A stretch of 45,112 bases of DNA from Candidatus Eiseniibacteriota bacterium. GTDB lineage: Bacteria; Eisenbacteria; RBG-16-71-46; SZUA-252. Each line of letters begins with the position of its first letter. Position 1 is the first letter of the stretch. Made by a program: the position numbers and the translations under genes. Positions 1-45,112 of the stretch are shown here, one piece after another. The notes under the pieces are model-generated. The model was not told the origin of the DNA and made no database searches. It saw only the letters and a list, made by a program, of their open reading frames with translations. Location of the stretch: positions 1-45,112 of the forward strand of contig VBOX01000086.1 in assembly GCA_005893265.1 (NCBI GenBank), read 5' to 3'.

Positions 1-2
1 TC

Positions 3-1886
3 CTGATCATCCTCGCACTGCTCGTCACGGTGTACGCGCTGAATTCCAAGAAGCTGGTGAAGAACAACCTTTTCACCTGGTGGACGATCGCACTGATCGT
101 TGGGTTCACGGTGCAGCTCTTCCTGTTGGTGCGGAGCCACCAACACCCCAACGTGAACGAGGGCGCGCCCGAGACGTTCAATACGTGGAAGGACTACCTG
201 CTCCGGAAGCAGTACGGTCCCTCGAACCCGTTCGAACGCCGCGCGGACCCGTGGTACCAGATCGAGCATATGTATCTCCGATACGTCGGCATGCAGTTCA
301 CGCTGACGAGGGGATTCGGGCCTTTCGGACCGGATTCCTTCTGGGTGATCGCCCTGAACTCGATCCCGTATCTCCTCCTGGCCCTCGGCGCCTACTGGAA
401 TTGGAAGCGGGACAAGAAGACCTTCTGGTTTTTCCTGGCGCAGAACTTCGTCATGGGGCCGTTGCTCATCTTCTATCTCAACTTCACGGACCATGAGGTC
501 CGGGAGCGTGACTACTTCTTCACCAATTCCTACCATTTTCTGGCGATCTGGATGGGGATGGGAGCGGCTGGAGTCGTGGAGTGGCTCGCGCGCGCCCTGG
601 AACCGGCCAAGGTCGCGCCCCAGCTCGCCGCCCCGGCCGGTGCCCCGCCCGCGGTGACGGCGATCACGGGGTCATCCGGGGGAATGTGGTCGCACCGCGC
701 GGGCGTAGCGCTCGGAGCGGGCGCGCTGATCGGGATCTCGCTCCTGCCCATGAAGGAAGGGTGGTTCGAGCACGACCGGTCGCGTTTCTACATCGCCCAC
801 GACTACGCTTACAACATGCTCACGCCCTTGGAGCCGGGGGCGATCGTGATCACGAACGGCGACAACGACACCTTCCCGCTCTGGTACATCCAGGAAGTGG
901 AGCACGTCCGCAAGGACGTGCGCGTCGTGAATCTGAGCTTGCTCAACACGCCCTGGTACATCCGGCAGCTTCGCGATCAGGAGCCGCGCGTGCCCTTCTC
1001 CTACAACGACCCGCAGCTCGCCGCGCTCCAGCCCTACCAGGACGAGAAGACCGGCAAGATCATCTGGGTCAAGGACCAGGCCGTGGTGGATCTGGTACGG
1101 ACGAACCAGTGGAAGCGGCCGATCTACCTGGCGGTCACCGTGCCCGAGCAGCTTGGGTTCGAAAAACATCTCATGCTGGAGGGTCTCGTCTTCCGCGTGT
1201 ATCCCCAGGAGATCGGGGAGCACAGCGTCGACGCCAAGAAGACGCTCCACAACCTTTATCACGTGTTCCAATACGTGGGCTTGCTGGACAAGAACCGCAG
1301 CTTCGACTCCACGGTCTACAAGGACGACAACGCCTACAAGCTCGTGCAGAACTACAGTGCGGCGCACGTCCAGGTTGCCTACGAGCTGCAGAAGGCGGGG
1401 CAGGACAAGGACGCGATCTCCTTGCTCAAGGACGCGGTCAAGATGACACCCGATTTCCCCGGGCTCCTCGAGTACCTTGGGAAGGCCTACCAGGATATGG
1501 GGGACACCGCCGAAGCGGAGCGTGTCTTCACGCAGGCGCTGCAGCGCTTCCCCAACTCGGCGGAATTCTATTTCCACCTCGGCGTGATCCACTGGCAGCG
1601 GGGACATAAGGAGCACCGGGCCGATTGGATCGAGCAGGGGCTTCAGGAGCTTCGACGTGCGTGCTCGCTCGACCAGCGCTACTTCGACTGGTTTGGCAGC
1701 CTGTTCAGCGCGCTCTGGATCGAGGGGCGCCACGAGGAGGCGGTGGACGCCCTGCGGACCTGGGCCCGCGCGCATCCCGAGGATCCGCAAGGGAACGCGT
1801 GGCTCCGGAACTACGAGGACTCGCTGAAGGTGCTCTCGGCTCCGCCACGCGGAGGCGCTCGGCGCGGGGCAGGCGGCGCGCGCTGA
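3..1886 (+). CDS. DUF2723 membrane protein with C-terminal TPRs (5' partial)
   Basis: The reading frame is open to the first base of the window, so the ORF-track start at 30 is not the true start and the N-terminal part is missing. The visible part has about six hydrophobic segments in the first 250 residues. It also carries the motif RERDYFF and the later block TNGDNDTFPLWY, both typical of the DUF2723 family (PF11028), which resembles protein O-mannosyltransferase-type GT-C enzymes. After a soluble domain, two to three TPR-like helical repeats follow, around 'AISLLKDAVKMTPDFPGLLE' and 'AERVFTQALQRFPNSAEFYF'. The protein is probably a membrane glycosyltransferase-like protein, but the substrate is unknown. 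A GT2 gene follows 43 bp downstream in the same direction, and polyprenyl-phosphate sugar synthases are frequent partners of GT-C enzymes. The family call is firm; the enzymatic role is inferred. Confidence 0.85.
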   Translation: MIILALLVTVYALNSKKLVKNNLFTWWTIALIVGFTVQLFLLVRSHQHPNVNEGAPETFNTWKDYLLRKQYGPSNPFERRADPWYQIEHMYLRYVGMQFTLTRGFGPFGPDSFWVIALNSIPYLLLALGAYWNWKRDKKTFWFFLAQNFVMGPLLIFYLNFTDHEVRERDYFFTNSYHFLAIWMGMGAAGVVEWLARALEPAKVAPQLAAPAGAPPAVTAITGSSGGMWSHRAGVALGAGALIGISLLPMKEGWFEHDRSRFYIAHDYAYNMLTPLEPGAIVITNGDNDTFPLWYIQEVEHVRKDVRVVNLSLLNTPWYIRQLRDQEPRVPFSYNDPQLAALQPYQDEKTGKIIWVKDQAVVDLVRTNQWKRPIYLAVTVPEQLGFEKHLMLEGLVFRVYPQEIGEHSVDAKKTLHNLYHVFQYVGLLDKNRSFDSTVYKDDNAYKLVQNYSAAHVQVAYELQKAGQDKDAISLLKDAVKMTPDFPGLLEYLGKAYQDMGDTAEAERVFTQALQRFPNSAEFYFHLGVIHWQRGHKEHRADWIEQGLQELRRACSLDQRYFDWFGSLFSALWIEGRHEEAVDALRTWARAHPEDPQGNAWLRNYEDSLKVLSAPPRGGARRGAGGAR

Positions 1887-1929
1887 CGCCCGAGCCACGT
1901 ACCACGCTGGAGCGGGGTCTCGAATCGCC

Positions 1930-2913
1930 ATGGGAATGGCAAAAGAACACGTGATGGAGGGCGATCGATTGTCCGGGGAGGCGATCTACGACGTGGAAAT
2001 CACGGCGCTCATTCCCGTGTACAACGAGGCGGAGAATCTGAAGCCCCTACTCGAGAAGCTCACCGCGGACCTGCGCGCCCTGGGCAAGACGTACGAGATC
2101 CTGGTCGTGGACGACGGGAGCACCGACGACTCCATCGGAAGGCTCCGCGAGCTTCATCGCTGCATCCCGCATCTCCACGCGATCGTGTTCCGGCGGAACT
2201 ACGGCAAGTCGGCCGCCCTGTCGGTCGGTTTCGCCGCGGCGCGCGGACGCCATCTCGTGACGCTCGACGGGGATTTGCAGGACGACTCCGCGGAGATCGG
2301 GCCGTTGCTTCGGAAGCTCGAGGAGGGCTATGACCTGGTCTCGGGGTGGAAGCAAAAGAGGAAGGATCCCATCACGAAGACGATCCCCTCCAAGCTCTTC
2401 AACGCGGTGACCTCTTGGATGACCGGGGTCAGGCTCCACGACATGAATTGCGGTCTCAAGGCCTACCGCGCCGAGGTCGTCAAGACCCTCCGGCTGCGCG
2501 GTGAGCTGCACCGCTTCATTCCGGTGCTGGCTCACTGGAACGGGTTCCGCACCGGCGAAATCCGAACCGTGCACCACCCCCGGCTTCACGGGACGACGAA
2601 ATTCGGCGCGGCGAGGTTCCTGAACGGCTTCCTCGATCTCCTCGCGGTGATGTTCCTGACGACCAGCTCGAGCCGCCCGCTTCATCTCTTCGGCCGGATC
2701 GGCGTCTTCTTCGCCCTGGTCGGCGCCGCGATCACAATCGGGTTTTCCTGGCGATGGGTCCTGGGGGAAGGGCTCAGGCTCAGACCGGCCCTCCTCTTCG
2801 GGGCGGTGCTCATCATCCTGGGCATCCAGTTCATCTCGATGGGATTCTTGGGCGAGCTCATCGCCAGCACTCGCGCGCACGAGCCCGACTACGCGATTCG
2901 CGAGCGGCTCTAG
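1930..2913 (+). CDS. GT2 glycosyltransferase, DPM1/GtrB-like, two C-terminal TM helices
   Basis: 327 aa. The N-terminal GT-A domain has the family-2 opening 'LIPVYNEAENLKPLLEKL', the nucleotide-binding acidic pair in 'VVDDGSTDDS', and the metal-binding DGDLQD. Two strongly hydrophobic helices lie at the C-terminus (about residues 250-278 and 290-315), followed by a short basic/acidic tail. This is the layout of GtrB/ArnC-type polyprenyl-phosphate glycosyltransferases, which move a sugar from a nucleotide donor to undecaprenyl phosphate at the inner membrane. An alternative ATG two codons in (1936) is possible. The gene lies between a DUF2723 protein and a GT4 gene in one co-directional run, which suggests it supplies a lipid-linked sugar to the local glycan pathway. 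The sugar cannot be told from sequence. Confidence 0.9.
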   Translation: MGMAKEHVMEGDRLSGEAIYDVEITALIPVYNEAENLKPLLEKLTADLRALGKTYEILVVDDGSTDDSIGRLRELHRCIPHLHAIVFRRNYGKSAALSVGFAAARGRHLVTLDGDLQDDSAEIGPLLRKLEEGYDLVSGWKQKRKDPITKTIPSKLFNAVTSWMTGVRLHDMNCGLKAYRAEVVKTLRLRGELHRFIPVLAHWNGFRTGEIRTVHHPRLHGTTKFGAARFLNGFLDLLAVMFLTTSSSRPLHLFGRIGVFFALVGAAITIGFSWRWVLGEGLRLRPALLFGAVLIILGIQFISMGFLGELIASTRAHEPDYAIRERL

Positions 2914-2940
2914 CCGCGTCCCGTACGGGCGAGGGAAGCA

Positions 2941-4080
2941 TTGAAGGCCGCGATCCTGGGCCCCACCTACCCCCACCGAGGCGGGATCGCGCACTACACC
3001 ACCCTCCTTGCCCGCGCGCTCGACCGGCGGCACGAGCTTGCGATCGTTTCCTTCGCGAGGCTCTATCCGCGACTCCTGTTCCCCGGCACGACCCAGTTCG
3101 ACACGAGCGCGAGCACGATCGAGCCCCCGGTCCGTCCGGAGCCGATCCTCGACAGCCTGAACCCTCTGTCGTGGCTCGGCGCCGGGGCGAGACTCCGCGC
3201 CCTAGGGCCGGATTTCATCGTCGTCCCCTGGTGGCATCCCTTCTTCGGTCCGTCGCTCGGGACGGCCGCGCGGCGCGCCCGGCGTCCGGGGAAGCGCACC
3301 GCGCGGATTTTTCTCTGCCATAACGTTTCGCCGCACGAAGCGACGCCGATCGACCGGGCGCTCACCGCGTACGGCCTGGGCGGTGCCGACGCGTTCCTCG
3401 TTCACGCGCGGTCGGAAGAGGAAAAGCTTCGCCGCATCACGCGCGGAAAGCCGATCCGGGTGCACCCGCACCCTTCCTACGAAATCTTCAGCGAACGGGC
3501 ACCGAGCCGGGAAGAGGCCCGTTCGGCCCTTGATCTCCAAGGCCGCGTCCTCCTTTTCTTCGGCCACGTGCGACCGTACAAGGGCCTCGCCGATCTTCTC
3601 TCCGCTCTGAAGCTCGCGCGCCGTGACGCGTGGGATCGCGCGCTCGTCGTGGGGGAATTCTACGAGCCGCTCGAGCGTTACCGTGCGCTCCTCGAGGATC
3701 CGTTGATCAAGGAGCGCGTTCGCGTCGTGAACCGCTACGTGGCGAACGAGGAGGTGGCGCGCTATTTCGCGGCCGCCGACGTGGTCGCGTTGCCGTATCG
3801 CGAGGCGACCGGCTCCGGCATCGCCCAGATCGCGTTCGGCGCGGGCGTTCCGGTGATCGCGACCCGCACCGGCGGATTGGAGGATGTCGTCGAGGAGGGC
3901 GTCTCCGGGCTCCTCGTCCCGCCGGGCGACCCCCCATCGCTCGCGCGCGCGATCGAGCGTTTCTTCGACGATGCCATGTCGGAACGGCTCCGCGAAGGCG
4001 TGGCGCGGAATCGGGGCCGTTTCGGATGGGACGCGCTCGTGGGGGCGCTCGAATCGCTCGCGGCGGAATGCGCATCATGA
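2941..4080 (+). CDS. GT4 glycosyltransferase
   Basis: 379 aa, TTG start preceded by GAGGG. The N-terminal fold opens with 'AILGPTYPHRGGIAHYTTLL', the usual glycine-rich acceptor-side loop of GT-B family 4 enzymes. The C-terminal Rossmann domain has 'VLLFFGHVRPYKGLADLLSA' and the donor-site segment 'YREATGSGIAQIAFGAGVPV', followed by 'GLLVPPGD'. The donor segment is a variant EX7E region in which the first glutamate sits in 'YREATGSG'. It likely adds a sugar to a lipid-linked or surface glycan in the cytoplasm. The stop codon overlaps the start of the next GT2 gene (ATGA), so the two are translationally coupled. The donor and acceptor are unknown. Confidence 0.9.
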   Translation: MKAAILGPTYPHRGGIAHYTTLLARALDRRHELAIVSFARLYPRLLFPGTTQFDTSASTIEPPVRPEPILDSLNPLSWLGAGARLRALGPDFIVVPWWHPFFGPSLGTAARRARRPGKRTARIFLCHNVSPHEATPIDRALTAYGLGGADAFLVHARSEEEKLRRITRGKPIRVHPHPSYEIFSERAPSREEARSALDLQGRVLLFFGHVRPYKGLADLLSALKLARRDAWDRALVVGEFYEPLERYRALLEDPLIKERVRVVNRYVANEEVARYFAAADVVALPYREATGSGIAQIAFGAGVPVIATRTGGLEDVVEEGVSGLLVPPGDPPSLARAIERFFDDAMSERLREGVARNRGRFGWDALVGALESLAAECAS

Positions 4081-5024
4081 CCGCGCATCCGACCTGGGCG
4101 GTCGTCCTGGCCATGAACCAGGTCCGGATGACGCGCGAATGCCTCACCTCGGTCTCGGCGCTCGATCCGGGCGCCGAACGCATCGTCCTGGTAGACAACG
4201 GCTCCACGGACGGGACCGCGGGAGCGGTTCGGGCGGAGTTCCCCAACGTCGAGGTTCTCCGCCTCGAGAAGAACCTCTATTTCGCGGGGGGCGTGAACGA
4301 AGGAATCCGGTCGGCGCTCTCGCGCGGCGCGGGCTCGATCCTCCTCCTCAACAACGACGTCGTGCTGGAGCGCTCCGCGCTCGGGAAATTGCGTGCCGCG
4401 CTCGAAGCGGATCCGGCGCGGGCCGCCGTGTCGCCGAAGATCTACTACTACGATCCTCCCGACATGATCTGGTTTGCCGGGGGCGTCGTCGGCCGCGGCC
4501 TCGGGCTGATCCGCCACCGCGGCGCGAACATGAAGGACGAGAAGCTTCGCGACGGGCCCCGCGCGGTCGACTACGTGTCGGGCGCGGCCGCGCTCCTGTC
4601 CAGGGATGCGCTTGAGAAGGTCGGGCTCCTGGATCCGAGCTACGTCATGTACGTGGAGGACGTGGACTGGTGCGCCCGTGCCCGGGAGCAGGGTCGGGTT
4701 CTCTGGTACGAGGCCTCGGCCAAGGTGTGGCACCACGTGTCCGCCACGAGCGGGGGGGGCCTGACGCCCCTCAAGGCCTATTACCGGCTTCGGAGCGGGG
4801 CCCTCTTCCTGGTGCGGCACGCCACGCCTTGGCAGCGAGCGCTCTCGTGGGGTTCCTACCTCGCATGGTCGGGGTGGCTGCTTCTCCTCTCGATCACGCG
4901 TCGTGATTTCAGGTCCGCGGGCGCGCTGGCGCTTGGGTTCGCCGATTTCACGCGGATCCTTTTCGGCGCGCCGCCGCCGCTTCGTACACCCGAGTCATTC
5001 GCTCCGCCAGCAGGTCGACGCTGA
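4077..5024 (+). CDS. GT2 glycosyltransferase, rhamnosyltransferase-like
   Basis: About 315 aa from the ATG in the ATGA overlap with the upstream GT4; an ATG three codons earlier (4068) is an alternative. The ORF-track entry starting at 3630 runs through the upstream gene in another frame and is not the real start. The GT-A domain shows 'VLVDNGSTDGT', the family-typical 'NLYFAGGVNEGI', the DXD-like 'LLLNNDVVLE', and the late motif 'YVEDVDWCARAREQG' with a following W-H-H. This set is characteristic of RfbF/WcaA-like rhamnosyltransferase-type GT2 proteins. A hydrophobic stretch near residues 255-275 may touch the membrane. The 3' end overlaps the convergent minus-strand GT4 gene by 77 bp. Confidence 0.9.
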   Translation: MTAHPTWAVVLAMNQVRMTRECLTSVSALDPGAERIVLVDNGSTDGTAGAVRAEFPNVEVLRLEKNLYFAGGVNEGIRSALSRGAGSILLLNNDVVLERSALGKLRAALEADPARAAVSPKIYYYDPPDMIWFAGGVVGRGLGLIRHRGANMKDEKLRDGPRAVDYVSGAAALLSRDALEKVGLLDPSYVMYVEDVDWCARAREQGRVLWYEASAKVWHHVSATSGGGLTPLKAYYRLRSGALFLVRHATPWQRALSWGSYLAWSGWLLLLSITRRDFRSAGALALGFADFTRILFGAPPPLRTPESFAPPAGRR

Positions 5025-6096
5025 ATCGGGCCGCCCTCTCCTTCCCGAGCCGGGAGCGGGCGGCGAGGGCGCCTGGATCGCGGGCAATCGTTTCCAGCCG
5101 CTCCGCGAGCGCCCCCACGTCGCCCGAGGGAAAGGACACCGCGGCGTCCCCGACGACTTCAGGCAGCGCGCCGGCGTCGCTGACCACGCACGGCGTCCCC
5201 AGCGCCATCGCGAGGAGCGGGGGGATGCCGAAACCCTCGTAGCGGGATGGGTAGATGAAAAGCTCCGCGCCCCCCAGGAGCGCGGCCAGATCGGAGTCGG
5301 GGACGTATCCGGGCCAATGCGCGCGCAACCCGTTCGCATTCGCCGATTCCGCCAGGCGATCGGCAAGAGGGTGCCTCGTGCCGGCCAGGACGAGCGCCGG
5401 GGCGCTTCTTCGCTCGGGAAAGGCTCGTGCCACCGCTTCGATGAAGAGCTCGACGCCCTTCCTCGGGTCGAAGCCTCCGAGGTAGAGCCAGTACGGCGCG
5501 CCGCCGTACCTGGATCTCGACTGTGCGATCCGGTCCGCGGGAGCGGGCGTGAGCCATCGGGGTACGGCGCAGGGGACGACTTCGATCTTCGCGGCGGCCT
5601 CGGGGATTCGGGAAGCAATGTCGCGGCGGCTCGCTTCGCTCAGCGTGACGATCGCGGAAGCGTGCCGCGCCGAGGCGCGCACGGCGCGTCGGTAGAGCCA
5701 CTGGTGGAGGAGCGCGGGCTGGGGCCAGGGGACGAGTCGCGGCATCATCCACGGAATCACATCATGGAGGGAGAGAATGGACGGGAAGGGAAGGTCTGCC
5801 GGCACGCCGTGGTTCCAGGTCGCGTGAAAGAGGTCGGGAGGCGGCTTGATCTCGCGCAGAATCCGCGGAAGCTCGCCTGCCTCCCAGCGGATTCTGCCGC
5901 CCCCGGGTCCGGAGGCCCGTACCTCAACCGATTCGGGAAGGGCGCCCGGCTCGACCGGCCGGTCGCTCACGCCGATGAACCTGAAACCGCGCGGGGAGAG
6001 CTCTTCAAGGACCTGGGTCAGGATGAGGCCGATGCCGGTGGCGGGCCCCCGCGCGAGGGGCCTCAGGTCGATCGCGACTCGGATCGGACGGGGCAC
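4948..6096 (-). CDS. GT4 glycosyltransferase
   Basis: 382 aa, GTG start. The N-terminal part opens 'VAIDLRPLARGPATGIGLIL' and carries 'DLFHATWNHGVP' and 'SLHDVIPW', typical of WbpY/mannosyltransferase-like GT4 proteins. The C-terminal half has 'YLGGFDPRKGVELFIEAVAR' and the clear EX7E donor motif 'YPSRYEGFGIPPLLAMALG'. It is the only minus-strand gene in the left glycan region and overlaps the GT2 gene by 77 bp tail to tail. A TTGACC-17-TAGCGT promoter lies directly upstream. Its -10 ends only 8 nt before the GTG, and no Shine-Dalgarno sequence is seen, so translation is probably leaderless. The substrate is unknown. Confidence 0.9.
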   Translation of the reverse strand: MPRPIRVAIDLRPLARGPATGIGLILTQVLEELSPRGFRFIGVSDRPVEPGALPESVEVRASGPGGGRIRWEAGELPRILREIKPPPDLFHATWNHGVPADLPFPSILSLHDVIPWMMPRLVPWPQPALLHQWLYRRAVRASARHASAIVTLSEASRRDIASRIPEAAAKIEVVPCAVPRWLTPAPADRIAQSRSRYGGAPYWLYLGGFDPRKGVELFIEAVARAFPERRSAPALVLAGTRHPLADRLAESANANGLRAHWPGYVPDSDLAALLGGAELFIYPSRYEGFGIPPLLAMALGTPCVVSDAGALPEVVGDAAVSFPSGDVGALAERLETIARDPGALAARSRLGKERAARFSVDLLAERMTRVYEAAAARRKGSA

Positions 6097-6104
6097 GCAT
6101 GGGC

Positions 6105-6133
6105 ACGCTACGGGACGCCTGGGGAAAGGTCAA
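6105..6133 (-). promoter_or_regulatory. Promoter of minus-strand GT4 gene
   Basis: On the minus strand, TTGACC (6128-6133) and TAGCGT (6105-6110) are separated by 17 bp. The GTG start of the GT4 gene begins 8 nt after the -10. The expected transcription start therefore falls at or within two bases of the start codon. Pattern-based; not measured. Confidence 0.55.
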
Positions 6134-6154
6134 CGAGTCCGCGCATCTCACGTC

Positions 6155-6184
6155 TTGACGCTCGATTGCGGCCCCCCGTACTCT
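6155..6184 (+). promoter_or_regulatory. Promoter upstream of TuaH-like GT4
   Basis: TTGACG (6155-6160), an 18-bp spacer, then TACTCT (6179-6184), a weak -10. It is divergent from the minus-strand promoter at 6105-6133. The downstream gene starts at 6213 after a good GGAGG at 6203-6207, so this transcript would have a leader of roughly 20 nt. Confidence 0.4.
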
Positions 6185-6212
6185 GAGACCGTGCACGACC
6201 TCGGAGGCTCAC

Positions 6213-7361
6213 GTGCGTCCCGGCTGGGACGTCGTCTGGCTCAGTGATATTCCGTGGGGGAGTCTCTGGCAAAGGCCGCAGCAGCTCGCCACGAGGTTCC
6301 CGCCTGACTCGCGGATTCTCTTCGTGGAGCCCTGGACCATTGGCCATGCGCCTGCCCTCCGGCCGACTCAGGTCACCGAGCGGATCTCCCGCGTTTCATT
6401 TCCCTTTCTTCCGTTGCACGCGCGCTCGATTCGCTTGAGACGCCTCGCGTACCGGCTCGGAGGCTCGGCGCTCGCGGCTCGGTGCCTATTCGCGGCCCAG
6501 CGCGCGTGGGCAGCGACTCTTCGAGGATTCGGCCGACCCGGGGCGAGGCGCCTGGCGCTCGTGCAGAATTTTCTAGCCCGTCCCTCGCTCCGAACGTTTC
6601 GCCCCGAACGGGTCGTGTACGACATGATCGATGCTCCACTCCACTTCGCCCCCGTGCCGCCGCGTCTTGTGCCGCAGTGGGAGCGGCTCCTCCGCGAGGC
6701 CGACCGCGTTTCCGTCACTTCGCGGCCGCTCGCCCAGCTCGCGCGCTCGGGCGGCGCCCCGAATCCGCGCCCGATCGGGAACGGGGTCGACGTCGTGCGA
6801 TTCCAGGTGGCCGCTCCGGCCGATTCCCTCCCGGGAGACGCGGGCGCGCCGATCCTTGGCTACGTCGGATCGCTCCATTCCTGGTTCGATGTGCCTCTCA
6901 TCGCCACCCTCGCCCGGTCGCTTCCGGGCGCGCGGGTCGTTCTGGTCGGCCCCGCGCACCCCTCGACCCGCGCGGAGCTAGAACGCGTCTCCTCTTCGAC
7001 GCCGAATCTCTTCTGGCTCGGCCTCAAGCCCTACTCCGAGATTCCGTCGATCGTGCGGGCGTTCCGGGTGGGATTGATCCCGTTCCGCCGCACGCCTCTC
7101 ACGGAAGCGGTGAATCCGGTCAAGCTCTACGAGTACGCGGCGGCCGGCGTTCCGTGCGTCACGACACGGTTCACCGATGAGGTCGGGACGTGGGGAGGCG
7201 CGGCGCGCGTCGCGGATTCGGAGGAGGCTTTCGTTGCCTGCGTGAGATCCTTCCTCGAATCGCCCCCGGATCCGACGCCTCTGGTCGCGTTCGCGCGTCT
7301 CCACGATTGGGACGAGATCGCGCGGGAGTTCGTCGCCTTTTGCCTGGAGGACGCCGCGTGA
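6213..7361 (+). CDS. GT4 glycosyltransferase, TuaH-like
   Basis: 382 aa, GTG start with GGAGG five bases upstream. The N-terminus 'WGSLWQRPQQLATRF' is the signature seen in TuaH-like and related GT-B proteins, where it forms the acceptor-side loop. The later segments 'RVVYDMIDAPLHF' and 'IGNGVDVVRF' precede the C-terminal donor domain 'ILGYVGSLHSWFDVPLIATL'. The donor region ends with 'NPVKLYEYAAAGVPCVTT', in which the EX7E is replaced by the K-x-x-E type common to this subgroup. It belongs to the surface-glycan run and its stop overlaps the GTG of the YfhO-like gene (GTGA). Confidence 0.85.
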   Translation: MRPGWDVVWLSDIPWGSLWQRPQQLATRFPPDSRILFVEPWTIGHAPALRPTQVTERISRVSFPFLPLHARSIRLRRLAYRLGGSALAARCLFAAQRAWAATLRGFGRPGARRLALVQNFLARPSLRTFRPERVVYDMIDAPLHFAPVPPRLVPQWERLLREADRVSVTSRPLAQLARSGGAPNPRPIGNGVDVVRFQVAAPADSLPGDAGAPILGYVGSLHSWFDVPLIATLARSLPGARVVLVGPAHPSTRAELERVSSSTPNLFWLGLKPYSEIPSIVRAFRVGLIPFRRTPLTEAVNPVKLYEYAAAGVPCVTTRFTDEVGTWGGAARVADSEEAFVACVRSFLESPPDPTPLVAFARLHDWDEIAREFVAFCLEDAA

Positions 7362-9701
7362 GGCGCCCCTCGCGAGGGGGAACGAGCGCCGTACGGCAGG
7401 CGGGATCCCGCGAAGCCAAGGAGTCCGACCTCTCGCGCTGGGCTTGGGCGGTGGTGGCACTCCTCGTCCTCGTCTTCTTCTATCCAATTACGTTCGGGAA
7501 GGTTTTCCTCACTCCCGATTCGGTCGCTCCGGCCGGATTCGCGCGGGTCGCGCTCGACGCGCTCCAGAACCGGCACGTCTACGCGCTCTGGAATCCGTAT
7601 CACTTCCTGGGAATGCCTTCGTTCGGGAGTCTCGCGTTCGTCCCCTACGTCTATCCTTTGGATCCCGTTTTCGGATTCCTGAACAAGACGCTCCACTTTC
7701 CTGATCTAACCTGGCTTCTCACGCACTACCTGCTGCTTGCGCTCTCCATGCTGGCCCTCTTGAGGGCGCTCGGCGCCTCGACGGAAGGAGCGACCTTAGG
7801 AGCGCTCACGTTCGCGCTCACCCCGAATCTGGTGGCCGTCGGCGTGTTCGGACATGGAAGCCAGATCATGACCGCGGCGTATCTGCCGCTCCTGGTCTTC
7901 CTGCTCGATCGGTTCGTGCGTCGCGGATCGCCCCTTGCCCTCGCCGGGTTCGCCCTGGCGGCGGCGCTTCAACTCCTCCGGGGGCACGTGCAGATCGTCT
8001 TCTACACATGGCTCGCCCTCGGCGGCTACGCGCTCTTTCAAGTGATCCAAGGACTGAGGGAGGGGCAAAGGGGCGCGGTGGTGCGCGCGCCCGTCGGGCT
8101 TCTGGTCGGGCTCCTCTTAGGATTTGGGATGAGCGCCTTCCTCTATCTCCCTACCCACGAATACGCGAAGCTCTCGGTCCGCGGAGGTGGGGAAGGGGGC
8201 GGCGCGGGTCTCGACTACGCGACCCAGTGGTCCTTCCATCCCCGCGAGATCCTCACGTTCGCCATCCCCAGCATGTTCGGCTTCGGCGGCCGTACCTACT
8301 GGGGAAGCATGCCCTTCACCGACTATCCCAACTACATGGGCATCGTGCCGCTCGCGCTCGCCGTCTACGGTGCGATGCGGTGGCGCGGGAGAGTGCGGTG
8401 GTATCTCCTCACGATGGCGGTGGCGGCGCTCCTCATGTCGTTCGGAAAACACTTCCAGCCTCTCTATGCGCTCCTTTACTTCCATTTGCCGTTCTTCAAC
8501 AAGTTCCGGGTCCCCGTCATGATCCTGGTCTTGGTCCAGTTTGCGACCGCTGCCCTCGCCGCGTTCGGGCTCACGAGGGCGCTCGAGCGTGGAGCGACCG
8601 CCAAGGGCAAGGACGTGGACCCCGGTGCTTTGTGGATGCGGGCGGGGGTGTTGTCGGGGGTGGGCGGGGTCGCCGTCGTCGCGCTCCTCCACGCACTCTC
8701 GGGAGCGATCGAGACCGCCGCGACCCAGAGTCGTCCTTCCTTCAGCACGGACCTGGCCCGGCAGGCGATCGACATGGCTTCGCTCGACGCGATCAAGTCG
8801 GGGATCCTCCTCGGGATTGGGTGCATCGCCATCGCGCTCGCGCGACGCGGCCGGATGCGCCGGGTCACGGCGGCGGCGCTGGTTCTCACGGTCACGGTGG
8901 TCGATCTCTGGGTGATCGATCGCAAGATCATGGACGCGCAAGTCGGCTCCCCCCAGGAGTACGCGGAGTATTTCAAGGAAACACCCGAGGTGACCTTTCT
9001 CAAGTCCGACTCCACGCTCTTCCGGGTGCTCCCGATGGATCCGCACGACAGCCGGCTGGCTGCCTACGGCATCGCGTCGGTTATGGGCTACCACCCAGCA
9101 AAGCCCAAGCTGTACCAAGCTTTCGCCGACACCGCGCAGATCATGAGCAGCCTCGACATCCTCCGCTTCCTGAACGTGAAGTACGTGCTCACCGACGGTT
9201 ACATCCCGAAGGACACGCCAGGATTCACGCTGCGGCACGACGGCGAGGTGAAGGTATACGAGCTGGACGGCGCGTTGCCGCGCGCCTATGTGGTGCACCG
9301 ACTCGTCCCCGTGCGGAATGAATCCGTCGCTCTCGCGATGATCCGGACCGGCAATTTTCATCCGACCCATGAAGCGCTCTGGACCGGTCCTGACCCGTTG
9401 CCGCCGATGGCCGAGCCGAGCCAGCCGGACTCCGTCCGGGTGATCCGGTACGACCGTGGACGGCGCGCCCACGACGATCCATCAGGTGGATTACCTGATT
9501 CGCGGCGTCGTGGTCGGCCCCGGCGTGCACAGGATCCGCTTCCACTACGAGCCTCGCGCGCTCCAAGCGGGGATCCGGATTTCCATCGCATCGCTCGCGC
9601 TCACGGTCGTGCTGGCGGGCGCGGGTCTGATCCGCCGGCGCCGTCCCGTGGCCCCGCCGGGCCCCGTAGCGGGCGAGCCTGCGGGAGGATCGCCCGCTTG
9701 A
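7358..9701 (+). CDS. YfhO-like polytopic membrane protein, disrupted near the 3' end
   Basis: The start is the GTG in the GTGA overlap with the upstream GT4. About 700 codons in this frame encode a many-helix membrane protein with the family blocks 'ITFGKVFLTPDSVAP', 'ALWNPYHFLGMPSFG', 'GHVQIVFYTWLALGGYALF' and 'LPFFNKFRVPVMIL'. These match YfhO (PF09586), a GT-C-fold family linked to glycosylation of surface polymers. Past about 9453 the frame becomes Arg/Pro-rich non-homologous text. The real C-terminus ('VDGAPTTIHQVDYLIRGVVV', then 'HRIRFHYEP' and a last TM helix) continues in the +1 neighbouring frame to the stop at 9699-9701. Around the join 'VIRYD' is followed directly by 'VDGAP', so the usual ~35-residue stretch with the YPGW motif is absent. 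A deletion of a non-multiple of three, or an assembly error, is likely. An automatic caller would report a false YfhO-GT2 fusion (7190-10411). Confidence 0.8.
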
Positions 9702-10411
9702 AAGCGCTCGTGATCATCCCGACCTACAACGAGCGGGAGAATCTGCCGGAGCTCTTGAGGCGGATCTTCGCGGAAGGGCTGCCGCTCGAGGTGCTCATTG
9801 TCGACGACAATTCGCCCGATGCAACAGGGGCGGCGGCGGACGCCCTGGCCGCGACCGATCCGCGGGTCCACGTCATGCACCGTCCTGGGAAGATGGGGCT
9901 TGGGTCCGCGTATGTCGCGGGCTTCCGCTACGCGATCGAGCACGACTACGACGCGGTGTTCGAGATGGACGCGGATTTCTCACACAATCCGGATTCGCTT
10001 CCGGAGTTTCTGAGGGAGCTCGAGAACGCGGACCTCGTGGTCGGATCGCGGTATCTGCACGGTGTCACGGTCGTGAACTGGCCGCTGAAGCGACTGATCC
10101 TCTCCTACCTCGCGAACGTGTACTGCCGCGTCATCACGGGCATGCCCATCAAGGACGCGACCGGCGGATTCAAGTGCTTCCGCCGACAGGTGCTCGAATC
10201 GCTCGACTTGAGCCACGTCAGATCGGACGGCTACGGCTTTCAGATCGAGATCAATTTCAAAGCGTGGAGAAAGGGATTCCGCATCCGCGAGATTCCGATT
10301 CTCTTCGTCGACCGTCGCGCGGGGGAATCCAAGATGTCACGGCGGATCGTATGGGAAGCCGCGTGGATGGTCTGGAGGCTCCGCGTCCTCGACCTGCTCG
10401 GCGCCCTCTAG
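9698..10411 (+). CDS. Polyprenol-phosphate mannosyltransferase-like GT2 (DPM1 type)
   Basis: About 237 aa from a TTG whose TTGA overlaps the YfhO stop in the other frame. A GGAGG lies nine bases upstream (9684-9688), which supports this as an independent start rather than part of the 1073-aa fused ORF. The domain is a compact GT-A with 'VIIPTYNERENLPELL', 'LIVDDNSPDATG', the DXD-like 'EMDADFSHNP', 'GSRYLHG' and the conserved 'DATGGFKCFRRQVLE'. No TM helices follow, as in single-domain bacterial Ppm1/DPM1. It would make a polyprenyl-phosphate-linked hexose (mannose in characterised members) for membrane glycosyltransferases. The adjacent YfhO-like gene is a natural candidate acceptor enzyme, by inference from context. 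Confidence 0.92.
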   Translation: MKALVIIPTYNERENLPELLRRIFAEGLPLEVLIVDDNSPDATGAAADALAATDPRVHVMHRPGKMGLGSAYVAGFRYAIEHDYDAVFEMDADFSHNPDSLPEFLRELENADLVVGSRYLHGVTVVNWPLKRLILSYLANVYCRVITGMPIKDATGGFKCFRRQVLESLDLSHVRSDGYGFQIEINFKAWRKGFRIREIPILFVDRRAGESKMSRRIVWEAAWMVWRLRVLDLLGAL

Positions 10412-10423
10412 GCTGGACCACCC

Positions 10424-12367
10424 ATGTCCGTCTCCCTGATCGTCATCCATTACCATACCCGCCCGGCGCTCGGACGCCTGCTCCAATCCCTCCGCGACGC
10501 GCTCCCGGAGCCGCTTCGGGAGATCCTCATCGTGAACAACTCGGGAGAGCCGCTCGAGGATCTGCTCCCGGGGCTGCCGTGGCCGGCGAGGATCCTCGCC
10601 CCGGGAAGCAACCTGGGCTATGCGCGCGGCGTGAACGAGGGAATCCGGGCCGCCCGGGAGGACGCCATCCTGATCCTGAACCCGGACATCCAGGTGCTGC
10701 CGGGCTCCATCGAGGCGCTCGTCCGGTGTGCCGGGGAACACCCCAGGGCGGGAATCGTCGCCCCCAAGCTCATGAACTCCGACGGAACGCTTCAGCTTTC
10801 CGCCAGGCGATTCTACAATTGGAAGACCCTTTTCCTGAGACGGGCACCGCTCGGGCCGTACGCGGCCAGGAGCCGAACCCTCCGGAACCACCTCATGGCC
10901 GACTGGGACCACGCGGAAACCCGCCCCGTCGACTGGGTTCTCGGAGCGGCCATGTTCGCGCGAAGGCGGGCGGTGCGGGACGTGGGGATGATGGATGAGC
11001 GCTACTTTCTCTACTTCGAGGACGTGGATTGGTGCCAGCGGATGTGGCGCCACGGATACGAGGTCCTGTACTGCGCGGATGCCTCGATGGTGCATGAGTA
11101 CGCCCGCGGGAGCGCCCAGCTCCGCGCGCGCTCGATCCGGGCGCACGCGGCCGGGCTCCTCCGTTTCGCGGAAAAGTGGAGCGCCGTTCTCTACGCCGTG
11201 AGCCAGAATCGCAAACGCATTCTGTCGCTGGCTACACTGGCGACCGACGTACTTGCGGCCGTCCTCGCTTTCCTTGGCGCGTACGCGATCCGGGCTTCGC
11301 TCGCGCCGGTCTTCGCCAAGCCGATCTACCCGCTCCCGGGCTACGGTGGCCTCCTCTTTTTCACGGTCGCGGTCTCGCTGGCCGCGCTCGCGGCCAACGG
11401 GCTCTACCGTCGATCCACGTTCCTGGACGGGATCGAGCGCGCGTTCTCGATCGGGCAGGCCGTGGTTCAAGCGGTGCTCTTCCTCATGGCGGCGACCTTC
11501 CTGTTCCAGACCCCGCGATACTCGCGCGTGCTCGTGCTTCTCCTGGCCCCTCTTCTCTACGGGGCGCTCCTGGCATCCAGGACCGTCGTCGGAAGGCTCG
11601 GCGCCGGGGCTCGACGGCAGGGCTTCGCGTTTCGCCGTGTCCTCATCGTGGGATCCGGCGACGAGGCCGAACGGACGAGGGAGGCGCTCGAGGAGGCGCG
11701 CGGCGAGGGATTCGAGCCGCTCAAGACGGTGGTCCCCTCCGACCCCGGCGAGGCGCCGAAGGAGGCGGCCGCGAGGCTCAAGGCGCTCGTCGAGAGCGAG
11801 CGGATCCAAATCGTCTGCGTCGTGCCGGAGCCTGGGGAAGTGCCCTACCTGCTCGCCGCGGCGGCCGCGCTACGCGACTCAGGCGCGGCGGTCTATTGGG
11901 CGGGCTCGGTGGCCCAGCTTGCCGCCGAGGAACGCCTCGCCTCGCTGGGCCGGGTGCGCGCGGTCCTGCTCCATTCCCCCAGCCGGGGCCTCTCGCTTCG
12001 CGTGAGGAAGCGCGCGAGCGATCTTCTCCTCTCGATCTTCGTCGCCCCGTTTCGCTGGGGCGCGCTGCGCGCGTACCTCGCGGGGCGTGGCGAGGGGTAC
12101 GGTCCAGCCGAAGCCTGGGGGCGGGTGTGGTCGGGACGTCTGAGCTGGGTCGGCCGGAGCGCCTACGAAGGGGATCGGTGGGCAGGCGTCCCCGATTGGG
12201 CACGGCTCGCGCTCGAGTCGGTCCGACCCGGCGTCGTGACTCCGCCCGACGGGGCGTCCGGGGACCCCATGACCAAGGTAGCGGCCGAGCTCGCCTACCT
12301 GTCTCGCTTCTCGCTTGCCGAGGACCTGCGCGTATTTCTCCGGGCCACGAGGGGAACCATCCGTTGA
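10424..12367 (+). CDS. GT2 fused to a degenerate polyprenyl-phosphate glycosylphosphotransferase
   Basis: 647 aa. Residues 1-255 are a GT2 of the rhamnosyltransferase type ('NLGYARGVNEGI', 'LNPDIQVLPG', 'YFEDVDWCQRMWRHG'). Residues 265-385 contain four TM helices. Residues 403-505 form a Rossmann-like domain ('RRVLIVGSGDEAERTREALE') of the CoA_binding_3 type that precedes the WbaP/EpsE family catalytic domain. The last 120 residues start like that domain ('RKRASDLLLSIFVAP') and end like it ('RPGVVTPPDG' and 'LAYLSRFSLAEDLRVFLRAT'). The catalytic middle is missing: there is no re-entrant 'GPVFFRQ', no 'KFRSM'-like segment and no 'DELPQ'-like segment. GT2 activity looks intact. Phosphotransferase activity is probably lost, so the C-terminus may only anchor or regulate. 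The stop overlaps the TTG of the next gene. Confidence 0.85.
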   Translation: MSVSLIVIHYHTRPALGRLLQSLRDALPEPLREILIVNNSGEPLEDLLPGLPWPARILAPGSNLGYARGVNEGIRAAREDAILILNPDIQVLPGSIEALVRCAGEHPRAGIVAPKLMNSDGTLQLSARRFYNWKTLFLRRAPLGPYAARSRTLRNHLMADWDHAETRPVDWVLGAAMFARRRAVRDVGMMDERYFLYFEDVDWCQRMWRHGYEVLYCADASMVHEYARGSAQLRARSIRAHAAGLLRFAEKWSAVLYAVSQNRKRILSLATLATDVLAAVLAFLGAYAIRASLAPVFAKPIYPLPGYGGLLFFTVAVSLAALAANGLYRRSTFLDGIERAFSIGQAVVQAVLFLMAATFLFQTPRYSRVLVLLLAPLLYGALLASRTVVGRLGAGARRQGFAFRRVLIVGSGDEAERTREALEEARGEGFEPLKTVVPSDPGEAPKEAAARLKALVESERIQIVCVVPEPGEVPYLLAAAAALRDSGAAVYWAGSVAQLAAEERLASLGRVRAVLLHSPSRGLSLRVRKRASDLLLSIFVAPFRWGALRAYLAGRGEGYGPAEAWGRVWSGRLSWVGRSAYEGDRWAGVPDWARLALESVRPGVVTPPDGASGDPMTKVAAELAYLSRFSLAEDLRVFLRATRGTIR

Positions 12368-14583
12368 GATGGATCCTGCCTTTCCTCCCCGGACGCAGCC
12401 AGCTCGTGACGCTCGCGCTCGCGGCCTCCGTGTCCTGGCAATTGGGGGTCCCTCTATCCGCGGCAGCCAAGACGTCGCTCTTCGTGAGCAATTACGTCAA
12501 CTCGAACGAAATCCAGAGCCTCACGGCGTGGAACGGGCTCCTCGCGGCGGGGACCCTCGGAGGGATCGTGACCATCGTCCCAGCGACGGGCATCGCGACG
12601 AAGATCCTCCGCTCGCAGGGAGGACTCCCCTCCAACAGCGTTCTCTCGACCGAGGTATCCCCTTCGGGTGCGCTGTGGATCGGGACGGCCGAGTCCGGAA
12701 TCGCCCGGCTTCGGACCGACGGGACGTTCCGGCGCACCCTCAGCTCCTTCGACGGTCTCCCGAGCGACCGCGTCCAGGCGCTGTACGTGCGAGGCGATAC
12801 GGTGTGGGTCGGCACGAGCGGGGGTGTGGCGCTCTTCACCGAGAGCCCCGCGACCGGGCAGATCGGGCTCACGCGGGTCTACACCAACGCGAGCACGTCG
12901 GGGGCGCTCGCCGGCGATGACGTGCGCGCGTTCATCCAAGTCGGGGACACGCTCTGGTGCGCGACGATGTCCGGGCTCTCGGCCTTCGCGTCCGGCGTGT
13001 GGGTTGCGCGGACCGCCGCGCTTGCGATCCCGGCGACTTCGCTCGCGTTGTACGCGGATACGCTCTGGGCGGCCACTTCTCTCGGTCCGTATCAATACGC
13101 CGGCGGCGTCTTCCGCGCTGCGAACGCGGGCCATGCCTTCGCGAGCCAGACGCTCTTCGCGGGCCCGCAGGGGTTCTTCTCGGGGTCCGCCACGCTCGGC
13201 GCGTATCGCTACGCCGCCGGCGCATGGACCGCCGTGAACACCGGACTCCCTGGCCTCCGCGTCACCGCATTTCGCGACGGCCCCGACGGGGCCCTCTGGG
13301 TGGGAACGCTGGCGGGGGCCGCGCGGCTTCTTCCGGCGAGTCTCTCGTGGGAGCCACACGTATCCGACGGCCCGCTCGTCAACGCGACGCAACGTGCCGT
13401 AGCGGATCGCCGCGGCGCATGGTTCTCGACCGGCAACGCCTTCCCGCCCGGCTCCGGACGCGGCGTCGTGCTTCACTTCGACGGGGCCTCGTGGAGCGCG
13501 CTTACATACGGCTCGACCGGCGGCACCTTCCAGGATGCGGACGCCTTCGCGATCTTCTCCGATAACTCCTCGAAGCTGTGGGTCGGCCATTGCTGCCTCG
13601 ACGGGGATCCGCGTCCCCGCATCGATCGATATGATCCCGGAACCGGGGTTTGGGATACGCCTCCCGCGTTCAACATTTGGGCCATCGACCAGTCGCCCTC
13701 CGGGCGGATCTACGCTGGGAGCGTGGAGCACGAAAACGGGATCTACGAGTTCGCCGCTACCGGCGCGATCCTCGATTCCCTCACGCCCTTGAACTCCGGC
13801 CTCACGAGCAACAATCTCAGGGCGGTGCGCTTCGACTCCGCGGGGAAGGGGTGGTTCGGAACGGCGTTCAACGGCGTCGACGTATGGGACGGACGAGGCA
13901 CGCAGGACCACGCGGATGACGTCTGGACCCACCTCATCGTGCAGCCGAGCGACCAGGTCTCCTCGATCGCCGTGCTCGGCCCCCAGACCGCCTGGATCGG
14001 CACGTCGGGAGGGGCGGGCCTGGTCCAGAACGGGGTGTTCATCCGCGTCCTGACCCCCTTGGGAAACCCAGGTCTTCCGAGCGGCCAAGTGAACGACCTC
14101 GCCGTCGACTCCCGAGGGAACGTGTGGATCGCCACGTCGGGGGGTCTGGCGCGGGCCGACGCGTCCGGGACCGGCGCGATCGAGGTCTTCACGACCCAGG
14201 ACGGCCTCGTCGATAACGACATCCGTGCCCTGGCTTGGGATGGTGCCCACGGCGCGCTGTGGGTGGGCACGGGTCACGGAATCTCCCGCGTCGTTTCCAC
14301 GACGGGAGGGGAGCCGGGCATCACCGATCAGAGTTACGTCTATCCGAATCCCTCACGCGCGGCTCTCGGCAGCCTGAAACTCGGCGGCATTCGAAACGCG
14401 CTTGATGGAGAAATACGCGATCTTGCGGGGAACGTGATCCACCGTTTCCGCTGCGACCCGGCCGCGAACGAGATCTGGGATTTGAGGAACGACGGAGGCG
14501 ACCCCGCCCCCTCCGGGGTCTATCTCGTCGTGCTTCGGGACAAGAGCCAATCGCGAATCCTGCGCGTGGCGGTGGTGCGATGA
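12364..14583 (+). CDS. Secreted two-component-regulator-type beta-propeller protein with FlgD/Por-like tail
   Basis: About 739 aa from a TTG in a TTGA overlap; the ORF-track start at 11176 runs through the upstream gene. Residues 1-35 are a signal peptide (a basic N-terminus, hydrophobic 'LVTLALAASVSWQLGV', then a small-residue cleavage area). The body contains at least eight propeller-blade repeats of the W-(I/V)-G-T-x-x-G type, such as 'LWIGTAESGIARL', 'VWVGTSGGVALF', 'LWVGTLAGAARL', 'AWIGTSGGAGLV' and 'LWVGTGHGISRV'. The C-terminus ('VYPNPSRA', then 'PSGVYLVVLRDKSQ') resembles FlgD Ig-like or type IX sorting tails. The protein lacks kinase or DNA-binding domains, so it is not a full hybrid sensor. 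It is probably exported and surface-exposed; the ligand and role are unknown. It sits inside the glycosyltransferase run. Confidence 0.8.
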   Translation: MRWILPFLPGRSQLVTLALAASVSWQLGVPLSAAAKTSLFVSNYVNSNEIQSLTAWNGLLAAGTLGGIVTIVPATGIATKILRSQGGLPSNSVLSTEVSPSGALWIGTAESGIARLRTDGTFRRTLSSFDGLPSDRVQALYVRGDTVWVGTSGGVALFTESPATGQIGLTRVYTNASTSGALAGDDVRAFIQVGDTLWCATMSGLSAFASGVWVARTAALAIPATSLALYADTLWAATSLGPYQYAGGVFRAANAGHAFASQTLFAGPQGFFSGSATLGAYRYAAGAWTAVNTGLPGLRVTAFRDGPDGALWVGTLAGAARLLPASLSWEPHVSDGPLVNATQRAVADRRGAWFSTGNAFPPGSGRGVVLHFDGASWSALTYGSTGGTFQDADAFAIFSDNSSKLWVGHCCLDGDPRPRIDRYDPGTGVWDTPPAFNIWAIDQSPSGRIYAGSVEHENGIYEFAATGAILDSLTPLNSGLTSNNLRAVRFDSAGKGWFGTAFNGVDVWDGRGTQDHADDVWTHLIVQPSDQVSSIAVLGPQTAWIGTSGGAGLVQNGVFIRVLTPLGNPGLPSGQVNDLAVDSRGNVWIATSGGLARADASGTGAIEVFTTQDGLVDNDIRALAWDGAHGALWVGTGHGISRVVSTTGGEPGITDQSYVYPNPSRAALGSLKLGGIRNALDGEIRDLAGNVIHRFRCDPAANEIWDLRNDGGDPAPSGVYLVVLRDKSQSRILRVAVVR

Positions 14584-15554
14584 AGGTCAAGTCGCGGGTC
14601 GCCTGTCTTGCTCCGCCCGACCGCGCGGCGTGGGACGCGCTGGTCGCGACCGCTCCCGAGGCGACCGTCTTCCATACCTCGGCGTGGGCCGAGCTCTGGC
14701 TCGCGGAGTGGCGCGGAACGCGGTGGGTCGCGTTCGTGGTCGAGGACGAGAAAGGCTACGCGGGCGGGATTCCCGCCATCGTGCGGAATCGAGGCATCGG
14801 CCGAACCGTTTTCTCGATGCCGTACGGCACCTACGGCGGGCCGCTCGTGCGCGCGGACCATCCCGACCCCGCGTCCGTGCGTCGCGAGCTGCTCGAATCC
14901 TACGCACTGCTCGCCGGCGGGAGCTGGACGATGCGCTCCGAGCTGATCTGGTACCGGGGAACCCGAGACGAGATCCCGGCGCGTCTTCCGGCGTTGGAGC
15001 GGTCCACGCACGTGCTCACGCTCGCGCCCGATTTCGAGGCGCTGGCCGAGGGATTCGCCCCTCCGACGCGCCGCCTCGTCAGGCAGGCAGAGGAGAGCGG
15101 CCTCACGATCCGCTCCGCGGCCGACGAGTCCGACGTGCGCACCTATTACGGTCTGGCGGTGGAGACCGTTCGCCGCCGCGGCGGAAGGCCGAAGCCCTAT
15201 TCGGTCTACGAACGGATCTATCGGACTTTCGTGCCCCAGGGGCTTGCCCGATTTCATCTGGTCCACCACGGCGAGACGCCGGTCGCCGGGAGCCTTCATC
15301 TGTTTCACCGAGGGGTCGCCATGAACTGGCTCACGGTTTCCTCCGAGGAGAGCTGGCCCCTGCGGCCCAACAACTTCATCATCGCGGGAATACTGGCGAC
15401 CCTCTGCGATGCCGGATACCTCGAGTACGACTTGGGCGGCTCTCCTTCCGACGCGGCCGGCCTGATCCGTTTCAAGGAGGGGTGGGGCGCGACGCCGCGA
15501 CCGCTCGTCGTGGCCGGGCGGCGGAGCTCGGCTTACCGGAAGCTTCGGGGATAG
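14580..15554 (+). CDS. FemAB/BioF2-like GNAT acyltransferase
   Basis: 324 aa, ATG in an ATGA overlap with the propeller gene. The N-terminal half ('VFHTSAWAELWLAEW', then 'MPYGTYGGPLV') and C-terminal half ('HLVHHGETPVAGSLHLF', 'NNFIIAGILATLCDAGYLEY', 'GLIRFKEGWGA') match the BioF2-like/FemAB-related acetyltransferase families (PF13480 group). 'RFKEGWGA' is the usual C-terminal motif. Members transfer acyl or aminoacyl groups and often sit in exopolysaccharide loci. Here it lies between a secreted protein and two GT4 genes, consistent with modifying a glycan or its carrier. The substrate is unknown and a peptidoglycan-bridge role is less likely given the context. Confidence 0.82.
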   Translation: MKVKSRVACLAPPDRAAWDALVATAPEATVFHTSAWAELWLAEWRGTRWVAFVVEDEKGYAGGIPAIVRNRGIGRTVFSMPYGTYGGPLVRADHPDPASVRRELLESYALLAGGSWTMRSELIWYRGTRDEIPARLPALERSTHVLTLAPDFEALAEGFAPPTRRLVRQAEESGLTIRSAADESDVRTYYGLAVETVRRRGGRPKPYSVYERIYRTFVPQGLARFHLVHHGETPVAGSLHLFHRGVAMNWLTVSSEESWPLRPNNFIIAGILATLCDAGYLEYDLGGSPSDAAGLIRFKEGWGATPRPLVVAGRRSSAYRKLRG

Positions 15555-15560
15555 CGCCGG

Positions 15561-16643
15561 GTGCGCATCCTCCTTCTCGCGCATGGGCCTTCGATCCACA
15601 CGCGGCGCTGGGCCACGGCGCTTCGCGACCGCGGGCACAACATCCTCCTCCTGACCGCCCACGCCGGCGAGGACGTGGGAATTCCCACGCGCGTCGTCGG
15701 CAGCCCCTCCCCGGTGAGGGCGCTCCACTATTGGAGCGCCCTGGGCGCCGTGCGCCGCGAGTTGAGTGCCTTTCGCCCCGACGTGACCGTCGCCCACTTT
15801 CTGCCGAACTACGGCTTCCTCGCCGCGCTGGCCCAGGCTCGGCCGTGGATGCTCGTCTGCTGGGGTTCCGATCTCTTGACCAACGCGCGCCTATCGCCCC
15901 TTCATCGGGCCCGCGCCCGTTATGTTCTCCGCCGCGCGGGGCTCATCCACGTGGACGCGGCTGTGCTCGCGGAGGCCGCCGTCGCGCTCGGGGCGCCCCT
16001 CGCGCGGGTTTGGACGCGGCCCTGGGGTGTGGACGCGGGAGCGTTCGAGCGCGCGGGCGAGCCGCGACCCTCGCGGAACGGAGCCGAGGCAGCCCGCCTC
16101 TTATGGACCCGCCAGCTCGAGCCGGTCTACGATCCGGAAACCTTCGTTCGCGCTCTCGGCCTCCTCAAGCGACGTGGTTTCACGTTCCGCGCCACCATGG
16201 CAGGGGATGGACCGCTCCGCGCATCGGTCGAGGCTTGGGTTCGGGAAGAGGACGTGACTCGCGAAGTGGTGCTCGAAGGGTTCGTCGGCTCAGATCGACT
16301 CCGGGCGCTCCACCGCGAAGGGGACCTCTACATCTCGCTCTCCCGCTCCGACTCCACCTCGCAGTCTCTGCTTGAGGCCATGGCGGCCGGCTTGGTCCCG
16401 ATCGTGAGCGACATCGCGGGAAACCGCGAATGGGTGACGCACCGGCAGGAGGGTTACCTCGTGCCGGTGGGTGATGCCAACGCCCTTGCCTGCGCCATAG
16501 CCGAGGCTTCGACGGATCCGGCTGCCGATGCCTATCGCGCCCGGGCCGGCGCCGCGGTGAAGGCGCGCGCGAGTTTCGCGGACACGCTCGATCAGCTTGA
16601 GGCGAAGCTCGACGCGCTCGCAGGATCCGGAAGCGCGCCGTGA
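15561..16643 (+). CDS. GT4 glycosyltransferase
   Basis: 360 aa, GTG start six bases after the preceding stop. It has the GT-B N-terminal opening 'ILLLAHGPSIHTRRWATAL', the central 'VCWGSDLL', and 'RPWGVDAGAFERAG', the conserved G-V-D-x-x-x-F block. The donor domain has 'LLWTRQLEPVYDPETFVRAL' and 'SDSTSQSLLEAMAAGLVPIV', where the first Glu of EX7E is replaced by Ser/Asp but the second is kept. It is the first of two overlapping GT4 genes (GTGA overlap at 16640) that close the glycan region before the dcw cluster. The substrate is unknown. Confidence 0.9.
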   Translation: MRILLLAHGPSIHTRRWATALRDRGHNILLLTAHAGEDVGIPTRVVGSPSPVRALHYWSALGAVRRELSAFRPDVTVAHFLPNYGFLAALAQARPWMLVCWGSDLLTNARLSPLHRARARYVLRRAGLIHVDAAVLAEAAVALGAPLARVWTRPWGVDAGAFERAGEPRPSRNGAEAARLLWTRQLEPVYDPETFVRALGLLKRRGFTFRATMAGDGPLRASVEAWVREEDVTREVVLEGFVGSDRLRALHREGDLYISLSRSDSTSQSLLEAMAAGLVPIVSDIAGNREWVTHRQEGYLVPVGDANALACAIAEASTDPAADAYRARAGAAVKARASFADTLDQLEAKLDALAGSGSAP

Positions 16644-17983
16644 GGCGGGTTCTCTTTCTCGCCTATTTCTTCCCACCGCTGGGAGGGGGAGGATGCCAGC
16701 GCACGCTCAAGCTGGTCCGGTATTTGGAGCCCCTCGGATGGTCCTCCGCCGTCGTGACGACGCGGGACCGCGACTACTGGATCCTCGATCCAAGCCTCCT
16801 CTCCGAGGTGCCTGCGGAAGCGGAGGTGATCCGGGCCGGGGGGTTCACGGCGCTCAACGCCCTCCGAATCCTCATGCGCGCGGGCGTCTCGATTGAGGAG
16901 CCGCAAGGCGCGCGCCGGCCCGCGCCGTTCCGGGCGCTCCGCGCCCTCCAGCGCTGGACGCTCTTCCCGGACGGATACCGCGGGTGGGCCGATGCCGCCC
17001 GCCGCGCCGCGGGAACGCGTATCCGGGCCGGGGGAATCGACGCGCTCTGGACGACCTCCTCACCCGAGAGCGCTCACGTGGCTGGGCTCTCCCTCAAGCG
17101 GAAGCACGGCCTTCCATGGGTCGCCGACTTTCGCGACCCGTGGGTGGGGCGCGTCACCTACCGGCCTCCCACGCGCTGGCACGACGGGAGACATCGCGCG
17201 ATGGAGCGACGCGTGGTCCAGGAAGCGGATCGCGTGACCCTCGTGAGCGAAGCGATGGTCGAGCTCTATCGGGAGCGATATCGGGACGTCTCCCCCTCGC
17301 GTTTCGTTTTCCTTCCGAATGGCTTCGATTCCGATGATTGGCGCCGCGCGGCCCGCGTGGCGCAGGAGGAAGACCGGATCGCACACGGCTCGCCGGGGGC
17401 TCGGCGATTCGTGCTGCTCCACGCAGGGCAGCTCGCGCACCGTCCGACGGTCCGTACGCTCCTCGGCGCCGCGCGCCGCGTGCTCGAGGCGGATCCCGCC
17501 GCGCGCGAGGATCTACGGATACGATTCGTCGGCGGGAACGAAGATCTGAGCTCGCGCGAGCGGGAGCGATACGGCCTGGGCGCGGTGCTCGAGCTTCACC
17601 CCTCGCAGCCCCACGTCGAGGCGCTTGTCTCGATGCGGCGTGCCGGGGCGCTCCTGCTCCTGGGGCACGGAGGGGAGGCGGACTCGCTCCTCTACACGGG
17701 AAAGATCTACGAGTACCTGAGCAGCGGGCGTCCTGTGCTCGGGATCCTAGATCCCGGTCCGGGCGCGGCTCTGATCCGGTCCTCGCGCGCCGGCGCGGTG
17801 GTCGCGCCCGGGGACGAGCAGGGTGCGGCGCAGGCCATCCTCGGGTGGCTACAAGCCTGGCGCGGCGGCGCAGACCTCTCGACCCACCTCGCCGAGGAAG
17901 CCTCGGCCGCGTGGGAGCGCTCGAAAACAGCCGCCGCCGCCGCCAAAATCCTCTCCGAAATGTTGCCGACTCGTACCCGCTAG
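16640..17983 (+). CDS. GT4 glycosyltransferase (WcaI-like N-terminus)
   Basis: 447 aa, GTG in GTGA overlap with the previous GT4. 'LFLAYFFPPLGGGGCQRTLK' is the glycine-rich acceptor loop found in WcaI-like and related GT4 proteins. 'WVADFRDPWVGRVTYRPP' and 'LPNGFDSDDW' follow, and the donor domain contains 'LLHAGQLAHRPTVRTLL' and 'SLLYTGKIYEYLSSGRPVL'. The donor motif is the K-x-Y-E-Y type rather than a strict EX7E. The tail is Ala-rich and helical. After its stop come 86 bp with no gene, then the dcw promoter. I see no strong intrinsic terminator between them, so some read-through into mraZ is possible. Confidence 0.88.
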   Translation: MRRVLFLAYFFPPLGGGGCQRTLKLVRYLEPLGWSSAVVTTRDRDYWILDPSLLSEVPAEAEVIRAGGFTALNALRILMRAGVSIEEPQGARRPAPFRALRALQRWTLFPDGYRGWADAARRAAGTRIRAGGIDALWTTSSPESAHVAGLSLKRKHGLPWVADFRDPWVGRVTYRPPTRWHDGRHRAMERRVVQEADRVTLVSEAMVELYRERYRDVSPSRFVFLPNGFDSDDWRRAARVAQEEDRIAHGSPGARRFVLLHAGQLAHRPTVRTLLGAARRVLEADPAAREDLRIRFVGGNEDLSSRERERYGLGAVLELHPSQPHVEALVSMRRAGALLLLGHGGEADSLLYTGKIYEYLSSGRPVLGILDPGPGAALIRSSRAGAVVAPGDEQGAAQAILGWLQAWRGGADLSTHLAEEASAAWERSKTAAAAAKILSEMLPTRTR

Positions 17984-18068
17984 ACCACTTTTCCCCACAT
18001 CCGGCCACGCTCGGCCAAGCCTATGCCTTCCAACAGAATAAAAATTTAGTCCGACGCGTGAAATCGGC

Positions 18069-18098
18069 TTGACACCCCTTTTGGAGGGGCAGTAGGAT
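18069..18098 (+). promoter_or_regulatory. dcw (mra) promoter
   Basis: TTGACA (18069-18074), an 18-bp spacer and TAGGAT (18093-18098). The spacer contains a perfect 5-bp inverted repeat, CCCCT and AGGGG with a 5-nt loop. The expected transcription start is near 18105, at the edge of the MraZ boxes, and the leader to mraZ is about 70 nt. The surrounding 17984-18068 stretch is AT-richer than average ('AATAAAAATTTAG') and otherwise holds no gene. Confidence 0.7.
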
Positions 18099-18104
18099 GC
18101 GCCG

Positions 18105-18130
18105 GTGGTGATTTGTGGGGAATAGTGGGG
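18105..18130 (+). promoter_or_regulatory. MraZ operator: three boxes at 10-bp period
   Basis: GTGGTG (18105-18110), GTGGGG (18115-18120) and GTGGGG (18125-18130) form three direct repeats, each separated by 4 bp and spaced one helical turn apart. MraZ of Enterobacteria binds TGGGN direct repeats with 5-bp spacers in the same position, just downstream of the mra transcription start. The arrangement here fits autorepression of the whole dcw operon by the MraZ encoded next to it. The first box is a one-base variant. Confidence 0.75.
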
Positions 18131-18177
18131 ATCCTGACAGCCGCGGGAGCCAGCCCGATGGCGGATAGGGACGGTGG

Positions 18178-18618
18178 ATGGCGACGTTTCGGGGGAGCTA
18201 CCGGCACTCGATTGACCATAAGGGTCGGATCAGTATTCCCGCGCGGTTTCGCCGCCTGCTCTCCGGGGACGCCTCAGACACCTTCATCATCCTCCGTGGT
18301 CTCGAAACGTGCGTGGCGCTCTATCCGCTCGATGAATGGCAGCGGATGGAGGAGCGGCTCCGCTCCCGCTCGTTTCACGACGAAACCAATCGCCGCTTCT
18401 TGCGGATCATGTCGCTGGATCTCAACGAGGGAACCATGGACGCGCAAGGACGTGTCGCGATTCCCCCGCGCCTACTCACCCATGCGCAGCTCAAGGGCGA
18501 GGCCATGGTGAACGGCGTCGTGGACCACATCGAGATCTGGGATCCGACCCAATTCGACGAATACCTCCGAACCTCGAATCGAAGCTACGAGGACATGGCC
18601 GGGGAGCTGCTGCTGTGA
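18178..18618 (+). CDS. mraZ: Transcriptional regulator MraZ
   Basis: 146 aa, normal length for the family. Two SpoVT/AbrB-like swapped-hairpin repeats are visible: 'SIDHKGRISIPARFRRLL' near residue 12 and 'TMDAQGRVAIPPRLLTHA' near residue 87. Both contain the conserved D-x-x-G-R that forms the DNA-contacting turn. In characterised bacteria it forms a ring-shaped oligomer and represses its own operon. The boxes at 18105-18130 fit this role. It is the first gene of the dcw cluster, and its TGA overlaps the GTG of the STAS-domain gene. Confidence 0.95.
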   Translation: MATFRGSYRHSIDHKGRISIPARFRRLLSGDASDTFIILRGLETCVALYPLDEWQRMEERLRSRSFHDETNRRFLRIMSLDLNEGTMDAQGRVAIPPRLLTHAQLKGEAMVNGVVDHIEIWDPTQFDEYLRTSNRSYEDMAGELLL

Positions 18619-19070
18619 CGGCGGCTCGGGGGGTGGCGCGCCTTCCGCTCGCGTTTGACCGTCCGGTCTTCCAGTGGGATTCGCGGCGTGGGGCCGGGCC
18701 GCTCATCGTGAGGCTATTCGGAAGGCTGGGAGAACGCGAGCTCGCGCAGATCGTCCAGGCGGTATGGGAGAGGGGCCGCTCGCCGCGCGATCTCGTGTGC
18801 ATCGAATTCGAGCAGGTGACGCATCTCGACTACCGTGCGCTCTCCGAGTTCACGCGCGCGCTCATCCGGCAGCAGAACCGGGGCGCGGACGTGTGCCTCG
18901 TCGGTTTGAGCGTCTACCTGAGAAGCTTGTTCGGCGTCGCGGGTCTGGGACCCGCTCTGCGCCGTCTGGAATGGATGCCGGTGAAGGAGGCCGAGGCGCC
19001 GCGCCGTCCGCTGGGTCTTGGGGACGTCATCTCGCAATTCCCGGCTCGTCGTCGCGATATCAGGCGTTAG
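18615..19070 (+). CDS. STAS-domain protein inserted in the dcw cluster
   Basis: 151 aa from the GTG in a GTGA overlap with mraZ; the ORF-track start at 18336 lies inside mraZ in another frame. The core 'LIVRLFGRLGERELAQIVQA', 'LVCIEFEQVTHLDYRALSEF', 'TRALIRQQNRGADVCLVGLS' and 'YLRSLFGVAGLG' has the alternating strand-helix order of a STAS domain, as in anti-sigma factor antagonists. The loop that normally reads D-S-S-G and carries the phosphorylated Ser reads 'LDYRAL', so regulation by SpoIIAB-type phosphorylation is unlikely at that site. The C-terminus is short and basic. STAS proteins are not standard dcw members. The tight coupling suggests a role in division or envelope regulation, or a partner-binding scaffold. 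The function is not known. Confidence 0.75.
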   Translation: MTAARGVARLPLAFDRPVFQWDSRRGAGPLIVRLFGRLGERELAQIVQAVWERGRSPRDLVCIEFEQVTHLDYRALSEFTRALIRQQNRGADVCLVGLSVYLRSLFGVAGLGPALRRLEWMPVKEAEAPRRPLGLGDVISQFPARRRDIRR

Positions 19071-19092
19071 CGGGAGAAATCCGAGGAGCTGA

Positions 19093-20007
19093 ATGCCGGG
19101 TCACGTCCCGGTTCTCAAGGAGGAGGCCGTCCAGTTGCTCCTGACAGATCCGAACGGGACCTATGTGGACGTGACTTTAGGGGGCGGCGGTCACGCCGCC
19201 GCAATTCTGGAGTCGCTGGGGGTGGATGGGAGGCTGGTGGGTTTGGACTGTGACCCGGCTGCAATCGATCACGCGCGCGCCATGCCGCCCGCACCGGATC
19301 CCCGGTTCGTGGCCGGGCGCGCGCGCTTTTCCGAGATCAGGCCCGCGCTCCAAGGTCTCGGGATCAGCGTCGTCGATGGAATCCTGGCGGATCTCGGAAT
19401 TTCCTCGATCCAGCTCGATGACCCAGCACGCGGGCTTTCCTACACCGCTTCGGGGCCGCTTGACATGCGCCTCGATCCCTCGCTTCCAAGAACCGCCGAC
19501 GCGTTGCTCCGGGCGATCGACGACGACGAGCTGCTGCGCGTGTTGCGGGAGCTGGGCGAGGTGCCCCGACCCCGAGCGGCCGTTCGCGCGATCCGCCGCG
19601 CGCTCGCGGCCGAGGTCACGGTCACGGCGGAGACGCTCCGCAAGGCGCTCGAACCGCTCTACCCGGGGCCCGCGCGACCCCGGCGCCTTTCCCAGGTCTT
19701 TCAGGCTCTGCGGATCGCCGTGAACCGCGAGCTCGACGAATTGGAATCGCTGCTCCACGAAGCGGCACACCTTTTGCGGCCGGGCGGGACGCTATGTGTC
19801 ATCGCGTATCACTCGCTCGAGGACCGTATTGTCAAAAATACGTTCCGCCCGCCGCGTCCATACGATCCGAGGGAGCCCATCCCCGAGTCGCCTTGGGTTC
19901 CTCTAACCAAGAAGCCCATTCGTCCATCCGACGAGGAATGCCGCCGGAACCCACGCGCCCGAAGCGCGCGCCTTCGCGCGGCGCGGCTCAAGGCGGAGGC
20001 CGCGTGA
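19093..20007 (+). CDS. rsmH: 16S rRNA (cytosine(1402)-N(4))-methyltransferase RsmH
   Basis: 304 aa, ATG with GAGGAG upstream. It shows the full set of RsmH/MraW motifs: N-terminal 'HVPVLKEEAVQLL', the SAM-binding 'VTLGGGGHAAAILE' (about 27-40), 'DLGISSIQLDDPARGLSY', 'GPLDMRLDP', 'YHSLEDRIVKN' (239-249) and the C-terminal 'TKKPIRPSDEE' followed by 'NPRARSARLR'. It methylates N4 of C1402 in the ribosomal P site. It keeps its usual dcw place after mraZ apart from the intervening STAS gene, and its stop overlaps the ftsL-like GTG. Confidence 0.97.
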   Translation: MPGHVPVLKEEAVQLLLTDPNGTYVDVTLGGGGHAAAILESLGVDGRLVGLDCDPAAIDHARAMPPAPDPRFVAGRARFSEIRPALQGLGISVVDGILADLGISSIQLDDPARGLSYTASGPLDMRLDPSLPRTADALLRAIDDDELLRVLRELGEVPRPRAAVRAIRRALAAEVTVTAETLRKALEPLYPGPARPRRLSQVFQALRIAVNRELDELESLLHEAAHLLRPGGTLCVIAYHSLEDRIVKNTFRPPRPYDPREPIPESPWVPLTKKPIRPSDEECRRNPRARSARLRAARLKAEAA

Positions 20008-20573
20008 GCCTCGCGATGAAGGTCGCAGCGGCGCCGCGCCGCGGCGCGGGACTCGCTCCGGGACGGCGCTCGCGCGTCGAGCTCCGGGTCGCCGACGAGG
20101 GTGGGGAGGACGGGGGACGCGAGCTGCATGGGCCCTACCTGCGCTCGTTCCGGGCTCAGCCCAAGCGGCGCGTGAACCCCCGCGTGATCGCGCTCCTCCT
20201 TCTCGCGGCGTCGCTCCTCTTTCTCAAAGTATGGGAGCGCACGGTCGCGAATTCGCTCTCCATGGACCGCGACCGGTTGGCCCGGGAGGTGCGGACGCTT
20301 GAGAACCGAATCCGGATCACGCGCGACCTCGAGGAGCAGGCGGCGTTCCGGAGCGGCTTCGACCTCACGAGCCTGAGCCAGCTCGGCTTCCAAAACCCCG
20401 ATCCGGCGCGGGTCGTGGACGTCGATCTCGTTGAGCCCCGCGGCCGGCGCGGGGCGCGCGCCGGCTTGGGCGTGAGGCTCCTTGGAGCGGTGCGGCGGGC
20501 CGTGCCCAGCGCCTGGACCGAGCGCATCGTGGGGCTGCCGGCGGCACCCGTAGAAGCTGGAGGAAACCGATGA
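20004..20573 (+). CDS. ftsL: FtsL-like cell division protein
   Basis: 189 aa from the GTG in a GTGA overlap with rsmH; the longer ORF at 19794 is not real upstream of this point. The topology is FtsL-like. A cytoplasmic basic N-terminus of about 50 residues precedes one TM helix ('VIALLLLAASLLFLKVW', about 63-80) and a short periplasmic coiled coil ('DRDRLAREVRTLENRIR'). The call rests on topology and position between rsmH and ftsI, since FtsL sequences diverge strongly. The N-terminus is longer than usual and a C-terminal tail of about 60 residues is extra. FtsL forms the FtsQBL-FtsWI activation complex. The stop overlaps the ftsI ATG. Confidence 0.75.
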   Translation: MSLAMKVAAAPRRGAGLAPGRRSRVELRVADEGGEDGGRELHGPYLRSFRAQPKRRVNPRVIALLLLAASLLFLKVWERTVANSLSMDRDRLAREVRTLENRIRITRDLEEQAAFRSGFDLTSLSQLGFQNPDPARVVDVDLVEPRGRRGARAGLGVRLLGAVRRAVPSAWTERIVGLPAAPVEAGGNR

Positions 20574-22651
20574 GCCCACTCGATCTGCGCCGTCTCAAGC
20601 TCCTGGCTGTCATTGGGCTGCTCTTCTACGGCGCGATCCTCGCGCGCCTGATTTCGATCCAAGTCCTTGGCCATTCCAGGCTGGATCGGGAGGCCCGCGG
20701 GCAGCAGACCTCGCGCGTCATCCTGGAGCCCGAACGCGGCCGGATTTTCGACCGTCACCTGCTCCCCCTCGCCGACAACGTGGACGTGAGCCAGATCTCG
20801 GTCCGCCCGGCCGAGGTGCGCAACGCCTCGGCGGCCCAGCGTTTCATCCGTGCCGCGGTGGGGCCGCGCGGTCTGGACCGGCTCCGCCGAGGGAGGAGAA
20901 ACGCGTATATCCGTATCACATCGCAAGTTACACCTGAACAAGAGATTGCGATCCGGAAATCGGCGCTCCCGGCCGGGGTACAAGTGGAGGAGGTCCCGGC
21001 CCGCGTCTATCCGCTGGACGAGCTGGCGCGCCCCGTCGTGGGCGTGGTCGGCGTCGATGGTGTAGGGCTCGAGGGGATCGAGCGCGTGTTCGACCGCGAG
21101 CTACGCGGCGTGGGCGGGTGGGCCACGCTTTTCAGGGACGGGCGCGGCCTGGAGCACCAGCTCCCGCAGAGCATCGTGAAAGTCCCCGAGCCTGGATGGA
21201 GCTTGGTGACGACGATCGATCGGGACGCACAGTCGGTCCTCGTCATGGAGCTGAAACGGGCGGTGGCGCGCACCGGCGCGCGGAGCGGAATGGCGGTGTT
21301 CGCCGATCCGCACACCGGGGACATCTTCGCCATGGCGACCGTGGACGGCGCGAATCCGCCCGATGGCTCGGCGGGGAGGAACCGCGTGATCGCGGACCAG
21401 TACGAGCCCGGATCCACGTTCAAGCTGCTCGTCGGATGCGCGGCGCTCGAAGAGCACATCCTGGCCCCGGAGGATTCGTTCTACGTGAATCACGGCGAGG
21501 CGGACCTGGGCGGATTCACGATGCACGACTCGCATCCGGAGACGCGCTGGTACACCGTGCGCGAGGCGACCGCACTCTCGAGCAACGTCTGTTACGCGCA
21601 AATCGGGATGAAGGTCGGCGCGAGCGTCCTCTACCGCTACGCCCGGCTGTTCGGCTTCGGCCAGCCGACGCGGATCCAGCTTCCGGGGGAGACGTCGGGG
21701 CAAATCCGGAATCCGTCCCGGTGGTCGGCCCGGTCCTTGGCAACGATCTCGATCGGTCAAGAGGTGACGGCGACACCGCTTCAGATGCTCATGGCCTACT
21801 GCGCCGTGGCGAACGGCGGAATATTGATGCGGCCGAGGATCGCCTCGGCGCTCGTAAACGAGCTCGGCGAGCCGGTGCGGCTCTACCCGGTCGAGCGCGT
21901 GCGCCGCGTGATCTCCCCGGAGACATCGGAGACCTTCCGCTCGTTCCTTCGGGACGCGGTCACCATGGGAACGGCAACGGAGGCAGCGCTTCCTTGGTGC
22001 GAGGTGGCCGGGAAGACCGGCACGGCCCAAAAATCGGATGAGGGAGGCCGAGGATACGGGCAGGGACGTTACGTGTCTTCGTTCGTAGGAATGGCCCCGG
22101 CGAGGAATCCCCAGATCGTGGGTCTCATCGTTTTGGATGAGCCCCGCGGCGCCTATTACGGCGGCACCGTCGCGGCGCCCGTATTTCGGGACATCGTGGC
22201 GACCTGGGCCACGCTGGGCAAGGGTCCGGTCCGTCTCCCGGCACAGACGCTCGTTACGGCGGCCAGGCGGAAGGAGCAGGCGGTGCGCGTTCCGGACGTC
22301 AGGCTCATGGCGGCCGAGCAAGCCCGCTTCGTGCTCCGCTCCGCGGGGATGGATTGCGCCGTCGAAGGAAACGGCGCCCGCGTGGCGGTTCAGTCGCCGG
22401 AGCCGGGCGCGAACGCGCGATCAGGGGAGGTGGTTCGGGTCGTCCTCTCGACCGATCCCGCGCCGGACATCGGGTTCCCCGATCTTCGGGGCCTTTCGCT
22501 GCGCGAGGCGCTGGCGCGCCTGAGCGCCCTCTCCGTTCACATCGGGGGCGTCTATGGGAGTGGACAGGTCGTGGAACAGGATCCTCCGCCCGGCGCGGCG
22601 ATCAAGGCCGGCCAATCTTGCGCGATCCGGTGCGCGCCCCGGAGCTTGTGA
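20570..22651 (+). CDS. ftsI: Division transpeptidase FtsI/PBP3 (SpoVD/PBP2x-like) with two PASTA domains
   Basis: 693 aa, ATGA overlap with ftsL. Order: one N-terminal TM helix (10-30), the dimerisation domain with 'EPERGRIFDRHLLPLADN' (about 53-70), then the transpeptidase domain. That domain has the active-site STFK (282-285), SSN (337-339) and KTGT (482-485). Two PASTA domains follow at about 572-633 and 635-690 ('VPDVRLMAAEQARFVL' and 'FPDLRGLSLREALARL'). It crosslinks septal peptidoglycan in the periplasm with FtsW. PASTA domains are usual in Gram-positive PBP2x/SpoVD but not in proteobacterial FtsI. All catalytic residues are present. The stop overlaps the murE GTG. Confidence 0.95.
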   Translation: MSPLDLRRLKLLAVIGLLFYGAILARLISIQVLGHSRLDREARGQQTSRVILEPERGRIFDRHLLPLADNVDVSQISVRPAEVRNASAAQRFIRAAVGPRGLDRLRRGRRNAYIRITSQVTPEQEIAIRKSALPAGVQVEEVPARVYPLDELARPVVGVVGVDGVGLEGIERVFDRELRGVGGWATLFRDGRGLEHQLPQSIVKVPEPGWSLVTTIDRDAQSVLVMELKRAVARTGARSGMAVFADPHTGDIFAMATVDGANPPDGSAGRNRVIADQYEPGSTFKLLVGCAALEEHILAPEDSFYVNHGEADLGGFTMHDSHPETRWYTVREATALSSNVCYAQIGMKVGASVLYRYARLFGFGQPTRIQLPGETSGQIRNPSRWSARSLATISIGQEVTATPLQMLMAYCAVANGGILMRPRIASALVNELGEPVRLYPVERVRRVISPETSETFRSFLRDAVTMGTATEAALPWCEVAGKTGTAQKSDEGGRGYGQGRYVSSFVGMAPARNPQIVGLIVLDEPRGAYYGGTVAAPVFRDIVATWATLGKGPVRLPAQTLVTAARRKEQAVRVPDVRLMAAEQARFVLRSAGMDCAVEGNGARVAVQSPEPGANARSGEVVRVVLSTDPAPDIGFPDLRGLSLREALARLSALSVHIGGVYGSGQVVEQDPPPGAAIKAGQSCAIRCAPRSL

Positions 22652-24141
22652 TCGGAATCGGCGGCTTGCGCACCGAGGCGCTCCCCGGGCTTTTGGGCGC
22701 CTCCGAGACGAGCGGAGAGCTTCGCGGCGAGTGGGGGATGGTCCGCTACAACTCGCGCGACGTGAAGGCGCGGGATCTCTTTGTCGCCATCCCCGGCCTC
22801 ACGCACGACGGCCATGCGTACGTCGCGGCCGCGGCGCGGAGCGGCGCCACGGCGGCTGTCGTCGAGTGCTTCGTGCCGGAGGTCGACCTTCCGCAAGTCC
22901 GCGTTCCGGATGCACGGCGCGCGCTTGCGATTCTGGCGGGGGAGGAAACCGGGAACCCCTCTCGCGAGATGGTGATCGCGGGAGTGACCGGGACCAACGG
23001 AAAGACAACCACCGCGCACCTGATCCGCGCGGTGTTCGAGCAAGCGGGTCATCGCACAGGATTCATCGGCACCGTCGGATACGAGTTCGAGGGACACCAC
23101 GAGCCGGCACCCCATACCACGCCCGAAGCGCCCGACTTGATGCGCATGCTTCGAGCCTGGCGGGCGCGCGGGGCGGCGGCTGTGGCCATGGAGGTTTCAT
23201 CGCACGCGCTCGCTCTCGAGCGAACCTATGGCGTCGCGTTCGATGTCGGTGTCTTCACCAATCTGACTCAAGATCATCTCGATTTTCACGGAACCCTTGA
23301 ATCGTACCGCGAAGCGAAAGCCCGCCTCTTTCGCGCCGAGGAGAGAGGGGACCGGACGAAGCGGTTTTCGGGTGCCGTCAACGTGGACGATCCGGCGGGC
23401 CTCTGGATCCAGGCCCGTGCCGACTGCCCCATCGTCGGATTCGGGATGGGCGCTCGAGCAGACATCCGGGCGGAAGATGTGCGCTCGAGATCGGACGGCA
23501 CGGATTTTCGGATTCGGGAGCGGAACCAAACCACGATGGTTTCCCTGCGCCTGCGAGGCGCATTCAACGCCATGAACGCGCTCGCCGCGTTCGCCGCCGG
23601 CCGTGCGCTCGAGATTCCCACGGGCACGATCGTCGCCGGTCTCGAAAGGGTCGCGTCGGTGCCGGGGCGGCTCGAGCCGGTGGACGAGGGACAACCCTTT
23701 CAGGTGCTGGTCGATTACGCACACACGCCGGACGCGCTGAGCCGGGCCCTCGAGGCGGTACGGGAATTCCGTCCCAAGAGGCTTCTGTGCGTCTTCGGTT
23801 GCGGAGGAGACCGCGATCGGGGCAAGCGACCGCTGATGGGTGCCGCCGCGGCACGGCTCGCGGACCAGGTGATCCTCACGTCCGATAACCCACGGAGCGA
23901 GGACCCGGCTGCGATCCTGCGCGAGATCGAGGCGGGAGTGCGTGGAGCGTCCAACGTGCGGACGATCGCGGATCGGGCTCTGGCAATCGCGGCCGCCATC
24001 GACGTGGCCGCTGCCGGAGACGCTCTCCTGATCGCGGGGAAAGGGCACGAGACCTACCAGATCATCGGCGCCCGCACGCTCCCATTCGATGACCGAGAGG
24101 TCGCGCGGGCGGCTCTTCGGCGGCGGGGATTCGGACGTTGA
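22648..24141 (+). CDS. murE: UDP-MurNAc-L-Ala-D-Glu:meso-DAP ligase MurE
   Basis: 497 aa from the GTG overlapping the ftsI stop; the ORF-track start at 22354 is inside ftsI. The N-terminal Mur domain has 'NSRDVKARDLFVAIPG'. The ATP-binding 'VTGTNGKTTTAHLI' is at 113-126, the lysine that is carbamylated in the family is in 'YREAKARLF' (about 224), and the C-terminal domain has 'VDYAHTPDALSRAL' and DNPRSEDP (413-420). DNPR is the meso-diaminopimelate specificity motif, so the stem peptide is probably DAP-type. An ATG at 22738 is a possible but less likely internal start. The stop overlaps the murF TTG. Confidence 0.96.
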   Translation: MIGIGGLRTEALPGLLGASETSGELRGEWGMVRYNSRDVKARDLFVAIPGLTHDGHAYVAAAARSGATAAVVECFVPEVDLPQVRVPDARRALAILAGEETGNPSREMVIAGVTGTNGKTTTAHLIRAVFEQAGHRTGFIGTVGYEFEGHHEPAPHTTPEAPDLMRMLRAWRARGAAAVAMEVSSHALALERTYGVAFDVGVFTNLTQDHLDFHGTLESYREAKARLFRAEERGDRTKRFSGAVNVDDPAGLWIQARADCPIVGFGMGARADIRAEDVRSRSDGTDFRIRERNQTTMVSLRLRGAFNAMNALAAFAAGRALEIPTGTIVAGLERVASVPGRLEPVDEGQPFQVLVDYAHTPDALSRALEAVREFRPKRLLCVFGCGGDRDRGKRPLMGAAAARLADQVILTSDNPRSEDPAAILREIEAGVRGASNVRTIADRALAIAAAIDVAAAGDALLIAGKGHETYQIIGARTLPFDDREVARAALRRRGFGR

Positions 24142-25586
24142 ATCAGACACCGAGCCCCTGGCTGACACTCGACGAGGTGATCCGCGTGACCGCGGGGCGG
24201 CTCGCCCACACGATCGAAAAGCGACATGCGTCGGTGTCATTCAGCGCGTGCTCGATCGACACCCGGTCGCTTTCTGGCGGGGAGCTTTTCGTCCCGCTCC
24301 CCGGGACCCGCGCGGACGGGCATGATTTCGTGGTCTCGGCCCTTGAGGGGAAGGCGGCGGGGAGCCTCGCTTCGGACGCGCGGCCGCGCGATGCCGGCTG
24401 GGAGCGATCCGGGAAGCCTGTCGTCCTTGTCAAGGATCCGCTCCGGGCGCTTCAGGCTCTGGGACGCCACTGCCGGACCAAATCGGGAATTCCGTTGACC
24501 GCGGTCACCGGCTCGAATGGGAAGACGACCACGAAGGAGATGATCGCCGCCGTGCTCGGCGCGCGCTACCGAGTGCACAGGAATCGGGGAAACCTGAACA
24601 ACCACATCGGCGTCCCTCTTACGCTCACCCGGCTCAGGCAGGAGCACGAGATGGTCGTGATCGAGATGGGAATGAGCGCGCGCGGCGAGATCCGCGAGCT
24701 CGCGCTCGTCTCCCTCCCGAACGTGGGCGTCCTCACGAACGCCGCCGCGGCGCACTTGGCCTCGCTTCGCACCGTCGAGGAGGTGGCGCGGGCGAAGAGC
24801 GAGCTCGCGGAAGCGCTGCCTCGCGACGGCTTTCTGGTCCTGAACGCGGATGACGAGCGCCTCTGGAACATGAACCGCGGGCGGCCGGTCCCGCACAAGA
24901 GCTACGCGCTCGAGAATCGCGCGGCGGATCTCATACCGACGCGCGTCTCGCTCAGCGCCCACGGGGGCGCCTCCTTCGCGCTGGCGGACGGGACGGAATT
25001 CCGCCTGACGCTCCTCGGGCTCCACAACGTGCGCAACGCGCTCGCCGCGATCCTGGTGGGCGACCACTTCGGTATCCCGCGGGCGCTGGCGGCCGAGGCC
25101 TTAGGCTCGCTCCGCCCGGAGCGGCACCGACTCGAGCTTCTCGAGTCCGGCGGGGTCTTCGTCCTCGACGACGTCTATAACGCGAACCCCGCTTCGATGC
25201 TCGAGGCGCTCCGGCTCCTGGGGGCGATCGAGACCCGGGGCCAGCGGCGCGCCGTGCTCGGCGACATGCTGGAGCTGGGCCCGGATTCGGAACGGTTCCA
25301 CGAAGAGGCGGGCCGCGAGGTGCCGCGCGAATCATGGCTTTACGTGGCGGGGGAGTATGCCGGGGCGGTGGAACGCGGCGCCCGCGCCGCGGGGGTCTCG
25401 GCCGCGCGTATCCGGCTGTTTCCTTCCGTGCCGGAAATGGCTTCGGCCGTCGAGAAGGACGCGAAGCCCGGAGACCTGATTCTGGTCAAGGGCTCACGTG
25501 GGATGCGGCTCGAGCAGGTCGTGGAGCGTTTGGTTCCCGGGCAGAAGGACGCGTTTGATCCGATGCACGCGGCGGGAAGGAACTAG
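24138..25586 (+). CDS. murF: UDP-MurNAc-tripeptide:D-Ala-D-Ala ligase MurF
   Basis: 482 aa, TTG start within a TTGA overlap with murE. The N-terminal domain has 'CSIDTRSLSGGELFVPLPG', the P-loop 'AVTGSNGKTTTKEMI' is at about 121-135, and 'NNHIGVPLTL', 'VIEMGMSARGEI' and 'LDDVYNANPASM' are all MurF hallmarks. It adds D-Ala-D-Ala to the UDP-tripeptide in the cytoplasm, the step after MurE. The length is normal for the family. Ddl, which makes its substrate, is not in this window. Confidence 0.96.
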   Translation: MNQTPSPWLTLDEVIRVTAGRLAHTIEKRHASVSFSACSIDTRSLSGGELFVPLPGTRADGHDFVVSALEGKAAGSLASDARPRDAGWERSGKPVVLVKDPLRALQALGRHCRTKSGIPLTAVTGSNGKTTTKEMIAAVLGARYRVHRNRGNLNNHIGVPLTLTRLRQEHEMVVIEMGMSARGEIRELALVSLPNVGVLTNAAAAHLASLRTVEEVARAKSELAEALPRDGFLVLNADDERLWNMNRGRPVPHKSYALENRAADLIPTRVSLSAHGGASFALADGTEFRLTLLGLHNVRNALAAILVGDHFGIPRALAAEALGSLRPERHRLELLESGGVFVLDDVYNANPASMLEALRLLGAIETRGQRRAVLGDMLELGPDSERFHEEAGREVPRESWLYVAGEYAGAVERGARAAGVSAARIRLFPSVPEMASAVEKDAKPGDLILVKGSRGMRLEQVVERLVPGQKDAFDPMHAAGRN

Positions 25587-25587
25587 G

Positions 25588-26676
25588 GTGTTCTACCACT
25601 TCCTCTATCCCCTTCACGAGCAGTTCCCGGCCCTGAATGTCTTCCGGTACATCACCTTTCGCTCCGCCTATGCGGCGGCGACGGCGCTCTTCCTGGCGTT
25701 CTTGCTCGGCCCCCCGGTCATCCAGTGGCTCCGGGCGCTCAAGATCGGCCAGCAAGTGCGGGATGACGGCCCGCGGAGTCACCTGCCGAAGGCCGGAACG
25801 CCCACGATGGGTGGTGTCCTCATCGTCATCGCCATCGTGATCCCGACGCTCCTCTGGGGGAATCTCGAGAATCGGAACGTCTGGATCGCGCTGCTCGCGA
25901 CGGTGTGGATGGGTCTGGTCGGCTTCATCGATGACTATCTTCGGGTCGTCAAGAGGATGCGGAAGGGGCTCCTCGGGCGGTACAAGTTGGCCGGGCAGCT
26001 GGTGCTTGGGATCGCGGTATTCTCGGCGGTGTATTTCTATCCCAGCCACGGCGTCCTGGATCCGGCCGAGACCAACGTGCCGTTCCTGAAGCGCACGGTC
26101 GTGGACTTCGGCTGGCTCTATCTCCCGTTCGTGATCCTCGTCGTGACCGGCGCCTCGAACGCGGTGAATCTCGCGGATGGGCTCGACGGACTCGCCGCGG
26201 GGATGACGACCTTCGCCGCGCTCGCCTTGGGTGGAATGTGCTACGTCACGGGCCACGTGAAATTCTCCCAGTACCTTCAGATTCCCTATTTCCAGGGCGC
26301 CGGGGAGCTCACCGTCTTCTGCTCCGCGGTTGTCGGCGCCACGCTGGGATTCCTGTGGTGGAACTGCCATCCGGCGGACGTCTTCATGGGGGACACCGGC
26401 TCGCTCGCGCTCGGGGCCGCGTTGGGCACGGTCGCGGTCCTGATCAAGCGTGAGTTCCTCCTCGCCATCGTCGGGGCGGTCTTCGTCGCCGAGGCGCTCT
26501 CGGTCATGGCGCAGGTTCTGTCGTTCAAGATATCAGGGAAGCGGATCCTCAGGATGGCGCCGCTTCATCACCATTTCGAGCTCAGCGGGTGGGCGGAGCC
26601 GCGCGTCGTGGTCCGGTTTTGGATCGCGGCGGCGCTCGCAGCCCTGCTGGGATTGAGCACGCTCAAGCTGCAATGA
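25588..26676 (+). CDS. mraY: Phospho-MurNAc-pentapeptide translocase MraY
   Basis: About 362 aa from GTG at 25588, one base after the murF stop, with AAGGA upstream; the ORF-track start (25498) is inside murF. Roughly ten TM helices are visible. Family motifs are 'KAGTPTMGGVLIV', 'GFIDDYLRVVK' with the catalytic Asp pair, 'NLADGLDGLAAG', 'FMGDTGSLALG' and 'HHHFELSGWAEPRVVVRFW'. It moves phospho-MurNAc-pentapeptide onto undecaprenyl phosphate to form lipid I. The stop overlaps the murD ATG. Confidence 0.97.
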   Translation: MFYHFLYPLHEQFPALNVFRYITFRSAYAAATALFLAFLLGPPVIQWLRALKIGQQVRDDGPRSHLPKAGTPTMGGVLIVIAIVIPTLLWGNLENRNVWIALLATVWMGLVGFIDDYLRVVKRMRKGLLGRYKLAGQLVLGIAVFSAVYFYPSHGVLDPAETNVPFLKRTVVDFGWLYLPFVILVVTGASNAVNLADGLDGLAAGMTTFAALALGGMCYVTGHVKFSQYLQIPYFQGAGELTVFCSAVVGATLGFLWWNCHPADVFMGDTGSLALGAALGTVAVLIKREFLLAIVGAVFVAEALSVMAQVLSFKISGKRILRMAPLHHHFELSGWAEPRVVVRFWIAAALAALLGLSTLKLQ

Positions 26677-28061
26677 CGAAGCCGACCCGGGCCTGGTTCG
26701 AAGGATCGCGGGTGCTGGTTGTGGGGTTGGCGCGAAGTGGGCTCGCCGCGGCGGGTTTGCTCGTCCGACATGGTTGCAGCGTTCGCGGCGTGGACCGGAG
26801 GCGCCCGGAGGAGTTGGGAGCCTCGGCGCAGGAGTTGCGGGATCTCGGCGTGGAGCTCCGCTCCGGCTCGATGGATCCGTCGGAGCTGGACGGTCGCGAT
26901 CTGGTCGTCGTGAGCCCGGGAGTACCGCTCGATCTACCGCTCTTCACCGAGGCGGAACGGCGCGGCATCCCGATCGCCGCGGAGGTGGAGCTCGGATTCG
27001 GCGTCGCGCGCGCTCCGATCATAGCGGTAACCGGAACGAACGGGAAGAGCACGACGGTGGAGCTCCTGGGCGCGATCGGGCGCGCGGCGGGGCGGAAGAC
27101 AGAAGTGCTCGGCAATATTGGCACGGCGCTTTCGGAGAGGGCGGAGTCGGTCCCCGAAAACGGGCTCTTGGTGGTCGAGATCTCGAGTTTCCAGCTCGAG
27201 GCTTGTACGCGGTTCCATCCCAAAGTTGGAGTGCTGCTCAACGTGACGCCGGATCACCTGGACCGCCATCGGAACATGGAGCGCTACGCGGGGCTCAAGG
27301 CGCGCCTCTTTGAATTCCAGACCAAGGACGAGTTCCGCGTTCAGCCTCTCGGCGACTCGAGGATCGAGCTTCTGCTGCGGCCGATGAAATCGCGGCCGCT
27401 CTGGTTCGGATTCGCGGACCCGACCGGGGACGGGGTGTGGCTCGAGGACGGCTCCCTCCGCTTCCGCTTCGCGGGACGGTCCGGGGATCTGATCCGTCGC
27501 GAGGAGGCGGCGCTGCCCGGGCCGCACAACACGGAGAACATGGCCGCGGCAGCGGCGGCAGCCCTCGCCGTCGGCATTCCCGAGCGCGCGATCGCGAAGG
27601 CCATGCGCGAATTTCGAGGGCTGCCCCACCGGCTCGCGCTGGTCGCGGAGATCGACGGGGTCCGTTACGTGAACGACTCGAAGGCGACCAACGTGGATGC
27701 GCTCAAACGAGCGCTCGAATCCTTCTCGCCGCCGGTGACCCTCATCGCGGGCGGGAGGGACAAGGACGGAGATTTCGCCGCGATCCGGGCGCTCGTCATG
27801 GAGCGCGTGCGCCACGCCGTCTACGTCGGCGAAGCGGCTGGGAAGCTCGAGCAATCGTGGCCGGACGTGCCACATGAGCGGGCGCCCACGCTCGAGGACG
27901 CCGTTCAGGCCGCGCGCGCCCGCACCCTTTCCGGCGGCGTGGTGCTTCTCTCGCCGGGTTGCGCGAGCTACGACATGTTCCGGAATTTCGAGGAGCGGGG
28001 CGCCCGGTTCGAGGCCGCGGTCCTTGAGCTGAAGCGTTCGCTCGCGAAGGCGCGCCGATGA
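26673..28061 (+). CDS. murD: UDP-MurNAc-L-Ala:D-Glu ligase MurD
   Basis: 462 aa from the ATG in an ATGA overlap with mraY; the ORF-track start (26589) lies within mraY. The N-terminal Rossmann domain has 'VLVVGLARSGLAAAGLLV', which binds the UDP moiety. The P-loop is 'AVTGTNGKSTTVELL' (118-132), then 'VEISSFQLEAC', 'NVTPDHLDRH', 'GLPHRLALV', 'VNDSKATNVDALKRAL' and 'IAGGRDKDGDF'. These are the standard MurD order. The segment 'TVLSPGCASYDMF'-like near the C-terminus ('LLSPGCASYDMFRNFEERG') is also diagnostic. The stop overlaps the ftsW ATG. Confidence 0.97.
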   Translation: MTKPTRAWFEGSRVLVVGLARSGLAAAGLLVRHGCSVRGVDRRRPEELGASAQELRDLGVELRSGSMDPSELDGRDLVVVSPGVPLDLPLFTEAERRGIPIAAEVELGFGVARAPIIAVTGTNGKSTTVELLGAIGRAAGRKTEVLGNIGTALSERAESVPENGLLVVEISSFQLEACTRFHPKVGVLLNVTPDHLDRHRNMERYAGLKARLFEFQTKDEFRVQPLGDSRIELLLRPMKSRPLWFGFADPTGDGVWLEDGSLRFRFAGRSGDLIRREEAALPGPHNTENMAAAAAAALAVGIPERAIAKAMREFRGLPHRLALVAEIDGVRYVNDSKATNVDALKRALESFSPPVTLIAGGRDKDGDFAAIRALVMERVRHAVYVGEAAGKLEQSWPDVPHERAPTLEDAVQAARARTLSGGVVLLSPGCASYDMFRNFEERGARFEAAVLELKRSLAKARR

Positions 28062-29233
28062 GCACCGCCATCGCGGCGACCCGCAGATTGGATTGGGCCA
28101 TTCTCCTCCCGGTGGTCGGGCTGCTGGCGCTCGGGCTCGTGATGGTCTACTCCTCGAGCGCGGTCCTGGGCGCGGACCGCTATCACTCCGAGTTTTTCTT
28201 CCTGAAGCGACAGGCCATGCGGCTCCTGCTCGGGCTTGTGGTCATGCTCTTTCTCGCGCGCCTCGACTATCACCGCCTGGTGGCGTTCTCCCCATGGGCC
28301 CTTGCGGGAAGCGTGGTGCTTCTCGCCGCGCTCGTCGTCCTCGGGGGCGCGGGCGTGCGCGGCGCCAACCGCTGGCTCTCCGTGGCCGAGTTCACGCTCC
28401 AGCCAACCGAGGTCGCGCGGTGCGTGTGCGTCGTCTATCTGGCGAAGCTCCTCGACCGAAAAGGGGATCGAATCCGCTCGTTCCGGGATGGGGTGCTTCC
28501 CGCGGCGGCGGTGCTCGGCGTCCTCGCGATCCTGATCTTGAAGCAGCCGAATCTCGGGAGCACGATCGCACTCCTCGTAACGGGTTTCCTCATGCTCCAC
28601 CTCGCGGGAGCCCGGCCGAAGCATCTGGCCTTCCTCGCCGGCGCCGGGGCGCTCCTGGCCCTGGTTCAGGTCCTGCGCCATCCCTACATGATGGACCGCG
28701 TCCAGGGATGGCTTTCGCACTGGGCGACGGGGTCGGTCGACGCTCAAGGGAAGAGCTGGCAGCTGCACCAATCCATCGTGGCGCTCGGGTCGGGAGGGGT
28801 CTTCGGAGAAGGTCCGGGCCGGGGAATGCAGAAGTTCTTCTTTCTGCCCGATCCGCACACCGATTTCATTTACGCCGTCATCGGCGAGGAGCTTGGCCTG
28901 GTGGGCACCGTGTCCGTGCTCGTCGCGTACGTGGTCCTTTTCTTGCGCGGGCTCAAGATCGCCGGCCGGGCGCCGGACCGTTTTGGATTCCTGCTCGCGG
29001 CCGGTCTGACCGTGAGCCTCGCCGTCTACGTCGGCATGAACATCTCGGTCGTGACCGGGATCATCCCGACAACCGGACTGCCGCTTCCGTTCCTGAGCTA
29101 CGGGGGATCGGCTTTGGTCGTGAACTTGGGGGTCGTGGGTGTCCTACTCAACGTCGCAAGCCAAATGCAAACCGGCATTCGAACCGGTCCGGCCACAAGA
29201 TCGAGCACTCGGAAACGCCCGGGTGGCCGGTAG
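28058..29233 (+). CDS. ftsW: Peptidoglycan glycosyltransferase FtsW (SEDS)
   Basis: 391 aa, ATGA overlap with murD. About ten TM helices. SEDS motifs include 'GLVMVYSSSAVL', 'GANRWLSVAEFTLQPTEVAR', 'LKQPNLGSTIALL' (the catalytic Asp region varies here as 'KQPNLGS'), 'FFLPDPHTDFIYAVIGEELG' and 'TGLPLPFLSYGGSALV'. FtsW polymerises lipid II at the septum with FtsI. In RodA/FtsW the functionally essential Asp follows 'Q-P-D'. Here the residue is N ('KQPNLG'), as also seen in some other family members. The tail is basic. Confidence 0.95.
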   Translation: MSTAIAATRRLDWAILLPVVGLLALGLVMVYSSSAVLGADRYHSEFFFLKRQAMRLLLGLVVMLFLARLDYHRLVAFSPWALAGSVVLLAALVVLGGAGVRGANRWLSVAEFTLQPTEVARCVCVVYLAKLLDRKGDRIRSFRDGVLPAAAVLGVLAILILKQPNLGSTIALLVTGFLMLHLAGARPKHLAFLAGAGALLALVQVLRHPYMMDRVQGWLSHWATGSVDAQGKSWQLHQSIVALGSGGVFGEGPGRGMQKFFFLPDPHTDFIYAVIGEELGLVGTVSVLVAYVVLFLRGLKIAGRAPDRFGFLLAAGLTVSLAVYVGMNISVVTGIIPTTGLPLPFLSYGGSALVVNLGVVGVLLNVASQMQTGIRTGPATRSSTRKRPGGR

Positions 29234-30359
29234 CGCCGGGGCGATTCGCGTGCTGATCGCCGCCGGAGGAACCGGCGGGCATCTCTATCCGGGCCTTGCC
29301 ATCGCGGAGGAGTGGATGCGGACGCATCCCGATTCGAAGGTGGTGTTCGTGGGAACGAGTCGCGGGCCGGAAACACAGGCGGTCCCGCGCGCCGGGTTCG
29401 AGCTCACGACCATCTCGGCACGAGGGTTCCCGCGCCGTCCCGGTTTGGGGTGGTTTCGCGCCGTGTTCGGGCTGGGGAGGGCCTTGGTGCAATCGTTCCG
29501 TCTGGTCGTGGATTTCAAACCGCACGTGGTTGTGGGAACCGGGAGCTATGTGAGCGCTCCGGTGGTGTTGATCGCGAGGCTCTTCGGGATCCCCGTGATC
29601 ATTCAGGAGCAGAATTCCATTCCTGGCGCCACGAACCGCTGGCTCAACCTGGTCGCGACCGAGGTGCACATCAGCTTCGTGGAATCCCGAGGGTATTTTC
29701 GCCGAAAGAACAACCTCCGCGTCTCGGGGAATCCCATACGTCGGTCCCTTCTCCAGCAGGACCGGCTGAGCGCGTATGAGGCGTTCGGGTTGGATCCCCA
29801 GAAGCGGACGCTCTTCGTGTTCGGGGGAAGCCGCGGCGCGCAGAGCATCAACCGGGCCGTCCAGGGCGCGCTCGAGCGCTGGAAGGGCCTCACCCAGCTC
29901 CAGGTGATCTGGCAGACGGGTTCGGACGATTTCGAGGCGATCCGCGAGCGCTTTCAGAACTTTCCGCTCCGGGTACAAGTCTTCGCCTACCTCGAGGCGA
30001 TCGAGAAGGCCTATGCGGTCGCGGACCTCGCGATCTGCCGAGCGGGCGCGATGACCATCGCCGAGCTGGCCGCCTCCGGCGTCCCCGCGATTCTCGTGCC
30101 CTACCCGTATGCAACGCGGGACCATCAGACCCACAACGCGCGGGGGCTCCTGGACCGTGACGCCGCCGAAGTCATCGCGGACAAGGACCTGGATCCCGAG
30201 GTCCTCGCCGCCAAGGTCGAGGCTCTGCTTCGCGACGAGCCGCGGCTTCGCCGATTGGCGAGGAACGCGCGGGCGTTCGCGCGGATCGATGCCGCTCAGC
30301 GAATCGCGCGTTCCATGGACCAGCTCGTCCATGCGAGCCCGATCCCGCGTGAAAGCTAA
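29223..30359 (+). CDS. murG: UDP-GlcNAc:lipid I GlcNAc transferase MurG
   Basis: About 378 aa if the GTG at 29223 is used (overlap of 11 bp with ftsW); a GTG at 29250 would give about 369 aa and sits closer to the first strand. The track start at 29139 is inside ftsW. Motifs are 'LIAAGGTGGHLYPGLAIAEE' near the N-terminus, 'VVGTGSYVSAPVVL', 'QEQNSIPGATNR', 'FVFGGSRGAQSINRAV' and 'CRAGAMTIAELAASGVPAILVPYPYA'. It makes lipid II on the inner face of the membrane. Confidence 0.96.
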   Translation: MAGSAGAIRVLIAAGGTGGHLYPGLAIAEEWMRTHPDSKVVFVGTSRGPETQAVPRAGFELTTISARGFPRRPGLGWFRAVFGLGRALVQSFRLVVDFKPHVVVGTGSYVSAPVVLIARLFGIPVIIQEQNSIPGATNRWLNLVATEVHISFVESRGYFRRKNNLRVSGNPIRRSLLQQDRLSAYEAFGLDPQKRTLFVFGGSRGAQSINRAVQGALERWKGLTQLQVIWQTGSDDFEAIRERFQNFPLRVQVFAYLEAIEKAYAVADLAICRAGAMTIAELAASGVPAILVPYPYATRDHQTHNARGLLDRDAAEVIADKDLDPEVLAAKVEALLRDEPRLRRLARNARAFARIDAAQRIARSMDQLVHASPIPRES

Positions 30360-30365
30360 GTTCGC

Positions 30366-31733
30366 ATGTACGGAAGAATTCGTCGGATTCACCTCGTGGG
30401 GATTGGCGGAAGCGGAATGAGCGGGATCGCGGAGGTGCTTCTGAATCTGGGCTACCAGGTGTCGGGATCGGACGTGAAGGAATCCGAACCGGTGGCGCGG
30501 CTTCGCTCGCTCGGCGCGCGCGTCTTCATTGGCCACCGTGCCGAACAGGTGGAAGGGGTCGACGTGGTCGTCGCCTCGACGGCGATCGCGGAAGCGAATG
30601 CGGAAATCCTTCGCGCGCACGAGCGCGCCATCCCGGTGATTCCGCGCGCGGAGATGCTCGCCGAGCTGATGCGAATCAAGTACTCGGTCGCCGTCGCCGG
30701 GGCGCATGGGAAGACAACGACCACGTCGATGGTCGGGGAGCTTCTCGCGCACGGCGGGCTCGACCCGACGGTGATCGTCGGGGGCCGGGTCCGTGCGGTC
30801 GGCGCACACGCGCGGCTCGGGAAGGGGCCCTTCCTGGTCGCCGAAGCCGACGAGAGCGACGGGAGCTTCCTCCTGCTCAACCCAACGATCGCGGTGGTGA
30901 CGAACATCGACGCCGAGCATCTCGACTACTACAAGGATCTGGCCCACGTGCAGGAGACGTTTCTCGATTTTGTGAATCGCGTTCCCTTCTACGGCACGGT
31001 CGTTCTGCCGCATGACGATCCCAACGCCGAGCCGCTTCGGTCACGGGTGAAGCGCCGTCTGCTCACGTACGGATTCTCGGAGGGCGCGGACTTCCGTGGC
31101 TCCGAGCTCCACGTCGATGGGCGGGGCGTCCGATTCAGCCTGAACGCGCGGGGGCGGGACGAGGGCGTATTCGACCTTCGGATCAGCGGCAAGCACAACG
31201 CTCGAAACGCGCTGGCCGCGATCGTCGCCGGCTGGGAGCTGGGAATTCCCATTTCCAAGATTCGCGAAGCGCTCCACGAGTTCAGCGGCGTGAGCCGCCG
31301 GCTCGAGGTCCGTGGGGAAGTGAGGGGCGCGCTCTGGGTGGACGACTACGGTCACCACCCGACCGAAATCGAAGCCGCGATCCAGGCCCTCCGCGAAACC
31401 TACGGGCGGAGGATCGTCGCCGTGTTTCAACCGCACCGATTCACGAGGACGAAGGCGCTGCGCGACCGGTTCACGACCTGCTTCGCCGGCGTGTCGGAGC
31501 TCGTGCTCCTTCCGATCTACCCGGCGGGCGAACCCCCGATTCCCGGCATCGCCTCCGAGATTCTGGCCGATGGGATCCGCGCGAACGGCGCCGCGACGGT
31601 GCGGATGGCCGCGGATTTCGGCCAGGCCGCGAAGATCGCACGCGAAATCCTGCGCGAGGGGGATCTCCTGGTCACGATCGGCGCCGGGGACGTCTACCGC
31701 GTGGGGGAGCTGGCGCGGGGAGGCTCCGCGTGA
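30366..31733 (+). CDS. murC: UDP-MurNAc:L-Ala ligase MurC
   Basis: 455 aa, ATG six bases after the murG stop. It has the N-terminal 'IHLVGIGGSGMSGIAEVLL', the P-loop 'VAGAHGKTTTTSMVGELL' (about 110-127), 'EADESDGSFLLLNPTIAVVTNID' and 'DDYGHHPTEIEAAIQAL', with 'FQPHRFTRTKAL' further on. This full set is diagnostic of MurC, which adds L-Ala to UDP-MurNAc. murB and ddl normally follow murC in many dcw clusters; here the next large gene is ftsQ. Confidence 0.97.
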   Translation: MYGRIRRIHLVGIGGSGMSGIAEVLLNLGYQVSGSDVKESEPVARLRSLGARVFIGHRAEQVEGVDVVVASTAIAEANAEILRAHERAIPVIPRAEMLAELMRIKYSVAVAGAHGKTTTTSMVGELLAHGGLDPTVIVGGRVRAVGAHARLGKGPFLVAEADESDGSFLLLNPTIAVVTNIDAEHLDYYKDLAHVQETFLDFVNRVPFYGTVVLPHDDPNAEPLRSRVKRRLLTYGFSEGADFRGSELHVDGRGVRFSLNARGRDEGVFDLRISGKHNARNALAAIVAGWELGIPISKIREALHEFSGVSRRLEVRGEVRGALWVDDYGHHPTEIEAAIQALRETYGRRIVAVFQPHRFTRTKALRDRFTTCFAGVSELVLLPIYPAGEPPIPGIASEILADGIRANGAATVRMAADFGQAAKIAREILREGDLLVTIGAGDVYRVGELARGGSA

Positions 31734-31768
31734 GCGCGCGCCGCGTCCGGGAAGGGGGGAGCACGTGA
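31730..31768 (+). other. 12-codon minicistron bridging murC and ftsQ
   Basis: A GTG overlaps the murC TGA (GTGA at 31730-31733). The frame runs 12 codons and ends in a TGA (31766-31768) that overlaps the ftsQ GTG at 31765. It carries an AGGGGGGAG run that doubles as the ftsQ ribosome-binding site. It may serve only to pass ribosomes from murC to ftsQ. It may also be a leftover of a lost gene. The peptide itself is probably not functional. Confidence 0.35.
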
Positions 31769-32598
31769 GGGTGGGTTGCCGCACGACCGCAAGGCTCAAG
31801 CTCCCCGAGAGGCGGCGGCGCAATCGAAGGATCGCCGCCTACGCGGTCCTCGCGGCCCTGGCCCTCTGGGGGCTCACGGGGCTCGCGCGTCCCGCCGCTC
31901 GCGTGCTCGGCACACTACCCCTGTTCCAGGCGGGACGGGTCGAGGTGACCGGCCTTCTCTACCTCACGCGGGAGGAGGTTCGGCCGTCGATCCCCGTGAG
32001 CGAGGGAGAGAGTCTCTTCAACGTGCGTCCGGCGGAGATCATTCGCGCCGTGACACGGAATGCGAGAATCGAGAGCGCGTCGGTACAGCTCCTTCCTGCG
32101 GCGGTCCGGGTTTCGGTCCGCGAGCGCCGGCCGTTCGTGCTTGTGAACGCCGAGGGTCTCCTGGAGGTGGATTCGACCGGGACCATCCTGCCCCCGCTTG
32201 CCAGGGGGCTGATCGCCGACCGCCCGGTGGTCACCGGTCTTTCGATCCTGGCGCGTCGCCCGGGCGCGCGCGTGAACCTGCCGCGCTTCGACGACGTCCT
32301 CCGCGTCGTAACGCTCCTCGAGTCGCCGGACGTGGCGCTCCTGCCTGAGATTTCGGAAATCGTGGTGAGTGATCCCCGGTGGTTCGTCCTGCGAACCTCC
32401 CGGGATCAGATCCCGATCCTGATCGATCCGAAGGGGTTGACGCCGCGCTGCATGAGGGCGCTGGCGGCGACCCTTCGCGATTTGCGGGATCGCGATCGAC
32501 GGGTTCTAGGTTTGGACGCTCGATATCGGGGACAGGTGATCGTGCGGTGCGCTCCCGACAGCTTGGGCGAGGCACCGGCGGTGCGGGACAAGGTGTAA
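31765..32598 (+). CDS. ftsQ: Cell division protein FtsQ
   Basis: 277 aa from GTG at 31765 with GGGGGAG upstream; the longer ORF from 31570 overlaps murC. A basic N-terminus ('ARLKLPERRRRNRRIAAY') precedes one TM helix (about 25-45). The POTRA domain starts at 'FQAGRVEVTGLLYLTREEV' and has 'GESLFNVRPAEI' and 'ARIESASVQLLPAAVRVSVR'. The beta domain ends with 'VLGLDARYRGQVIVR'. FtsQ joins FtsB/FtsL in the divisome. Position before ftsA supports the call. Confidence 0.92.
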   Translation: MRVGCRTTARLKLPERRRRNRRIAAYAVLAALALWGLTGLARPAARVLGTLPLFQAGRVEVTGLLYLTREEVRPSIPVSEGESLFNVRPAEIIRAVTRNARIESASVQLLPAAVRVSVRERRPFVLVNAEGLLEVDSTGTILPPLARGLIADRPVVTGLSILARRPGARVNLPRFDDVLRVVTLLESPDVALLPEISEIVVSDPRWFVLRTSRDQIPILIDPKGLTPRCMRALAATLRDLRDRDRRVLGLDARYRGQVIVRCAPDSLGEAPAVRDKV

Positions 32599-32612
32599 TT
32601 GGAGGGGGACTG

Positions 32613-33842
32613 ATGGCGGAAGCGAGAATCTACGCTGGGCTGGACATCGGCACGACGAAGATCACCGCCATTGTCGCAGAGCCGGAGGAGGACGGGGAAG
32701 GGATCCGCGTCATCGGCGTGGGCACCGCGCCTTCGGACGGGCTCAAACGCGGCGTGGTCGTGAATCTGGAGAAGACGACCCGGTCGATTCAGTATGCGGT
32801 TCAGGAAGCGGAGCGCATGTCGGGCCGGACGATCCGTGGCGTGTTCGCCGGGATCGCGGGGGACCACATTCGCGGGATCAACAGCCGCGGCGTGATCGCC
32901 GTGTCGCGCAAGGACGCGGAGATACGCCCGCACGACCTGGAACGGGTCATCGAGGCGGCCAAGGCCGTCGCGATCCCCGCCGACCGGGAAATCCTTCATG
33001 TCTTGCCGCAGGAGTTCATCGTCGACGACCAGGACGGCATCCGCGACCCGGTCGGGATGTCGGGCGTGAGACTCGAGGCGGAGGTCCACATCATCACCGG
33101 GGCCGCGTCCGCGTGCCGCAACGTCATTCGCGCGGCGGAGCGCGCCGGGCTCGAGGTGGAGGAGCTGGTGCTGGAGCCGCTCGCTTCGGCGGACGCGGTT
33201 CTGACGCAGGACGAGCGCGACCTGGGCGTCGCGCTGCTCGATATCGGGGGAGGAACCACCGATGTCGCGATTTTCTATGAGGGGAGCGTGCGCCACACCG
33301 CGGTCATCGGACTCGGAGGCTCCAACGTGACGAACGACCTCGCGATCGGACTCAGAACCCCGGTCGAGCGCGCCGAGCAGCTCAAGCTTCAAAGCGGATG
33401 CGCGCTCACGTCGATGGTGCGGCCCCAGGAGGTGGTGCAGGTGCCGAGCGTCGGAGGCCGCTCGGACCGCGAGGTGTCGCGGCACATGCTCGCCATGATG
33501 ATCGAGCCGCGTATCGAGGAGATCTTCGAGCTGAGCAAGAAGGAGATCCGCACGAACCACATCGCCGACCTGCTCGGCGCCGGCGTGGTGCTCACCGGAG
33601 GCGCCTCGTCGCTCATGGGCATGCCGGAGCTGGCGGAGCAGGTCTTCGACCTGCCGGTTCGTCGCGGATTCCCGATGGGGATCACCGGGTTGACGGAGGC
33701 GGTATGCGATCCACGATTTGCGACCGGCGTGGGGCTTGCGATCCACGCCCATTTGACGGGTGCGAGGCCGCACACGGCCGAGCGGGGGGTGCTGAGCCGT
33801 ATTTCATTCGGGTTGAAGCGGTGGATCGAGGAGCTGGTCTAA
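32613..33842 (+). CDS. ftsA: Cell division protein FtsA
   Basis: 409 aa from ATG at 32613 with GGAGGGGG upstream; the ORF-track start at 32379 lies inside ftsQ. It is an actin-like ATPase with 'YAGLDIGTTKITAIVAEPEE' (phosphate 1), the 1C subdomain unique to FtsA, 'VALLDIGGGTTDVAIF' (phosphate 2), 'VVLTGGASSLMGM' (adenosine motif), and a C-terminal amphipathic helix 'SRISFGLKRWIEELV' that attaches it to the membrane. FtsA tethers FtsZ and recruits later division proteins. The next gene is ftsZ, 27 bp on. Confidence 0.97.
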   Translation: MAEARIYAGLDIGTTKITAIVAEPEEDGEGIRVIGVGTAPSDGLKRGVVVNLEKTTRSIQYAVQEAERMSGRTIRGVFAGIAGDHIRGINSRGVIAVSRKDAEIRPHDLERVIEAAKAVAIPADREILHVLPQEFIVDDQDGIRDPVGMSGVRLEAEVHIITGAASACRNVIRAAERAGLEVEELVLEPLASADAVLTQDERDLGVALLDIGGGTTDVAIFYEGSVRHTAVIGLGGSNVTNDLAIGLRTPVERAEQLKLQSGCALTSMVRPQEVVQVPSVGGRSDREVSRHMLAMMIEPRIEEIFELSKKEIRTNHIADLLGAGVVLTGGASSLMGMPELAEQVFDLPVRRGFPMGITGLTEAVCDPRFATGVGLAIHAHLTGARPHTAERGVLSRISFGLKRWIEELV

Positions 33843-33869
33843 TCCAGCGGAGGAGGGAGGAGTCGAGCG

Positions 33870-35099
33870 ATGCTTGAGTTGATTGATGACGGGAAGGCTG
33901 TGTTGGGTGCCTCGATCAAGGTGATCGGAGTCGGGGGGGCGGGAGGAAACGCGGTGAACCGGATGATCCAGTCCGGACTGCAGGGGGTGGAGTTCATCGC
34001 CGCGAACACCGACGCCCAGGTGTTGGACCAATCGCTCAGCCCGAGGAAGCTGCAGCTCGGGGCGGGCATCACGAAGGGGCTCGGCTCGGGAGCGAATCCC
34101 AACGTCGGGCGGGATGCGGCGGAGGAGGATGAAGCGAACATCGCCGAGGCGCTCGAGGGAGCCGACATGGTCTTCGTGACCGCGGGGATGGGGGGAGGCA
34201 CGGGCACGGGTGCGGCGCCGGTGGTCGCACGCATCGCCCGGACGCAGGGCGCGCTCACCGTCGCGGTCGTAACCCGCCCCTTCGAGTTCGAGGGGCGGCG
34301 CAGAATGCAGCTCGCGGACGATGGTTTGCGGGAGCTTCGGGAACGGGTCGACACGCTGATCGTCATTCCGAACCAGAGGCTTCTCACGATCGTCGATCGC
34401 ACCACGCCGCTCAAGGAGGCATTCCGGGTGGCGGATCAGGTCCTGCATCACGCGACCAAGGGGATCTCGGATCTCATCACCGTTCCCGGCCTCGTGAACC
34501 TGGACTTCGCGGACGTGAAGACGGTCATGGTCGAGCGCGGAAACGCGCTGATGGGTGCCGGGCACGCGACCGGCCCGAACCGCGCGTACGAAGCCGCCCA
34601 GTCGGCGGTCTCCAGCCCGCTTCTCGACGATGTTTCGATCTCCGGGGCCGAGGCGCTCCTCGTGAACGTCACGGGCGGAGAATCGATGACGCTCCACGAG
34701 ATCAACGAAGCGGTCACGGTGGTGGTCGACGCCGCGGGCCATGACGCCAACGTCATCTTCGGAGCGGTCATCGACGAGCATATGGGTGACGGGCTCTCGA
34801 TCACGGTGATCGCGACGGGATTCGGAAAGGGGGAGGCGAGGCAGAAGCCGCTCGCCATGCCGGCGCCCCATGCACCGGCGCCTCGGATCTACGAGATGGA
34901 CCCGCGCGAGCGCGCCGCGAGGCCGGTCACGGCTCGACCATCGCTCGAGGATCCCACCCCGGAGGAAGAAGGTGTCGTGGCGGGCGCGCGCCCCGGCTAT
35001 CGGATGTCGCCCGGGTCGCCGCGCCGTCCGTTCGGCGGCAGGGCGATCACGCGGGACAACATGGACGTGCCGGCCTTCATGCGGAAGCAGATGGATTAA
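33870..35099 (+). CDS. ftsZ: Cell division GTPase FtsZ
   Basis: 409 aa, ATG after a strong GGAGGAG-type ribosome-binding site. The tubulin-like fold has '[16 protein letters not shown]' and the GTP-binding signature GGGTGTG (108-114). '[22 protein letters not shown]', and the T7-loop region '[11 protein letters not shown]' with its catalytic Asp, follow. After about residue 320 comes a variable linker. The C-terminal conserved tail '[10 protein letters not shown]' binds FtsA. FtsZ closes the dcw cluster. Hairpins at 35101-35117 and 35139-35171 follow. Confidence 0.98.
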
Positions 35100-35100
35100 C

Positions 35101-35117
35101 GCCCGCGCGACGCGGGC
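35101..35117. terminator. Hairpin just after ftsZ stop
   Basis: GCCCGCG and CGCGGGC form a perfect 7-bp stem with a 3-nt loop, starting at the base after the ftsZ TAA. No U-tract follows, so it is at best a GC-rich, weak or Rho-assisted terminator. It may also end minus-strand rpmB transcription from the other side. Confidence 0.45.
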
Positions 35118-35138
35118 TCAGGAACTTAGGGAGAAGCG

Positions 35139-35171
35139 AGCGCGCCCGGGCTTAAACGGTTCGGGCGCGCT
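35139..35171. terminator. 10-bp inverted repeat overlapping the rpmB 3' end
   Basis: AGCGCGCCCG (35139-35148) and CGGGCGCGCT (35162-35171) are perfect inverted arms around a 13-nt loop that includes the rpmB stop codon (TTA on the plus strand at 35152). It is likely the rpmB terminator or a shared bidirectional stop between the convergent dcw and rpmB transcripts. There is no U-tract on either side. Confidence 0.5.
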
Positions 35172-35376
35172 GGGCTTCCTTGGCGCGCATGCCCTTCTGG
35201 ACGGCGCCGGAGCGGATGCAGCGCGTGCAAACCCGCATCGTGCGCGGCCTTCCTTGCACCACCGCACGCACGGTCTGTAGATTTACTTCCCAGCGGCGTT
35301 TGGTGACGTTGTGGGCGTGACTCACGTTCTGCCCGTGTAGGACGCCCTTGCCGCAGATGTCGCAGGTCCTAGCCAT
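35152..35376 (-). CDS. rpmB: 50S ribosomal protein L28
   Basis: 74 aa. The N-terminus 'MARTCDICGKGVLHGQNVSH' with C-x-x-C, and 'VCTRCIRSG' with a second C-x-x-C pair, make it the zinc-binding (C+) form of L28. 'RWEVNLQTVR' and 'RTMRVCTRC' match the family. A perfect AGGAGG lies nine or so bases before the ATG. It is convergent to ftsZ and divergent from recG, and is transcribed as a single gene. Confidence 0.97.
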   Translation of the reverse strand: MARTCDICGKGVLHGQNVSHAHNVTKRRWEVNLQTVRAVVQGRPRTMRVCTRCIRSGAVQKGMRAKEAQRARTV

Positions 35377-35406
35377 GAAACCTCCTCTGGATCATGAGAG
35401 CCTTCG

Positions 35407-35435
35407 AGTGTAGCCGGTCTGTCTTCCGCGGGCAA
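35407..35435 (-). promoter_or_regulatory. rpmB promoter
   Basis: On the minus strand, TTGCCC (35430-35435), a 17-bp spacer and TACACT (35407-35412), about 30 nt before the rpmB ATG with AGGAGG in between. It lies back to back with the recG promoter (35441-35470), so the two -35 elements are only 5 bp apart. Confidence 0.4.
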
Positions 35436-35440
35436 CCCGT

Positions 35441-35470
35441 TTGACACCGTGGCGGAATGCGCCCTAGCAT
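35441..35470 (+). promoter_or_regulatory. recG promoter with near-leaderless start
   Basis: TTGACA (35441-35446), an 18-bp spacer and TAGCAT (35465-35470). The recG ATG at 35478 is 7 nt after the -10, which is the expected distance to the transcription start. No Shine-Dalgarno can exist in such a transcript. The same geometry occurs at the TPR gene (44473) and the minus GT4 gene (6096). Confidence 0.65.
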
Positions 35471-35477
35471 CGATCCA

Positions 35478-37550
35478 ATGGCTTCGTTCAGCGATCCCGT
35501 CCGCTACTTGAGCGGCGTCGGCCACGAGATGGCCCGGCGCCTGGCCAAACTCGAAATCCGCACCATCCGGGATCTCCTCTTCCACATTCCAAGAAGCTAC
35601 CTCGACCGGCGCACGGTCACGCCGATCGCCTTCCTCCGCCCGAACGAGGAGGCCTCTATCCTGGGCACGCTCGCGAGCGTTCGCCTCGAGCGGCGCCTGC
35701 GCGGGAGGCGCGACGTGGCCGGCGTCGTTCAGGACGGAACCGGCGCGTTGCGCATCGTGTGGTTCAATCAACCCTTCGTGGAGCGGTTGCTCCGGCCAGG
35801 GGAGCGGTACTTCTTCTCCGGATCGGTGCAGCCGTTTCGCGGTTTGGAGATGCACAATCCTGAGTTCGAGCCCGATGAAGAGGGGGCCGAGCATCGGAAC
35901 CTCGCACGGGTCGCGCCGGTGTATGGGCTCACGGAGGGAATCACGCAGCGCTGGCTGCGCGCACGCGTTGCGGACGCGCTCCGCTCCCTGTCCGCGACGC
36001 CCGATCCGGTTCCACCCGAGTGGCGAAGGGCGCAGGCGCTTCCCGGCCTCCGGGAGGCGCTCGCCCAGGTCCACTTTCCCGAGCGACCGGAGGACGCGGA
36101 GCCAGCGCGGCGGCGGCTCGCGCTGGAGGAGCTCCTCGCATTGCAGGTGTCGCTGCAGTACGCGCGGGCGCGCCACCGCGGGCGCCGCGCGGCCCGGTCG
36201 CTCGAGCGCGGCGCCCCGCTCGCGGTCCGCTTTCGCGAATCGCTCCCGTTCACGCTCACGCGCTCGCAGCAGGAGGCTCTCGCGGCGATCGAGCGCGATC
36301 TGGATCGCGAGGTTCCCATGCGGCGGCTCCTGCTGGGGGACGTGGGCTCGGGAAAGACGGTCTTGGCCCTCGCCGCGGCGGTCCGCGCCGGAGGCGCCGG
36401 AATGCAGACGGCGATCCTGGCGCCGACCACCCTACTCGCCGAGCAGCACGCGGAAACGGCTGCTCGGCTCCTGGGCCCGGCCGGCCTTCGGTTCGCGCTC
36501 CTGACCGCCGCGACGCCGTCCAAGGAACGGGACCGGATCGCCGCGGGGGTGTCCTCGGGGGAGACCTCTCTCGTCATCGGAACCCACGCGCTCCTGGAAC
36601 GGGATCTCGGTTTCGGGTCCCTCGGGCTCGTCGTGGTCGACGAGCAGCACCGCTTCGGGGTCCGACAGCGCGTGTCGCTCGCGGCGAAGGGCAACGGAAT
36701 CCAGGACGCACACCTGCTCGTGCTCACGGCCACCCCAATCCCGCGCAGCCTCGCGATGACGCTTTATGGGGACCTGGACCTTTCCCTCCTCGCGGAAAAG
36801 CCCCCGGGGCGGGCTCCCGTACGTACGTCCTTCGTGCGCGCGGATGGGATTGAAATGCTGGCCCGCGTGCTCGGCGAAGAGACGAAGCGGGGAGGCAGCG
36901 CCTTCGTCGTGTATCCGGTGGTCGAGGAGAGCGAGACGCTCGATCTCAAGTCGGCCGCCGCGATGGCGCAGAAGCTGGCCCGCGTGGGATCGCTCGCGGA
37001 GGCGGGGGTCGTGCTCGTGCACGGCCGCCTCAAGCCGGCCGAGCGGCGGCTTGCGATCGAGCGCTTCCGCTCCGGGGAGGCGCGAATCCTCGTCGCGACG
37101 ACCGTGGTGGAAGTGGGGCTCGACATCCCCGACGCCACGCTCATCGTCATCGAGCACCCGGAACGATTCGGCCTGGCGCAGCTGCATCAGCTCCGGGGAC
37201 GAGTCGGCCGCGCCGACCGGCCGGGCCGTTGCGTGCTCCTCGTCGGAAGAGCCATCGGTGACGTCGCTCGGAAACGCCTGGAGATTTTCCGGCGCGTGGA
37301 AAACGGCCAGGAGCTTGCGGAGGAGGACCTGAAGCTCCGCGGCCCCGGCGAGCTGCTTGGAACGTCCCAGCACGGCTTCCCCGAGTTTCGCGCGGTAGAT
37401 CCGGTCGCGGACCTGGATCTCATCGAGGCGGCCCGGGGGCTGGCGAAAGAGGTACTCTCGAAGCAGGAAATCGAGGGGGACGAAGCTCGGCTCAAGACCT
37501 GGATCGAGGCGCACTTCGCGGGAGCGGAGCGCTATTTGGAGAGCGGGTAG
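35478..37550 (+). CDS. recG: ATP-dependent DNA helicase RecG
   Basis: 690 aa from ATG at 35478; the ORF-track ATG at 35457 overlaps the -10 region of the likely promoter. N-terminal 'VRYLSGVGHEMARRLAKLEI' and the wedge/OB domain are followed by Walker A 'GDVGSGKTVLA' (about 287-297), DEQH (388-391) and 'TATPIPRSLAMTLYGDLDLS'. The C-terminal helicase motifs are 'VATTVVEVGLDIPDATL', 'QLHQLRGRVGRADRPGRC' and the TRG-like 'GPGELLGTSQHGFPEFR'. RecG reverses stalled replication forks and processes recombination intermediates. The length is close to the E. coli protein (693). Confidence 0.97.
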   Translation: MASFSDPVRYLSGVGHEMARRLAKLEIRTIRDLLFHIPRSYLDRRTVTPIAFLRPNEEASILGTLASVRLERRLRGRRDVAGVVQDGTGALRIVWFNQPFVERLLRPGERYFFSGSVQPFRGLEMHNPEFEPDEEGAEHRNLARVAPVYGLTEGITQRWLRARVADALRSLSATPDPVPPEWRRAQALPGLREALAQVHFPERPEDAEPARRRLALEELLALQVSLQYARARHRGRRAARSLERGAPLAVRFRESLPFTLTRSQQEALAAIERDLDREVPMRRLLLGDVGSGKTVLALAAAVRAGGAGMQTAILAPTTLLAEQHAETAARLLGPAGLRFALLTAATPSKERDRIAAGVSSGETSLVIGTHALLERDLGFGSLGLVVVDEQHRFGVRQRVSLAAKGNGIQDAHLLVLTATPIPRSLAMTLYGDLDLSLLAEKPPGRAPVRTSFVRADGIEMLARVLGEETKRGGSAFVVYPVVEESETLDLKSAAAMAQKLARVGSLAEAGVVLVHGRLKPAERRLAIERFRSGEARILVATTVVEVGLDIPDATLIVIEHPERFGLAQLHQLRGRVGRADRPGRCVLLVGRAIGDVARKRLEIFRRVENGQELAEEDLKLRGPGELLGTSQHGFPEFRAVDPVADLDLIEAARGLAKEVLSKQEIEGDEARLKTWIEAHFAGAERYLESG

Positions 37551-37631
37551 AGAATCCCCGAAAGATGGGGCGCACGAAGCCGATAGAGTCATCGACCGCC
37601 TGTCCATTTCAGCTTCCGAAGGAGCGCATGG

Positions 37632-38555
37632 ATGCACGTTGAATGCAGCGCCTGCGGCGCTCGTTACGTTATCGCGGACGACAAGATCCCGGCACAAGGG
37701 GCGCGGGTCCGATGCCGAAAATGCCAGGCGGTCTTCTCGGTCGCGAGGCCGGAGGTGCCGGCGCCGACTGAGCTTCCGCTGATTCCTCCCTCTCCCCCTG
37801 AGCCCCGGCCCGCTCCCCCGGCCGCGCCCGGCGGGGCCTTCCTCGAGTCCTCGGCGCCATCGCCGCCGCCAGGGCGCCCTCCATCCGCTCCGGCGGATCC
37901 AACAGGCGACTCTCCTCCTACTCCCGAGAGGGGCTCCCCGCCCGACATTGAAAGGTTTGCGCCGTCCTTCGCCGAGCATCCACCGGCCGTGGGCGTCGAG
38001 TCCTCCCCCCGGCCTGAGTTTACGCGCGGGTACGAATCGGACATGCCGCGATCCGCGACAGCGCAGAGCGGGCCCCTGGTGGGCGAGCTCAGCGAGCCCG
38101 CGAGCGCTCCCGCGCAGCCTCTGGCCGCGCCAGCCGAGCCCAATCCGTTTGCCTCCGAACCGGGGCCGGCAGCGCCCAATCCGAGGCCGCCCGCGGCGGA
38201 GGCGCGCCCGTCCGCGCAGCAGGCAATGCCTTCCGCGGCGGTGGAACCGGGAGCCGCGGCGGGACGCTTTTCGGCCACAGCGGGAATACCGGAAGGGCTT
38301 CCGGAGGCGGAGCGCCTGAAGCACGAGCGCGCCCGCAGGCTCGCGCGCGTGCTTGCCTCGGACATCGCGATCTACAACAAGGAGAAACGCGACCGTGGGA
38401 TTAAGGATGGCAATCTGGTCGCGGTGCTTGGCTACGAGATCAAGAAGTCGTGGGAGGTCTATAAGGAGCGCGTGACCCCCGAGATGGCGAACTCCACGCC
38501 TTACTTCCGCGACGCGCTGAACGAAATGCTCGCGGAAGGAAAGAAGGTCTTCTAG
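37632..38555 (+). CDS. MJ0042-type zinc-ribbon protein with Pro/Ala-rich linker
   Basis: 307 aa, ATG with AAGGAG eight bases upstream. Residues 1-40 are a zinc ribbon of the MJ0042 type: 'CSACGARYVIADDKIPAQGA' then 'RCRKCQAVFSV', with two C-x-x-C pairs. About 190 residues of Pro/Ala/Glu-rich, low-complexity linker follow. The last 80 residues form a charged helical domain ('HERARRLARVLASDIAIYNK', then 'LGYEIKKSWEVYKER' and 'FRDALNEMLAEGKKVF'). That C-terminal domain is compact and unlike the linker, so it is probably the conserved functional part. I do not recognise it. Zinc-ribbon proteins of this design are frequent in myxobacteria and other GC-rich groups. No nearby pathway gives a role. 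Confidence 0.8.
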   Translation: MHVECSACGARYVIADDKIPAQGARVRCRKCQAVFSVARPEVPAPTELPLIPPSPPEPRPAPPAAPGGAFLESSAPSPPPGRPPSAPADPTGDSPPTPERGSPPDIERFAPSFAEHPPAVGVESSPRPEFTRGYESDMPRSATAQSGPLVGELSEPASAPAQPLAAPAEPNPFASEPGPAAPNPRPPAAEARPSAQQAMPSAAVEPGAAAGRFSATAGIPEGLPEAERLKHERARRLARVLASDIAIYNKEKRDRGIKDGNLVAVLGYEIKKSWEVYKERVTPEMANSTPYFRDALNEMLAEGKKVF

Positions 38556-38568
38556 CCGGCAGACCGCG

Positions 38569-39798
38569 TCACGGCTTCCACCCGAGCAAGGCCAGGATCC
38601 CCGCAGAGATGAGCATGGTTCCGGCGCCTGCCACCGCTACGGTCGGCGTGACCCACCCATGTCCGAGCGCGAGCCCGAGGAGCCCGGCGGCCCCGAGCAC
38701 GGCCACGCGAGTGGAAAAGTCCCGAAGCGCGAACACGCGCCCCCGAGCCCCCGGAGCCACCGCCGATTGCACGGCGGCTTCCGTCGTCACGAGGAGGAGC
38801 GCCACGAAGATTCCGGCGGTGAAGCCGACCGCCGCCAGCGCTGGGAAGGACGCCGCGCGCGTGAAGAGCGCAAGCATGATTCCGGTTCCTATAAGGCCGA
38901 TCGCGGCCAACGTCCTTCTCGGCCAGCGCGCGCCGCGCCACGTCAGGACGACCGTGCCCGCGACCATACCGAACCCGAGCGAGGCGAGGATTCCCCCGGT
39001 CCCTGAGATGAACCCGGTCATCCGCCCCCGGAGGAGCACGGTCCCGGCGACGTGCAGCGCCCCTCCCGCGATCCAGAGGCAGACGAGGGCCAGGAGCGAT
39101 CCCAGGACGGCGCGATTCGAGACGGAGATGCGCGCACCCTCGCGGACATCGCGGCCGAGGGCGCGGTAGACGCCGCCCCAGGTCGCCGGTCTCGGCATTC
39201 TCTGGCGCGGCCTCGGCTTCGTGACGGCGAGAAACCCCGCCGAGACAAAGTACGTGGCTGCGTCGATCCCGAATCCCCAACGCCACCCGGCGCGCTCGAC
39301 GAGGATCCCTCCTACCAAAGCGCCCGCGATCGTTCCGGCCACCCCCGCCAGCGTGGCCAGCGAGTTCGCTTCCAGAAGATCGTCCCCTTGGATCAGGTCG
39401 GGGACGATGGCCGAGCGCGCGGGGAGGAAGAACGAGTTCACCATGTAAAGAAGAAACACCACCGCGAACGCCGCCGGGAGACCGCCGTGCGCGGCCGCCG
39501 GAATGAGGAGCAGTGCCAGGCATCCCCGGAGGAGATCGGAAACCACGAGGACGCTTCGCGTCTCCCAGGAGTCCACCAGCGCCCCCGCCAGTGGGCCGAT
39601 CAGAATCGTGGGGAGGAAGCTCACCGCCGGGACGAGGGCCAGCTCGGGCGTCGGATTGAGAGGGTTGTGGGCGCGCTCGACGATCAGCGCGAGCAGGGCG
39701 AGATAATGAAGGCGGTCGCCGAAGATCGAGGCAAACTGCCCCAGCCAGAGCGCGCGGAAGCTGCGGTTGCGGAAAAGGCGCGTGCCCGCGCCGCTCAT
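38569..39798 (-). CDS. MFS transporter (EntS/MFS_3-like)
   Basis: 409 aa, ATG. About 11-12 TM helices with the MFS N-terminal motif 'LWLGQFASIFGDRLHYLALL' and the loop 'LAGALVDSWETRSVLVVSDLLRG' (the G-x-x-x-D-R/K-type motif A). 'PDLIQGDDLLEANSL' and the second-half equivalent 'APGARGRVFALRDFSTRVAV' fit the EntS/MFS_3 group of exporters. It is the last gene of a three-gene minus-strand run, 19 bp after the PimA-like GT4. A drug or lipid-related export role is possible, but the substrate cannot be told from sequence. Confidence 0.88.
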   Translation of the reverse strand: MSGAGTRLFRNRSFRALWLGQFASIFGDRLHYLALLALIVERAHNPLNPTPELALVPAVSFLPTILIGPLAGALVDSWETRSVLVVSDLLRGCLALLLIPAAAHGGLPAAFAVVFLLYMVNSFFLPARSAIVPDLIQGDDLLEANSLATLAGVAGTIAGALVGGILVERAGWRWGFGIDAATYFVSAGFLAVTKPRPRQRMPRPATWGGVYRALGRDVREGARISVSNRAVLGSLLALVCLWIAGGALHVAGTVLLRGRMTGFISGTGGILASLGFGMVAGTVVLTWRGARWPRRTLAAIGLIGTGIMLALFTRAASFPALAAVGFTAGIFVALLLVTTEAAVQSAVAPGARGRVFALRDFSTRVAVLGAAGLLGLALGHGWVTPTVAVAGAGTMLISAGILALLGWKP

Positions 39799-39817
39799 CG
39801 GCCCGTCGCGCCGAACC

Positions 39818-41053
39818 TCAAGCTTGGGCCGGCTCGAGGGCCACGACGCGCTCGCGCGAATCGTCCAGGGACCCCGCCGTCCGGGCGCCGCCCAGAACCA
39901 CCCGATAGATTTCCTCGAGCTTCTCGACGATCAAGGGCCATGCGTATCGTCGCGAGGTCTCGACGCCGCGCGCGCCCATCTCGCGTCTCAAGTCCTGGCT
40001 CCCGAGCACAGTTTCCAGGGCGCGCCGGAGCTGGTCCGAATTCCGCGGCGGCACGGCGAGACCCTGCGCCCCCGGGGTGAGCACGGTCCGGTATCCGGGC
40101 AGGTCCGTCGCGACGATCGCGACCCCCGCGGCCATCGCCTCGAGGAGCACGATCCCGAAGCTTTCCCCTCCGCGGGCGGGCGAACAGAAGACGTCCGCCG
40201 AGGCGTAGTACCTCGGCAGATGCTCGTTGCTCACGTGTCCTTCGAAATGAACGCGTCCCTGGAGCACGCCCCCAGCCATCCGCTCGATGCGATGCCTCAG
40301 CCGGCCGTCCCCGACGACGATGAGGCGGAAGGGAACGGAATCGCGCGCGAGCGCCGCGCACGCGGCCATCAGCTCCGGGAGACCCTTTCTCGGATCGTGG
40401 CGTCCCACGAAGAGGATGTTGGGTGTGCCGTCGTCGAACCGCTCGAGGCGTTTGAGTCCGGGGCGGAACCGCTCGAGATTCACCCCGTTCGGAAGGATTT
40501 CGACCGGTCCCGGGAAGTGGCGCAGCACGCAGGCGCGCGCCTCTTCCGAAACCGCGAGGATGCGGTCGAGCCTCCGGTACGAGGGGCGCAGCGCCCGGCG
40601 GAAGAGACGGAACGCGAGATCGGACGTGACCGTGGAATGGAACGTGCCCACGATCGGCTGCTTCGCTACCTGGAGCGTGAGGAGCGGCAGGACGGGGGAA
40701 ATGGGGCAGTGCACGTGCAGGAGATCGAATCGCTCGCGGCGGATGATGTCCGCGAGCTTCTCGCGGAGACCGAACCCCACCGTGACGTTGTTCTCGGCCC
40801 CGTTGTAGGGAACCGAGAAATTCCGGCCGATCCGGAGCACGCGGTGTCCGTCGCCGTTCCCCGGCCTTCCTCGCCCGCGCGCGTCGTGGCCTGCGCCGGA
40901 GGCGGCGTGCTCCCGGTCCGAGAAGCGGGCGGTGATGATCGTGACGTCGTGGCCCCGTTCCCGGAGCGCCAGCGCGGTCGCGTCCACGTGCTCGGTCACG
41001 CCCCCGACGGCGGGGTGGTAGGCCTGGCTTACGATCGCGATCTTAATCGGCAC
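39818..41053 (-). CDS. PimA-like GT4 glycosyltransferase
   Basis: 411 aa, GTG start overlapping the acyltransferase stop by 11 bp. 'VSQAYHPAVGGVTEHVDATA' is the GG-loop of GT4. 'GRNFSVPYNGAENNVTVGFG', then 'FDLLHVHCPISPVLPLLTLQ' and 'PIVGTFHSTVTSD' closely follow the order seen in mycobacterial PimA. The C-terminal half has 'ILFVGRHDPRKGLPELMAAC' and the EX7E motif 'ARGGESFGIVLLEAMAAGVA'. PimA mannosylates phosphatidylinositol at the inner membrane; here it is coupled to a PatA/HtrB-like acyltransferase. The acceptor lipid is unknown because no phosphatidylinositol synthase is present in the window. Confidence 0.85.
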   Translation of the reverse strand: MPIKIAIVSQAYHPAVGGVTEHVDATALALRERGHDVTIITARFSDREHAASGAGHDARGRGRPGNGDGHRVLRIGRNFSVPYNGAENNVTVGFGLREKLADIIRRERFDLLHVHCPISPVLPLLTLQVAKQPIVGTFHSTVTSDLAFRLFRRALRPSYRRLDRILAVSEEARACVLRHFPGPVEILPNGVNLERFRPGLKRLERFDDGTPNILFVGRHDPRKGLPELMAACAALARDSVPFRLIVVGDGRLRHRIERMAGGVLQGRVHFEGHVSNEHLPRYYASADVFCSPARGGESFGIVLLEAMAAGVAIVATDLPGYRTVLTPGAQGLAVPPRNSDQLRRALETVLGSQDLRREMGARGVETSRRYAWPLIVEKLEEIYRVVLGGARTAGSLDDSRERVVALEPAQA

Positions 41054-41927
41054 CGGCTCGGGCGAAGAGAGGGCGGAAGACGCACCATTGGTCCACGCGG
41101 GCGGCGATCGTCCGCTCCTGGAATTCGGCGACGCGGCGTGTTATGCGGCGGATATCCTCCTCCACCGAAAGAGAGGGCTCGGGCGACTCGGTCCCATCGA
41201 AGGAGATGACGTGGCAGCCGGATGCTCGGCGCTCCGCGTGCGCATGGAGCAGGCGGACCTTCGCCCGCCGCGCCAAGATCGCCGGTCCGACGGGAAAGGG
41301 GACGCGGCTGCCAAAAAACTCGGTATCGATGGAGCGGACAAACACGTCGCCGTCCGTGAGCAGCACGACGATTCCTCCCCGTCTCAGGGTTTCAAGGAGC
41401 GGCCGAAAGCCATCGCCAGGGGTGCTCACGAGGATCCGTTCGCGCTCCTTGAGAATCCTCGCGATCCGGGTGAGCCTCCCGTGGAACTGGACCCCCGTGA
41501 CCACGTGAACTCGGAAACCGAGCCGCGCGAGCGCAATCCCAGCCAGCTCCCAGTTGCCGACGTGCGGCGCGGAAACGACCGCGCCGCGCCCGGGCTTGAG
41601 CGCCCGGTAGAGAAACTCCATGCCCTGGAAGCGGAAGCGCGTGTCGAGCGCCCGCGAATCAATCGAGCCCTGCGCCAGGTATTCCAGGACGAACCGGTGA
41701 TAACTTCCGAACATCGCCCGCGCCGTCCTGGTCACGGAGCGCGGCCCCGCCGCCGAGAGGCGTCCGGAGCTCGCGATTTGGGCCAGGTTGGACAGCACAG
41801 CACGCCGGCGTGTCCGCGCGAAGGCGAACTCGAGCCGTGAGGTCGCGCGCGCCAACGAGGAAAGGACCGGGTCAGGGAGCGTGGGGGCGAGCACACGAGC
41901 TGCCTCAAGAAGGAGGCTTGAAATCAC
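41043..41927 (-). CDS. PatA/HtrB-like lysophospholipid acyltransferase
   Basis: 294 aa, GTG. The catalytic H-x4-E motif appears in 'SAPHVGNWELAGIALARLGF'. 'RFRFQGMEFLYRALKPGRGAV' before it, and 'LLETLRRGGIVVLLTDGDVF' and 'FFGSRVPFPVGPAILARRAK' after it, match the LpxL/HtrB/PatA family (PF03279). These enzymes acylate lipid A or phosphatidylinositol mannosides at the inner membrane. The next gene is a PimA-like GT4 with overlapping codons, the same order as patA-pimA in mycobacteria. This makes glycolipid acylation the better guess than lipid A, but both remain possible. Confidence 0.88.
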   Translation of the reverse strand: MISSLLLEAARVLAPTLPDPVLSSLARATSRLEFAFARTRRRAVLSNLAQIASSGRLSAAGPRSVTRTARAMFGSYHRFVLEYLAQGSIDSRALDTRFRFQGMEFLYRALKPGRGAVVSAPHVGNWELAGIALARLGFRVHVVTGVQFHGRLTRIARILKERERILVSTPGDGFRPLLETLRRGGIVVLLTDGDVFVRSIDTEFFGSRVPFPVGPAILARRAKVRLLHAHAERRASGCHVISFDGTESPEPSLSVEEDIRRITRRVAEFQERTIAARVDQWCVFRPLFARAGAD

Positions 41928-41971
41928 AGGCGGCGCGCGTGGGACCGCAACATGAAAGCCGGCACGCGCAG

Positions 41972-42000
41972 ACGCTACACGAGCCCCGGGGGACCGTCAA
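41972..42000 (-). promoter_or_regulatory. Promoter of the acyltransferase-GT4-MFS operon
   Basis: On the minus strand, TTGACG (41995-42000), 17-bp spacer, TAGCGT (41972-41977). The GTG of the acyltransferase is 44 nt after the -10. It is divergent from a plus-strand promoter at 42021-42049, with 20 bp between the two -35 elements. Confidence 0.5.
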
Positions 42001-42020
42001 CAATCGGGGAGGGCTTTTGT

Positions 42021-42049
42021 TTGACTTGGCGAGACGCGCTGCCTAGAGT
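42021..42049 (+). promoter_or_regulatory. Plus-strand promoter in the 41928-42436 intergenic region
   Basis: TTGACT (42021-42026), a 17-bp spacer and TAGAGT (42044-42049). An ATG starts 10 nt after the -10 (42060). Its transcript could reach the hypothetical gene at 42437 with a long leader, or start the 52-codon ORF at 42060. Confidence 0.5.
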
Positions 42050-42059
42050 CCGGGCCGCA

Positions 42060-42218
42060 ATGGCGTCATTTCTCCCACGGCGGAGCGGATCCAGCCATTG
42101 GCTTCAGTGGGCGAATTCGCTGTCCGTCGCCTCCGACTCGAACAATGCGTCTGCCGTTTCCACGTCGGAGAGGCAGCGGCAGCGCGAGCCGGCGGCTACG
42201 TGCGGGCAGACCGCGTAA
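42060..42218 (+). CDS. Small ORF after a promoter, uncertain
   Basis: 52 codons, ATG 10 nt past a TAGAGT -10, so it could be leaderless. The product is Ser/Gln/Arg-rich with no membrane segment or motif that I recognise, and third-position GC is about 80%, as for neighbours. It overlaps the minus-strand small ORF (42104-42301), which has a better ribosome-binding site and more protein-like composition. Only one is likely real, and I rate this one lower. Confidence 0.2.
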   Translation: MASFLPRRSGSSHWLQWANSLSVASDSNNASAVSTSERQRQREPAATCGQTA

Positions 42219-42301
42219 ACGCGATTGTCGCGCCGACAATAGACTTCCGTCGCGCGCCTGGCGCCGTTCCTTGTGGCGGGGGAAAGTGGGTTCCGTTTCA
42301 C
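42104..42301 (-). CDS. Small Cys-containing protein, hypothetical
   Basis: 65 aa, GTG start with a perfect GGAGGAGG five bases upstream, the strongest Shine-Dalgarno in this intergenic region. The product has a basic N-terminus, then a compact segment with four Cys and a C-P-H ('EVYCRRDNRVYAVCPHV', 'SRCRCLSDVE'), and an acidic C-terminus ('FESEATDSEFAH'). The Cys/His spacing could bind a metal. Third-position GC is about 80%, like the real genes here. I do not recognise the family. It is co-directional with, and 177 bp upstream of, the PatA-like gene. Confidence 0.45.
   Translation of the reverse strand: MKRNPLSPATRNGARRATEVYCRRDNRVYAVCPHVAAGSRCRCLSDVETADALFESEATDSEFAH
42224..42240. promoter_or_regulatory. 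Perfect 7-bp palindrome, operator-like
   Basis: ATTGTCG and CGACAAT are exact inverted arms with a 3-nt spacer (17 bp in all). It lies 6 bp after the plus-strand small ORF and inside the minus-strand small ORF. The size and symmetry suit a dimeric regulator, but a chance hairpin cannot be excluded. The stretch 42241-42436 holds nothing else I can support except the start region of the next gene. Confidence 0.35.
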
Positions 42302-42436
42302 GGTGTCCTCCTCCGGTCCTTGGGCCTCGAGCGAGCCGGTGTCCGCGCCACCTCACGGGATCCACGATCAGCTCTCGACCAATGTGGAAATGCAACGCGC
42401 ATGCCATGGGTGGGCGGTTCTCGATAGGGGGTGTCG

Positions 42437-42859
42437 ATGGCGAGCCAGAAGCTGGTGCGATGCGAGATACGGAGGTCCGATGCCGCGGAAGACGCGACCG
42501 TTCGCTACGTTCCGCTCGAGATATTCGGGCTTTGGGAGTTTCTGATGCGCAACAAGCATCGATTCGAGGTGAGGCGAAGCGTTGCGTCGCTGTGGATCGA
42601 CGTGGACGAAACCCCGGAAGCGGCGTACGGGGAAAACCAGTACGAGCGCGTCACGGAGGTGGAATTGCTCCGCTATTCCGATCGCGACGGCATGTTCAGC
42701 CGGGTGAGCCGGTATTTTCCGACCGCCGAATATCCGCAGCTCAAGGAGCTCCTCCTCCGCCACTACGAGAGCGTGTCGGATCCCTCGGCGCCGCAGCTGC
42801 AGATCAAAGAGCGCCCGGGAATCTGGATCCGCCGCGATCCCCGCGATCCCCGCGGCTGA
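42437..42859 (+). CDS. Hypothetical protein
   Basis: About 140 aa from the ATG at 42437, which has AGGGGG at the right distance; the GTG at 42431 (ORF track) is an in-frame alternative. The product is soluble, mixed alpha/beta by residue pattern, with aromatic/acidic blocks ('VPLEIFGLWEFLMRNKHRFE', 'FSRVSRYFPTAEYPQLKELL'), and no signal peptide or TM helix. The last codons contain a 9-bp tandem repeat (CCGCGATCC twice, 42832-42849), giving the RDPRDPRG end. I do not recognise the family. It sits between a divergent glycolipid operon and a MglA-like GTPase gene, and shares direction with the latter. Confidence 0.6.
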   Translation: MASQKLVRCEIRRSDAAEDATVRYVPLEIFGLWEFLMRNKHRFEVRRSVASLWIDVDETPEAAYGENQYERVTEVELLRYSDRDGMFSRVSRYFPTAEYPQLKELLLRHYESVSDPSAPQLQIKERPGIWIRRDPRDPRG

Positions 42860-42875
42860 GGGGGTGGTTCCATTT

Positions 42876-42904
42876 TTGGCGCCGCACCGCCGGGCCGCTA
42901 TCCT
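42876..42904 (+). promoter_or_regulatory. Candidate promoter for the MglA-like gene
   Basis: TTGGCG (42876-42881), a 17-bp spacer and TATCCT (42899-42904), about 230 nt before the gene. It starts a long leader with several hairpins: CACCG/CGGTG, TGCCG/CGGCA, CCTAA/TTAGG and the overlapping pair at 43001-43040. Weak on its own. Confidence 0.35.
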
Positions 42905-43000
42905 CCGGTGGCCGTGCGGAGTGCACGATTCTCATCCTGCCGCCGGACGGCAACTCCATCCAGACTAAGCAGCATTTTTCCTAAAGATTAGGCCCCCATC

Positions 43001-43040
43001 CACCGTTCTCTGTCCCGAGGCACGGTGGCATCGGCCGTGC
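43001..43040 (+). promoter_or_regulatory. Mutually exclusive hairpins in the MglA leader
   Basis: CACCGT (43001-43006) can pair with ACGGTG (43022-43027). GCACGG (43020-43025) can pair with CCGTGC (43035-43040). The two pairs share bases 43022-43025, so only one can form at a time. This is the layout of an attenuator or riboswitch-like expression switch, but no ligand domain is recognised and no U-tract follows either stem. Confidence 0.35.
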
Positions 43041-43135
43041 TCTCATGAACGGAGCCGGCGATCGGCCGCAATGGTCACTCTTCCCGCCGCGCGCCCAGTC
43101 CGGATACGAAACCAAGAGAATCGAGGAGCGACGCC

Positions 43136-44425
43136 ATGGTGGTGGTCAGCTATTCGGGACGCGAGATCAACGCGAAGATCGTGTACTACGGCCCCGGTCT
43201 GAGCGGAAAGACCACGAACCTCGAGAAAATCTACGATAGCGTCCCGGAGACGAACCGAGGCCGCATGGTCTCGATGAAGACCCAGACCGACCGTACGCTA
43301 TTCTTCGATCTCCTGCCCTTGGACCTTGGTGATCTCCAGGGAATGAAGACGCGGCTTCTCCTCTACACAGTTCCAGGTCAGGTCTATTACAACGCGACCA
43401 GAAAGCTCGTCCTGAAGGGGGTCGACGCGGTCGTGTTCGTCGCCGACTCCGCCGCCGACAAGATGGCGGAGAATCGGGAGAGCTTTTCCAACCTCGAAAT
43501 GAACCTCAAAGCCTATGGAATCGATATCCGAGGGATTCCACTGGTAATCCAATTCAACAAGCGCGACCTCCCGAACGCCGTCCCGGTCGAGGACCTGAAT
43601 CGGGAGTTGAATCGCCTCAACGTTCCCTGGTTCGAAGCCCAGGCAGCGAACGGCGTCGGCGTGTTCGAAACCCTTCGGGGCGTATCCAAGCTCCTGCTGG
43701 CCAAGATCTCGAAAGATGTGCTGGAAAAGGACAAGGGCGCCGTGGCGGGGCTCTCTCGCTCCAAGCCTTCTGCGGCCGCGACGGGCCAGCCCCGGGCGGA
43801 AACGGCTTCACCGGCAAAGCCGGAGCAGGGGGCCTCCGGGGGAAAGCTCCTCAAGTTCTTGAAGCGCGGGAAGGGTGCGCATGGCGACGAGCAGGAAGCT
43901 GATATCCAGGAGCAGCGCGTGGAGGCCCGGCCAGCCGCGGCACCACCGCGTCGCGCGCCCGCGCCGGTCGAGTCCCCTCTCTTGGAGGACGAAGCCCTGG
44001 TCGAGGATGCTCCTCCGCCCGAGCTTTCGCGCCCGCTCAACGCGGAAGAGGAGCTGGTCCTTTCCGAGACCGATCTCGTGGAGGGATCTGAGTTGGGCGA
44101 CGCGAAGCCCGTGCGTCCCTCCAGCGGGTTTCGAGCCCCAACGGCCGATGAGGATTCCATCGGTGATTTCGAGCGCGAGCCCAGCGGGATCACGTCGAGT
44201 ACCGGCTCCGCCCGTCTTCGCTCGGTCGATGCCGGGTCCGGAGACGCTCGGCGGATCGTCGTGCCGATCGATCTGGGCGCGCTGCCTTCCTCGGGACGCG
44301 TCACCCTCTCCGTCGAGATCTCGGTCCGGGTTGATTCGGACGAGCCGCGGATGGGTGGAAAAGGCGGCCGGAAGGCGAGCGGTTTGGACGAATCCTTCAC
44401 GCGGGACCTAGAACCCATCCCATAG
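43136..44425 (+). CDS. MglA-like small GTPase with long C-terminal extension
   Basis: 429 aa, ATG with GAGGAG seven bases upstream. Residues 1-195 are a MglA/Ras-like GTPase: P-loop 'YYGPGLSGKTTNLEKIY' (about 17-33), 'TLFFDLLPLDLGD' with the switch region, 'YTVPGQVYYNATRKLVLKGV', and the NKRD base motif (141-144). MglA controls polarity or motility in myxobacteria, normally with an MglB activator. No mglB lies in the window. The extra 230 residues start with low-complexity Ala/Pro/Glu text, include an acidic block ('LNAEEELVLSETDLVEGSEL') and finish with a short beta-like segment ('IVVPIDLGALPSSGRVTLSV'). That last part may be a partner-binding domain. The upstream leader has alternative hairpins. 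Confidence 0.88.
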   Translation: MVVVSYSGREINAKIVYYGPGLSGKTTNLEKIYDSVPETNRGRMVSMKTQTDRTLFFDLLPLDLGDLQGMKTRLLLYTVPGQVYYNATRKLVLKGVDAVVFVADSAADKMAENRESFSNLEMNLKAYGIDIRGIPLVIQFNKRDLPNAVPVEDLNRELNRLNVPWFEAQAANGVGVFETLRGVSKLLLAKISKDVLEKDKGAVAGLSRSKPSAAATGQPRAETASPAKPEQGASGGKLLKFLKRGKGAHGDEQEADIQEQRVEARPAAAPPRRAPAPVESPLLEDEALVEDAPPPELSRPLNAEEELVLSETDLVEGSELGDAKPVRPSSGFRAPTADEDSIGDFEREPSGITSSTGSARLRSVDAGSGDARRIVVPIDLGALPSSGRVTLSVEISVRVDSDEPRMGGKGGRKASGLDESFTRDLEPIP

Positions 44426-44436
44426 GCCGTTTCCTA

Positions 44437-44466
44437 TTGACACGATCCGCGGGCGCTCCCTAGGCT
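44437..44466 (+). promoter_or_regulatory. Promoter of TPR gene with near-leaderless start
   Basis: TTGACA (44437-44442), an 18-bp spacer and TAGGCT (44461-44466). The GTG of the TPR gene follows 6 nt later, so the transcript would begin at or next to the start codon. It matches the recG and minus-GT4 geometry. Confidence 0.6.
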
Positions 44467-44472
44467 GCGCCC

Positions 44473-45112
44473 GTGGATCGCGCCCTGCCGATGGCCATGT
44501 CGGACGCTCATCTGAGAGCGCCCCAAGCGGGCGGCGAGGAGAGCCTCGCGCTCGCCGAAAACCTCGCGCGCGGTTCATCCGATCCCGAGCAGGCGCGTGA
44601 AGCCGCGCGAATCTTCGCGCTCGAGGGACTCCGCGAGCGCGCGATCGACGTGCTGCGCCAAGGAATTCTCACCCATCCTCGCCATTCCGAGATGCTCGCC
44701 TCCCTCGCGGATCTCCTCTCGCGTACGGGTACCTTCGAGGAGGCGGATCTCTATTTTGGGAAGGCGCTCGAGTCAGAACCCAAGAACGTCGAGACGTGGT
44801 ACCTCCAGGGGCTCCACCATGGGCGGCAGGGACACGTGGCGCCGGCCCAGGCCGCCTACGAGGAGGTCGTGAGGCTCAAGCCCGACCACGTGAAGGCGTG
44901 GGTGAACCTGGGGCTCGCGCTCGCTGACGGCGGTGACCGGGACGGCGCCCGGCGCGCGCTCGAGCGCGCAGTGCGAGCCGACCCCGGCTGCGCCGAGGCC
45001 CACTCGAATCTCGGAGTCCTGCTGGCGGAGGCGGGGCACAAGGAAGAAGCGCTCGATGAGTTCCGCCGCGCGGTGGACATCAATCCGGATTGTTCGGAGT
45101 CCCACTTCAACC
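44473..45112 (+). CDS. TPR protein (3' partial, absent from the ORF track)
   Basis: At least 213 codons with no stop to the window end, so the ORF track omitted it. GTG at 44473 is 6 nt after a TAGGCT -10; ATGs at 44491 and 44497 are later options without a ribosome-binding site. From about residue 45 the product is TPR repeats of 34 residues, such as 'MLASLADLLSRTGTFEEADL', 'ALESEPKNVETWYLQGLHHG', 'PDHVKAWVNLGLALADGGDR', 'ALERAVRADPGCAEAHSNLG' and 'EALDEFRRAVDINPDCSESH'. No signal peptide is visible, so a cytoplasmic scaffold is likely. The end of the protein and its partners are outside the window. Confidence 0.85.
   Translation, partial: MDRALPMAMSDAHLRAPQAGGEESLALAENLARGSSDPEQAREAARIFALEGLRERAIDVLRQGILTHPRHSEMLASLADLLSRTGTFEEADLYFGKALESEPKNVETWYLQGLHHGRQGHVAPAQAAYEEVVRLKPDHVKAWVNLGLALADGGDRDGARRALERAVRADPGCAEAHSNLGVLLAEAGHKEEALDEFRRAVDINPDCSESHFN

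Follow-up and report, generated by a model that had tools for sequence, protein, structure and literature searches.

An 86-bp loss that splits a YfhO-like gene in a Candidatus Eiseniibacteriota draft genome is very probably an unmarked scaffold gap

The YfhO-like gene at 7358-9701 of the window (the whole 45,112-nucleotide stretch analysed here, contig C91 of a 2.48-Mb, 116-contig draft genome referred to as G000) is split between two frames at a join where 86 bp are absent. Comparison with relatives and with other parts of the same assembly leads us to conclude, with high confidence, that these 86 bp would be missing from the assembly and not from the organism, the join being an unmarked scaffold gap. 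The feature has no direct bearing on biology; its value lies in the warning that it carries for the annotation of this draft genome.

Results

A YfhO-like gene in two frames

The GTG start of the YfhO-like gene at 7358 overlaps the TGA of an upstream glycosyltransferase gene, and the frame that begins there is open as far as VIRYD, after which the gene is out of frame at 9450-9454, as determined from the sequence and from relatives. This first part (about 699 codons in a single frame, 7358..9453, forward strand) is 83% identical in amino acids over 699 residues to its counterpart in G003, a genome of the same genus, and covers the polytopic membrane region of the protein together with most of its presumed extracytoplasmic portion. 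The C-terminal rest (9454..9701, forward strand) lies in the other frame, where it reads VDGAPTTIHQVDYLIRG... from VDGAP up to the TGA at 9701; it holds the last hydrophobic (transmembrane) segment and is 74% identical in amino acids to residues 729-805 of the G003 protein. Upstream of the join, the frame that later codes for VDGAP is closed by a TGA (9441..9443, forward strand), and the switch must therefore come after 9443. A sequence-only reading of this DNA had placed a frame change between 9441 and about 9500, an interval that contains the position found here. The genome was searched for a second copy of the gene and none was found.

Relative to each of four relatives (G001, G002, G003 and G006), the window lacks exactly 86 bp (28 2/3 codons) at the join (9450..9454, forward strand). 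G003, whose DNA is 84% identical to the window at this gene, reads LFVLSDQYDPDWRAT across the absent block of about 29 residues. Thus, the internal loss proposed in the sequence-only reading stands, but at a smaller size than the approximately 100 bp and 35 residues given there, and the YPGW motif expected in the block is not the one found, since this genus carries YDPDW instead. With the intact G003 protein as query, we then screened 29 further relatives, of which 27 have a single frame across the join position, and two were not scored at the junction (one ends at a contig end, the other gave a partial alignment only). Every scorable relative reads through in one frame, two frames being seen in the window copy only. 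The same shortened sequence, which the earlier reading had named as refuting it if present in relatives, was found at 9450-9454 neither in G001, G002, G003 and G006 nor in the 27 further relatives that could be scored.

The 86-bp loss places the first 700 YfhO codons in frame with the next gene, a GT2 glycosyltransferase, and so generates a spurious ORF of 1073 codons (7190..10411, forward strand) that consists of a start lying out of frame within the upstream gene, the 700 YfhO codons, about 80 junk codons and the GT2. That this ORF is an artefact joining YfhO to the GT2 had been correctly recognised from the sequence. The GT2 gene itself (9698..10411, forward strand; PF00535, E 1.5e-32; 94.5% amino-acid identity to G003) is intact and resembles polyprenyl-phosphate sugar synthases. 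Its TTG start at 9698 overlaps the YfhO stop by 4 nt, which suggests that translation of the two genes may be coupled. Beyond it, at 10424-12367 of the window, one frame links a GT2 domain to an N-terminal polyprenyl glycosylphosphotransferase region (CoA_binding_3 / EPS_sugtrans), with no match there to the catalytic end of that enzyme; with 90.6% conservation in G003, this frame is probably genuine.

Family and inferred function

PF09586 (YfhO) matches the proteins of intact relatives above or near the cut-off of 28.5 bits (29.7 bits for G003, 36.7 bits for G006), the match being limited to the last ~50-80 residues, and in G003 and G006 to the last ~50-59. The window fragment 7358-9457 gave no match to PF09586 even at E 10, because the match covers only the C-terminal end, which is the part broken here. 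In Bacillus subtilis, YfhO (PF09586) is a predicted GT-C glycosyltransferase encoded in the operon csbB-yfhO, CsbB being its GT2 partner (PMC5836110), and the window has a similar arrangement of a membrane protein gene adjoining a GT2 gene. By analogy, the product of the intact gene is most likely a YfhO-like membrane glycosyltransferase of GT-C type; it would take a sugar from a lipid carrier and transfer it to an envelope polymer, and the adjacent GT2 would make the lipid-linked sugar.

One-way losses of about 100 bp across the genome

G000 is 93.4% complete with 0.23% contamination. Among its nearest named relatives, metagenome-assembled genomes of Candidatus Eisenbacteria predominate, and one contig from the same genus carries the label Latescibacterota. 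In the 35 kb of the window collinear with contig C20 of G003, no other uncompensated frame-breaking indel was seen. The absence of a second broken gene there counts against an assembly gap and at first favoured a single real event, a view that was reversed by a wider sample. Here G000, represented by contigs C1-C60, each in full or for its first 20 kb (about 1.03 Mb in total), was compared with about 1.09 Mb of G003.

In the 363,885 aligned bases of this sample, 22 clean blocks of 59-145 bp (mean 98) are absent from G000 relative to G003, while the reverse, G003 being short relative to G000, occurs once (84 bp; binomial p = 6e-6 for 22 versus 1). Indels of 15-41 bp are without this bias (7 versus 13; Fisher p = 3e-5 for the contrast with the large class). 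Losses thus occur in G000 at about one per 16 kb, a rate that rests on these aligned bases, ~15% of the genome, and on one congener. Their sizes modulo 3 are distributed 7/8/7, indicating that the coding frame is not respected and that there is no frame selection. G003 is 14-16% divergent, so single losses could be real; taken as a whole, the class is hard to explain biologically.

The genes hit point in the same direction. Firstly, glmS, of which G000 has a sole copy over the family cut-off, is split in two frames, with its join at C9 ~18503. Loss of glutamine-fructose-6-phosphate aminotransferase (glmS), if it is the sole copy, is not expected in a living bacterium. Secondly, lepA, also the only copy in G000, is split in two frames (join at C9 ~13857), and rlmN, again the only copy, is shortened. 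The same clean losses interrupt uvrA (join at C6 ~6248), rsmE and a histidine kinase-like gene, and one of the two copies of groEL has a 104-bp loss, the other being intact. That the sole glmS and other housekeeping genes are broken alike favours an artefact over real deletions. The two groEL loci are at C11:30842-32410 and C24:8847-10314; two copies are also present in some relatives.

Calibration on gaps marked with Ns

Three runs of Ns in the sampled part of G000 could be measured against G003 for their true sizes: the 12 Ns at C58:5444 replace 71 real bases, the 14 at C8:9931 replace 95 and the 19 at C53:16347 replace 86, with G001 within a few bases of G003 for the latter two. These gaps had therefore been underestimated by 59-81 bases, and the 86-bp YfhO loss falls inside the range of their true sizes (71-95 bases). 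The C58 site is itself one of the 22 losses, which makes the marked and unmarked cases one series. Gaps of the same true size as these, if estimated at zero or below, would close without Ns, and this is what the YfhO join looks like; we infer that it belongs to the scaffold-gap class. A further run, 20 Ns at C46:12769, separates two contig ends that share an imperfect overlap of ~44 bases, which points to variation between strains or to a repeat mistaken for a gap.

Selection on either side of the join

The tail (9454..9701), read in its original frame over 80 codons, has an omega (dN/dS) of 0.36 against G003, inside the range of 0.32-0.45 obtained when intact relatives are compared with one another; ahead of the join (7358..9453), omega against G003 is 0.165. 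No relaxed selection or further decay was found behind the lesion, and the tail has no additional stops. The tail is thus still under purifying selection in its original frame, so that the event must be either very recent or not biological.

Discussion

The sequence-only reading had left the choice between a recent pseudogene and sequence dropped by the assembly. The recurrent one-way losses, the housekeeping genes affected and the sizes of the N-marked gaps speak for the assembly and not for a pseudogene. As to how the join might have arisen, two contigs would have flanked a small unassembled gap inside the YfhO-like gene, the assembler or scaffolder would have ordered them as neighbours by means of read pairs, and the gap, if estimated at zero or below, would have been closed by abutting the two ends without Ns.

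Several points go against an assembly gap. The join has 3-4 bp of microhomology, CGA(C), which is also what a real slippage deletion would leave, whereas most other junctions of the loss class have 0-1 tied positions. It is not evident that the cell needs the YfhO-like gene, and a genuine loss could therefore be tolerated. Finally, the absent 86 bp were sought elsewhere in the same assembly and not found; this is expected for unassembled sequence, but is no direct proof of it.

The principal alternative is a real and very recent 86-bp deletion by replication slippage at CGAC, which would have turned YfhO into a pseudogene with its N-terminal part joined to the GT2. In its favour, apart from the microhomology at the junction, are the biological plausibility of a frame-breaking loss in a surface-sugar gene and the lack of any other such copy in the genome; a very recent real lesion would also leave the tail looking undecayed. 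Against it stand the 22 losses of the same size class in 364 kb, with the sole glmS and lepA broken, a size equal to the true size of N-marked scaffold gaps, a tail without decay, and the finding that no relative shares the loss, the genomes compared being all from other species. Together, these make a real deletion very improbable. Extending it to the whole class, i.e. to an organism undergoing a genome-wide wave of recent ~60-145 bp deletions, in early genome decay and with key genes already broken, would yield a scenario that we regard as extremely unlikely. Least credible, with a negligible probability, is programmed frameshifting or a functional YfhO-GT2 fusion in which the long product is used: the frame is open from 7358 to 10411 with an intact GT2 domain inside, but no frameshift can restore the 29 absent residues, and the ~80 residues at the junction are rich in Arg and come from out-of-frame sequence. 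The fusion also lacks the last transmembrane segment, so that the GT2 would lie outside the cell should the loop be extracytoplasmic, as it is in B. subtilis YfhO (PMC5836110). Moreover, G003 has two separate genes with a 4-nt overlap, and DNA of 66% GC is expected to contain long open frames by chance.

Other technical or structural causes were considered for the losses. Repeat collapse is unlikely, since the junctions have no long direct repeat and CGA/C is too short. GC dropout is not indicated, the absent segments having 67% GC versus 66% in the sample, and neither is hairpin-driven deletion, as segments drawn at random from this genome fold at least as well as the absent ones. Nor do the 35 kb collinear with G003 show a generally low quality with many small frameshifts.

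An unmarked scaffold gap, the preferred reading, has precedents. Many purported bacterial pseudogenes are bona fide genes, spurious ones arising from sequencing and assembly (PMC11017572). As in those cases, frame-broken genes here would be technical artefacts with an inflated genome-wide count as the diagnostic; unlike them, what is apparently lost here are blocks of ~60-145 bp at scaffold joins, most likely in a metagenome-assembled genome. For metagenome-assembled genomes, two reports mention local errors of assembly and gaps left by scaffolding (PMC11291895, PMC6509639), and a third describes mistaken linking-read alignments at contig boundaries (PMC9326850). The present case resembles such scaffolding errors in that contigs would have been joined by read pairs at a wrong distance.

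Extrapolating from 22 losses in 364 kb to 2.48 Mb, G000 probably has ~150 losses of ~100 bp, mostly unmarked, which the completeness and contamination values do not expose. Each of them that falls inside a gene may give the false appearance of a pseudogene or of a gene fusion, or leave a domain missing, and split, truncated or fused genes from G000 should therefore be compared with relatives before use. The direction and size of indels relative to one congener reveal the problem without reads.

Two further differences were noted in passing. Firstly, at 1862-1948 of the window (junction ~1889-1892), ~867 bp are lost relative to G003, leaving the last ~20-29 codons of an epimerase. G003 has a complete NAD-dependent sugar epimerase gene at the same place (L101 4419-5354), the gene is also present in G002 (77%) and G001 (82%, cut by a contig end), and no other close copy was found in the window's genome; an assembly gap of larger size or a true loss of the gene could each account for this. 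Secondly, the YfhO-like gene of G001 (VBOR01000060.1, L034 5665) has a separate, in-frame 150-bp loss in its membrane part, and the sequence adjoining that gene lacks another ~167 bp relative to G003; both probably belong to the same class of artefact in another assembly.
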